Origin: a virus
Direction: 5' to 3' (one strand)
DNA: 30,766 nt
IMG/VR virus record: IMGVR_UViG_3300030118_004394
Span: 8,021-38,786 of that record
Made by a program: the position numbers and the translations under genes. Shown piece after piece: positions 1 to 30,766 of this stretch. Each line of letters starts with the position of its first letter. Position 1 is the first letter of the stretch. The notes beneath the pieces are model-generated. The model ran no database searches, was not told where the DNA came from, and saw nothing but the letters and a program-made list of their open reading frames with translations.

Positions 1-95
1 TCTCTAACATTATTTTCAGTAGGTTGTTCAATCTCACCACCATTATCTATGGTGGTGAGATTTGTTTCTCTTATTACATCTAAAATATTAGGCAT
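1..95 (-). CDS. Hypothetical protein, N-terminal fragment (cut by window edge)
   Basis: An ATG at 95-93 overlaps the stop of the upstream gene (88-90) by 8 bases and opens a frame of 31 codons that is still open at the left edge. It begins MPNILDVIRETNLTTI. The tight overlap is the arrangement used throughout this genome, which supports a real start. Against it, a perfect 12-bp hairpin sits inside the frame and the visible piece is too short to recognise. No function is assigned. Confidence 0.4.
   Translation of the reverse strand, partial: MPNILDVIRETNLTTIDNGGEIEQPTENNVR
32..60 (+). terminator. Strong hairpin, possible plus-strand terminator
   Basis: A perfect 12-bp inverted repeat (TCTCACCACCAT at 32-43, ATGGTGGTGAGA at 49-60) encloses a 5-base loop. 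On the plus strand it is followed by a T-rich stretch (TTTGTTTCTCTTATT), as in an intrinsic terminator. On the minus strand no T-run follows. It lies inside the open frame that starts at 95, so it could be an mRNA structure near that gene's start instead. What lies to the left is not visible. Confidence 0.4.
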
Positions 96-528
96 TAGAT
101 TTAACAATTTCAAATTTATATTCTACTGATTTAGTAGGAACTAAACAATCAGCCCAAATTTCTGGATACTTCTCTTTGAGTTTTTTTGTATCAACTCTAC
201 CAGATATTAATATAGGTTGTTTGTTTTCATTCAATAGTCTTGTTCCGTCGCCTTTAACTGCATAAGAACTTTCACGAACTATCTTTGAAATTGTTGTTCC
301 ATTGAAATCACCATAAGTATTAGATGAAATTTTTATTTTAGGAACTTTGGTAAGTTTAACAACAGATGTATTTAACTCATCAAAAATTTCTTGTACCAAA
401 TTTTTATTAGTCGCTAGAACTTTTTGTTTATCTAATACTTCTTGTTTTAGTAAACCATACTTTAAAATAAACTCCTCTTTAAACTTTGTTAAATAAGAGT
501 TTTTAATATTAAGTTTTAATTGTGTCAT
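88..528 (-). CDS. Hypothetical protein (146 aa), operator-headed single gene
   Basis: I place the start at the ATG at 528 (MTQLKLNIKNSYL), which has AGAGAGG five bases upstream. A longer frame to 576 would begin inside the promoter motif. The protein is lysine-rich with a helical N-terminal half and a C-terminal half containing SSNTYGDFNG and GRVDTKKLKEKYPEIWADC. I do not recognise the family. It is the last of three single genes preceded by a GTTAAC promoter and a GC-rich GGGAAAC island, so it looks like an independently transcribed accessory gene. The next frame begins overlapping its stop codon. Confidence 0.72.
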   Translation of the reverse strand: MTQLKLNIKNSYLTKFKEEFILKYGLLKQEVLDKQKVLATNKNLVQEIFDELNTSVVKLTKVPKIKISSNTYGDFNGTTISKIVRESSYAVKGDGTRLLNENKQPILISGRVDTKKLKEKYPEIWADCLVPTKSVEYKFEIVKSNA

Positions 529-547
529 TATTACCTCTCTTTGTTTA

Positions 548-568
548 ATTGTTAACACAATTATATTA
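548..568 (-). promoter_or_regulatory. Promoter with GTTAAC site, copy 1
   Basis: Read on the minus strand, TAATAT (563-568) is followed six bases later by GTTAAC (551-556) and then AAT. An alternative -10, TATAAT, lies at 560-565. No good -35 is seen: the upstream sequence is A/T homopolymer. The spacing matches the copies at 1395 and 1924, which suggests a shared repressor or activator site over the transcription start. Confidence 0.45.
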
Positions 569-615
569 AACCACATTTTTATAATAAAAAAAATAGTTTT
601 TTATTTTTTTTTGGT

Positions 616-710
616 AAGTTTTATCGAGTCCGAGCGCGCCCAGCTCGGAAGTTTATGGAGGTTTAAAAAAAGCCAGACCACGTCGAAACGGGAAACGGGA
701 CGGGGTTTAC
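616..710. repeat. GC-rich GGGAAAC island A
   Basis: A GC-rich block in AT-rich surroundings. It holds a 6-bp stem hairpin (CCGAGC 630-635, GCTCGG 643-648) and, at 685-705, GAAACGGGAAACGGGACGGGG. The last part is nearly identical to island B (1527-1547), including the following TTT. No credible gene is seen. It lies between the 197-aa gene and the promoter of the 146-aa gene. Confidence 0.6.
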
Positions 711-742
711 TGATTATTTAAAAAACAAATGACTAGAAGGCA

Positions 743-768
743 AACTGCTAGGAATAATCCTAGCAGTT
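743..768 (-). terminator. 11-bp stem hairpin after the 197-aa gene
   Basis: A perfect inverted repeat (AACTGCTAGGA at 743-753, TCCTAGCAGTT at 758-768) with a 4-base loop lies 16 bases past the stop codon of the gene at 784-1377. The T-run that follows on the minus strand is weak (TTTGCC, with a longer T-run about 20 bases on), so termination may be inefficient. The position right after a stop codon and before an island fits a terminator. Confidence 0.5.
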
Positions 769-783
769 CAAGGAAGGAACTAA

Positions 784-1377
784 TTAGCAAATCTGAAAAC
801 CTCCAGAGTGTCGTGCAAAGTTAATAAACTCTTTAACATTTTCCTTATCAAATGGATAAGAATCGTCCCAGTTTTTTTGTGCATTGATTTCTTTCCAATG
901 ATTATTATAAGGAAAAGGATAGTCTATTGGTGCAAGGTTTTCACCAGGTCTTAATCTTTCAACCTCCTTTTTAAGATCTGCTAATTTCTGCTCTACTTTT
1001 TTATTATGCTCACTTGCAATTTTTGCATTAGCTTTAGTAGACTTCTCAAGTTCAGCAACATAACCATTTTTAATTAGGTTGCTTAACCTTCGAGCAATAG
1101 CGAGTGCAGTATCTTCATCGAACTCTGTGCCACTATTATTATATAGTCCTTCCATTTGCTCATCAGAAAGTAAGTTATGACATTTAGCATGTATAAGGTT
1201 GGCAAGAGGTCGCCACCACCACACATTATTACGAAAATAATAACCTGGATTTTCTTCTTCAAATTTATTTAAAGCTTTGAAGTAAGCATCTTTATCGTCA
1301 TCTGTTGCTTTATCCCAATCAATCGTTGGTCGTTGGCTTTTTAGGTTAGGGTCTAACCCATATATATCAAAACCCAT
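784..1377 (-). CDS. Conserved hypothetical phage protein, MGFD...YFRNNVWWWRPL type
   Basis: 197 aa starting MGFDIYGLDPN, with AAAGGAG upstream of the ATG. The protein has the look of a small conserved family I have seen in phages and bacteria, without known function: an N-terminal MGFDxYG, a central GYYFRNNVWWWRPLANLI block around residue 50, a Lys/Glu helical linker at roughly 100-145, and a C-terminal FINFARHSGGFQIC. It has its own promoter with a GTTAAC site, and a hairpin follows its stop. I infer an accessory gene under the same control as the genes at 88 and 1643. The family memory is unverified. Confidence 0.82.
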   Translation of the reverse strand: MGFDIYGLDPNLKSQRPTIDWDKATDDDKDAYFKALNKFEEENPGYYFRNNVWWWRPLANLIHAKCHNLLSDEQMEGLYNNSGTEFDEDTALAIARRLSNLIKNGYVAELEKSTKANAKIASEHNKKVEQKLADLKKEVERLRPGENLAPIDYPFPYNNHWKEINAQKNWDDSYPFDKENVKEFINFARHSGGFQIC

Positions 1378-1394
1378 TGGGTTCTCCTTTCTTT

Positions 1395-1437
1395 ATTGTT
1401 AACAATTTAATTATAACAAAATGGAAAACATTTGCAA
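1395..1437 (-). promoter_or_regulatory. Promoter with GTTAAC palindrome, copy 2
   Basis: On the minus strand: TTGCAA (1432-1437), 16 bases, TATAAT (1410-1415), six bases, GTTAAC (1398-1403). Here the site is part of a perfect 12-bp palindrome ATTGTTAACAAT (1395-1406). The palindrome covers the expected transcription start, as an operator would. Confidence 0.55.
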
Positions 1438-1454
1438 GAAATTTTTTTTATGTA

Positions 1455-1550
1455 TTTCCGTCCAGAAAGTTTCCCCGCTGCGCCCGCCGCTAGCTTTTGC
1501 TGCTTAATAAAAAATTAGACGGACCCGAAACGGGAAACGGGAACGGGTTT
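1455..1550. repeat. GC-rich GGGAAAC island B
   Basis: A GC-rich stretch (CGCTGCGCCCGCCGC near 1474-1488) followed at 1527-1547 by GAAACGGGAAACGGGAACGGG and TTTT. The block resembles island A in the repeat part and island C in its CCGCTGCGC part. It lies between a minus-strand gene's 3' end and the next promoter, as islands A and C do. Confidence 0.6.
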
Positions 1551-1734
1551 TCATAGGATGCAGCACATGAGGACCACGAATAACCAAAAGGTCATCCGTG
1601 GATAACAGATAATCATCACCGCCAATGTAAGTAAATATCCCATTAGTGTTTACTAATCTTACTATTACACTTCGGACATTCCGGATCTTCAACTTTAGCG
1701 ACAAGGTCCTCTGTATTATTAAGGGCAACTTCAA
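1504..1734 (-). pseudogene. Possible gene remnant running into island B
   Basis: A minus-strand frame overlaps the 3' end of the 1643-1909 gene and continues through 1550. Its middle part (NTNGIFTYIGGDDYLLST, then DDLLVIRGPHVLHP) looks protein-like. Its last residues (TRSRFPFRVR) are simply the translated GGGAAAC repeat. There is no convincing start codon or ribosome binding site. It may be the tail of a gene whose front was lost, or a chance frame. Confidence 0.22.
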
Positions 1735-1909
1735 TTGTGTGACGAGCTTCTTCTAATGAGGGTGCCGAACTATATATAGCTTGTATTATATTAATGAGAG
1801 CTCCCTTTAATGCGTTTTCCACACCGAGAGATTTTTCTAGATTGCAAAGGTACTGATCTGTTTGATCGTAAGCTTTCTTCATGCCTGAGGCACTTAATTT
1901 TTTTTTCAT
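1643..1909 (-). CDS. Small hypothetical protein with C-terminal CPKC
   Basis: 88 aa starting MKKKLSASGMKKAYDQTD, with AGGAG a few bases before the ATG. It is mostly helical and ends with CPKCNSKISKH, half of a zinc-ribbon-like motif (two cysteines only). A 6-bp stem hairpin (ATTAGT 1642-1647, ACTAAT 1652-1657) overlaps its stop. It has its own strong promoter with a GTTAAC site and is a single-gene unit between islands C and B. I do not recognise the family. The short CxxC tail could bind metal as a dimer or be the remnant of a longer domain. Confidence 0.7.
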   Translation of the reverse strand: MKKKLSASGMKKAYDQTDQYLCNLEKSLGVENALKGALINIIQAIYSSAPSLEEARHTIEVALNNTEDLVAKVEDPECPKCNSKISKH

Positions 1910-1923
1910 TGTATACTCCTGTA

Positions 1924-1967
1924 TTGTTAACAGTTTATATATAACAGCTAATACAGCTAGCTGTCAA
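1924..1967 (-). promoter_or_regulatory. Promoter with GTTAAC site, copy 3
   Basis: On the minus strand a consensus TTGACA (1962-1967) is followed after 18 bases by TATATA (1938-1943), then six bases, then GTTAAC (1926-1931) and AATA. This is the best -35 of the three accessory-gene promoters. GTTAAC again lies over the expected start of transcription. Confidence 0.6.
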
Positions 1968-2300
1968 CCTGTTTTTATGGTCGGTCAAAGGTGCAGATTT
2001 CTGGGCTTTTCTTTACCGAAGGTTTCCCGCTGCGCGCGCTTCGCTGGTTCTGATGGAATGATAAAACCCCAGAAAACTAGGGCTTTCAACGGGAAACGGG
2101 AAACCAGATCAGGGCTGCGCAGGGCCTGGTCGGTGCTGGCAGGATTATAAAAACCCAAGGTTTCTGCGGGTTACGGGAAACGGGACTGCGCTGCAGCGCG
2201 CAGGGCCAGCTGCTGTAGAGCTCTTCTTATACTTGAGTGGGGAGTGCGAAACGGGAAACGGGAAACGGGAAACGGGAGTCCCGGCTCACGGATCTCGAGA
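1968..2300. repeat. GC-rich GGGAAAC island C (long)
   Basis: About 330 bases with several GC-rich blocks (CCCGCTGCGCGCGC near 2027-2040, a GCGCTGCAGCGC palindrome at 2188-2199) and three separate heptamer clusters: 2088-2104, 2173-2185 and 2248-2276. All GGGAAAC units are on the plus strand. Its right part lies inside the nuclease frame. The composition is unlike the rest of the window, which suggests an insertion or a repeat family from another source. Confidence 0.65.
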
Positions 2301-2572
2301 ATTTGGAACTCGGTCTTCAAGAGGGAGTAATGCAAGATAAAAGCTTTACCACCAGATCTGTTTCTTTTTAAGAACCAATTTATTTGATATTTAGATATTC
2401 CATAATTCTTAGCATCATTTGATTTTAATTCTAACCAAAATTCATTGCCGTCCATACAAGCATTAACGTCAGGTATTCCGTTGATTGTAGAGGATTCTAT
2501 TCTAACAAAATGCCAAGTCTTTTGTTTTTTTTGAATCAAGTTAATATGACGCCAAATTTCACTTTCTTTCAT
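2171..2572 (-). CDS. VRR-NUC-like PD-(D/E)XK nuclease with island-encoded C-terminus
   Basis: 133 aa. The core reads GIPDVNACMDGNEFWLELK (residues ~32-50), the PD-x10-ExK signature of small VRR-NUC or resolvase-like phage nucleases that cut branched or replicating DNA. The start overlaps the terS stop by 14 bases, so it is probably co-translated with terS. Native-looking sequence ends around FQILEIRE near residue 95. The remaining ~38 residues (LPFPVSRFPFRTPH, then an Ala/Arg-rich tail) are translated island C repeats. The nuclease core is intact, so it may still be active. Whether a native C-terminus was replaced or just extended cannot be told from one sequence. Confidence 0.8.
   Translation of the reverse strand: MKESEIWRHINLIQKKQKTWHFVRIESSTINGIPDVNACMDGNEFWLELKSNDAKNYGISKYQINWFLKRNRSGGKAFILHYSLLKTEFQILEIREPGLPFPVSRFPFRTPHSSIRRALQQLALRAAAQSRFP
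2253..2276 (+). other. G-quadruplex motif, four GGG runs
   Basis: GGG runs start at 2253, 2260, 2267 and 2274, each separated by AAAC, which meets the usual G3-N(1-7) rule for an intramolecular quadruplex. It lies on the non-coding strand of the nuclease gene, near the end of its native part. Confidence 0.5.
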
Positions 2573-3077
2573 TAACTTGTTTTGGTGTTACATCTATAAT
2601 ATTATCTGCATCTTTTATCTTATTTTCTAACTCTTTAAGTCTCTCTTCTAACTTATCTCTGCTCATTCCCTCCAATGTTGTATGTGCAATTTCTTTCTTA
2701 TCAACAAATTGACCAGCTAATTGACCGGCTCTAAACTCAGCATTTATTGCACCCGTATATTGTCCTTTCATCTCTGCGCCATTTCTTAATCTCTCAAATA
2801 TTTTATAACGACGTAATTTATCCTTCTCATACTTTTCTTGTTCTTCTTGTAGTTTTATCTCAAGATATCTACAAACATGTGGGTTAAGTTTTGGGTTTGT
2901 AAGTCGACTAGCTATGACAGCGATCGATTCATTTGATTGGTCTGTGCTGTACCCTGCTTTTCTTAACGCATCACTTTTCGAAATATTACCCCAATCAGCT
3001 ACTAAACAATCAACAAAAGCTTTTTGTTTTTCTGTTAAATCTTTTACAGTTCTTAAATTTTTTGGTTTTTGCGGCAT
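2559..3077 (-). CDS. terS: Terminase small subunit
   Basis: 172 aa. The N-terminal half LTEKQKAFVDCLVADWGNIS then DALRKAGYS is the classic helix-turn-helix of phage small terminases (residues ~14-50), which bind the packaging site and load the large subunit. The C-terminal half is helical and charged (residues ~75-165), suited to oligomerisation. The ATG at 3077 lies only five bases after a TATAAT box, so the transcript is probably leaderless. Downstream is a nuclease, not a large terminase, so TerL must lie elsewhere. Seven TTCCTA iterons sit just upstream and could be its binding sites. Confidence 0.85.
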   Translation of the reverse strand: MPQKPKNLRTVKDLTEKQKAFVDCLVADWGNISKSDALRKAGYSTDQSNESIAVIASRLTNPKLNPHVCRYLEIKLQEEQEKYEKDKLRRYKIFERLRNGAEMKGQYTGAINAEFRAGQLAGQFVDKKEIAHTTLEGMSRDKLEERLKELENKIKDADNIIDVTPKQVNERK

Positions 3078-3082
3078 AATTT

Positions 3083-3110
3083 ATTATAATGTATTTTCCT
3101 AGAAAGTAAA
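3083..3110 (-). promoter_or_regulatory. Promoter of terS
   Basis: On the minus strand TTTACT (3105-3110), a 16-base spacer and a perfect TATAAT (3083-3088). The start codon begins at 3077, so transcription would start at about the A of the ATG. No ribosome binding site precedes it. Confidence 0.55.
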
Positions 3111-3254
3111 TTTTCAAAAAGAAATTGCAGGGTTTTGTCCATAAGAGTTTTGTTATTTTCCTATTTTTTGGGAAAAATTCCTAGTTTTTTCCTAAAATAT
3201 TTTGCAATATTTCCTAGTTTTCTCTTGTTTTTCCTAGTTTCCTAAAATATTTGC
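3096..3254 (+). repeat. TTCCTA iterons beside terS: candidate ori or packaging site
   Basis: Seven copies of TTCCTA, four of them TTCCTAG, all in one orientation, start at 3096, 3158, 3178, 3189, 3211, 3231 and 3239. Within this, CCTAAAATATTTTGC (3191-3205) recurs as CCTAAAATATTTGC (3241-3254). From base composition fewer than one copy is expected in 160 bases. The region has no gene. Iteron arrays of this kind serve as replication origins or as terminase recognition sites; the sequence alone does not decide between them. Confidence 0.55.
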
Positions 3255-3282
3255 TATGTTTTGAACTTTTTTAAAAAAAAGT

Positions 3283-3311
3283 TTGTAAGGAATGACATTA
3301 TAGGATATATT
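3283..3311 (+). promoter_or_regulatory. Plus-strand promoter for a candidate small RNA
   Basis: TTGTAA (3283-3288), 17 bases, TATATT (3306-3311). The expected start is near 3318, just 13 bases before a terminator hairpin, so the transcript would be about 60 nt. Confidence 0.45.
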
Positions 3312-3317
3312 ATTACT

Positions 3318-3377
3318 TAACCACAATATAGGGGGATTGGTTAGATTTTGTCACAAAAATTAAAATCCCCCTTTTTT
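3318..3377 (+). ncRNA. Candidate ~60-nt structured RNA
   Basis: Inferred from promoter plus terminator with no reading frame between. The predicted RNA has an outer stem GGGGGAUU/AAUCCCCC and an inner stem UUUUG/CAAAA with a UCA loop, then a U-run. It lies between the iteron array and the promoter of the small membrane-protein gene. It could be an antisense or regulatory RNA, or only the end of a longer transcript. Confidence 0.4.
3331..3377 (+). terminator. Rho-independent terminator
   Basis: GGGGGATT (3331-3338) pairs with AATCCCCC (3364-3371), followed at once by TTTTTT (3372-3377). The 25-base interior forms a second small hairpin (TTTTG 3346-3350 with CAAAA 3354-3358). This is the clearest intrinsic terminator in the window. 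Confidence 0.75.
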
Positions 3378-3378
3378 A

Positions 3379-3407
3379 TTGACACTCCAACACATTCAGG
3401 TTATACA
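3379..3407 (+). promoter_or_regulatory. Plus-strand promoter of small membrane-protein gene
   Basis: Consensus TTGACA (3379-3384), 17 bases, TATACA (3402-3407). It abuts the terminator that ends at 3377. Transcription would start near 3414, giving a ~65-base leader that contains a long hairpin. Confidence 0.5.
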
Positions 3408-3415
3408 TACTTAAG

Positions 3416-3465
3416 CGCAAGAGGCTAATATTGTTAACACATGTATACCTTTCCAGCTTCTTGCG
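3416..3465 (+). promoter_or_regulatory. Leader hairpin upstream of small membrane-protein gene
   Basis: CGCAAGAGGCT (3416-3426) pairs with AGCTTCTTGCG (3455-3465), 11 pairs with one G-U. The 28-base loop holds TTGTTAAC (GTTAAC 3433-3438). The stem ends 13 bases before the ATG at 3479, close enough to affect ribosome access. Confidence 0.45.
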
Positions 3466-3478
3466 TTATCCTTACAAT

Positions 3479-3727
3479 ATGTTAATTCTAGAAATCTTAT
3501 GTGCTGCTACTGCTGTAATATCTATTTATATTTATGGCAATCAATCTTGGTATGCACCTTTGTTTGGTTTCTTTTCTCAAATATTTTGGGTTGCCTGGGC
3601 AATATTAGATAATCACTATGCTATGTTGTTTTTGTCAGGTGCAATGATACTAACCCACATTAGAAACTCCAAACAAATGAAAACTATACAAAGGCTGAAA
3701 CAAAAATTGTACTTAAAAAAGTTGTAG
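3479..3727 (+). CDS. Small membrane protein (82 aa)
   Basis: Start chosen at the ATG at 3479. An in-frame TTG at 3431 would begin inside the leader hairpin loop. The protein has three hydrophobic stretches: residues ~2-18, ~24-42 (YAPLFGFFSQIFWVAWAI) and ~47-60, then a basic tail. The WxxP/PLxGFxxQxxW pattern is typical of small phage membrane proteins of unknown role; that link is from memory. No strong ribosome binding site is seen. Its 3' end overlaps the convergent gene at 3684 by 44 bases. It is one of only three plus-strand genes. Confidence 0.6.
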   Translation: MLILEILCAATAVISIYIYGNQSWYAPLFGFFSQIFWVAWAILDNHYAMLFLSGAMILTHIRNSKQMKTIQRLKQKLYLKKL

Positions 3728-4151
3728 GCGTATCTTTTACTTTATTTCTAAACACTGTCAAATCTCTTCGTAATTGTTTTTTATACTTAACATCAGCTTT
3801 CAACATTTTTTTATAAAGCTTATCATAATCAAACCACATGATTTGCCGGTGTGTAAATTTTAATTCATGATTTTTTAAAGCGCGTACGTAACATTCTTGT
3901 ATGTCATCAGGATCTAAATTACCCCAGGCACAAACAACTTCAAAATCTTTTGACCCTTGTAATATCCAGTTGTGAGCAAATATTTTTAATAGTGAAGCTT
4001 TTCTGTCGCTTTGAATTATCATGGAATCTTCTAATGCATTTACTACAACAGCTCTCCATAATTTTTGTTCTGCATCTAATTTTTCTGCATCAAGAATACT
4101 TCTTGCAAATTTTAACCCCATTGTTCTCATTAAATGCGGTGATGTTAACAT
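3684..4151 (-). CDS. Conserved phage hypothetical protein (155 aa)
   Basis: The ATG at 4151 overlaps the upstream stop as TGATG, indicating coupled translation. The central part (LWRAVVVNALEDSM ~32-45, then IFAHNWILQGSKDFEVVCAW and DPDDIQ ~57-85) resembles a family common beside phage replication and packaging genes, where a helical core is followed by an FxxVCxxAxxDP-like motif. Its function is not known to me. The C-terminal half is rich in Lys and Tyr. A start further in (MGLKF, residue 11) is possible. Confidence 0.74.
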   Translation of the reverse strand: MLTSPHLMRTMGLKFARSILDAEKLDAEQKLWRAVVVNALEDSMIIQSDRKASLLKIFAHNWILQGSKDFEVVCAWGNLDPDDIQECYVRALKNHELKFTHRQIMWFDYDKLYKKMLKADVKYKKQLRRDLTVFRNKVKDTPTTFLSTIFVSAFV

Positions 4152-4396
4152 CAGTGTCCATAATCTTTAATTAATTCTTTAAGTAAAACTTTATAAGTAG
4201 CAGCATATAAACGCATCTTTTCACCTTTTAATGATTTATAATGTAAGTAATCCTCTAATACACCATCAATAAAAAACATTTTATCGATAGAACTCATTGA
4301 TTCTAGGTTAATTATAGCTACGTCATCGTTTAACAAGTCTTTCCAATTAATTTTAGTCATAATTTTATCGTAACTATTTCTAATCATCTTGACCAC
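4151..4396 (-). CDS. Hypothetical protein (81 aa)
   Basis: The frame starts with GTG at 4396, inside the end of the upstream gene (17-base overlap). An ATG three codons later (MIRNSYDK) is an equally likely start. It is an acidic to neutral, mostly helical protein with SMSSIDKMFFIDGVLEDYL in the middle. I do not recognise it. Its stop overlaps the next start (TGATG). Confidence 0.62.
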   Translation of the reverse strand: MVKMIRNSYDKIMTKINWKDLLNDDVAIINLESMSSIDKMFFIDGVLEDYLHYKSLKGEKMRLYAATYKVLLKELIKDYGH

Positions 4397-4610
4397 CCTT
4401 AACCACTTTTAACTTTACAATGTTTTGTTTTTTATCATCTGTTTCATAATATGTGTGTAAAAGTTTTTGATACAACTGCTGTGTATAATGAAAATCAGAA
4501 TTTACAGAGATAGCGTAAATAAAATCCATGACCTTTTTAAAGTCTTTTTTTGTAAGATTTTTGCTTAAAAGATCAAATATTTCTTTGTTTTTGTTTAAAT
4601 CACTTAACAT
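4380..4610 (-). CDS. Hypothetical protein (76 aa)
   Basis: Starts MLSDLNKNKEIFDLLSK, with GGAG six bases before the ATG. A short helical lysine-rich protein with a Lys/Val-rich end (NIVKLKVVKGGQDD). No family recognised. First of a three-gene overlapping set (4610 to 3684) in the small-gene operon. Confidence 0.68.
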   Translation of the reverse strand: MLSDLNKNKEIFDLLSKNLTKKDFKKVMDFIYAISVNSDFHYTQQLYQKLLHTYYETDDKKQNIVKLKVVKGGQDD

Positions 4611-4658
4611 AATGCTCCAAACCTCCCCTGGCCATGCCCCGTGATCCGTGTTACTAGA

Positions 4659-4997
4659 TTATTTGTCCTTTTTGTAGATATCTGGATCGTATCCACCTAG
4701 GTTCATTTTTCTTTGGTACTCAATATTCTTACTTTTAAACGTCGGTAACTGACTATCGCAGTTTGGGCACACGAACCTAAGGTTCTCGAGCCTATGATCA
4801 TTTTTTACACCATTTATGTGGTCAAGTACAAGCACTAATTTTTTTTCTTTCCAATCACCTTTATTTTTACAAAAGGCACATTCATATTTTATAAGTTTAT
4901 CTTTTAACACTCTAATTTTAAGACGCGCTCTGTTCGTGTACTTCGAGTCTTTAACAAAAAGCTCTTTTACAGATATACTTGTATATTGGTTTGCCAT
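4659..4997 (-). CDS. HNH endonuclease
   Basis: I place the start at 4997 (MANQYTSISVKELF), preceded by GGAGGA; a frame to 5033 lacks a ribosome site. The 112-aa protein has the HNH layout with paired zinc cysteines: CAFC (~39-42), LVLDHINGVKNDHRLENLR (~56-75, with the catalytic DH and N), then CPNC. Such proteins nick or cut double-stranded DNA, as free-standing homing endonucleases or packaging-linked nucleases in phages. It sits alone among small unrelated genes, away from terS, which favours a free-standing (homing-type) nuclease. Confidence 0.87.
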   Translation of the reverse strand: MANQYTSISVKELFVKDSKYTNRARLKIRVLKDKLIKYECAFCKNKGDWKEKKLVLVLDHINGVKNDHRLENLRFVCPNCDSQLPTFKSKNIEYQRKMNLGGYDPDIYKKDK

Positions 4998-5041
4998 ACC
5001 CCGTCCTCCAATTACAGAATAAGGTATTGACAACTTTGTGT

Positions 5042-5194
5042 CTAGTGTTTGCGGATTTTCTTAAATACAATACTGCAGTAAGGACACATAACTTTGTCAA
5101 CCCCCTCAAGTGATAAGTAAATTAGAGGGTGACCTCCAGAGTCCTCACCTTTGCAACACACTGTTGTTTCGTTAAAAACTTGTATTGTTTTCAT
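5042..5194 (-). CDS. CHCC-type zinc-finger protein (50 aa)
   Basis: A short gene: MKTIQVFNETTVCCKGEDSG continues with GHP, LIYL and CPYC. The spacing C14, H22, C37, C40 with GGHPLIYL matches the zf-CHCC family, known from small bacterial proteins and the NDUFS6/complex I accessory subunit, where it binds one zinc. The ATG overlaps the stop of the upstream DnaJ-type zinc protein (ATGA), so the two are probably translated together. Its role in a phage is unknown. Recognition rests on the motif, which is complete. Confidence 0.78.
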   Translation of the reverse strand: MKTIQVFNETTVCCKGEDSGGHPLIYLSLEGVDKVMCPYCSIVFKKIRKH

Positions 5195-5349
5195 AACTTA
5201 GTTCGAGCCCCTGAGTGACCTGAACCACCACAAGCATTACAAACATAAGTGGTATCTATCTCTTTATTAGCAAGTCTGTCATATTTTATAAAACCATTAC
5301 CATGACATTCTTCACAAATTTCATAAACTAATATTTTCTTTTTTAACAT
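5191..5349 (-). CDS. DnaJ-type zinc-finger-like protein (52 aa)
   Basis: Two CxxCxGxG motifs (CEECHGNGF ~11-19 and CNACGGSGH ~36-44) make a single DnaJ cysteine-rich zinc centre with no J domain. I chose the start at 5349 (MLKKKILVYEI), because its ATG overlaps the upstream stop as TAATG. A start eight codons earlier (MCNKGKRI) has AGGA too close to the ATG. Such stand-alone DnaJ zinc modules occur in phages, where they may bind unfolded protein or nucleic acid. Followed by the CHCC finger with an ATGA overlap. Confidence 0.72.
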   Translation of the reverse strand: MLKKKILVYEICEECHGNGFIKYDRLANKEIDTTYVCNACGGSGHSGARTKL

Positions 5350-5555
5350 TATTCTTTTTCCTTTATTACACATTCCTGTTTATATTTTGTATAACCAAAT
5401 ATAGTTACTGCTGGTTTTTTTGGATCTGCTTTCGACCAACCTTTATCAACCCATACACAAGTATAATTTCGTTCTGCATTTTTTCTTGCTACAAAAAAAT
5501 CTGCATTACTCCAAGTATATAAATTAATCGCTAGTCCTAGTATTATTGTTTCCAT
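5349..5555 (-). CDS. Hypothetical protein (68 aa)
   Basis: Starts METIILGLAINLYTWSNADF with AAGGA upstream of the ATG. A hydrophobic N-terminus (~3-15) is followed by an aromatic-rich soluble part (YTCVWVDKGWSKADPKKPA). Three neighbours in a row carry such N-terminal hydrophobic segments or Cys-rich parts. I do not know the family. It overlaps the upstream gene by 32 bases and the next gene by one. Confidence 0.64.
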   Translation of the reverse strand: METIILGLAINLYTWSNADFFVARKNAERNYTCVWVDKGWSKADPKKPAVTIFGYTKYKQECVIKEKE

Positions 5556-5853
5556 TTTTGTTAATCCTTTTTTCTAATTTTTTCTTTTTAAATAATGGTG
5601 CGAGTTTGTATTCATCGACAAGTTCAATATCAAACTCTTGTATGATTCTCGAATATCTAAACCCCTTGCGCACTGTATTTGTGCTAAAGTTTAAACAGAC
5701 ATATCCGAGAACTTCTTGATTGTTTAAGTGTCTATTTGATAACATAATTTTATCTGCAACAGCACAACTTCTAATTTTACCAAAGTAATGTTCTTTATAA
5801 TCACCAGTAGCCGTAAAGGTAAGTAAAAATAAATAAATACTTGGAAATATCAT
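5524..5853 (-). CDS. Hypothetical protein with signal-like N-terminus (109 aa)
   Basis: MIFPSIYLFLLTFTATGDYK at the N-terminus looks like a signal peptide or membrane anchor; no lipobox cysteine is present. The rest has two cysteines (RSCAVADK, GYVCLNF) and a basic Lys/Asn-rich tail. The ATG overlaps the upstream stop (ATGA), with AGAGAGA as ribosome site. Function unknown; export to the periplasm is an inference from the N-terminus only. Confidence 0.64.
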   Translation of the reverse strand: MIFPSIYLFLLTFTATGDYKEHYFGKIRSCAVADKIMLSNRHLNNQEVLGYVCLNFSTNTVRKGFRYSRIIQEFDIELVDEYKLAPLFKKKKLEKRINKNGNNNTRTSD

Positions 5854-6098
5854 TTTATCTCTCTACAAAAAATGTAATGATGATCTTTCCAGTGATGACA
5901 TGACTGCACATGTATAGCCTTCATTTTTCGACCACCAAACTCAAACTCTGAATCCATCGTGACACCACAACTAACCGGTGCTGATATATGAATACCTTTA
6001 ACATAATCATCATGCTGCAAAGAATCATCACGATATGCTGCAGCATAATTTTTTGTGGTTTTATACAATAAAAATTGCGCCCATCTTAATTTAGTCAT
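5850..6098 (-). CDS. Hypothetical protein, His-rich (82 aa)
   Basis: Starts MTKLRWAQFLLYKTTKNYAA with GGGGG five bases before an ATG that overlaps the upstream stop (ATGA). The C-terminal third holds a Cys/His cluster (HVQSCHHWKDHHYIFC) that could bind metal. I recognise no family. It sits directly after the ribbon-helix-helix-like gene. Confidence 0.64.
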   Translation of the reverse strand: MTKLRWAQFLLYKTTKNYAAAYRDDSLQHDDYVKGIHISAPVSCGVTMDSEFEFGGRKMKAIHVQSCHHWKDHHYIFCREIK

Positions 6099-6289
6099 TT
6101 ATCCCCCAATAAAACTTTTTTAAATTCATCAATGCTCATGTCTTTTTTCTTTGCCTGGAAAGCTACATGATCATCAATCAATTTTTTTACATAGACTCCA
6201 GGTGACCTATATTTTATTTCACCTAACGCTTTCAACAAACGATATTGGTCTATTGCAATTGCTACACTCTTCCATTTATGGACATTCAT
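6095..6289 (-). CDS. Ribbon-helix-helix-like DNA-binding protein (64 aa)
   Basis: WKSVAIAIDQYRLLKALGEI followed by KYRSPGVYVKKLIDDHV (residues ~6-42) has the short strand-helix-helix pattern of CopG/Arc proteins, where the strand residues contact the operator as a dimer. The ATG has AGGAG at good spacing. As the only clear small DNA-binding regulator in the window, it is a candidate for acting at the GTTAAC or GTCAA/TTGAC sites, but nothing in the sequence links them. Confidence 0.62.
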   Translation of the reverse strand: MNVHKWKSVAIAIDQYRLLKALGEIKYRSPGVYVKKLIDDHVAFQAKKKDMSIDEFKKVLLGDK

Positions 6290-6301
6290 TTTATCTCCTT
6301 T

Positions 6302-7147
6302 CTAATCATGACAAAAACAAGTATCAGTTGCTGAATCAAATTCAAACAACTCTAACTGGTCTTGAGTGTTCTTTAATAATTTTGCATAACTAGGTCTGTC
6401 TTTCCTAAAGTATGCAGCTCGATCGTTTCCTGTTCCTATATTTTTTGTTTCTTGTTTAATCCACCAGTCCGCTAGCTTTGGATCTGATTTCATTATGTTT
6501 CTGATAGTATTTGCACCTTTCAAAAAACATAAATCGCAGTTACCTTGTGGTGTCTTACCACCTATGTTGGGTAATTCTAAATCAAAACTGTTCTCACTCC
6601 AGAACTTAAATACATCTTGAACTGTTTTACGAGCATCATGTAATGGAGCTTCAGTTTCCCATCGTTCTTTTTTATTTCTGTTAGCAAGTCTTGCAACTCT
6701 GTGTGGCTCATCATAACGCAAACCGACATAGCTATTCCAATATTCAAACCCTTTGTAAAACATACAATAAGATCGCATAGGTTTTATCTTTAAATAAGAT
6801 GTGCAATATCGTGTAACAGGATTTGGTAAAAATTTTTTGCTGTCGATAAGCTCTTCATAAGGTCTGCCATCTCTTGACGCCGTTTCGTAATTAACTATTC
6901 TTATTTTATGCTCTTCGTTGTTATCCCACTCAACCCAAACGATAGGAACATTCCAATTAGTTTCACAGGCATGAACAAAATCTAATGTTTGTGGCATTTC
7001 TTTGCCTGTATTAGCAAACACCACAGGCAGATCGTCTGGCAGTTTACCATTAAAAGCTTGTAATATGTGATACAACATATATCCGGAAGTTCGACCTCCA
7101 GAAAAATTTATGACACCTGGTGTTTCTAACTCAAAAGGATTACTCAT
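6302..7147 (-). CDS. PAPS-reductase-family PP-loop protein
   Basis: 281 aa from the ATG at 7147 (MSNPFELETPGVINFSGGRT), which overlaps the upstream stop by 8 bases. An in-frame ATG at 7165 would add six residues. The PP-loop SGGRTS (~16-21) binds an adenylated substrate, and FANTGKE (~44-50) is the family's second block. Conserved cysteines occur at CDLC (~208) and the C-terminal CFCHD, which may bind an Fe-S cluster as in DndC-like members. Phage copies are common; roles proposed for the family include sulfur metabolism and DNA or RNA modification. The substrate cannot be read from the sequence. Confidence 0.84.
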   Translation of the reverse strand: MSNPFELETPGVINFSGGRTSGYMLYHILQAFNGKLPDDLPVVFANTGKEMPQTLDFVHACETNWNVPIVWVEWDNNEEHKIRIVNYETASRDGRPYEELIDSKKFLPNPVTRYCTSYLKIKPMRSYCMFYKGFEYWNSYVGLRYDEPHRVARLANRNKKERWETEAPLHDARKTVQDVFKFWSENSFDLELPNIGGKTPQGNCDLCFLKGANTIRNIMKSDPKLADWWIKQETKNIGTGNDRAAYFRKDRPSYAKLLKNTQDQLELFEFDSATDTCFCHD

Positions 7148-7379
7148 CGCCGTGCTTTGCTGCATATTCTAAATTTACCAAAGCTCGAGCGGCATCAGTG
7201 CCAAACAAAGTATAACCAAACTCATTTTCAGGGTCAGTTATCTTTAAATTTTTAAGTTTATCTACAAATACATTTAATTCTTCGTTAGATGTAGGTTGAC
7301 CACGATGATCGTTTATATCTACATCGCTAAGTATTTCACTTATTTGTTTTAATAACTTTTTTACTTTTTGTGACTTCAT
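7140..7379 (-). CDS. Hypothetical protein (79 aa), first gene of operon
   Basis: Starts MKSQKVKKLLKQISEILSDV with AGGA six bases upstream and a good promoter just before it. It has a helical N-terminus, then an acidic middle (TDPENEFGYTLFGTDAARAL). No family recognised. It leads the operon that runs down to about 3684 and overlaps the PAPS-reductase-like gene by 8 bases. Confidence 0.7.
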   Translation of the reverse strand: MKSQKVKKLLKQISEILSDVDINDHRGQPTSNEELNVFVDKLKNLKITDPENEFGYTLFGTDAARALVNLEYAAKHGDE

Positions 7380-7388
7380 AATATCCTA

Positions 7389-7417
7389 AGTATATATAAC
7401 TTTATAAGAGTAGTCAA
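7389..7417 (-). promoter_or_regulatory. Promoter of the small-gene operon
   Basis: On the minus strand TTGACT (7412-7417), 17 bases, TATACT (7389-7394). The spacer contains the 12-mer TATAAAGTTATA (7395-7406), also present at 14741-14752. The -35 lies back to back with that of the plus-strand promoter, forming GTCAA-N8-TTGAC. Confidence 0.62.
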
Positions 7418-7423
7418 GATATA

Positions 7424-7451
7424 TTGACACTACTTACAATTATTATATAAT
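7424..7451 (+). promoter_or_regulatory. Promoter of the 49-aa gene
   Basis: Perfect TTGACA (7424-7429) and TATAAT (7446-7451) with a 16-base spacer. The ATG at 7458 is exactly where transcription should start, so the message would be leaderless. Confidence 0.62.
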
Positions 7452-7457
7452 GTTAGT

Positions 7458-7607
7458 ATGATTAATACACAACTACTAGAAAAAAAAGTTGCTCTAGAGC
7501 ATTTGTGGACTAAAAAATACATTGAAAAAGGTAAGTATACAACAGATATGGTGCCTTTGACAACACAAATTAAAAAGCTTACAAAGCAGCTTATGATTAA
7601 CGACTAG
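7458..7607 (+). CDS. Small hypothetical protein (49 aa), leaderless
   Basis: MINTQLLEKKVALEHLWTKK continues for 49 residues as an amphipathic, lysine-rich helix with no Cys or Trp-rich motif. Support comes from the consensus promoter that ends six bases before its ATG and from the exact abutment of its stop with the stop of polA: both use the palindrome CTAG at 7604-7607. It fills the space between a divergent promoter and a convergent gene, as a real gene would. Function unknown. Confidence 0.55.
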   Translation: MINTQLLEKKVALEHLWTKKYIEKGKYTTDMVPLTTQIKKLTKQLMIND

Positions 7608-9475
7608 GTAGCCATACCGAAGTCATCACCGACGGCAACGTCGACAACACTTGGAACTTTGAGTTTCATGCACCCCTCCATTACTGTCTTAATTTTTTCT
7701 ATTTGACTTTTGTCCTGTAAATTAAAACACAATTCATCGTGTATCTGTAACAAAGGCGTGAAACCATTCTCATGACAGGCTACGATTGCTGCCTTAGTTT
7801 GATCTGCAGCAGATCCCTGAATTAATCTGTTTAATGCTTTATATGTAAAAGCTCTCTTTATATTACTAGAACCATATTTTGCTGAAGCGTTTTCAAACTT
7901 TTCTGGAGTATGTACACCAAAATCTTTTGGCTCCCACAGATCGAAACGACACTTACGACCAAGCTTAGTCCTAATCACACCCTCACTACTTGCTTTTTGC
8001 ATACATCTATCTGATAATAATTTTACAAAAGGTGCTTTAGTATTGTATTTATTTATTAAACTTTGTGCCTCCTCAAAACTTACACCTAACATGTTTGATA
8101 ATTTATGTTTACCCATACCATACATCAAACCTAAACCGATTGTTTTAGCTTGTTTACGTTCTATACCCACAAGATCAGCTACTGTTTGATGGAAGTCAGC
8201 ACTTGCATTTGAATAAGCATCCACTAATTCATGTGAACCCTCATAGCCTTCACCAATACTAGCTGCATAGTGAACCACGAGCCGTGGCTCTTGTTGCGAG
8301 TAATCAAAACTTGCCCACAGATCACCCTCTTCCGGTAAGAATAAACCTCGTATCATAGGTCCGAACTCTTTATTTCTTGCTGGCAGCTGCTGTAAATTAG
8401 GATTTGACATTGACAAACGACCTGACACAGTGCCTCCTGAGTCTGATCTTAACTGATTTATCTCACCATGTATTCTACCATTATGCTCATACTTCATTAT
8501 AGAATTTAAAAAAGTATTATGAAATTTATTTATCTCCCGGGCTTGTACAATGAACTTAGAAATCTCATGCTCACTATTTACTAACCAATTTTGTGTAAAG
8601 CTTGGCTCACCTGACTTTGGTGTTTTGGGGTACTCAATATTTAAACGATCAAAAGCAAAACCTATTTGCCTTGCGTTCCATATGTCAACATCTTTACCTA
8701 CTAGTTTATTTATCTGCTGCAATATAACCTTTTCTTTTTTAATAAAATTATCTTTTAACTGCTCTGCTTTTTCTTTATTTACACGGATACCTTTTTGTCG
8801 CATTTTAATAAGTATAGGCAACAAATCTCTCTCAAGATTCCAAATTGTTCCAAGATTTTGTTTACTTATTTCATGTTTAAAACGCTGCCATAAAAGATAC
8901 GTGAGCCGTGCATCTTGTTCCGCATAATATCCAACATGTTCTGCTGGTAACTTCCACATCTCCATTTTAGGATCAACACCATGCGCTTTTGCTGCTTCTA
9001 TTAAATCTGTTTCTGCTTTTAATTCACCTATGTAATCTTTAGCTAGTGCATTTAATTTGTAACTGTATCTGTTTTCATCTATTAAAGCACCAGCAATCAT
9101 GGTATCTACAATCTGGCCACGCACATCGATACCATAAGCTTTAAGCCACCCAACATCATACTGCGCATTATGAAAAATTTTACGACAGGGTAATCGACAT
9201 ACATCGTGCATGTATTTTAAAACTTGTTCTTTAATTAGATTACCACCACCAAAATGACCAAAAGGGTAATAAGCTTGAAAACCCTCTGTTGCCACAGCAA
9301 AACCTATAATCTCACCACGACCTAAAGCCCATCCTGCACCAAGACCTTTATTAATACCATCATCTCTAGTTTCTAAATCAATAGCTATCTCTTCTGCATC
9401 ACTAAGATCTCTATATTCTAATGGTGATGACCATATATGCTTTTTAAAATTAAATGTCAGTTGTAAGCTAGTCAT
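7604..9475 (-). CDS. polA: DNA polymerase family A with 3'-5' exonuclease
   Basis: 623 aa. The exonuclease domain has DLET (33-36), HNAQYD (~102-107) and YYAEQD (~183-188). The polymerase domain has motif A DYSQQE (391-396), motif B RKQAKTIGLGLMYG (440-453) and motif C QIHDEL (577-582). No 5'-3' nuclease domain is present, as usual for phage replicative polymerases. Catalytic residues are all intact. The residue matching E. coli Phe762 is Leu448. The start overlaps the DUF3310-like stop by 8 bases (ATGACTAG), and the gene ends the replication operon. It is the replicative polymerase by context, with a primase, two helicases and an SSB-like protein nearby. Confidence 0.96.
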   Translation of the reverse strand: MTSLQLTFNFKKHIWSSPLEYRDLSDAEEIAIDLETRDDGINKGLGAGWALGRGEIIGFAVATEGFQAYYPFGHFGGGNLIKEQVLKYMHDVCRLPCRKIFHNAQYDVGWLKAYGIDVRGQIVDTMIAGALIDENRYSYKLNALAKDYIGELKAETDLIEAAKAHGVDPKMEMWKLPAEHVGYYAEQDARLTYLLWQRFKHEISKQNLGTIWNLERDLLPILIKMRQKGIRVNKEKAEQLKDNFIKKEKVILQQINKLVGKDVDIWNARQIGFAFDRLNIEYPKTPKSGEPSFTQNWLVNSEHEISKFIVQAREINKFHNTFLNSIMKYEHNGRIHGEINQLRSDSGGTVSGRLSMSNPNLQQLPARNKEFGPMIRGLFLPEEGDLWASFDYSQQEPRLVVHYAASIGEGYEGSHELVDAYSNASADFHQTVADLVGIERKQAKTIGLGLMYGMGKHKLSNMLGVSFEEAQSLINKYNTKAPFVKLLSDRCMQKASSEGVIRTKLGRKCRFDLWEPKDFGVHTPEKFENASAKYGSSNIKRAFTYKALNRLIQGSAADQTKAAIVACHENGFTPLLQIHDELCFNLQDKSQIEKIKTVMEGCMKLKVPSVVDVAVGDDFGMAT

Positions 9476-9680
9476 CCTTGTAATCTCTTTCTATTATCAT
9501 GTCTATATAATGTTTTGCTTTCTCAAGATCGTCTTTACCACCTTTACCTTTGTGTCTACATACGTATTTGATAACGTTGCCCTCAGCAAAAAGTATTTTG
9601 TTTTCATTAATAAATTGTGAAGGTTGTATTTTAAACACTGTGTAGTATTGACCACCTCGTGTCCATAAATTATTTTTCAT
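9468..9680 (-). CDS. DUF3310-like protein
   Basis: 70 aa with the domain pattern FKIQPSQFI, then FAEGNVIKYVCRHKGKGGKD and DLEKAKHYIDMII (residues ~16-65). This domain is widespread in phages and forms part of T7 gp1.7, a nucleotide kinase, but whether the isolated domain has that activity is not known to me. The ATG lies inside the end of the upstream gene (11-base overlap), and its stop overlaps polA. Placement directly before polA fits a link with nucleotide supply. Confidence 0.85.
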   Translation of the reverse strand: MKNNLWTRGGQYYTVFKIQPSQFINENKILFAEGNVIKYVCRHKGKGGKDDLEKAKHYIDMIIERDYKDD

Positions 9681-10176
9681 GTAAAAAATCTCTTTTTATT
9701 TCATCAAGTAAGTTCAAATAAGTTAGTTGATTTTTGTCCTCTTCAAACTCGATTGTCAGCATCATTCTTACACCATTGTAATTAATAACCATATGATCTT
9801 TTTGATTATTAAATATAAACCTGCTGCCAGGATAATATTGCAGCTCTATAACAGAATGGTTTACATCGTTGTATTCTCTAAAAAATGTGTGTGATTCATT
9901 TGGTGTCATAATTAGAGAGTTTATACATACACCCCTGTTTGAGTCCCTGTGCCAGTTGTATATTGTTTTGTCCTCCATTTTTAAAACACCAGCTTTATAT
10001 TTATGTCTGCCGTATAACCAAATATAAAAATCATCTGCAAACAAAATGTTTAGTGGAATCGGTGTTGCTGTAAAGTTAAAATATTTTACCCATTGGGTGT
10101 CAGGATTAAACACTACATTGTGCAATTCAGGACTATAAAATTGACCTATGGGTAATTCTTCAAAGTAAGGGCTCAT
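9670..10176 (-). CDS. 2OG-Fe(II) oxygenase-like protein
   Basis: 168 aa. The facial triad pattern is visible: H76-x-D78 (NWHRDSN), H128 (NNQKDHMVIN) and a downstream Arg at 137 that would bind 2-oxoglutarate. Between them lies a beta-rich stretch typical of the double-stranded beta-helix (VIELQYYPGSRFIFNN). Enzymes of this class hydroxylate proteins, nucleic acids or small molecules. The substrate is unknown. The ATG overlaps the helicase stop (ATGA), with GGAGAG as ribosome site. The call is by motif spacing, and a non-catalytic cupin-like relative is possible. Confidence 0.62.
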   Translation of the reverse strand: MSPYFEELPIGQFYSPELHNVVFNPDTQWVKYFNFTATPIPLNILFADDFYIWLYGRHKYKAGVLKMEDKTIYNWHRDSNRGVCINSLIMTPNESHTFFREYNDVNHSVIELQYYPGSRFIFNNQKDHMVINYNGVRMMLTIEFEEDKNQLTYLNLLDEIKRDFLHEK

Positions 10177-11807
10177 TCTCTCTCCTGTATGTAAACCAAG
10201 TAATCCATGCCTATCGGATAATTATACTTATAATCTGTGGATAATATATGTAAAGTATTTTTTGCCCGTGTAACACCTGTATAGTATACACGTTTTTCGT
10301 CCGATTGTTCATGGGTATTTTTATTAACAAAGGCTGAAGGCCAATTGGTTTTAGAATAAATCAACACATTATCTGCCTCACCACCTTTAACAGAGTGAAT
10401 GGTGTCTATGATAATTTGAGGATCTGCATTTAATTGTTTTTGCCCGTATCTTTTTAATAATCTAATAAAATATGTTACCTGTTCTGGTTTAAAGTTGCGC
10501 TGTAATATCTCCCACCATGGTTTGTTTTTAGCTTCATCTGGTAAGTCTAAACCACACCACTCTTTTAATCCTTTGAAATCATATTCTTGGTAATCAGGTA
10601 GACTACTCCAAAACTTATCACGTCTAAAACTTAAATCTTTTAATTCACGAATAAATTTAAACATCGTTTCAGCAGCTCTCTTATCTAAGCTTTTACCTTT
10701 TGTGATTTTTGTCCATGCTTTGATTGCAGACCATTGAGCACTATCAAACGATCTAGTGCCTTTATTGTCGCCATAATATAAACCAGCATCTTTAGCACAC
10801 ATTCTTAATTCATTTACAGTTGTATTAACTCTACCTAAAATATACCAAGTGCCAGGTAAAGTGCCTATGGGTATCTCGTTAAAGTTGAGATATCTTTTCA
10901 CCGCACCTGATTTGTTCAAAGCTTCATATTCTTTTTCTACACTATCGACTATACCTCTTCGTATAATTTGAGAGAAGTGATGAATAGCCTCACCAAATCG
11001 TCTAGTCTTTCTAAGTACAACTTTTCTACCTGGAAAATAAGTTGTAAAATATTTTGGATCTGCCCCATTCCATTTATATATACCTTGATCATCATCACCG
11101 GCTAAATAAATTCTTTTTACATTGGCACACATTTTATAAATTACAGACCATTGTAATGGTGTGAAGTCTTGAGCTTCGTCCAAAATTAAAATTTCTAACG
11201 GCGGAAAGTTAACTTCATCTATTGAGCGTTCAATCATGTCAGTAAAATCTATGAATGATTGTTTTTTGTACGTTTCGTAAGTATCTATCTTTCTTAAAAA
11301 TATATCTAAGCTATCTCTTTTGTATGATTCTTTTTTATACACTAGCCTTGGATCCTCTAACATATTTCTAGCTTTGTCATAGATACCTAAAGACCAATCT
11401 TTGTATGTAAAATTGTCGTCTGATAAGCGCGCGTCAGATGTTTTAATTATTTTAGCCTGTAAGGCATAGTCCAACATACAATTTTTTGGATCAAAAACCT
11501 CTTCTTCAAAATATCTACGACAATACTTATGCAGTGTTTTAAATCTTTGAAAGTCATCATCTGTATATTGAGTAAAGGCAGCTAAAGCTCTGTCTCGAGC
11601 TGTATCGACTGCTTTATTTGTAAAAGAAATAAAAGCAATATCTTTTGGATGTACCCCTTTATTAAGATGACCCTTTAACACACGTTCTATTAATGTGTAA
11701 GTTTTACCTGTTCCAGGCGGTCCAAAAATCTTAATTGTTTTTTGGTGTATCTTTTTGTGCCTCTGGAGCTCTAAATTTTCCTGCATGATATTGTTCATCC
11801 ATTTCAC
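10173..11807 (-). CDS. UvrD/Rep-like superfamily 1 helicase
   Basis: 544 aa. Walker A GPPGTGKT (29-36), motif Ia FISFTNKA (~59-66), Walker B LILDEAQD (207-214), motif III GDDDQGIYKWNGAD (237-250) and a late motif DTIHSVKGGEADNV. All are intact, so it should be an active 3'-5' DNA translocase. The frame begins with GTG at 11807, 77 bases inside the primase gene. ATGs at residues 4 and 8 are alternatives, and MQENLELQRHKK has a GC-rich context but no clear ribosome site. Its role is probably fork unwinding or recombination together with the primase and polymerase of the same operon. Confidence 0.93.
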   Translation of the reverse strand: MKWMNNIMQENLELQRHKKIHQKTIKIFGPPGTGKTYTLIERVLKGHLNKGVHPKDIAFISFTNKAVDTARDRALAAFTQYTDDDFQRFKTLHKYCRRYFEEEVFDPKNCMLDYALQAKIIKTSDARLSDDNFTYKDWSLGIYDKARNMLEDPRLVYKKESYKRDSLDIFLRKIDTYETYKKQSFIDFTDMIERSIDEVNFPPLEILILDEAQDFTPLQWSVIYKMCANVKRIYLAGDDDQGIYKWNGADPKYFTTYFPGRKVVLRKTRRFGEAIHHFSQIIRRGIVDSVEKEYEALNKSGAVKRYLNFNEIPIGTLPGTWYILGRVNTTVNELRMCAKDAGLYYGDNKGTRSFDSAQWSAIKAWTKITKGKSLDKRAAETMFKFIRELKDLSFRRDKFWSSLPDYQEYDFKGLKEWCGLDLPDEAKNKPWWEILQRNFKPEQVTYFIRLLKRYGQKQLNADPQIIIDTIHSVKGGEADNVLIYSKTNWPSAFVNKNTHEQSDEKRVYYTGVTRAKNTLHILSTDYKYNYPIGMDYLVYIQERE

Positions 11808-13314
11808 TAATTGAATCTTTTGGTTTTGCTTTCACTGCTTGATGGTTTACGAAGTCAGGCATTTCAACACACCAAACATTTTTTTCACCTTCGTGGTAAT
11901 CCTTTCTCTCACAACCTAACAACCTAAGTGCATCAGCGGTTGTGTTAAAAACTTTGGTTGCACTTTTTTTTATAAATTTATCAAGAGTTAATTTTTTAAA
12001 ATAACATAAATTAGACTTACTATCCAATACAACATACCCATCTTTCAATTTATCAAATTTATCCTGCTCTATGTGTGTTTCAAAAAAATTCTTTAATACA
12101 GAATAGCGTTCTTCTTCAAGCGTATCTGCATATGTGTGCTCTAGACTCTCCTCAGATTGTTCTACAATACCTTTCATCAAAAGCTCAAAAGGACTAGGAC
12201 CTTTTCGTGGTTTTGGTAGTGTAAGCCAAAACACTCTGTGTCTTAAAAGCCTAACTCTAAAAGACTTTTCATCTTTCATATCTTCTGGTGTAATCGTTAT
12301 ATGTTGACCTTTATAATCAAATTCATACCAAATATTTTTCGTGTCTTGGATGTATTTTATATTGGTAAATTGTTCAATCACATCAGGTACAGCATCACCT
12401 ATTCCAAGACTTCTAGTTTTGCATAAATCTTTATTACATATTGGTTGATATTCTGGATGTTTAGGAGGACACTGAAATGTATAGCCACCTTTTGATACCG
12501 ACTTTGCTAAAGCAATGACTTCATTTGAAGATAGTGGTTGTAAGAAAATTTGATTATTTCTAGCTAATGCAATTTGTTCTAGTTGCTGCACAGATAAAGA
12601 TGCATCTTTTTTGCTTTCTAAAACTAAAACATTAAATAAAAAATTGTTTCTATTATTACCACTCCAACCCTCTTGAATTAGTTTTTGCACACAAGGTGGA
12701 TAATCCTTCCATTGTGACTCTGCCTCGTAGTCTTGAACTTTAAAATTAAAAAAATCCTCAGCTGCAATCATTTTTTCGTAAGCTATCTCTATAAACTTAC
12801 CCACCAAGACTGGTGTATTATTGTCATCAAAAGCAAATTCCATTGATGCATTTACATTGTGATATGGCATATTAACAGCTTTATTGCACGGAAAAATCTC
12901 TTGCGCTAAAAAATACTGTTGGTTGATTTCATTTAATTTTCTAAGAACTTTGTCTGTGCTAGTAAAATCATTAAAGAATACAAATATATGTAAGCCACCA
13001 GATTTAGACTTAACTGGTACAAAAGGTAATTTATATTTTTTAATAATTTCAACATATTTTTTTTCAGAGTAATCTTTGTAATTATTAGGATCAACATCAA
13101 TACACGCCCATTTGCATTTGTTGTCAACCTCTGGTTTTAGACCTAACCTAAGTTCACCCTTTAGATGTTTTTCCCATATGTCGCTGGTCACTGGTTCGTG
13201 AACAGTCATATACTGAGCAGACTTCTTCCCCCTCTCATCATCCTCCCCAGTTAGGGAGGACTTGAGATATTTAGAATTATCGCCCTCAAAGAGTGCAAAT
13301 AATTTATCGTGCAT
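11731..13314 (-). CDS. Archaeo-eukaryotic-type primase (PrimPol-like)
   Basis: 527 aa. The N-terminal domain has the AEP signature: CIDVDPNNY (~71-79, catalytic DxD at D73 and D75) followed by VKSKSGGLHIFVFF (~101-114, the SxSGGxH nucleotide-binding histidine at 109). A Cys cluster (FQCPPKHPEYQPIC then NKDLC, ~278-297) probably binds zinc, as in primase-helicase linkers. The C-terminal half is unrecognised and has no Walker A, so it does not carry its own helicase. The ATG directly abuts the SSB stop (TAAATG). It makes primers, and perhaps short DNA stretches, for polymerase A. Confidence 0.85.
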   Translation of the reverse strand: MHDKLFALFEGDNSKYLKSSLTGEDDERGKKSAQYMTVHEPVTSDIWEKHLKGELRLGLKPEVDNKCKWACIDVDPNNYKDYSEKKYVEIIKKYKLPFVPVKSKSGGLHIFVFFNDFTSTDKVLRKLNEINQQYFLAQEIFPCNKAVNMPYHNVNASMEFAFDDNNTPVLVGKFIEIAYEKMIAAEDFFNFKVQDYEAESQWKDYPPCVQKLIQEGWSGNNRNNFLFNVLVLESKKDASLSVQQLEQIALARNNQIFLQPLSSNEVIALAKSVSKGGYTFQCPPKHPEYQPICNKDLCKTRSLGIGDAVPDVIEQFTNIKYIQDTKNIWYEFDYKGQHITITPEDMKDEKSFRVRLLRHRVFWLTLPKPRKGPSPFELLMKGIVEQSEESLEHTYADTLEEERYSVLKNFFETHIEQDKFDKLKDGYVVLDSKSNLCYFKKLTLDKFIKKSATKVFNTTADALRLLGCERKDYHEGEKNVWCVEMPDFVNHQAVKAKPKDSISEMDEQYHAGKFRAPEAQKDTPKNN

Positions 13315-14124
13315 TTAGAATGGTACGTCGTCTTTTACTTGTGGTTTTTCGACAGTAGCTTGTGGTTTTTCTGACTCAAAGTCTACTTTACCAAAAATGT
13401 CTGATTGCATAGCACTGCTATAAAAATCTTTAGTTAATTCTAAAGTTTTTTCTTGATTCGGTTTATTTAAAAAAGAATCAAATGCAACCTGCCAACCAAT
13501 CCAAGAGCCTTTATTGTTAGATTCTTGTACAGAAATCAAACGATAGACAGTTGCCCAAGAAGGTGGTGTAAAAAAACCTTTTTTACCCTCTAGTCTTCTG
13601 CTCTGAATCATAGAATTCCACAACCTAGAAATTTTCTTTTGTGTAGATTTCATGGTGATTAAAGCTTGTTCAACAGGTTCATACTTATTGTTAAGTATGT
13701 AAACGAAATGATTACCTGTATCTTCTACATAATTACCATTTGATAGCCTGTCTTTACCATCATCTCCACGTTGTGTTTGTTTCATGATACCAGGATCTCT
13801 ACTAATTTGAATTGGTCTTCCTGGACTTGCACCTCTGTCTGCCCATTCATTAAATGTATTAACATACAGACATGGCACTACTAAAATGCCCTCATTACCT
13901 TTGTAAAGACTACCAGTGATCTCATTATAAATGTCACCAACTCGTGCATCTTTATTAAATTTGCCATCATTTTGATTAGTGAATGGCGAGTTTGCATTGA
14001 TAAGCTTTAAGATCGGTAGTTTAGTATCTTTTGCAGTAACATACTCACTACCCTGTCCTGCAAATTCTTCCAGTGCAGATACTGCACCGACTTCTTGTTT
14101 TTTTTTCATTGCTACTTCATTCAT
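13315..14124 (-). CDS. Phage single-stranded DNA-binding protein-like
   Basis: 269 aa. The protein ends in KDDVPF, the acidic hydrophobic tip that SSBs use to recruit partners, after a low-complexity linker (~240-263). The core (~25-235) is beta-rich and basic (LPILKLINANSP, KSTQKKISRLWNSM), unlike bacterial OB-fold SSB, and resembles marine-phage proteins found in replication operons. I infer ssDNA binding from the tail and from its place just before the primase. AGGAG precedes the ATG at 14124. Alternative: a recombination accessory protein. Confidence 0.72.
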   Translation of the reverse strand: MNEVAMKKKQEVGAVSALEEFAGQGSEYVTAKDTKLPILKLINANSPFTNQNDGKFNKDARVGDIYNEITGSLYKGNEGILVVPCLYVNTFNEWADRGASPGRPIQISRDPGIMKQTQRGDDGKDRLSNGNYVEDTGNHFVYILNNKYEPVEQALITMKSTQKKISRLWNSMIQSRRLEGKKGFFTPPSWATVYRLISVQESNNKGSWIGWQVAFDSFLNKPNQEKTLELTKDFYSSAMQSDIFGKVDFESEKPQATVEKPQVKDDVPF

Positions 14125-14127
14125 TGT

Positions 14128-14679
14128 TTACTCCTTTTCTTTAATGATTGTTTTGTTTGCAACATAAACTCCAAAAGTTTCCATAGGTATTTGTTTACCA
14201 GCTTCAATCTGCTCTCTTACAAAAGCTCTTAAAGTTGATGATTCTACTTTTTCTTTTTGAGTTACTCTGTCTGAACCAACTTGTCTTTTCAAATCCTCAA
14301 ACACTTGTGTTGCCACATTGTCTTCTGATCTAATAAAACTAACTGTCAGATCGTTTTTAATAATGTCGCCAGCATTATTATTCCTTAGCCAAGTAAAGGC
14401 CTCAGATTTGTTTCTATCGGCGATCTTTGCATGATAACTAGGTCTTATTTTTACAGATGATCCATCTGCAAGTTTTAACTCAGATATACCTGCTTGTTGC
14501 ATTAAGTCTGGAATTTGTTTTTCAGAATATAATCTTTCATCGTCTTTAAGTTTTTTTAAATCTTGTTCGACTTGTTCAATTTGTTTCTGAAGTTCCAATA
14601 ACTCGTTGCAAGATTGTGCGATGTCTTTTGCGACACCTGTATCCACCCTTATGGAGGCAGATTCTTTTTCGAGGTCCAT
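14128..14679 (-). CDS. Coiled-coil replication-operon protein (183 aa)
   Basis: A coiled coil covers residues ~20-60 (LLELQKQIEQVEQDLKKL), followed by a compact domain that includes ELKLADGSSVKIRP and a C-terminal GVYVANKTIIK. Proteins with this layout occur next to SSB-like genes in other phages; the role is unknown and the link is from memory. AAGGAG lies before the ATG. It is the first gene of the replication operon, driven by a promoter whose -35 TTGACA is at 14724-14729. Confidence 0.74.
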   Translation of the reverse strand: MDLEKESASIRVDTGVAKDIAQSCNELLELQKQIEQVEQDLKKLKDDERLYSEKQIPDLMQQAGISELKLADGSSVKIRPSYHAKIADRNKSEAFTWLRNNNAGDIIKNDLTVSFIRSEDNVATQVFEDLKRQVGSDRVTQKEKVESSTLRAFVREQIEAGKQIPMETFGVYVANKTIIKEKE

Positions 14680-14717
14680 AAGAACTCCTTTCCATTTATC
14701 TTTTTAAATTTTTAAAA

Positions 14718-14754
14718 TTGACTTGTCAACATTAATTTTATATAAAGTTATAAT
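14718..14754. promoter_or_regulatory. Divergent promoter region with TTGAC dyad
   Basis: TTGACTTGTCAA (14718-14729) is an inverted repeat of TTGAC. Leftward: TTGACA (14724-14729 on the minus strand), 17 bases, TAAAAA, driving the replication operon. Rightward: TATAAT (14749-14754), with TTGTCA 19 bases upstream, driving the SNF2-type gene. The 12-mer TATAAAGTTATA (14741-14752) overlaps the rightward -10. One regulator bound at the dyad could control both directions. Confidence 0.55.
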
Positions 14755-14757
14755 AGT

Positions 14758-16164
14758 ATGGGATACATGTACAAAACCAAGCCTTATCAACATCAACGTG
14801 ATGCATTGATAAAGGGAGCAGATCAATATAATTTTGCCTACTTTATGGAAATGGGTACAGGCAAAACAAAAGTCAGTATTGATAATGCAGCATATTTATA
14901 TCAAGAGAAAAAAGTAAATGTAGTTCTTGTTGTCGCACCTAACTCAGTCTATCGAAACTGGCAAGATGAAATAAAAACACACAGTCCTGTTGATACAACT
15001 ATTTATACACATAAACAAGATAAAAAATTCATAAAGAAACCAGGGCACTTAGCATTTTTTTTAATTAATGTAGAGTCTTTTTCAAGATCATCAGGCGCAA
15101 AAGCTGTAGAAAAAGTAATTGCAGAATATAAAGAAACTATGATGGTTGTTGTAGACGAGGCCACTACAATTAAAAATAGAACAGCAAAAAGAACGAAAAC
15201 ACTTACAAAGATCTGTCGTCCAATAAAATACAAAAGAATTCTTACTGGATCACCTGTAACAAAATCACCATTAGATTTATATAGTCAGTGCGGTTTTTTA
15301 AGCACAAGTTTGTTAGGGTATGAAAATTTTTATGTATTTAGAGCTAGATATTGTGTTATGAAAACAATCGGTTTACAACGGACAGGACGACAAGTATCAT
15401 TACCTTTGTATTTTACAAATCTTGGCGAGTTAGAAACAAAACTAAAAAACTTTTCATTTAGAGTAAAAAAGGAGGATTGTTTGGATTTACCAGAAAAAAT
15501 TTATACGAAACGTTATGTTGATTTAAAAGGAGACCAACTAACAGTTTATGATAATTTAAAAAGATATGCTCGGGCAGTCTTTGAAGATGAAGAGGCAACC
15601 TACACAAATAAACTGACAGAAATTTTAAAGTTACACCAAGTATGTTGTGGATATTTTGTGTCAGATGAAGGACTTAAAAGAGAAATAACTAATCCTAAAC
15701 TAGAAGAATTACTTAATGTCATTGAAGAGTCAGATGGTAAAATTATTATATGGGCTAATTATATTTTTAACATAGAAAAAATTATTAATTTGTTAAAAGA
15801 AAAATTTGGTGAAGAATCAACAGTTGCTATATATGGTCAAGTTGGTGTTGAGGATCGAAAAAAGGCAGTTGATGATTTTCAAAACAATAGTAATGTGAGA
15901 TTTTTTGTTGGTAATCCAACAACTGGTGGTTATGGATTAAATTTAACAGAGGCTAAAACTGTTGTGTATTTTAGTAATAATTACAACCTTGAAGTAAGAC
16001 AACAATCAGAGGACAGGGCGCATAGGATAGGGCAAAAAAATAATGTCACATATGTCGATATAGTAACAAAAGGCACGATAGATGAGTTTATTTTGAAATC
16101 ATTAAAAAAGAAGTTGCAGATATCTGCTCAAACTTTAGGTGAAGAAGTTTTAGAATTTTTATAG
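14758..16164 (+). CDS. SNF2-type superfamily 2 helicase
   Basis: 468 aa. PYQHQRDALIKG (Q motif), MEMGTGKT (30-37, Walker A), VVVDEATTIKN (130-140, Walker B with DEAT), ILTGSPV (motif III) and, in the second RecA domain, GYGLNLTEA and RAHRIGQKNN (motif VI) near the C-terminus. Compact phage SNF2-like ATPases of this size move on double-stranded DNA and often accompany replication and recombination genes. It alone of the replication genes is on the plus strand. The ATG at 14758 is three bases after TATAAT; a second ATG at 14767 fits the transcription start better. No ribosome site is present. Its 3' end overlaps the convergent nuclease gene by 37 bases. Confidence 0.92.
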   Translation: MGYMYKTKPYQHQRDALIKGADQYNFAYFMEMGTGKTKVSIDNAAYLYQEKKVNVVLVVAPNSVYRNWQDEIKTHSPVDTTIYTHKQDKKFIKKPGHLAFFLINVESFSRSSGAKAVEKVIAEYKETMMVVVDEATTIKNRTAKRTKTLTKICRPIKYKRILTGSPVTKSPLDLYSQCGFLSTSLLGYENFYVFRARYCVMKTIGLQRTGRQVSLPLYFTNLGELETKLKNFSFRVKKEDCLDLPEKIYTKRYVDLKGDQLTVYDNLKRYARAVFEDEEATYTNKLTEILKLHQVCCGYFVSDEGLKREITNPKLEELLNVIEESDGKIIIWANYIFNIEKIINLLKEKFGEESTVAIYGQVGVEDRKKAVDDFQNNSNVRFFVGNPTTGGYGLNLTEAKTVVYFSNNYNLEVRQQSEDRAHRIGQKNNVTYVDIVTKGTIDEFILKSLKKKLQISAQTLGEEVLEFL

Positions 16165-16859
16165 AACAACTCTACTCTTTTAAACCATTTTGTTTCATAT
16201 TCTGCTATGTCAGCATCTGTCATTTTAAATCCCTGAAATAACAAATCTTTAGTACAAACACATATTAAACCTTGTTTTATAGGACCAAAGTTTTTTTTAT
16301 GCGCAAGTGAATATGCAGCTATTTGATATTTATAATCCTCTATCCACTCATCTTTTTTTGGTTTGTTAGATTGTTTAAAGTCAATAACTGTTGGTAAGTT
16401 ATCATAAACACCGATTAAATCAGAAGATCCTGCCCACAAATTTTCATAATTTAAGGTAACTTCAGTGCCATATACCTGACTAAACTTGTCAAGATTATCT
16501 ACAATTTTATGTGCCATCATTCTTGGTAAACTACCCTCAGGCGAAAGGTTTATATAACCCACACCTTTGCAATATTGTTCTAAAATGTAATGCATTTCTG
16601 TTCCGCGCACAGCTGCTTGGTTCGTGATCCGTGAGGCTTGGTCATAACCGACCCGTTGCCTCCATAAGTTAAGTGCTTCTCTTTTTTCTTGGCTCTGTGT
16701 TTTAGATAATATAGTAGTTACAGAGGGTACTTTATGATCTCCAACATTGTATGTTCTACCGGTTGGATCATCGTTCCTAGTAAATTCGTTATAATTATAT
16801 TTTTTGTTAATAATAAAATCTGTTACACAAAAGTCAGATTCATTTCTTATTATCTTCAT
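16128..16859 (-). CDS. RecB/Cas4-like PD-(D/E)XK exonuclease
   Basis: 243 aa from the ATG at 16859 (MKIIRNESDFCVTDF), which overlaps the upstream gene by 20 bases; a longer frame to 16964 would overlap it by 125. Core motifs: VPSVTTIL, RGTEMHYILEQY (active-site His), GSSDLIGVYDNLPTVIDFKQ (the D and DFK of PD-(D/E)XK) and YKYQIAAYSLA (the QxxxY motif). No cysteines are placed to hold the Cas4 iron-sulfur cluster. It probably resects DNA for phage recombination or degrades host DNA. Convergent with the SNF2-type gene. Confidence 0.86.
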   Translation of the reverse strand: MKIIRNESDFCVTDFIINKKYNYNEFTRNDDPTGRTYNVGDHKVPSVTTILSKTQSQEKREALNLWRQRVGYDQASRITNQAAVRGTEMHYILEQYCKGVGYINLSPEGSLPRMMAHKIVDNLDKFSQVYGTEVTLNYENLWAGSSDLIGVYDNLPTVIDFKQSNKPKKDEWIEDYKYQIAAYSLAHKKNFGPIKQGLICVCTKDLLFQGFKMTDADIAEYETKWFKRVELFYKNSKTSSPKV

Positions 16860-17526
16860 CGTCAGGTGCATATAGATTGTTAAAGGTATTTTGCCAATCC
16901 ATATAACTATCGTCGCTTTCTGCACAATGCATCCATTGACTTGGTATGAAATCAGGAGCCCCACTACCAGTCACCCACATTGCTGGTGAAGTAACTCTAA
17001 TTCTATTATTTGGTAAAGCCACAATACAACCTTCCCAAGGACCGCTTGTTAATCTCAATATATGTGATTGCTTGTGTTGAGCAGGATCATCAGCTATTTC
17101 TGATTCTGTATAATCGATTGTCATATAATATTGACCTGTGTAAAACTCACCATCGATCTTACATAACCATGGACTTGATGATGTGCGATCATATTTTATT
17201 ACAGCGTGATGGTGTGATGAACAATCCCATGGTTGTGCCAGATGAGTTTTAATGGGGGGAGGCATTTTATCTAATGGCTCATCTGCCACAAGAGCAGTGA
17301 TAGGCATTCTTGCCCACATCGCTCCACCATGCGGATTTTCAAGTCTATTCTCTTCGTCTTCACAACCTGTGAATATGACCTGAAAACTTAAACAACGATC
17401 AGGAACAGTGTTTACTGCAATTACATTGGCGTGTAAAAACTCTCCGTGATACTTATTGTGATTATGTGTGAATTCTTTTCTTACCCATACCTTAAAATAG
17501 GGTATGTTACTGGTTAAGTATGGCAT
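16840..17526 (-). CDS. Conserved phage protein, unknown function (228 aa)
   Basis: Starts MPYLTSNIPYFKVWVRKEFT. The protein is rich in aromatic residues, His and Pro: NPHGGAMWARMPITALV, PWDCSSHHHAVIKYD, and a beta-rich C-terminal half with WVTGSGAPDFIPSQW. I recall similar proteins in marine phages, without function. No membrane segment is seen. The only ribosome-like sequence (GGGG) is too close to the ATG. It lies in a unit with the basic repeat protein and the exonuclease, so it is probably expressed with them. Confidence 0.76.
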   Translation of the reverse strand: MPYLTSNIPYFKVWVRKEFTHNHNKYHGEFLHANVIAVNTVPDRCLSFQVIFTGCEDEENRLENPHGGAMWARMPITALVADEPLDKMPPPIKTHLAQPWDCSSHHHAVIKYDRTSSSPWLCKIDGEFYTGQYYMTIDYTESEIADDPAQHKQSHILRLTSGPWEGCIVALPNNRIRVTSPAMWVTGSGAPDFIPSQWMHCAESDDSYMDWQNTFNNLYAPDDEDNKK

Positions 17527-17560
17527 ACCCCATAATAAGATTTAAATAAAAATTGGCAAG

Positions 17561-17884
17561 TTATTTTTTTAAAGATCCAGGACCCATTAATTTTTTTCTT
17601 CTTGCTATAAACTTAGATGTTCCTTTTTTATCATCCATTTTTACAAGCTTGTACCCTTTTTTCTTCGCAGCTGATCTCATTGCTGCTAGACCCATGCTAG
17701 CTGTAAGGACTTTTTTAGCCCCTCCTTTGGCATAACCTTTAGCCATTTTACCACCCATGGCTTTCATCATTTTGGCTCCACCTTTAGCGTAACCTTTTGA
17801 TTTCATCATGCGACCACCCATGGCTTTCATCATTTTGGCTCCACCTTTAGCATAACCTTTCGTTTTCATTCGTCTTTTGACCAT
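17561..17884 (-). CDS. Lys/Gly-rich repeat protein (107 aa)
   Basis: Very basic. The N-terminal half is made of tandem units of the type KGYAKGGAKMMKAMGG (three, ~8-58), encoded by a 63-bp DNA repeat; the C-terminal half is a lysine-rich helix (GLAAMRSAAKKKGYKLV). Similar short basic proteins with KGYAKGGAK occur in marine phages. DNA binding or condensation is a reasonable inference from charge, not proven. AAGGAG precedes the ATG, and a promoter lies just upstream. Confidence 0.75.
   Translation of the reverse strand: MVKRRMKTKGYAKGGAKMMKAMGGRMMKSKGYAKGGAKMMKAMGGKMAKGYAKGGAKKVLTASMGLAAMRSAAKKKGYKLVKMDDKKGTSKFIARRKKLMGPGSLKK
17751..17876. repeat. 63-bp tandem repeat inside the basic-protein gene
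   Basis: Two full units (17751-17813 and 17814-17876) are identical over the first 38 bases and nearly so for ~47. A third, decayed copy of part of the unit lies at about 17719-17740. The unit equals 21 codons, so copy-number change keeps the frame. Confidence 0.75.
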
Positions 17885-17908
17885 TTTTTTTCTCCTTAAG
17901 GTTTATTA

Positions 17909-17950
17909 GTTAACTTCGTTTATTTTAGTGTATTTTAGCCAGGTAGTAAA
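17909..17950 (-). promoter_or_regulatory. Promoter with GTTAAC site, copy 4
   Basis: On the minus strand TTTACT (17945-17950), 17 bases, TAAAAT (17922-17927), then seven bases and GTTAAC (17909-17914). This is the only real gene-free gap in the right two thirds of the window (17885-18006), so a promoter here is expected. The GTTAAC placement is within one base of that in the accessory-region promoters. Confidence 0.5.
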
Positions 17951-18006
17951 CCATTAGAGGCACATTAAATCTCTCTGTATGAGCCTTAAAATCGGTCGTT
18001 TTTTGC

Positions 18007-18450
18007 CTAGTTTTTAAAAAAACTTGTGTTTATGAGCAAGAGAGTCAATAATCCAATTAAAGAAATCGCAAGTGCTGCATAGGCACAATACATTAAAAAT
18101 TGTTCTCTTTCTTTTTTCTTTTGTGCAATTGCTGCTATTCTTTTTTTCTTAATATCTGTTCTGATTGCAACAAATTCACTCCATGCATTAGGTGCACCAT
18201 ATAACATAAACATTTCTCTTAACTGATTCTCCATGTCATGCACTTGTTTTAATTTAAAATATGTATCGAGAGCTTCTTCATTTGAAGAGGTAAACCATTT
18301 TGATTTTTCTTTTTTGTGCTCTTCTTCAACCACATTCATTTGCTTGACAAATTTTATTATTTGTCCTGACAAACTATGCAGCTCTTTTCCTACAGAAATA
18401 CCAGATTTAATTGCTGCAAATGCTGAAGTTGCAATACTTATTGGGTCCAT
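18007..18450 (-). CDS. Membrane-anchored virion-region protein (147 aa)
   Basis: I chose the ATG at 18450 (MDPISIATSAFAAIKSGISV), with AGGA eight bases upstream. The N-terminus is typical of a phage family beginning MDPxxxATxAFxAxKxGIxxGK. The middle is a charged helix (~35-105) and the C-terminus is a single membrane helix (YCAYAALAISLIGLLTLLLI, ~120-140). It sits between large virion proteins and the basic protein; it may be a lysis or envelope-contact factor, but that is inference. It overlaps the next upstream gene by 13 bases. Confidence 0.74.
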   Translation of the reverse strand: MDPISIATSAFAAIKSGISVGKELHSLSGQIIKFVKQMNVVEEEHKKEKSKWFTSSNEEALDTYFKLKQVHDMENQLREMFMLYGAPNAWSEFVAIRTDIKKKRIAAIAQKKKEREQFLMYCAYAALAISLIGLLTLLLINTSFFKN

Positions 18451-18659
18451 ATGACAAGTCCTACTATTGTTACTATAATAGTGAGCATACCACTCATCAT
18501 CCAAAATAACAACTTATCGACTTTAGCTCCAAGTTTATCTATGTCTTGATGCATATGTGCTAAGTGATTTTCTTTTATGTTAGTCACTTCTTTTTTTACA
18601 CCTTGTATATGACCATACAGTGAAATTATATGTTCTTTTGTTGTTCTAGGTTCTGGCAT
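18438..18659 (-). CDS. Holin- or XhlA-like coiled coil plus membrane helix (73 aa)
   Basis: An N-terminal soluble helix with heptad pattern (HIQGVKKEVTNIKENHLAHM, ~17-36) and a C-terminal membrane helix (MMSGMLTIIVTIVGLVIW, ~54-71). This layout resembles XhlA-type haemolysin/holin-associated proteins. GAGAGG precedes the ATG. Next to another membrane protein it may form part of the lysis machinery, but no endolysin is visible nearby, so the role is uncertain. Confidence 0.66.
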   Translation of the reverse strand: MPEPRTTKEHIISLYGHIQGVKKEVTNIKENHLAHMHQDIDKLGAKVDKLLFWMMSGMLTIIVTIVGLVIWTQ

Positions 18660-21600
18660 TTTGACCTCTCTGTGTTAGCATCTGTCCTGTTGGGTCATTT
18701 GGAAATAACGCTTGATAAGTTAAAGGATTAGTAGTTTGTAATGACGAAATATTTGCAACAGGTGGTTGTTGCATTGTAGCTTGTGGCATTTGCTGTGTTT
18801 GAGGTTGTCTTACCATTTGATCTAAGTTTACCATACTTTGTGCTGCAACCTCATTATCTGCATCCTCAATCGCATCGTTTGTAGCTAGAGCTTGTATTGC
18901 ACCTTTTGTTATTTCGTCATATTTTTTCTTATCTTCAAAGGACGAGTTTTCATATAAATAAACTTCTGGAAACATTCTTTTCTTGAGATTAGGTGGTAAT
19001 AAATCAGTATTAAAAGATGTATCAGGTATTTTTGTCATCTTACTTTGCAAATATGTAGTAATTTGTTGTGCAGTTAATTTTGATGGATCTACTTGTTCCT
19101 CTTCATCATCTGCAAAATAATTAAATAGGATGCCAAGAGCTCTTCTTTTTGGAGGTGATAAATATTTACCTGCTGGTTGAAGAGGATCAATAAAAGGAAA
19201 ATCTTTAACAGATCCTTTACCAAGTTTTGCAAGTCTCTCTTCAGGTGTATATAAATCTAATAATGCCCTAGCATATTTTGGATCAGCTAATAGACCACCG
19301 AACCCTCTTAACAACAAAGGTGTAAGAATTAAAGCACCCAAACCTGTTCCCATACCAACACCAATTCCTCCTAATGCTGTTCCAGCTCCAAATGCAGCTA
19401 CACCGGTTAGTCCAACCCTTCTTGTTAAATATTTACTTGAATCACCAACACCTTGCGAATAATAAGTATCTATAACATCTAAAAAATCATCAATCAGTTT
19501 TACTTGTTTTTTACCGCGCTCACCTCCGCCAAATACAGTTTCTAGTTTTAGTCTACCTTGTGGATCTACTTGACCTTTTTGATTTAATAAACCAAGATTT
19601 TTTTTAACTTGATCTACACCTAAAAAACTTCCTAAATCAGTATCAGGTATATCTTTTTCAATAAATTTATCTAATCTTCCAATGTCACCCTCTATAGTTT
19701 CAAGCCCTTTTGCTTTTCTTTGTTGTAAAATATCAGGTGTTACACCTGCTTTTTGTAATATTTCATCAGCATATGTTGTTCGTAACATACCTTGTTCTTG
19801 TAATTTATTAATTGTTGTCATAGCCACAGCTTTTGCTTCATCAGGTTGCTTTTCAAAAGCTCTAAAAAACGAATCATATAAAAACCTAGAGCCTAATCTT
19901 TGCATAAATTTTTCTCCAGTTTTTTTAGCAGCACCTTTATCTGTAGCACCTACTAAAAATCTTAATTCGTTTACTGCTTCAGGTGTTCCTGTTTGTAATG
20001 TTTTAAAAATAACATCATCAAACATTCTACTTGGGTATTTTGTCATTTTACCTGGTATACCAAATAAAGAATTAGCAGTGAAAAGATATTCACCAAATTT
20101 TTGTAACTCTGTGGCTGTCATACTTTCAAATGGTTGTGTAACCACTGAATAAAATTGAAAAGCCTCATTTACACCATTTCCAAAGTCTGCAACTTTATTT
20201 GTTAATTCATTAATAAAATTTTGTCTTGCTGTTGCAGGGTCTGCAGCATTTGCAATAGCTGCTTCATTTTCATTAATAAGTTTTTTAATACCGGCAGAAT
20301 TTTGCATAATATCGTCTTGTACATCTTTCATACCAACCGAACCTAAATCATAATCCATAGCACTTCTCATTTGCGTAGCTGCAGTAATTGCTGCTTTATT
20401 GTTAGGGGCATCCTTAGCAGTTTGATTTACTTGTCTTTTTAGTCCTAAAAACTCTAAAGGTGTTAAATAAGTCTTGTCATCAAATACACCTGAATCTGCA
20501 AATTTAAGGTACAATGCCATCATAGGGTTGTTTTTAATACTGCTTTTTCTTAATACAGGATCTTCTTCAAGATTTAAACGTTTAATAGATTGTTCTTCAA
20601 TGTCAGCAAACACATCTGCAGCATTTTTTCTTAATTGAGCTGTAGGTATTATAGCAGGATTACCAAATTGTCTTGCTCTGTTAGCTAATGCTTCAAATTT
20701 TGTATCGATTAAATTTTGAAACTGTCTGTAATTATTGTTTAATACATCAAGAGCTTGATAACCTAATATTTGTGATGTTGTTACAGGTGCAAAATCTTGA
20801 GCAAATTTAAACATAGCTCCTGCTACTTTTTTTTCAGACTGTTCACGCAATCCTTTTGCCTTAGAACTTACTAAAGGTAAGATACCGATTGTTTCAAAAT
20901 ATGTTTTAGAAAAAGCACCCAAACCCTCTTTTTCTTTTGCAAGTTGTCCTACATTTAAGGGTATTCCTTTTTCTGCAGCTAAATCACCTATACGTTTAGC
21001 ATCATCACCTTTTGTGCCCGTTAATCCTTTTGCAAATGCTTTTGCCACTATACCACCTAATTGAAACATAGCAGTCATTCCACCACCCCACAGTAAAGAA
21101 TCCTCTATTGCCTCAACAGCATATGCAGAGACACGTTCTTCTGGAGTAAACCTTTCGTTTATTACTTTATCAGACACATCAGCTAAATCATAGCTTATCT
21201 CTTTTGCTAAATTTTTGTCTAAACTATTTACAGCATCAAATGCTAACGATCCAGCTCCTGCTCCTAATGCACCACCTCCGATAGATTTAAGCTCAGTTTG
21301 TGTTGCTTGAGTAAGACCTAATTTAAAACTGTCTTTTACTTTAGCTGCAGTATTCTCTAATAAACCAACAGTTCTTCCAAACAATCTGCCGGCTAAACCA
21401 AATCTTTTAACAAGAGGTAACTTCATTAAAACTTTAGAAAATTTATTTGCAGCCTTCGGAAACTCATTGGCATAATTTGGACCAAATCTTTTGGCAGGAT
21501 TAGCTATAAAAGCATTTATTAATTTTTGTCTGTCCATTAAGTAAGGTATGAAAGTTCCAACAACCTCACCTGTTGTTTGAAATCCTGTTCTATCTGTTAA

Positions 21601-21834
21601 AACTTGACCAATAGGAGTTGATATACCTGGCACTGTAGATTCTTCTTGCTCAATTTTTTTTGCAAGTTCTCTTCTACCTTCAACTCTTTCTCTAGCTAAT
21701 TCACTTAAACCTGAGTAACCTTTCAAAGTGCCGTCTTTAAAAGCTTGATCTATAACAGTAGCTTCTTCCTGATTTAATTGTGATGGGTCAAATCTTTTTT
21801 CATCTATTGCTTTTTGTAAGTCTTCTATCTTCAT
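18646..21834 (-). CDS. Large internal virion protein-like (1062 aa)
   Basis: Mostly helical, Ala/Leu/Lys-rich. Notable parts: a charged N-terminus (EEATVIDQAFKDGTLKGYSG), a hydrophobic Gly/Ala segment at about 810-850 (GVGMGTGLGALILTPLLLRG) that may enter a membrane, and a Gln/Pro-rich C-terminus. No enzymatic motif is seen. Size and position among tail and ejection-type genes match podovirus internal core or DNA-ejection proteins. The start overlaps the upstream stop (ATGA) and the stop overlaps the holin-like gene. No lytic transglycosylase signature was found by eye. Confidence 0.7.
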   Translation of the reverse strand: MKIEDLQKAIDEKRFDPSQLNQEEATVIDQAFKDGTLKGYSGLSELARERVEGRRELAKKIEQEESTVPGISTPIGQVLTDRTGFQTTGEVVGTFIPYLMDRQKLINAFIANPAKRFGPNYANEFPKAANKFSKVLMKLPLVKRFGLAGRLFGRTVGLLENTAAKVKDSFKLGLTQATQTELKSIGGGALGAGAGSLAFDAVNSLDKNLAKEISYDLADVSDKVINERFTPEERVSAYAVEAIEDSLLWGGGMTAMFQLGGIVAKAFAKGLTGTKGDDAKRIGDLAAEKGIPLNVGQLAKEKEGLGAFSKTYFETIGILPLVSSKAKGLREQSEKKVAGAMFKFAQDFAPVTTSQILGYQALDVLNNNYRQFQNLIDTKFEALANRARQFGNPAIIPTAQLRKNAADVFADIEEQSIKRLNLEEDPVLRKSSIKNNPMMALYLKFADSGVFDDKTYLTPLEFLGLKRQVNQTAKDAPNNKAAITAATQMRSAMDYDLGSVGMKDVQDDIMQNSAGIKKLINENEAAIANAADPATARQNFINELTNKVADFGNGVNEAFQFYSVVTQPFESMTATELQKFGEYLFTANSLFGIPGKMTKYPSRMFDDVIFKTLQTGTPEAVNELRFLVGATDKGAAKKTGEKFMQRLGSRFLYDSFFRAFEKQPDEAKAVAMTTINKLQEQGMLRTTYADEILQKAGVTPDILQQRKAKGLETIEGDIGRLDKFIEKDIPDTDLGSFLGVDQVKKNLGLLNQKGQVDPQGRLKLETVFGGGERGKKQVKLIDDFLDVIDTYYSQGVGDSSKYLTRRVGLTGVAAFGAGTALGGIGVGMGTGLGALILTPLLLRGFGGLLADPKYARALLDLYTPEERLAKLGKGSVKDFPFIDPLQPAGKYLSPPKRRALGILFNYFADDEEEQVDPSKLTAQQITTYLQSKMTKIPDTSFNTDLLPPNLKKRMFPEVYLYENSSFEDKKKYDEITKGAIQALATNDAIEDADNEVAAQSMVNLDQMVRQPQTQQMPQATMQQPPVANISSLQTTNPLTYQALFPNDPTGQMLTQRGQNART

Positions 21835-24329
21835 TCTAGTATGCTCTTATTAAGATCTAGTTTTTCTATTTTTTCTTTAGTGCTTTTTTGTTGCTCCTCT
21901 TTTACTTCAGGTGCAACAAATCCTTGCATTCTTTGCATTCTTTTTTTACGGCTTTCTTGCAATTTTTTAATTATTGGAATATCACCAAAATCTTCAGCGA
22001 CTTTACTGGCATTACCACCTATATCCTCAAGATCTTTAAGCCTTTTAATTAATGTTCCGTTAAGTTGTCTACCCAACTCTTCATAATTCGAAATTATTTT
22101 TTCTGATGATTTTAAAAGACCAAATATTTGGGTACGTTGTCCTGCATCTTTAACGTCTGCAACTGTCAGTCTATCTTGACCTTTGTTTGCATTAGCAATG
22201 ATATACTTCATTCTTGTTTCTATGATTCTCAATTTTGATAAAGCATCAATGACAACTTTATCCTCTGGATCTAAACCTCTTGCCCTAGCTGCTTTCATTA
22301 TATTTTCTTTATTTAAAGCGTCTTCAATATCTTTATTAAGCATAGCTTGAATCTCGTCAGCTTGGGCTGGTTCAGAATTAAATTGTACAAAAGCGTTTAA
22401 ACCATCAAAATTATCTGAATAACTTATTAAATCGGTAAATACCTGTTCACCTTCACCAAATCCAAAATCTCTAAAAACACCTGCAAAATTGGTTGTAAAA
22501 TCTAAAATTTGACCTTTTGTTCCAAAAAATTCTTTGCCACCAGGTAAAGCAGCAATTTTAGCTATCTCTTGTTCAAATTTGATACCTTGATAAAGAGAAT
22601 TTATTTGATCCATGATTTTACCTTTTTGCGATTGATTACCTTTAACATCAACTGGTGTTAACAAGGACATATCACCTTGGTAAGGCAAATATTGAGTGGT
22701 AAATGCTGTAGATCCATCCGGTCTTTGCATCGGAATACTTTGTTGAATCATCGGTTGTCCGAATTTATTATCTCCGATTTTTACTATTTTTTTTGAGTTT
22801 GGAAACAATCCCATAGGGTCTGGTGCTAAATAATATTCTTGGTTTTCAGTTGAATTAATTTTTGCAAAATGATCATCTTTTAATTTTTGTAATTCAAGGT
22901 TGTATTCATCTCTTGTTTTGAAATAATCTAGAAGTCTCTTTTTATAATCCTCAGTGTTTTGGTATTTACTTTTTTCAAAATCAGACATTCTAGTAATTTT
23001 ATCTTTTATTGAGTCTACAGTAAAAGTGTCAACAGAGTCATTGAGAGCTTGTTCGTATTCTAAATATTGATCCACAAGTGCTTTATTTTTTTGTCTCTCA
23101 TTCATATCAATTGCCATAATATCATCGGCCAGTGGTTCGGTTGACTGTCCTAAAACATCAAAAAAACCATTTATACCAGCTTGTGCTGTCTTACCAGTCA
23201 TCATTCTAGAAGCCCATTTTAATAGAGCTAAATCCCTATACATTTTAGATGAGTTATCGTCACCTATCATAGCTTTATACTTTGCTTTGTACTCTTCAAA
23301 TGATTGCTTAGAGTCTTTTTTATCTTGTATAAATTTTTCATATTCATCTATTGCTTTTTGAGAGTTACTAAAATCTCTCTCTGTTTTACTTAAGGCAAAA
23401 TTAATATCAGGCAAATCTAGCGGATCTGTTGAAACTGACCCTGCTTTTTTCTTATCACCCATGGGGTTATCTTTGGTTATTAAAAGATCTTTAGCAGCAT
23501 CTGATGCATCGCCAATATTTAAAACAACGTTGTCTTTAATTGTTTCAACAATTTTGTCTTTATTTATTTTAAATTCAGGATCATCATTATTTGCAAATTC
23601 ATCAAGATTTTCTGCATTATTTATTCTTTTAGTGTATAAATCTTCTGTTTTTTGTACATTATCATTTACTAAACCAGTTTTAGTAAGTTGTTCAGCTTCA
23701 ATTTTTTGCATTTCTTCATCTAAATTTTCTTGTGCAATAGCATCCATTTGTGATCCTGGAGGTGTTCTATCACCAAAAATATTTTGCAATTGTTGGTCTG
23801 CAGCCATGGCAGTATTTTCATTTTGATCTGCAAGGACATTAGCACCAAAAGGTAAACCCGCACCTACAATAGCACTTTTGATTGGGTTACGGCCAACAAC
23901 GTCTGCACCTGGTATTTTTGCTGCTTTTTGTGCAAGCGATTCTATACCTTTACCTACTTTTTTACCTGTTTCTTTAAAAAATGGCACACCTTTTTTTTCA
24001 AAAGCTTCTTTTGCTCCACGAAAAGATCCAGGAATAAAAGGTGCACTTAAACCTATTTCACTAAGACCAGTTAAAGTTTTATCTCTATCACCCTCAATTA
24101 AACCTGTGCCAACATCATATGCACCTTTTCCTGCCCCCACTGTTTCAAGTCCTAAAATACCTGCACCACCTAACCTTGTTCTTGCTGCTGCACTTAAAGC
24201 GTTAAATACTGGTTTTACAGTATATCTTGCAGTTGTTGCTATAAGATTACCTAAAAGATGTCCTGGCACCTGATTCGTGGCTATTTGGTATTTGTGTCTG
24301 AAGAGTTTACGTTTAAGAACTTTACTCAT
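21831..24329 (-). CDS. Large virion protein, probably ejection-type (832 aa)
   Basis: The N-terminal ~160 residues are Ala/Gly-rich with possible membrane-active helices (LGGAGILGLETVGAGKGAYD). The middle is charged and helical with Lys/Asp runs, and the C-terminus is a basic helix (ESRKKRMQRMQGF). No enzyme motif is seen. The ATG overlaps the upstream stop (TAATG), with AGGA before it. Its neighbours are two other large structural proteins, so I infer a component of the virion core or DNA-ejection apparatus. Confidence 0.68.
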   Translation of the reverse strand: MSKVLKRKLFRHKYQIATNQVPGHLLGNLIATTARYTVKPVFNALSAAARTRLGGAGILGLETVGAGKGAYDVGTGLIEGDRDKTLTGLSEIGLSAPFIPGSFRGAKEAFEKKGVPFFKETGKKVGKGIESLAQKAAKIPGADVVGRNPIKSAIVGAGLPFGANVLADQNENTAMAADQQLQNIFGDRTPPGSQMDAIAQENLDEEMQKIEAEQLTKTGLVNDNVQKTEDLYTKRINNAENLDEFANNDDPEFKINKDKIVETIKDNVVLNIGDASDAAKDLLITKDNPMGDKKKAGSVSTDPLDLPDINFALSKTERDFSNSQKAIDEYEKFIQDKKDSKQSFEEYKAKYKAMIGDDNSSKMYRDLALLKWASRMMTGKTAQAGINGFFDVLGQSTEPLADDIMAIDMNERQKNKALVDQYLEYEQALNDSVDTFTVDSIKDKITRMSDFEKSKYQNTEDYKKRLLDYFKTRDEYNLELQKLKDDHFAKINSTENQEYYLAPDPMGLFPNSKKIVKIGDNKFGQPMIQQSIPMQRPDGSTAFTTQYLPYQGDMSLLTPVDVKGNQSQKGKIMDQINSLYQGIKFEQEIAKIAALPGGKEFFGTKGQILDFTTNFAGVFRDFGFGEGEQVFTDLISYSDNFDGLNAFVQFNSEPAQADEIQAMLNKDIEDALNKENIMKAARARGLDPEDKVVIDALSKLRIIETRMKYIIANANKGQDRLTVADVKDAGQRTQIFGLLKSSEKIISNYEELGRQLNGTLIKRLKDLEDIGGNASKVAEDFGDIPIIKKLQESRKKRMQRMQGFVAPEVKEEQQKSTKEKIEKLDLNKSILE

Positions 24330-25408
24330 TATCTTGATCCTGTAATACCAGAACCTGCAAGTACATCAAAAGCTTTATATGCTCCAACACCCGCACCTAA
24401 AGCTTGAGCGAATGGATTGACTCCAGGACCTGTACCAGCTGTTACCTGTGACGCAGCTGTTGGTAAAGCTGTCATGATACCTTTTTGAAACTCTATTCTT
24501 TGGAATGGCTCATAAGCTCTAGCTACTTCTGTTTGTCTTTCAGCAGTCAACGCTCTTTCTGCAATATCTCTTTGTATTGCACCTGCTTGTAATTGACTTT
24601 GTATGTCTCTTTGCTGCATAGCTTGTTGTTGTTGTGCAGCTGATTGAAGTGCTTGTGCTTGATTCATCAATGCACTTTGTTGAAACGCTTGTTGTTGTTG
24701 TGCTGCACCTAATGCAGTTTGAAAACCTTGACCTCTTAGTTGTCCGATTGTTTGTAATCGTGCTCTTTCTTGTTCTGCTCTTTGTACACCCTCTCGACCT
24801 CCACCAAAAGCACCTGCACCAACAGCTTGTGCTGATAGTTGGTTTTGTTGTATTTCGGCTTGTCTATTTATTTCATCTATTGCGTATCTTTCGTAAGGAT
24901 TAAAAAAAGCATTTATGTCAGGCATTTGCATAGCAGCTGCACCAGCTTGATTAATAGCAGCAATACCTCTATCGAGTGTTGGCAAACCAACACCAGCTGT
25001 TCCAGCAATGTTAAAACCTTGTTGCTCTAAGGGAGAAGGTCCTGCTGTCTGATATTGTGGAACAGCTATAGGTTGTTTAGATAATTCAATTGCCTCATCA
25101 TATAATGCTAATTTTCTAGCTTCTATCTCTGGAGCTTCTCTTGTTATTTGAGTTGTTTTCTCCGGTGCAGACGGAGCAGGAGCAGGAGCTGGACCGCCAC
25201 CTCCACCACCACCTAAGAAGCCTCTTAAACCAGTTGTTGGATTTTTTTTACCTAATCCACCTACTCTTTGCAAAAGTTGTGCTTCAAATTTATTTATGTG
25301 TGCTAATTCTGTATCTTCTTCTTCGCCACAAGAAGCAATATCTTTATACAATAATTTGTATAACCAAATTTTAAATTTTACTGGGAATAGTTTAAGTAGC
25401 CACTTCAT
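24329..25408 (-). CDS. Virion/ejection protein with GAFGG motif (359 aa)
   Basis: A basic amphipathic N-terminus (MKWLLKLFPVKFKIWLYKLL), a poly-Gly/Pro-Ala linker (~65-85), then a conserved block NPYERYAIDEINRQAEIQQN with QAVGAGAFGGGREGV (~170-210) and a long Gln-rich helical region (~215-290). The pattern INRQxxIQxNQxxAQAxxAGAFGGxR is common in podovirus tail-needle or DNA-transfer proteins. AGGA lies seven bases before the ATG, which overlaps the upstream gene by 17 bases. Confidence 0.76.
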   Translation of the reverse strand: MKWLLKLFPVKFKIWLYKLLYKDIASCGEEEDTELAHINKFEAQLLQRVGGLGKKNPTTGLRGFLGGGGGGGPAPAPAPSAPEKTTQITREAPEIEARKLALYDEAIELSKQPIAVPQYQTAGPSPLEQQGFNIAGTAGVGLPTLDRGIAAINQAGAAAMQMPDINAFFNPYERYAIDEINRQAEIQQNQLSAQAVGAGAFGGGREGVQRAEQERARLQTIGQLRGQGFQTALGAAQQQQAFQQSALMNQAQALQSAAQQQQAMQQRDIQSQLQAGAIQRDIAERALTAERQTEVARAYEPFQRIEFQKGIMTALPTAASQVTAGTGPGVNPFAQALGAGVGAYKAFDVLAGSGITGSR

Positions 25409-25811
25409 AAAAATATCCTGTCTTTTTAAATTTTAAATTATTATTTTTTATAACTTTATCCCAACCTTTTCTGCCTATTATTTCTAAATCATCACATTCT
25501 AATTTTTTTGCATATTTAATAAAAAATATTTCAATATCTCTTACATATTTTATTACCTTACTTCCACCACAAAACAAAATACCTAAAACTGTTTTGGCTG
25601 GATAGAAAACTTTTTGCACTACATACGCTGCACAAATTTTTTTATTTTCTAAAATCAAAAACATAGTCATAGTGCCTTGTTTTAATAATTTATATGTGGA
25701 GTCTAAGGTATGTCTGCCATGTGATTGAACAACCACTTTTTGAATCCAATATTTAACTTTATCCCAAAACACATCTATGCACTCAACGTCAACTTGTTTT
25801 ATTTCCATCAT
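25392..25811 (-). CDS. GNAT-like phage protein (139 aa)
   Basis: Resembles the small GNAT-fold proteins often found beside phage structural genes: YKLLKQGTMTMFLILENKKI (beta strands ~43-62), KTVLGILFCGG (~73-83), then LECDDLEIIGRKGWDKVI (~104-121). No clear acetyl-CoA loop (Q/RxxGxG/A) is visible, so activity is doubtful. The start overlaps the upstream gene by 23 bases. Its role may be structural or in modifying a virion or host protein. Confidence 0.66.
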   Translation of the reverse strand: MMEIKQVDVECIDVFWDKVKYWIQKVVVQSHGRHTLDSTYKLLKQGTMTMFLILENKKICAAYVVQKVFYPAKTVLGILFCGGSKVIKYVRDIEIFFIKYAKKLECDDLEIIGRKGWDKVIKNNNLKFKKTGYFYEVAT

Positions 25812-26661
25812 TTACGATATCATAAATTCTTTTAAACTGATCTTGTTGTTTATAAAAATAAGCAGCACCTTTACTTCTCATATCTTTAAAATCTTCTGGG
25901 TTTGCACCAGACATAATACCCGCACCTAAAACAGCATCTGCTCTTGAAACAAACTCGCCGTCTGCAAGTTGTGCTAACATTGTATCTTCATCTTTGTCAC
26001 CATTACCCGAACCATCTTCTACATAACCATGAGCTCTTACATAATTATTATGATCATTTTCATTATGATCAGTTTTACTTGGGAGATAGTTAACACCACC
26101 TTCTCTATACTTTGGTATTGCATTTACTATACCGCCTTGCGCTAATGCATAACGTGGTGATTGAAAATCATATAACGCTTGTTGCTGTCCTGCTGGCTCC
26201 GTGGGTGCACGTTGTGTAATTCCTGACAAATTTTCTCTTGCTTTTGTATAAGCCATAGCATAATCCTCTTCTGAATATGGAGATGCCTCAGCCATTTGTT
26301 CTTGTGGTGTTTTGGGAGGACTTGCCCCAAAACTTGATCCTAACTGTCCAGCAGCAGAACCTATACCCACTGCTTGCATTGTTGTTAAAGGTGCTGTGGC
26401 TGTTTGAACAGCTGTCTCTGTCCCTGCTCCAAAACCAATGTTTTTAGCAACCTCTGGTGTAATATTTGTACCTGGAACTACACTGCCTGCTGCTCCACCG
26501 CCTAAACCAGCTGCTCTAAATAATCCACCACCTACACCGGCAAACAACGCACCAAGTCCCATAGATTTTAAAACATTTCTAGATGATTCCCCTCTTGCGA
26601 TTGCTGATATTCCTCCTATACCAGCACCGATTGCTATCGGTAATAATAAGCCTTGTAACAT
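25789..26661 (-). CDS. Virion-associated Gly/Ala-rich protein (290 aa)
   Basis: A Gly/Ala-rich hydrophobic N-terminus (LLLPIAIGAGIGGISAIARG), a low-complexity middle and a conserved acidic C-terminal domain (EDTMLAQLADGEFVSRADAV ... GAAYFYKQQDQFKRIYDI, ~227-280). The DGEFVxxAxAV pattern is frequent in phage tail and tape-measure-associated proteins. AGGAG sits five bases before the ATG. By its neighbours it belongs to the virion, possibly membrane-interacting during ejection. Confidence 0.7.
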   Translation of the reverse strand: MLQGLLLPIAIGAGIGGISAIARGESSRNVLKSMGLGALFAGVGGGLFRAAGLGGGAAGSVVPGTNITPEVAKNIGFGAGTETAVQTATAPLTTMQAVGIGSAAGQLGSSFGASPPKTPQEQMAEASPYSEEDYAMAYTKARENLSGITQRAPTEPAGQQQALYDFQSPRYALAQGGIVNAIPKYREGGVNYLPSKTDHNENDHNNYVRAHGYVEDGSGNGDKDEDTMLAQLADGEFVSRADAVLGAGIMSGANPEDFKDMRSKGAAYFYKQQDQFKRIYDIVNDGNKTS

Positions 26662-26672
26662 GAATACTCCTA

Positions 26673-26684
26673 AAGTTATAACTT
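26673..26684. promoter_or_regulatory. 12-bp palindrome in a short intergenic gap
   Basis: AAGTTATAACTT is a perfect palindrome a few bases upstream of the ribosome site of the gene starting at 26661. It is close to the 12-mer TATAAAGTTATA found at 7395 and 14741. No matching -35 is visible, so it may be an operator, a small mRNA hairpin, or chance. Confidence 0.28.
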
Positions 26685-26694
26685 AATGTTTATT

Positions 26695-27510
26695 TTACTC
26701 TGATTTACTAGGCTTTTCAACTCCTTGCTCGTTCATTTCATCGTAAAGTCTACCAGTATACTGAAACTCACCGACATGAGTTATATAACTCATAATATAA
26801 CAATACAGTTTACCACCAATATTTGACCATAATCTACAAAAAGCAAAGTCCTCACCTAAATATCTTTTTGTTTCTGGATCATAATAGGTATCAAAAAAAT
26901 TATAAAAATGTGGTCGATCCATACATTTACCATCAATTGTTGTCTTTTGTATTATTTGCTTGTCAGGATATTCTTTTATTAATTTTGTAAATACATCTCT
27001 TTTTATTAACATACAACCTGTAGGACAATGTGTTGCCTCAATGACACCTTTGTCTATTTTAATGTTTTGATTATCGTCTTTTATGAGTAATGGATACTGA
27101 TGTATGTGATGCTGACAATCATCGTCTTTCTTAATAAAACCAGATTTAATTTTTTGCATTAATGTATCCCATTGTGCAGTTTTCATCGGATAAGGTATTG
27201 ATATTATATCTTTATCTAATTCAATTAATCTAAATATAGCCTCAGGATCAAAAGCTATATCTGAATCAACAAATAACATATGCGTAAAATCTGTATTTAA
27301 AAAATAACTTACGCAAAGATTTCTACCTTGTGTTATTAAAGATGACTTCATCATCTGAAACATAATTCTCATATTACGTTTCATGCATTCTTTTTGTAAC
27401 TCCAACATAGTTTGAGCATAGTGCATTGATACATCACTATGAACTGGTGTCGCTACAAACAAACTAACAGGACGTTCTTCTTTCAACCAAATAGGTTTAT
27501 TGTTTTGCAT
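26695..27510 (-). CDS. Glycosyltransferase, GT-A fold type
   Basis: 271 aa. SLFVATPVHSD near the start is the nucleotide-binding strand. RNLCVSYFLNTDFTHMLFVD then SDIAF (~63-87) contains the DxD metal site as D82-x-D84, and CPTGCMLIKRDVF, GEDFAFCRLW and THVG complete a GT2/Anp1-like pattern. It would transfer a sugar from a nucleotide donor. Its ATG lies inside the end of the upstream glycosyltransferase gene (14-base overlap). Possible acceptors are a virion protein, phage DNA or a host glycan; none is indicated. Confidence 0.8.
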   Translation of the reverse strand: MQNNKPIWLKEERPVSLFVATPVHSDVSMHYAQTMLELQKECMKRNMRIMFQMMKSSLITQGRNLCVSYFLNTDFTHMLFVDSDIAFDPEAIFRLIELDKDIISIPYPMKTAQWDTLMQKIKSGFIKKDDDCQHHIHQYPLLIKDDNQNIKIDKGVIEATHCPTGCMLIKRDVFTKLIKEYPDKQIIQKTTIDGKCMDRPHFYNFFDTYYDPETKRYLGEDFAFCRLWSNIGGKLYCYIMSYITHVGEFQYTGRLYDEMNEQGVEKPSKSE

Positions 27511-28426
27511 CTAATATGCCTGTGAGAAAATTAGTCCACTCCAAGGCTTTTTTATCCCAGGAATAAAATCTTTTTACATATTTTTGTTGTTCATCTAAAT
27601 GTTCTTGAATGACTGGCTCGTGTAGCGTGTTCCGACAAATCTTGATACCCTCTGCAAATTGATGTGCTAAGTTTACTAAATTAGTTTCATAGTTTATGTA
27701 TACAGGAAACTCTGCTCCTGTTTCAAACAAAGCACCATAGTTAGTTGTCATGCAATATAAACCAGCAGCCATCGATTCCAGTAAAGATATACATGAAGTT
27801 TCTTCCCAAATACTTGGGTAAGCAAACATGTGATAATATGGCAATTTACTTAAAATAAAATCATTACTTCTATAACCAAGATAATTTACATTTTTTAATG
27901 TCTTAGCTTGATCGTAAAGATCCTGATACTTATCATCGTTTTCCTTTTTAAATTCTTTTCCGTATATTTCACAACTACTATACACATCTAATTCAACATT
28001 CTCTTTTTCTAGTAATTGCATGGTGGCAAGTAAAACATTTAGACCTCTCCAAGGAGTTGGGTGAAATATCATGCGAAGTCTATCTCCTTTTGTAAAAACT
28101 TTTCTTTGTGGAAAATTAGTTACACCATTTTTTATGACATGACATCTATCAGTAGGTATATCAAAATGATATCTAAACTTTTCGTAATTCCAACTAGAAT
28201 TAAAAACATACCAATCATATTTTTGATGATTGGATTGCTCCTTAAACCAAGGAACAATATTAGGTTGATCGTAACTATTTTTTTGCCATAGTATATTTAT
28301 TTTATCTTGAGCAAGAGGTATTTTTTCTGGAACTGACGTGCAAATCTGGAATTGTTCAAGTATTTTTTTATCAACAAAACTTGTCAAAAAGTTTTCTTGT
28401 AATTCAGTCCCACCTAATGGTGTCAA
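27497..28426 (-). CDS. Glycosyltransferase, GT4-like (GT-B fold)
   Basis: 309 aa. It starts with TTG at 28426, overlapping the upstream stop (TTGA), with GGAG seven bases before. GGTE (5-8) is the donor-loop motif, VFNSSWN and VIKNGV follow, and the C-terminal half has FHPTPWRGLNVLL and FAYPSIWEETSCISLLESMA, with the E-x7-E pair at E209 and E217. The N-terminus is shorter than usual, since GGTE normally follows a first strand of ~10 residues; an upstream in-frame stop prevents extension. The catalytic half is intact. Paired with the GT-A enzyme. Confidence 0.82.
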   Translation of the reverse strand: MTPLGGTELQENFLTSFVDKKILEQFQICTSVPEKIPLAQDKINILWQKNSYDQPNIVPWFKEQSNHQKYDWYVFNSSWNYEKFRYHFDIPTDRCHVIKNGVTNFPQRKVFTKGDRLRMIFHPTPWRGLNVLLATMQLLEKENVELDVYSSCEIYGKEFKKENDDKYQDLYDQAKTLKNVNYLGYRSNDFILSKLPYYHMFAYPSIWEETSCISLLESMAAGLYCMTTNYGALFETGAEFPVYINYETNLVNLAHQFAEGIKICRNTLHEPVIQEHLDEQQKYVKRFYSWDKKALEWTNFLTGILDAKQ

Positions 28427-28608
28427 TCTGTTTCTCCATCCAGTGATAACTCAGGGACGATAATGTTAACGTCCCGCTGTATGTCACTTTCAGTTGTGTC
28501 AGTTGAGGCGTCTTCAATATCTTTTTTGACTTCAGCTTCATCCTTATAAACCTTACCAGTTTTTTTGTTTGTGATTTTTACTTCAGATTTGCAGTGTATT
28601 ATATCCAT
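28423..28608 (-). CDS. Hypothetical acidic protein (61 aa)
   Basis: Starts MDIIHCKSEVKITNKKTGKV with AGGT upstream. The second half is acidic (EVKKDIEDASTDTTESDIQR). No family is recognised. The stop overlaps the TTG start of the GT4-like gene. Possibly a small virion or linker protein by position. Confidence 0.62.
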   Translation of the reverse strand: MDIIHCKSEVKITNKKTGKVYKDEAEVKKDIEDASTDTTESDIQRDVNIIVPELSLDGETD

Positions 28609-28646
28609 ATCTAAAATTACCTAATTTATATAAAAATGCAAATAAT

Positions 28647-28991
28647 TTATCCGTTTTCCTGTGAACGATCAAGTAACGCATACGACACTATACCTTGTAT
28701 TTCATCAGCAGTGCCAGCTGTCATTTTCAAAATGTCACCCTCTTCTAATACAAGTGTTTGTGAAATAATTTGTCGTGTTGTATTTGCTGCAATTGCAGCA
28801 TTGTCTATTCTAAATGTTGCAGATGCACTAGTGTCTGTAACCTGAGTCGCTAAATTAACTGCAGAACCACTTGAACCATTGTGAGCCTGGATTTGTTTAA
28901 CTAAACAACGACCATTAGCTGGAGCTGTCAGTACACTTGTTGTGCCTGTAGTTGTTAGTGAAAACCCTTGATTTTTATATTGTATTGTCAT
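28647..28991 (-). CDS. Small virion protein (114 aa)
   Basis: Beta-rich: GFSLTTTGTTSVLTAPANGR, CLVKQIQAHNGSSGSAVNLA, then ISQTLVLEEGDILKMTAGTA near the end. The pattern resembles small marine-phage structural proteins that look like a beta-sandwich decoration or fibre-associated domain. The ATG overlaps the upstream stop (TAATG). It is probably on the virion surface or tail. Confidence 0.72.
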   Translation of the reverse strand: MTIQYKNQGFSLTTTGTTSVLTAPANGRCLVKQIQAHNGSSGSAVNLATQVTDTSASATFRIDNAAIAANTTRQIISQTLVLEEGDILKMTAGTADEIQGIVSYALLDRSQENG

Positions 28992-29155
28992 TAGCTCATA
29001 AAAAAGTTAAAGGCATCTTGTTCATTTTTCAAATCATTCTGATATGCAAAGTTCAATTGATTTACCAACGTTTCAATACCATAAGTTATCTGTCTCTGGT
29101 TTTGCACCACATAATCTTCGTTTAGTTCAGGTATAAGTATATTTATTTTAGCCAA
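28991..29155 (-). CDS. Small phage protein with TTG start (54 aa)
   Basis: A short gene between two structural genes. It reads (L/M)AKINILIPELNEDYVVQN with C-terminal NQLNFAYQNDLKNEQDAFNF. The NxLVNQLNFxYQxDLxNEQxxFNxFxS pattern is one I recall in small phage structural-region proteins. There is no internal ATG before the last two codons, so TTG at 29155 must be the start. It overlaps the upstream gene by 8 bases and its stop overlaps the next ATG (TAATG). This compact fit makes it likely real. Confidence 0.7.
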   Translation of the reverse strand: MAKINILIPELNEDYVVQNQRQITYGIETLVNQLNFAYQNDLKNEQDAFNFFMS

Positions 29156-29435
29156 CTTTTCTCGCTTTCTTTAAAGATTCTTTTGCTTTTTTAGCTATGC
29201 TTACAACTTGACTTTTGCCCATGACTTTTGCCCGTTGTTCCATTACAGTCAGAATTTGTATTTTACGCGCATAAGGTTTGTTAATTTTTTTTACTTTTGC
29301 CACTGTTTTTCTAGCATCAGTCGGTGTTGCAAATTTAATACTTACAGTATCCTTGGGGTTTTCATCTGTATACAAACGTCTGCCACTACCTTTCGGCTTT
29401 TTACCTGTACCCACTTTTGGATCTTTTTTTTTCAT
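29148..29435 (-). CDS. Basic DUF5872-like phage protein (95 aa)
   Basis: Strongly basic. KKPKGSGRRLYTDENPKDTV (~12-31) is the recognisable block of a family I recall as DUF5872, found in marine phages; the rest is helical, with KVKKINKPYARKIQILTVME and a Lys/Ala tail. The function is unknown. Charge suggests contact with DNA in the virion or during packaging. Its ATG overlaps the stop of the tail-protein gene. Confidence 0.72.
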   Translation of the reverse strand: MKKKDPKVGTGKKPKGSGRRLYTDENPKDTVSIKFATPTDARKTVAKVKKINKPYARKIQILTVMEQRAKVMGKSQVVSIAKKAKESLKKARKVG

Positions 29436-30766
29436 CGTCTTCCATCTGGTTGTACATCAGCTCTAAATGCTCCAAATCTCCAAGATTCATCAGTTGATGT
29501 ATTTTCTATTTTAAGTGATGCTAACCTACCCCTAGCCCTTGTGTCAACTTTTTTTGTGCTTGACGTAACTGTAAATGGTCCGAGCGGTGAAGATGCCTCT
29601 GTTTCTGATGGAAAATCTTTTAAATTTATCGTGACACGTGCATTACCATCAAGCTTGCCAAAATCAGGTATAAATCTTCTTATTTTAGTAAAAAATTCAC
29701 CGGCTGTTCCTTCCATAGTCATTTCAAAATCACCTGACTCAATAAAAGCATTTATCGCAGTTTTATTACCTAGGACATCTAGTTGATTGTTGCCTGTTTC
29801 ATGTTTGTATAATATAGCTGCCCCAAACTCATTCGTAATACCATTGATAGATACAGAGGGTAAACCTGTTGCATTGTATTCTGTTGCATATGGATTATCT
29901 AATACATACTTATCACTATAGGCAGTTCGAGCTAAAGAACTTGTTGTCCACAAAGCTTCTCTATAATTTAATGTTACACATCGATCTATTTGAGTTGATC
30001 CATCTTTACAGTAGAACCAATTTATTTCAGTAAATAAAGTATTATAGCCTGCAAAGACTTGTTCACTTTGACCAAAGTTAAATCCTAAATCATCTGACGT
30101 TTGAGTAGTAAATACAAAATCTTCAACAGAGCAAGTTATTTTTTTTACTGAACCACCATCGTAAGCATAAAAACCACCAGACTTACCCATCCAATACATA
30201 ATACCATCCACATGCACTAATGAGTGTTGTGACATGGCTCCACAGTTTGAACCAACTTGTCTTATTGAAAACGTAAATGGAGGACCAACAAATTGCATAA
30301 TATAAGCAGAGGTGTCTGTCACAATAAATATATAGTCTTTACCTCGTGCTGCACTTACAATTTTTGAACCACTATCTAATTGAAATGTTCCTGCAGTGTT
30401 AGTCGAAACAGGTACATAATCTGTTCTATCTTCTTGATCTGAAAAACGAATAAACATTTTATCTTGTGTGTTAATAGACCCAATCGTTGTTTCTGTGCCT
30501 AAATGAATTAGATGTCTATCTGTGTCTGATACAATTGTCATCACACTTGCTGTTGGATTTGTGGTCACAGCAGTTGCTCTTGTGGTTACACCGCTTGTTG
30601 GATTCCATTCAAACGTGCCACCATTTTTAATTGTTGCTATAAGTATTGTGCCATAATTATCTAATGACCAATTACCTGGTTCTAAACTTGTAGCTGAAGC
30701 TGAGGTTGCTGAACCCCAAGCAGTAGAACCATTCCAAGTTCCTGTACCCCACCCAAAACCAAGAGT
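29432..30766 (-). CDS. gp10-like tail/virion protein, N-terminus missing
   Basis: The frame is open to the right edge: 66 codons precede the first GTG (30568), including GWGTGTWNGSTAWGSA and LEPGNWSLDNYGTILIATIK. The visible 444 residues are beta-rich with repeated SDQED, WMGKSGGFYAYDG and YNTLFTEINWFYC blocks, as in a beta-propeller. The WSLDNxG ... xxxGGxxxxW signature is typical of large podovirus tail stabilisation or hub proteins (P22 gp10-like). The real start lies outside the window. It forms the head of the visible late transcript. Confidence 0.82.
   Translation of the reverse strand, partial: TLGFGWGTGTWNGSTAWGSATSASATSLEPGNWSLDNYGTILIATIKNGGTFEWNPTSGVTTRATAVTTNPTASVMTIVSDTDRHLIHLGTETTIGSINTQDKMFIRFSDQEDRTDYVPVSTNTAGTFQLDSGSKIVSAARGKDYIFIVTDTSAYIMQFVGPPFTFSIRQVGSNCGAMSQHSLVHVDGIMYWMGKSGGFYAYDGGSVKKITCSVEDFVFTTQTSDDLGFNFGQSEQVFAGYNTLFTEINWFYCKDGSTQIDRCVTLNYREALWTTSSLARTAYSDKYVLDNPYATEYNATGLPSVSINGITNEFGAAILYKHETGNNQLDVLGNKTAINAFIESGDFEMTMEGTAGEFFTKIRRFIPDFGKLDGNARVTINLKDFPSETEASSPLGPFTVTSSTKKVDTRARGRLASLKIENTSTDESWRFGAFRADVQPDGRR

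Follow-up and report, generated by a model that had tools for sequence, protein, structure and literature searches.

Morons of lambdoid phages are accessory genes that carry their own promoter and terminator and are inserted between conserved genes; to our knowledge, they share no repeat header with their neighbors. In the T4-type phages, the promoter early stem-loops (PeSLs) are termed "mobile regulatory cassettes": as described in PMC4503421 (citing Arbiol et al. 2010; Comeau et al. 2014), a promoter and a stem-loop or terminator are repeated between small variable genes, and these elements are credited with modular shuffling among related phages. The archaeal myovirus HGTV-1 carries TATA-box and inverted-repeat motifs before many of its ORFs, for which roles in regulation and shuffling have been proposed (PMC3950731). 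A first-pass annotation of the locus described below held that no named phage system was built in this way, a statement that these two already described precedents overturn. HTVC023P-type pelagiphages, the broad group to which we relate the locus, are described in PMC9599517, in which a search by term turned up nothing on intergenic or hypervariable regions.

The locus lies in a virus record of 38.8 kb, of which a stretch of 30,766 nucleotides (the window) was analyzed. The closest cultured relative found was Pelagibacter phage HTVC023P, whose terminase small subunit (TerS) gene is 66% identical in nucleotides and whose counterpart of a 197-aa protein is 32% identical in amino acids. Three GC-rich islands, A, B, and C, sit between TerS, with its adjoining nuclease-like ORF, and the terminase large subunit gene (TerL), which falls outside the window (Table 1). 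Judged from the sequence, this is probably a three-slot accessory-gene locus located between both terminase genes of a relative of the HTVC023P-type pelagiphages. In this group, three small slots are delimited by a conserved GC-rich repeat with a promoter after it, and their passenger genes vary among close relatives. The reading given in the first-pass annotation, that shared repeats flanking unrelated genes would allow exchange by recombination, is partly supported by the comparisons made here.

Table 1. Features of the three-slot locus, in window coordinates
Feature	Position	Strand	Basis or remark
Slot 3 resident, ~146 aa, function unknown	88..526	-	19 family members at same place
Header C, predicted (weak): -10-like TAATAT/TATAAT and GTTAAC, no good -35	551..568	-	Consensus match
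Island C, single unit 700-634	601..705	-	Profile; in relatives ~75 nt past stop of 197-aa gene or its passenger
Hairpin directly after stop of 197-aa gene (AACTGCTAGG...CCTAGCAGTT)	743..784	-	In L153, present after other genes
Slot 2 resident, 197 aa, uncharacterized phage protein	784..1377	-	567 relatives in IMG/VR
Header B, promoter-like: TTGCAA-16-TATAAT, then GTTAAC	1398..1437	-	Consensus match
Island B, single unit 1543-1472	1455..1550	-	Profile; in most relatives with islands, at about -190 to -100 relative to 197-aa gene
Slot 1 resident, 30-aa membrane mini-protein, central PR (MGYLLTLAVMIICYPRMTFWLFVVLMCCIL)	1551..1643	-	TAATG overlap with 88-aa gene
Slot 1 passenger, 88 aa, no known family	1643..1909	-	Family searches
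Header A, promoter-like: TTGACA-18-TATATA, then GTTAAC	1926..1967	-	Consensus match
Island A, tandem units 2264-2189, 2185-2114, 2102-2024; extra head copies to ~2280	1975..2330	-	GC, profile
Nuclease/helicase-like ORF, VRR-NUC-like by eye	2171..2572	-	PHROG 2165 (1.2e-15), PHROG 93
Terminase small subunit, upstream anchor	2559..3077	-	PHROG 51 (2.8e-8); Pfam Terminase_2 (4e-4, below cut-off)

The islands are built from a unit of about 79 nt, which in a profile constructed from relatives consists of a head (TTCCCGTTTCCCGTT), a variable middle, and a tail (GCGCGCAGCGGGG); profile search placed three units in island A and one in each of the others. Conservation of head and tail approaches 2 bits per position, a value that is biased upward because the units had been chosen by that same kind of search. 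The GGGAAAC islands reported in the first-pass annotation are real: the window contains 11 copies of this motif relative to 2.7 expected, a fourfold excess that none of 100 shuffles reached, and 10 of the 11 lie within positions 600-2300. The GC content likewise jumps sharply at the island edges, from 0.16 to 0.45 at about 600, from 0.25 to 0.51 at about 1450, and from 0.33 to 0.60 at about 2000-2300, before dropping again to 0.32 at 2300-2400. As coding stretches elsewhere in the record match the islands in GC, it is the repeats, and not GC alone, that are unique. A GC peak of 0.68 was also observed near a contig end in G006 (G006:C1:55364-55571), where the phage genome has a GC content of 35%.

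The first unit of island A encodes, in frame, the C-terminal ~45 residues of the nuclease-like ORF product (2171-2310, minus strand). Its in-frame position at the 3' end of an ORF recalls the Rickettsia palindromic elements. A template-strand G-quadruplex was discarded as a general feature, since four GGG runs are present only in this unit and the others have two or three.

In the direction of transcription, an island lies ahead of each of the 88-, 197-, and 146-aa ORFs, the order that had been reported originally. The accompanying claim of a shared promoter, with GTTAAC located six bases past the -10, stands for headers A and B, but not for header C, in which GTTAAC is present without a good -35. 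Header A was found before different genes in four relatives (L031, L035, L005, and L038), and the position of header B is kept over 58 distinct sequences upstream of the 197-aa gene (mean score 9.06, versus 7.25 for shuffled sequences). Six TGTTAACA palindromes occur in G000:C1 (at 8570, 9417, 9945, 11452, 12163, and 30676), three of them at slot headers. This palindrome is possibly an operator.

Slot 1 is not the single-gene cassette it was first taken to be, because the gene encoding the membrane mini-protein, overlooked in the first-pass annotation, comes after the 88-aa gene. Similar small proteins that align with it, hydrophobic and ~30-37 aa long, were present in about 25 contigs, mostly directly ahead of island B. 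The 197-aa protein yielded a structural model with a pLDDT of 94.7; a fold search with it returned no PDB match at E<=0.001, and its matches were unnamed viral proteins only. Across relatives, the passengers include DUF7249, DUF2314, DUF2958, and zinc-ribbon-like proteins, as well as unnamed small proteins. A slot usually consists of a conserved resident gene with optional passengers beside it. The genes are interchangeable only in part: passengers vary, but the 197-aa, ~34-aa membrane, and 146-aa genes are the usual residents.

Comparison with relatives establishes that the island positions are conserved. More than 40 IMG/VR contigs, in which the identity of the 197-aa protein ranged down to 43%, had units at matching positions, so the islands are not an assembly artifact; further, those contigs that were found to have the same genes in the same order also carry islands. 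The layout in relatives comprises two to four units after the nuclease, one unit ~190-100 nt before the 197-aa gene, and one ~75 nt after that gene or its passenger. In distant clades, the head takes the form of GTCCCG, GTTCCCG, GTTTGCCG, or GCCGTCCCG repeats. Within one genome, islands B and C are more alike than either is to those of other clades (mean score 38 versus 24), and in about half of 59 genomes the score between B and C was above that with every other clade. By this measure, the evolution of these two islands is concerted within a genome. HTVC023P itself, in which the same genes occur in a different order, had no detectable units. At the corresponding place in its genome (L062), after the f0 nuclease homolog, a different tandem repeat, TTGAGAATAACAACGAAAAA, was read by eye.

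The passengers between these fixed islands are variable, and the borders of similarity between genomes are mosaic. Relative to L075 and L031, the DNA of the window is 94-99% identical up to island A, 47-72% over slots 1 and 2, and 97% just beyond island C. The protein identities with L075 are 99% for TerS, 98% for the nuclease, 64% for the 197-aa protein, 96% for the 146-aa protein, and 92% for TerL, and the 88-aa gene, which in the window is followed by a second small gene, is missing from both relatives. Contig L153 (NZMJ01000006.1) is a pelagiphage-type contig misbinned in a Maricaulis MAG, with TerL 93% and nuclease 84% identical. In slot 2 of L153, genes encoding a DUF2314 protein and a 63-aa protein replace the 197-aa gene, and the surrounding islands, header, and hairpin are the same; the 197-aa gene was found neither in this slot nor in the searched genome record, although an empty search answer is weak evidence. 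L153 and the otherwise distant contig L016 share this DUF2314 protein at 91% identity. Thus, the same islands do surround different genes in relatives, as the first-pass annotation had anticipated.

A first broad test of exchange borders, on divergent pairs, gave little signal and was therefore repeated on closer pairs. In the latter, 24% of the borders were within 30 nt of a unit versus 12% by chance (counts that are not phylogenetically independent), an excess suggesting that islands are favored, but not exclusive, sites. Most borders lie away from islands, and many coincide with gene starts or stops or fall within the 197-aa gene; for instance, in comparisons of L073 with L023, and of the window with L066, they are at the ends of, or inside, this gene. 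The islands can therefore not be the sole exchange points, and the idea that exchange occurs at the flanking repeats fits the mosaic borders at islands A and C, but not the many at gene ends.

We propose that each slot would function as a short transcription unit, consisting of (i) an island, (ii) a sigma-70-like promoter, (iii) a TGTTAACA-like site just downstream, and (iv) a resident gene with optional passengers. The island would act as an insulator and, in some clades, as an intrinsic terminator; plausibly, the islands both insulate the slots and supply homology. Because all slots, and the relatives too, share similar islands and headers, recombination at these elements, or at adjoining gene ends, could swap or drop passengers, with the slot keeping its own promoter. 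From the sequence patterns we infer that islands would end transcription, that the headers would be active, and that homologous recombination in islands may be a main route of exchange. It seems unlikely that the unit is, beyond this, a dedicated recombination or regulatory element that is read by a phage-encoded factor, with its concerted evolution tracking that factor and the locus serving as a purpose-built exchange platform in a phage group that ranks among the ocean's most abundant.

A tentative alternative, which we regard as possible though less than probable, is that the units would be bound by a phage or host protein specific to the lineage (a nucleoid, partition, packaging, or transcription factor), and that the turnover of cargo is incidental. 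In both head and tail, it is the sequence rather than the fold that is conserved, and within the nuclease ORF the third positions of the head are ~95% conserved, versus ~72% in the preceding part of the ORF (small counts), which suggests a constraint acting on the DNA itself. In addition, head variants shift jointly across the islands of one genome, as expected from a changed specificity of such a factor; however, gene conversion between islands accounts for this concert equally well, and the number and spacing of units vary.

We consider it unlikely that the islands are ordinary intergenic terminators and promoters whose likeness is compositional. Some clades do have perfect intrinsic terminators in which the head forms the 5' arm, and a strong hairpin with a T-tract was predicted in 22% of non-redundant units versus 10% of shuffled ones (14% versus 2% for terminators of <= -12 kcal/mol). 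Most units are without a terminator, yet head and tail keep their high information content throughout. Still less likely is a set of packaging (pac/cos) or replication-origin repeats next to a terminase gene: the array lies directly downstream of TerS and the nuclease, and in the clade with units, the head 7-mer of the longest genomes is largely restricted to the locus, but the units are spread between genes over 1-2 kb, at three or more sites, and none are detectable in HTVC023P, which has the same genes in another order. A replication origin was rejected separately, as the cumulative GC skew does not turn at the locus.

More doubtful again is a GC-rich mobile palindromic element, comparable to those of Rickettsia, that inserted several times. 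Although the units are short, GC rich, and several per genome, one of them in frame inside an ORF, their positions are fixed across clades; moreover, the bipartite pattern was found in only five of 2.9 million viral contigs, all of the pelagiphage group under study, and, in a collection of bacterial and archaeal genomes, in two contigs, one a misbinned phage belonging to that same group and one a weak Streptomyces match. A host origin of the unit was also rejected, there being no convincing host match once the Maricaulis MAG contig was recognized as phage and the Streptomyces match as weak. The least likely reading, a structured non-coding RNA repeated in every island, draws on the folding of single islands (z of about -1.9 to -2.9), but conserved RNA structure was rejected as the main constraint because 78 non-redundant units had a mean z of -0.63, close to shuffled, with an empty RNAalifold consensus, and an Rfam search of the region gave no match above threshold.

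The reading that we prefer, slots set apart by islands and headers, bears on a group of some consequence: the related pelagiphages, which infect the ocean's commonest bacteria, are abundant and show a rapid turnover of their numerous uncharacterized small genes. Recognizable punctuation around swappable slots would mark the sites of gene gain and loss, and would provide a handle with which to search for new host-interaction genes.

Among the known systems, HTVC023P belongs to the same broad phage group but is without detectable units. The locus differs from the lambdoid morons in that its slots keep their residents and shared islands from clade to clade. The motifs of HGTV-1 are similar in placing a promoter-like motif with a repeat ahead of ORFs; there, however, the promoter is archaeal, the repeat is inverted, and many ORFs are involved, whereas here a bipartite unit serves three slots. 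The PeSLs offer two likenesses, a promoter upstream of variable genes (predicted here as good for headers A and B and weak for C) and a recurring element on either side of variable genes that relatives exchange. As to their stem-loop terminator, a strong hairpin with a T-tract was predicted here in 22% of units versus 10% of shuffled ones. PeSLs belong to T4-type myoviruses with T4-type early promoters, whereas the present phage is a relative of HTVC023P, is not T4-type, and has another host. Its element is a bipartite, GC-rich unit, often in tandem, often without a terminator, and concerted within a genome, and it is confined to three main slots at a single locus between the terminase genes. 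As the locus differs from the PeSLs in both phage group and element, we suggest that it works like a PeSL but should not be classed as one, and that it would extend a mechanism of the T4-type phages to a different, dominant group of marine phages.
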